Translations under genes and position numbers: made by a program
The notes under the pieces: generated by a model
Seen by the model: the letters and a program-made list of their open reading frames with translations, nothing else
Database searches by the model: none
What the model was told of the DNA's origin: nothing
Source of the DNA: Candidatus Eiseniibacteriota bacterium
GTDB lineage: Bacteria > JAFGKV01
Assembly (NCBI GenBank): GCA_025453925.1
Contig: JALOPK010000176.1
Span: forward strand, 1-6,861
Length of the DNA stretch: 6,861 nucleotides
Reading direction: 5' to 3'
Shown here: positions 1-6,861 of the stretch, one piece after another
Layout: each line of letters opens with the position of its first letter
Numbering within the stretch: the first letter of the stretch is position 1

Positions 1-2
1 GG

Positions 3-185
3 TTGGAAAAGGAACTTGGAAGCCCTGTTGTCCTTCTGAAGGAATGGCGCAAGACGTGGGCACGCCTTTACGTGGAAAAACAAGAAGGCAAGATGACGGA
101 CGACTTGAGAGACTGGGCAGTTGATACCATGCTCAAGATGATTCAACTCCTTCAGCCGGAACTGGACAAGATCAGGAAGAGCTAA
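3..185 (+). CDS. Hypothetical protein, probably the ORF of an integron gene cassette (5' end uncertain)
   Basis: Sixty codons are open from the left edge to a TAA at 183-185. The first possible start is a TTG at position 3, but the true start may lie outside the window, so the gene should be treated as 5'-partial. I do not recognise the family. The product is charged, has no signal peptide or membrane segment, and is likely mostly helical, with a C-terminal half rich in Leu, Ile, Lys and Asp/Glu. The stop codon lies inside the left R arm of an attC-like site (180-249), which is the usual arrangement of a gene cassette, where the ORF ends at or within its own attC. Its base composition looks less GC-rich than the core genes to the right, which fits acquired DNA. 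That it is translated is inferred from context; no ribosome-binding site can be judged this close to the edge. Confidence 0.5.
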   Translation: MEKELGSPVVLLKEWRKTWARLYVEKQEGKMTDDLRDWAVDTMLKMIQLLQPELDKIRKS

Positions 186-249
186 CAAGAGCGTGGAAGG
201 TATCGCGTTACGCTACGCTCCACACGAACCTTCACGCTCGCCGTTAGCC
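180..249 (+). other. attC: Integron attC recombination site
   Basis: The two ends pair as an imperfect long palindrome with the layout of an attC site. The left R arm GCTAAC (181-186) pairs with the right R arm GTTAGC (243-248), which contains the invariant GTT. Next comes an unpaired spacer (AA at 187-188 against GCC at 240-242). L arm GAGCGTG (189-195) pairs with CACGCTC (233-239). A single unpaired G at 196 sits in the left L arm, where extrahelical bases are expected. AAGGT (197-201) then pairs with ACCTT (228-232). The remaining 26 bases (202-227) form the variable terminal loop. The span of about 70 bp is within the usual attC range. Both R arms depart from the RYYYAAC/GTTRRRY consensus at one matching position, so pairing is kept. 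Crossover would fall between G243 and T244. The orientation agrees with the upstream ORF on the plus strand. The only reservation is that no integrase or second attC is visible here. Confidence 0.85.
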
Positions 250-275
250 CCGCGGGCTCCAACACGGGAGGGGGC

Positions 276-827
276 GTGGGAGAAACAGCGGATCCCCGCA
301 TTCAGATAAGGCCTTTCGCGGACCGCCGCGACTGCGAGCGTATGGTAGACTATTTCCTGAACGCGGACAAGGCGTTTCTGGAGGGAATGGGAGTCGACCC
401 GGGCAAGTTGCCGCCGCGAAGAGAGTGGATCGAGTCGGCCCTGCTTGACCTCGAACGCCCTGCTCACGAAAAGGACAGATACTATCTGGCATGGATCTAC
501 GATGGCACTCCCGTGGGACATGCAAGCATCAACAGGATCAAGGTTGGTGAGGAAGCGTTCATCCACTTGCATCTTTGGGTGAAAGACCTTCGGAAAGCAG
601 GACTGGGCACCCAGTTCTTTGCGGCCTCGGCGGTAGAGTTCATGCGCGCGTTCCGGCTCAAGCGTCTCTTCTGCGAGCCCTACGCGGAGAACCCGGCACC
701 GAATCGAGTTGTCTTGAAGGCTGGCTTTCGCTTCGTCAAGAGGTACCGGACAACCCCGGGCCCTCTGAACTTCGAGCAGGACGTGAATCAGTACGTGCGA
801 GAGAATCCGGAAGCCCTTGCCGGCTAG
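276..827 (+). CDS. GNAT-family N-acetyltransferase
   Basis: This 183-residue protein has the size and signatures of a single-domain GCN5-related acetyltransferase, which transfers an acetyl group from acetyl-CoA to an amine. After an N-terminal beta strand (IQIRPFADRRDCERMVDYF), the acetyl-CoA motif A covers about residues 98-126, with the pyrophosphate-binding loop R-K-A-G-L-G at 106-111. Motif B (about 131-159) carries the typical Asn followed by VLKAGF, as in RimJ/RimL-like enzymes. The substrate cannot be told from sequence. The start is a GTG four bases after GGAGG (267-271). It lies 32 bases beyond the predicted attC crossover, so the gene is likely the ORF of a second integron cassette. 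GNAT enzymes are among the commonest cassette products. No attC follows the stop, so the cassette may have lost its distal end or may never have been one. No promoter was recognised; read-through from upstream is possible. Confidence 0.85.
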   Translation: MGETADPRIQIRPFADRRDCERMVDYFLNADKAFLEGMGVDPGKLPPRREWIESALLDLERPAHEKDRYYLAWIYDGTPVGHASINRIKVGEEAFIHLHLWVKDLRKAGLGTQFFAASAVEFMRAFRLKRLFCEPYAENPAPNRVVLKAGFRFVKRYRTTPGPLNFEQDVNQYVRENPEALAG

Positions 828-860
828 AGGCCGTTGGGGCAGACGGATGGGCCGACGCGA

Positions 861-1066
861 GATCAACTCCTCCGGGCTTCTCAGTCCATTGCACTGAACA
901 TTGCCGAAGGCTGCGGCAAGATTCCGGCGGCGGCCCGAGGCCGCTTCCTTCAGATTGCCAGCGGATCAGCGCGGCGATGCTGACGCGGATGATCGAGCGT
1001 GGAAGTCAGGTTCGCGAAGGGGACGCCGTGTACGGGTACGTGAACGAGAACGAGAACGAGGGGCAA
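861..1066 (+). pseudogene. Remnant of a four-helix-bundle (23S rRNA intervening-sequence / S23-type) protein gene
   Basis: From 861 one frame reads DQLLRASQSIALNIAEGCGK and continues to GRFLQIASGSAR, which is the conserved core of the small four-helix-bundle proteins first described from 23S rRNA intervening sequences. That frame stops at TGA 981-983. A second frame picks up at about 974 with AMLTRMIERGSQVREGDAVYGY and a repetitive Asn-Glu tail (hexamer aacgag three times, 1043-1060), matching the C-terminal helix and low-complexity tail of the same family. The roughly 40 N-terminal residues before the DQLLRAS core and about 30-45 middle residues are absent, and the two surviving parts are in different frames. 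The simplest reading is a decayed gene with an internal deletion around 966-976 and a lost 5' end. The rest of 828-1183 shows no convincing gene, only a weak inverted repeat GAGGTC/GACCTC at 1151-1168. Family assignment is by recalled motif, not a search. Confidence 0.72.
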
Positions 1067-1183
1067 TCAGGCCAACCAGTACTCATGCTCACGCGCGACC
1101 GGATTGGCGGCCGTAGCGGTGCCCTCAACGAAGCTGCCGCCCCCGGTGTCGAGGTCGACCCGGACCTCTCGCGGTGCCGACGG

Positions 1184-1221
1184 CATATAGGACACGTCTA
1201 ATATAGGACACGTCCTATATG
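1184..1221. repeat. Tandem 14-bp repeat and palindrome (REP-like element or operator)
   Basis: The unit ATATAGGACACGTC occurs at 1185-1198 and again at 1201-1214, a 16-base period. The second copy runs straight into its own complement: ATATAGGAC (1201-1209), AC, GTCCTATAT (1212-1220) is a perfect 9-bp inverted repeat with a two-base centre. The first copy can also pair with the same right arm over 10 bases (CATATAGGAC 1184-1193 with GTCCTATATG 1212-1221), giving two mutually exclusive hairpins. The block lies 13 bases beyond the comM stop codon and after the cassette region, where REP-type palindromes and terminators are common. There is no clear T tract on either strand, so a standard intrinsic terminator is not evident. 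A REP sequence of the kind spread by Y1 (RAYT) transposases, a cassette-region scar or a dimeric-regulator operator all remain possible. Confidence 0.7.
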
Positions 1222-1234
1222 ATCAGAGAAACCC

Positions 1235-2770
1235 TCAGGCCCAGTACGTGCGGTCCAGGCTGCGGTACTGGATCGCTTCTGCCAGGTGGGAGGGACCGAT
1301 CATCTCGGATCCCTCGATGTCCGCGATGGTGCGGGAGACCTTCAGGATGCGGTCATACGCCCGGGCGCTGAAACCCAACCTGCGGATGGCGGCATCGATG
1401 ATGGCATCCGCTCCCTGCTCGAGCCTGCAGTACTTGCGGAGGTGCTTGGACTGCATGTGCGCGTTGCAGTACATGCCCGGCTTGTCCCGAAAACGCTCGA
1501 GCTGAACGTGCCGTGCCCGATTCACCCGCTCGCGCACGACATCCGAGTTCTCGCCGGTCGGCGCCTTGGCAAGGTGGTCATACGGAAGCGCGGCGACCTC
1601 CACGTGGATGTCGATCCGGTCAAGCAGCGGGCCCGAGATCTTGGAGAGGTAACGCTGGATCTGCGGCGGGGAGCAGGTGCATTCGTGGTGCGGATCGCCG
1701 AAGTACCCGCAGGGGCACGGGTTCATCGCGGCCGCCAGCATGAACCGTGCGGGGTAGGTCAATGCCGTGGCCGCCCGGGAGATGGTGACGGTGCCGTCCT
1801 CCATGGGCTGCCGCATCACTTCCAGCACGTTCTTCCGGAACTCCGGAAGCTCGTCCAGGAACAACACGCCGTTGTGGGCCAGACTGACCTCGCCTGGCCG
1901 GGGATAGGCGCCTCCCCCGATAAGACCTGCGTCGGAGATCGTGTGGTGGGGCGCCCGGAATGGACGCGTCGCGATGATGGCTTCGTCCGCTCGGAGCAGG
2001 CCGGCCACGCTGTGGATCTTGGTGGTTTCCAGGGCCTCCTCCAGCGTCATGGCGGGCAGGATCGTCGGCAAACGACGAGCCAGCATGGTCTTCCCGGATC
2101 CCGGAGGTCCCAGGAGGAGGATATTGTGGCCTCCGGCCGCCGCCACCTCCAGCGATCGTTTGACGTTCTGCTGACCCTTCACGTCCCCGAAATCCACGTC
2201 GTAGGTCGCGGCCTGGAAGAACGCCTGCTCCATGTCGACGGAGAACGCGGGTGGGTCGAGGTCGGACTGGAGGATGCTCACGGCTTCCCGGAGCGAGTCG
2301 GCAGGCCACACCTTGAGCCCCTGGACGATTGCCGCCTCGCGGGCGTTGGCGCGGGGAACGATGATGGCCTGGACGCCTTCACGGATCGCTGCCAGCGCAA
2401 TGGGAAGCACCCCGTGGACCGGGCGGAGGAGGCCGTCGAGGGCAAGCTCGCCCAGCAGAATGGTCGGCTCGGGGCGGCGCGGCGTCACTTGCTCGGTGGC
2501 GACCAGAATGCCGATGGAGATCGGGAGGTCGAACCCTGAACCCTCCTTCTTCCGGTCGGCGGGGGCAAGATTGATGGTCACCCGCTGATGGGGGAAGAGG
2601 AACCCCGAGTTCCGCACCGCGGCGAGCACCCTGTCGCGGCTCTCCTTCACGGCGGCGTCCGGAAGCCCCACGGTCGCGAACTGTGGCAGCCCGTGGGCGA
2701 TATCCGCCTCCACCTGCACCACGTAGGCGTCGATGCCCATGACCGATGCACTCAGCACTCGAGCCAGCAC
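1235..2770 (-). CDS. comM: ComM/YifB-family Mg-chelatase-like AAA+ ATPase
   Basis: The 511-residue product is full length for the YifB/ComM family, hexameric AAA+ motors that drive branch migration during integration of DNA in natural transformation. Domains in order are an N-terminal ChlI/Lon-S5-like domain (about 1-175, with [20 protein letters not shown] near the start), an AAA+ core and a C-terminal Mg-chelatase-type helical domain (about 460-507). Walker A is GPPGSGKT at 221-228, Walker B is [10 protein letters not shown] at 302-311, APHHT lies at 273-277, and the family's Cys-rich stretch [12 protein letters not shown] is at 348-359, with further Cys at 364 and 366. I chose the GTG at 2770 because AGGAGG lies five bases upstream and VLARVLS is where family members begin. 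The frame is open a further 47 codons upstream, but that stretch is low-complexity and overlaps the preceding gene. It is last in the minus-strand group, two bases after its neighbour's stop, so translational coupling is likely. Confidence 0.95.
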
Positions 2771-2772
2771 AG

Positions 2773-3192
2773 CTACCTCCTGCGGCGAGGGGGAAGGCCG
2801 ATTTCCAGGCGGCCCGACACCGATGCCCCTTCTTCGAGCACGAGGTGGCGAGCCCGAATATCTCCGTTCACCCGTGCGCCCCGGGCCAGTTCGACCCGCC
2901 CCGCGGACCACAGGTTGCCTCGCACGGTGCCGTGGACAATGATCTCACCCGCGCAGATGTTGCCCGACACCACCGCCTCGGCACGCACCAGCACGCTGGC
3001 CCCGGTCATCAAGTCCCTGCCGATGTTCTCCGCGACCAGCAGATCTTCCAGCTCGATCCGGCGATTGCAGGCGGCGCACGGCACGGAAATCGCCTCCCGC
3101 GCGACCGTGACTTCCTTGCCGCAGTAGGGGCACGCGGCGGTCCGCACGAGACGATCCACTGCCTGTCGGCGCCCGAGGGCCAGACCGATCAT
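2773..3192 (-). CDS. Zinc-ribbon protein with a bactofilin-like (polymer-forming) domain
   Basis: The 139-residue product has two parts. Residues 21-42 hold two CxxC knuckles (C21-P-Y-C24 and C39-A-A-C42), a zinc-ribbon arrangement. From about 62 to 132 there is a right-handed beta-helix-like repeat of short hydrophobic strands separated by Gly turns ([21 protein letters not shown] is typical), as in bactofilins. It matches the second half of the neighbouring bactofilin in spacing and phrasing (GDIRA then LEEGASVSG against GDIRA then AEGATFVG), so the two probably arose by duplication. It lacks the N-terminal FKGTLTFERPLKIDG segment of a full bactofilin and ends in a basic tail of four Arg. 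It starts nine bases after the bactofilin stop with no strong ribosome-binding site, so coupled translation is likely. The role is unknown; co-assembly with or recruitment to the bactofilin polymer is inference. Confidence 0.82.
2776..2781 (-). promoter_or_regulatory. Shine-Dalgarno sequence that fixes the comM start
   Basis: AGGAGG on the minus strand lies inside the last codons of the upstream zinc-ribbon gene, five bases before the GTG at 2770. It supports the short comM start over any start further upstream and suggests that ribosomes finishing the upstream gene reinitiate on comM. Confidence 0.8.
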
Positions 3193-3201
3193 GCGGCCTA
3201 A

Positions 3202-3699
3202 CTACTTGAGGCCGGTCTTCACCGCCTTGATCGCAAGCTCCGGTGAGGAAAGGGAATCGGCGTTCGGTGCCATGGCGATGGTGGGTTTCGGCTTCTGAAT
3301 ATCGGCGCCCGCGGGATTCACGTCGCATTGCCCCACGAACGTCGCGCCCTCGGCAATCGCGAGGCGGGAAGCCCGAATGTCCCCGATCAGGCTCGCGGTC
3401 GGGTTGAGCTGCACCTTGCCCTCGGCGACGATGTTGCCGGAGACCTTGCCGTCCACCACCACGTTGCCCGAACGGATATCCGCGTGCACCTCGCCCGACT
3501 GGCCGACGATAAGGAAACCGCGAGTGGTGAGTTCACCTTCGAATTTGCCGTCGATCTTCAGGGGTCGCTCGAACGTGAGGGTCCCCTTGAAGTTCGTGTC
3601 GGCGCCCAGGGTCGTCTCGACCTCTCCTTCCGCAGCCGGCACGAATTGCCGAGGCTGCCCGGGGTCATCCCATTCCGATGGTCGGTCACGCTTGATCAT
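3202..3699 (-). CDS. Bactofilin (polymer-forming cytoskeletal protein)
   Basis: Bactofilins form nucleotide-independent, apolar filaments that act as scaffolds at the inner membrane, for example for cell-wall enzymes, stalks or chromosome-segregation proteins. This 165-residue protein has the normal layout. A flexible charged N-terminus (1-30) precedes the beta-helix domain at about 31-127, which begins TNFKGTLTFERPLKIDGKFE and continues with regular G-x-(I/V)-x-(A/G) turns (SGNVVVDGKVSGNIVAEGKV). A disordered Pro/Ala/Lys tail follows. The ATG at 3699 is preceded by AGGAGG (3709-3714) at nine bases. It sits 27 bases downstream of the acyltransferase gene and nine upstream of a zinc-ribbon paralogue on the same strand. 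A paired full-length and modified bactofilin suggests heteropolymers, which is inference. Family assignment is firm; which process it scaffolds is not shown. Confidence 0.93.
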   Translation of the reverse strand: MIKRDRPSEWDDPGQPRQFVPAAEGEVETTLGADTNFKGTLTFERPLKIDGKFEGELTTRGFLIVGQSGEVHADIRSGNVVVDGKVSGNIVAEGKVQLNPTASLIGDIRASRLAIAEGATFVGQCDVNPAGADIQKPKPTIAMAPNADSLSSPELAIKAVKTGLK

Positions 3700-3726
3700 C
3701 TGCCTGCACCTCCTGCGCGGCCGCGC

Positions 3727-4566
3727 CTATTCCTGGGGCCGGGCACGCGGAAGAAACTCTGTGGAACCAGCCCCCTCGCACCGGCCCGTTTCGGACACGG
3801 GTCGGTACGGGGGATCGAGAAGATCGATGATGTGCTGCACGTAGGCCGCCATTTCCTGGCCCTTGTCCGCGCGGGGAACCGGTTGTGCAATAAAGGGTCG
3901 ACCGATGCGCAGCACAATGGTGGCGGCCTGCGGGTATCGCATGCCGACGCCCAGCATCCGTTCGGTGCCCTGCAACGCCATGGGGAGCACGAGCGAACCG
4001 CGGAGGTAGTTCGCCAGAGCGGGAGAGGTCGGGCCCATGCGGCCGGTGCGCGTGCGCGTTCCCTCGGGAAAGAGGAGCACGGGCCGGGTGGCCACCACGC
4101 GTTTGAACGCCTTGAAGCTCTCCAGGGCCTGCCTCCGCTTCAGGCCGGGGTCCTGCGTGGCGGTGCTCTGGATTACCTTGATCGTGTTGACCCCGAACGT
4201 GAAGAAGCGACGCCAGGGGGTGCGATAGGTCTTCTGGCCCGCCATGTGGTGGACGCTGAAGGCGAAATCCCTGAAGCCGACTCGAAGAAGAAGTTGCTCA
4301 ATGATATGGGAGTCTGCATAACTGGCATGGTTGCAGATGACCACGAGCTGTGTTCCTGCCCTGTGCCGCTCCCACGCCTCGTGGAGAAACGCCACGCCCT
4401 CCACCACGGAGTCCCGGCGGACAAATGATCCAATGAACCACCCTCCGAGAATCCGGTTGAGGGTGTTGGCGGGAATGACGGTATCGCCAGGTCTTCTTGA
4501 GGGCACGATAGTGGTATCGCTCCGTGGTGTCAGGGCCTCGGGTTGACCAGGGGCAAAACTCACCAT
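3727..4566 (-). CDS. plsC: 1-acyl-sn-glycerol-3-phosphate acyltransferase (PlsC family)
   Basis: The 279-residue protein matches the PlsC/LPLAT family, which transfers an acyl chain to lysophosphatidic acid or related acceptors at the inner membrane. Block I, the catalytic HX4D, is NHASYAD with H80 and D85. Block III is LLFPEGTR at 164-171, for binding the glycerol phosphate. Block IV is the VLPMAL stretch at 193-198. The first 50 residues lack a clear transmembrane helix, with only a short hydrophobic run (ILGGWFIGSFV, 39-49), so membrane contact may be peripheral. The C-terminal 25 residues are polar and probably disordered. The ATG at 4566 is the best start, although no Shine-Dalgarno sequence precedes it. 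The start codon overlaps the -10 box of the divergent gene, so initiation or transcription may be leaderless or interfering. It is first in the group leading to bactofilin, zinc-ribbon protein and comM. Acceptor specificity cannot be told; an ornithine-lipid or lysophospholipid acyltransferase role is possible. Confidence 0.9.
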   Translation of the reverse strand: MVSFAPGQPEALTPRSDTTIVPSRRPGDTVIPANTLNRILGGWFIGSFVRRDSVVEGVAFLHEAWERHRAGTQLVVICNHASYADSHIIEQLLLRVGFRDFAFSVHHMAGQKTYRTPWRRFFTFGVNTIKVIQSTATQDPGLKRRQALESFKAFKRVVATRPVLLFPEGTRTRTGRMGPTSPALANYLRGSLVLPMALQGTERMLGVGMRYPQAATIVLRIGRPFIAQPVPRADKGQEMAAYVQHIIDLLDPPYRPVSETGRCEGAGSTEFLPRARPQE

Positions 4567-4571
4567 AAGGT
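4543..4571 (+). promoter_or_regulatory. Sigma70-like promoter of the metallo-hydrolase gene
   Basis: TTGACC (4543-4548) is a near-consensus -35 element. It is followed after 17 bases by TAAGGT (4566-4571), which keeps the key T, A and final T of a -10 element. Transcription would begin near 4578, giving a leader of about 18 bases before the GGGAGG ribosome-binding site and the ATG at 4596. The -10 overlaps the first base of the divergent plsC start codon. The call is made by eye. Confidence 0.5.
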
Positions 4572-4595
4572 AGCACGGCTTGCCCGGGAGGAAAG

Positions 4596-5585
4596 ATGGG
4601 AGTTACGACGCATCTTGTCGAGATGATGGAAGGGTACTCCAAGGCACTGTACTCTTCCTTCTTCCTCTTCAGGAACTACGATCTTCTGTTCGACTGCGGT
4701 GAGGGCTGTGCCGCCAGGCTCGACCGCCACCAGTTCCGCGCCCGGTGGGTCTGCATCAGCCACTATCATCACGACCATAGCGGGGGCCTGAAGGGGCTCT
4801 TCCTGGCCAGGGCCTACACCAAGGGCTCCAATGACCGGGAGATGACCATCTACTATCCGGAGGGAAGCCCTTCGATGGAGCGCCTGCGGCGCTGGCTGGA
4901 GCGCGACCTCCCGCGCCTTCCGTTCCCCCTGGAGTGGGCGCCCGTCAGCCCGGGGTTCCGGCTGCGCGTGAGTCAGCAGGGCGCCAGGGTCCCCATCGAC
5001 CTCGAAGCCTTCGCCGCGGATCACTACGCCCGCGAGGCGTGCCTTGGTTTCCGCATCGTGGAAGGGCGGAAGCGGTTGAAACCCGAGTACGCAGGGCTGT
5101 TGCCCAACGAAATCGCGCGCATCGCCCACCAGACGGGCCACGACTCGCTGATGGAGGACTACGAGAAGACAATTCTCGTCTACTCCGGGGATTCGGCGCC
5201 ATTGCCCGTGGAGATCGTGCGAGGGGCCGACCTGCTGCTCCACGACGCGACATTCCTCTCCGAACGCGACCGGGAAGAACCTGGTCATGCCTCGGTCGAG
5301 CAGGTGCTCACTTTGGCCCGGGTGGCGGAGGTCTCGGGGGTCATGCTGGTGCACACTTCCCATCGGTACAGCCTCCGCACGGTGCGCAAGGCGATGCCGC
5401 GCCTCCTCCGGAGGACCGGGTACCAGGGTGACGTATGGATCCAATGGCTCGACAGACCGGAGCGCCTGGATGGCCAGGAGAGCGCGCCCGGGGAGAACGC
5501 GGCGGGCGAAGGGGTCAGGCGGGAAACGCACCCTCCCCGAGGGACCGACGCCCTGGGGCCGCAGGGTACGGAGGCGCCCCTGTAG
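4596..5585 (+). CDS. Metallo-beta-lactamase-fold hydrolase, RNase Z-like
   Basis: This 329-residue protein carries the two-metal site of the metallo-beta-lactamase fold, in RNase Z-like form. It has H56-Y-H58-H-D60-H61 (HxHxDH) after a DCGEG turn at 33-37, H143 in ADHYA, D199 in YSGDS, and H253 in VHTSHRY. LLHDATF (214-220) and the following GHAS (230-233) also match tRNase Z enzymes, which cleave the 3' trailer of tRNA precursors. Two differences stand out. The N-terminus lacks the usual GTGSA..P opening, beginning instead with GVTTHLVEMMEGYSKALYSS. About 40 C-terminal residues (290-329) are polar and low in complexity, with no family counterpart. The ATG is set by GGGAGG four bases upstream, with a promoter just before it. 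It may be a true RNase Z or a related hydrolase with another substrate; the metal site is sure, the substrate is not. Confidence 0.85.
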   Translation: MGVTTHLVEMMEGYSKALYSSFFLFRNYDLLFDCGEGCAARLDRHQFRARWVCISHYHHDHSGGLKGLFLARAYTKGSNDREMTIYYPEGSPSMERLRRWLERDLPRLPFPLEWAPVSPGFRLRVSQQGARVPIDLEAFAADHYAREACLGFRIVEGRKRLKPEYAGLLPNEIARIAHQTGHDSLMEDYEKTILVYSGDSAPLPVEIVRGADLLLHDATFLSERDREEPGHASVEQVLTLARVAEVSGVMLVHTSHRYSLRTVRKAMPRLLRRTGYQGDVWIQWLDRPERLDGQESAPGENAAGEGVRRETHPPRGTDALGPQGTEAPL

Positions 5586-5598
5586 AGGGTTGTGCGCG

Positions 5599-5616
5599 CC
5601 GCTCCCGGGCGAGCGG
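5599..5616. terminator. Small GC hairpin between convergent genes (possible bidirectional terminator)
   Basis: CCGCTC (5599-5604) pairs with GAGCGG (5611-5616) around a six-base loop, within the 33 bases between the convergent stop codons at 5583-5585 and 5619-5621. No T tract follows on either strand, so it is weak as an intrinsic terminator. Its position is the main support. Confidence 0.3.
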
Positions 5617-5618
5617 GC

Positions 5619-6861
5619 CTATCGGATGGCGACGATACGGCCGGACTTCTCTCCAATCGAGCTGTGCACGCGATAGATGTAGACACCGGAACCAAGGAGA
5701 TCGCCGCTTCGTGCCCGCCCATCCCACCTGATCATTCCGTCAGGGGTAGACTCGCGCACCTCCTGGACCAGGCGGCCCGCCAGGTCCCAAATGCCCACCA
5801 CGGCATCCTGTGGCACGCCGACAAACCGGAGTACCGTGGGGCTTCCATCGGGCCTGCACGGGTTGGGGCTCACGCGCCAGGAGAGCAGGTCTTCCGCAAA
5901 GAAGGTCAGCGAGCTCCGGCTCCCGACTCCGGGTTGAATGTCGTTCCCGTGAACATCGCGCGCAGTGCTCACGAAGAGCGTGTAGACGGTACCGTCCGCC
6001 CGCCCCGGCGGGGGAATGAGGGCAAGCCTGACCTCTCCAGGATCGAGCCCGTCCCGCTGGATCTCTCCGAAGAGAAGCGGGGGATCGCTGCTGAACGATG
6101 CCACGGTGAGGGAGCTGTCAGGCGGGGCATTGAACACCACGCTCACCACATTACGTCCGAGATAGCTGGCGCGCTCGACGTAGAAGCTACCCTGTCGCTC
6201 GATGGTGACCGCGATCGAGGTCCCGGCGGGTACGGCGATGCCTGAGAGGTCCCTTACGCCGCTCACTGCCAGCGTGTAGGCGCCATCGTCCGCGGGCAGG
6301 TCACGGAACGCGAGAAGAACGCCGTGCTCCTGATCGGTCATCACCGCCGATGCCGGAGTCAACCCGGCAGACCCCAACTGGTAATGCCCAGGCTCCCGGG
6401 CCGAGCTTTCGTCCAAGGCTTTGCTGAAGGTCAGCCGGACGTGATACGGTGGAACGAACACTGCCCCGAGGAGCATGGGCGGCTCATCCGTGATGGCCGA
6501 TACCGCATGGCTGGGAACACCCTCCGGAGGGGACAACGAGCTGTCGATGGTGCTCACCGCGTACCAGTACTCGACGAGGGGGGTGACCGTTGAGTCGCGG
6601 CATTCCGCGGTGTCGGTGACGGCCCACGGGCTCAAGGAGTCACGCTGTGGGCCCCTGAAGACCCGGTAGGCGTCGGCGCCAGGCACGACGGACCAGTGCA
6701 AGTGAATCTCGTTCAGCGACAACGGCTGCGCATGCACATAACTGGGGGGAGCGGGATACGAAGCGGGGGCGCCGGTGATGAGTGATGTCCGCTCTTGATA
6801 CCCGACTATGAGCCCACGGCCAAGGCCCGACAGGCTGCCGACGATCGATGTCGTCGTGCTG
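5619..6861 (-). CDS. Secreted Fn3/Ig-like protein with FlgD-Ig / type IX-sorting-like C-terminal domain (5' end outside window)
   Basis: The frame stays open from the TAG at 5619-5621 to the right edge, giving 413 residues. A GTG at 6737 could start translation but would cut into the first domain, so the gene almost certainly continues beyond the window. Numbering from the edge, about 36-122 is a fibronectin type III domain (SLNEIHLHW then PGADAYRVFRG, later YWYAVSTID). About 126-221 and 225-320 look like two SbsA/Big_5-type Ig-like domains (VRLTFSKALD and YTLAVSGVRDLSG; VSVVFNAP and YTLFVSTARDVHGN). About 327-413 is a FlgD-Ig/T9SS type A-like module (SPNPCRPDG, IWDLAGRLV, WDGRARSG, GVYIYRV, ending GRIVAIR). 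Such proteins are exported and held at or released from the cell surface. The signal peptide and any catalytic domain would lie outside the window. The role beyond that is unknown. Confidence 0.88.
   Translation of the reverse strand, partial: STTTSIVGSLSGLGRGLIVGYQERTSLITGAPASYPAPPSYVHAQPLSLNEIHLHWSVVPGADAYRVFRGPQRDSLSPWAVTDTAECRDSTVTPLVEYWYAVSTIDSSLSPPEGVPSHAVSAITDEPPMLLGAVFVPPYHVRLTFSKALDESSAREPGHYQLGSAGLTPASAVMTDQEHGVLLAFRDLPADDGAYTLAVSGVRDLSGIAVPAGTSIAVTIERQGSFYVERASYLGRNVVSVVFNAPPDSSLTVASFSSDPPLLFGEIQRDGLDPGEVRLALIPPPGRADGTVYTLFVSTARDVHGNDIQPGVGSRSSLTFFAEDLLSWRVSPNPCRPDGSPTVLRFVGVPQDAVVGIWDLAGRLVQEVRESTPDGMIRWDGRARSGDLLGSGVYIYRVHSSIGEKSGRIVAIR

Follow-up and report, generated by a model that had tools for sequence, protein, structure and literature searches.

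An inverted repeat close to the left end of a metagenomic contig raises the question of whether a recombination site for integron gene cassettes (attC) occurs in a bacterium outside the Proteobacteria usually associated with such sites and, if so, whether it belongs to a cassette array or is a solitary remnant. The window (6,861 nucleotides) is the entire contig C188 of a metagenome-assembled genome (MAG; G000, 3.9 Mb in 502 contigs, 82% complete, 2.9% estimated contamination). In the collection searched, the phylum consists of three genomes only, namely the host's own, one from the same genus (G001) and one from the same family (G002), which supports a host outside the usual Proteobacteria, as an earlier note made from the letters of the window had supposed. 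The site is probably a genuine attC, situated where a cassette array, truncated by the end of the contig, borders the chromosome on its downstream side.

Anatomy of the attC site

The earlier note had placed an attC site at 180–249, and all of the parts that it named were found there (Table 1), including complementary R arms with AAC and GTT, an unpaired spacer, an extrahelical G in the left L arm, a variable loop and a small ORF that stops inside the left R arm. The seven-base L arm that it described is present in the sequence (GAGCGTG, 189–195, and CACGCTC, 233–239), but the GAG/CTC pairs occupy positions that usually belong to the unpaired spacer. A second extrahelical base, A202, had been missed. 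One more pair, at T201, lies between L'' and this second bulge, beyond which there are six further pairs, five of them Watson-Crick and one a G.T that is present on the bottom strand only.

Taken from the bottom strand, the pair of bulges has the form T-N5/6-C, and C242 becomes the G that adjoins AAC, as in most attC. The central spacer on this strand is asymmetric, with GGC opposite TT (one of these is paired in the minimum-energy fold), and the pairing of 3 bp of spacer leaves it shorter than in a typical attC. Sites of the T-N6-G and T-N6-C types are those best excised by IntI1 (PMC3053210), and a G-to-C change at the first bulge on the bottom strand is only mildly harmful, with a 2.7-fold cost in the Vibrio cholerae repeat (VCR; PMC2727003). 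Using 18 cassette sites from class 1 integron plasmids as the reference, the window site had exactly the register of the most frequent type (5 nt, 3 bp, one extra base, 5 bp and 6 nt). Of the features by which an attC is assigned, the following were found at the site: R boxes with AAC/GTT, an L box of ~8 bp with an extrahelical base on the R''-L'' arm, a second bulge (T on the bottom strand) ~6 nt from the first, an asymmetric unpaired spacer and recognition by a covariance model.

Table 1. Coordinates of the parts of the attC site and of its flanking genes in the window
Feature	Position	Strand	Observation
Upstream cassette gene, 3' end	3–185	+	ORF of at least 60 aa, runs off contig; TAA at 183–185 inside R''
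R'' box, AGCTAAC	180–186	+	6/7 pair with R'; A180/C249 mismatched; invariant AAC present
Left spacer, AAGAG	187–191	+	5 nt, as in known attC; AA alone unpaired, GAG pairs with CTC at 237–239
L'' box: CGT, extrahelical G (195 or 196), five paired bases	192–200	+	8/8 L pairs, canonical register
Second extrahelical base, A (T on the folded bottom strand)	202	+	Fold
Upper stem (203–208 / 222–227) and variable terminal loop	203–227	+	Fold
L' box, ACCTTCACG	228–236	+	Pairs with L''
Right spacer, CTCGCC, with GCC unpaired	237–242	+	Register comparison
R' box, GTTAGCC	243–249	+	Seven bases identical to R' after the catB8 cassette
GNAT N-acetyltransferase gene	276–827	+	PF13302, 39 bits; start 27 nt after R'

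Chance expectation and strand polarity of the fold

Simulation from the dinucleotide content of the window (696 Mb, both strands included) yielded 14 sites in which, with the register kept fixed, 8/8 L pairs and at least 6/7 R pairs were present, a chance expectation of ~0.02 per Mb or ~0.08 per 3.9 Mb genome. The second bulge with its six further pairs has a probability of ~0.0045, giving a joint expectation of ~4e-4 per genome, though both rates are lower bounds because real genomes hold more inverted repeats. The fold was stronger on the bottom strand (180–249; −19.9 kcal/mol, z = −4.48, a value that no shuffle out of 200 reached) than on the top strand (−16.9 kcal/mol, z = −3.90), and with flanks of ~10 nt (170–260) the values weakened to z = −2.66 and −1.27, respectively.

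Recognition by covariance models

A covariance model trained on 17 class 1 sites (R1) did not report the attC at 180–249 in the window; its matches included clustered sites in G003, an unrelated genome, as well as in the relatives. The L box of the window site is unrelated in sequence to those of class 1, so that a class-1-trained model misses it. As R1 was too narrow, it was replaced by a broader model (R2) built from 41 R1 matches, with the window site absent from training. A covariance search had been proposed as a check in the earlier note, and R2 ranked the site first in the window, with 18.6 bits on the forward strand and 6.4 bits on the reverse (next best match, 7.1 bits), while sites of the relatives likewise outside the training set scored 20.9–27.7 bits. 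No match at E ≤ 10 was obtained from R2 in 135 kb of other sequence from the three genomes. The score of the window site corresponds to E of ~2 over the whole genome and is alone not significant genome-wide. A genome-wide R2 search of the host assembly, in which 150 of 3,417 candidates were scored, returned no match and missed even the window site, and is therefore no evidence of absence. A search of Rfam at the gathering threshold had no match. What makes the case for an attC is the combined weight of the register, the two bulges, the placement of the genes and the lineage. Class-1-trained models, then, can miss attC sites of this sort.

Genes around the site and the conserved chromosome

From comM (1235) rightwards, the contig is colinear with both relatives at 66–76% DNA identity, with comM, bactofilin, acyltransferase and MBL-fold genes in shared order, and comM is 86% identical to the same-genus copy. 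The alignment to both relatives ends at the end of comM (1239–1241), and the region to the left is absent altogether from G001 and G002; the attC therefore sits in lineage-specific DNA adjoining conserved chromosome. The comM match of G001 (contig C279, L012) has one in-frame TGA, which may belong to a 5' extension of the query and not to comM itself. Just downstream of comM there is a palindromic tandem repeat, ATATAGGACACGTC(C/T), at 1184–1221, and a truncated remnant of a gene for a four-helix-bundle (23S rRNA intervening sequence) protein lies between the GNAT gene and comM (834–983).

The left part of the window has the arrangement of a gene cassette, one gene followed by an attC with the stop codon in R'', the 5' part of the gene being off the contig. 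This left ORF matched no Pfam or NCBIfam family above the cut-off. Both it and the GNAT gene are absent from the two relatives, and neither matched a plasmid cassette. The nearest homologues found for the GNAT gene were from Bacteroidetes (44–47%), with no attC near them. The GC content is 0.50 in the left ORF and 0.585 in the GNAT gene, compared to 0.63–0.67 in the chromosomal genes to the right, and the GC3 of the GNAT gene is 0.71 compared to 0.75–0.86 in its neighbours. No attC was found after the GNAT gene, which is a candidate for either the next cassette or the first gene beyond the array.

Integron components in the host assembly

No exact or motif copies of the site were found in the host's own genome, where it is single-copy. 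The pattern AACAA...GTTRG had 68 matches, fewer than the 102 of a reversed control pattern, and the ~40 of them filtered by pairing included no second attC with full anatomy, nor was one recognised among the rest, which were assessed by eye. The earlier note had seen no integrase in the window, and the host assembly likewise showed no IntI over the TIGR02249 cut-off, only Xer-like recombinases. Three contigs were rejected as sources of an IntI, all below this cut-off: C450, with an XerD-like C-terminus at the contig edge, and C159 and C88, with XerC/D-like proteins. The formal definition of an integron, or of a cluster of attC sites lacking an integrase (CALIN), calls for two attC within 4 kb or an intI gene (PMC9668308), and for CALIN elements at least two attC have also been used (PMC9024848); with one attC of the AACAA...GTTRG pattern and no IntI, the host assembly falls outside the formal definition. 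The absence of further attC or IntI is weak, given that no more than 179 bp of contig precede the site and that the MAG is 82% complete.

Integron components in related genomes

Integron parts were recovered from both relatives. In G002, contig C184 (L040, 1818–12643) has several attC on one strand, mostly with GAAC-type R boxes, and its genes, a NUDIX gene among them, begin shortly behind one site and terminate within the next. Two of the attC sites on this contig enclose restriction-like genes, which by eye resemble HsdS/HsdR. In G001, five attC occur singly on five contigs, 0.65–2.3 kb from the contig ends, and on C230, C22, C130 and C183 the site is accompanied by a gene that ends at it or begins after it. 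The gene-attC-gene layout of the window thus recurs on G002:C184 and on these four contigs of G001. Most sites of the relatives differ from the window attC in the R core (GAAC) and in the L box (CAGCGGAC type), so that it is no close sequence relative of theirs.

Pieces of the integrase were also identified. A C-terminus of IntI (63 aa) runs off G002:C125 (L056, 5276–5464), and the organism may possess the full intI; the best PDB match of this C-terminal piece is IntI4 (2a3v, 91 bits compared to 55 for the next). On G001:C130 (L057, 82–1582), an intI piece, an alpha/beta hydrolase gene and an attC (1521–1582) all lie in the same direction; here the IntI C-terminus (~51 aa) is interrupted N-terminally within the contig. 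The pieces from G001 and G002 score 97 and 119 bits against TIGR02249, compared to 64 and 78 bits against the best Xer model. The G001:C130 locus thus represents, in the genus of the host, an in-line integron that has degraded, in the atypical same-direction layout of intI and cassettes known from Treponema (PMC3607928). A GTTATGC near position 381 of L057 is a possible attI point. With attC next to cassette genes and IntI remnants in the relatives, integrons are part of this lineage. In a genome from another family (G003), four attC occur in 6 kb on C39 (L044, 535–4541), with sites also on C17, C2, C72, C73 and C53.

Interpretation of the locus

A cassette at this position would have the following history. 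The integron-captured gene ending at 185 would carry the attC as its 3' recombination site, and replication, conjugation or supercoiling would expose the bottom strand, which could then fold as a hairpin. IntI would be expected to bind the R and L boxes, with strand and orientation given by the two extrahelical bases, and, by analogy with known sites, the crossover would fall between G243 and T244, where a cut by IntI would join the site to attI or to another attC. The site would be predicted to be active in recombination. The window would then read as a cassette, its attC, a GNAT gene that probably also arrived as a cassette and either lost its attC or never had one, and ordinary chromosome from comM onwards, with the array extending leftwards of the site and its remainder, along with any integrase, beyond the left end of the contig or lost.

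Repeated cassette arrays break assembly in drafts, according to the authors of IntegronFinder (PMC9024848), and the sites near contig ends (0.65–2.3 kb in G001, 0.18 kb in the window) suggest the edge of an array rather than a solitary fossil, for which decay of integrons in the genus would have left single sites, with neither array nor integrase in the genome. Such a fossil is conceivable, if rather unlikely: the host genome yielded a single site without any IntI, the IntI of the same genus breaks off N-terminally inside its contig and the G001 attC sit singly, but the window site is fully paired with no visible erosion, the G001 and window sites lie near contig ends, as expected if arrays break assembly, and G002 has several sites on one contig. 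The earlier note was correct about the object and for the most part about its setting, for which it had offered either a cluster of attC lacking an integrase or the edge of a sedentary chromosomal integron. These two options are not fully separable, since no more than 179 bp of contig lie to the left of the attC and any array is off the contig.

A chance or unrelated palindrome resembling attC (a terminator, a REP-type element or a transposon end) is very improbable. Perfect inverted repeats are common, another short one occurs in the window at 1184–1221 and the simulation, made without the biological inverted repeats of real genomes, bounds the chance rate from below; against this, the site has no T run, its single copy in the genome speaks against a REP family, the full anatomy in the fixed attC register has a chance rate well under one per genome, the stop codon lies in R'' and the relatives have integron parts. 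Proteobacterial integron sequence mis-binned into the MAG is more improbable still. The assembly is fragmented and has some estimated contamination (2.9%), but a contaminant contig is contradicted by the synteny of comM, bactofilin, acyltransferase and MBL-fold genes with both relatives at 66–76% DNA identity, and the comM identity and shared gene order place the contig in the lineage and speak against a binning error, while a chimeric join between 249 and 1235 is conceivable.

With an attC at the chromosomal edge of an array as the preferred reading, a more speculative and doubtful extension is that the chromosomal integrons of the phylum are resident but decaying, their integrases truncated and intact single attC cassettes scattered but usable via outside integrases. 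The attC reported here is a known gene-capture system in another host, not a new type of system, and it is not put forward as a first discovery. With it, the known hosts of integron cassettes come to include a bacterial phylum that is little sampled, and the three species, which have respectively an attC at the edge of the chromosome, a broken intI and an array, would let the gain and loss of integrons outside the Proteobacteria be traced.

Comparison with known systems

The site shares with class 1 attC (aadA, catB8, cmlA5 and others) the register of the R and L boxes, the spacer lengths, the first extrahelical base before AAG, a second extrahelical base 5–6 nt further on and, as after catB8, the R' box GTTAGCC, but differs in having C rather than G as the extrahelical base on the bottom strand and in three paired spacer positions. 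CALIN elements, common in MAGs, likewise consist of attC without a visible intI and with cassette-like genes on both sides, whereas the window shows one site only. The chromosomal context is common to sedentary chromosomal integrons outside the Proteobacteria, such as that of Treponema (PMC3607928), though IntI is fragmentary in the relatives of the host and was not seen in its own genome. The spacer of the V. cholerae VCR is also partly paired, with 3 unpaired and 2 paired positions compared to 2–3 unpaired and 3 paired here (PMC2727003), while the window site has a much shorter terminal structure and two extrahelical bases rather than the three of the VCR.
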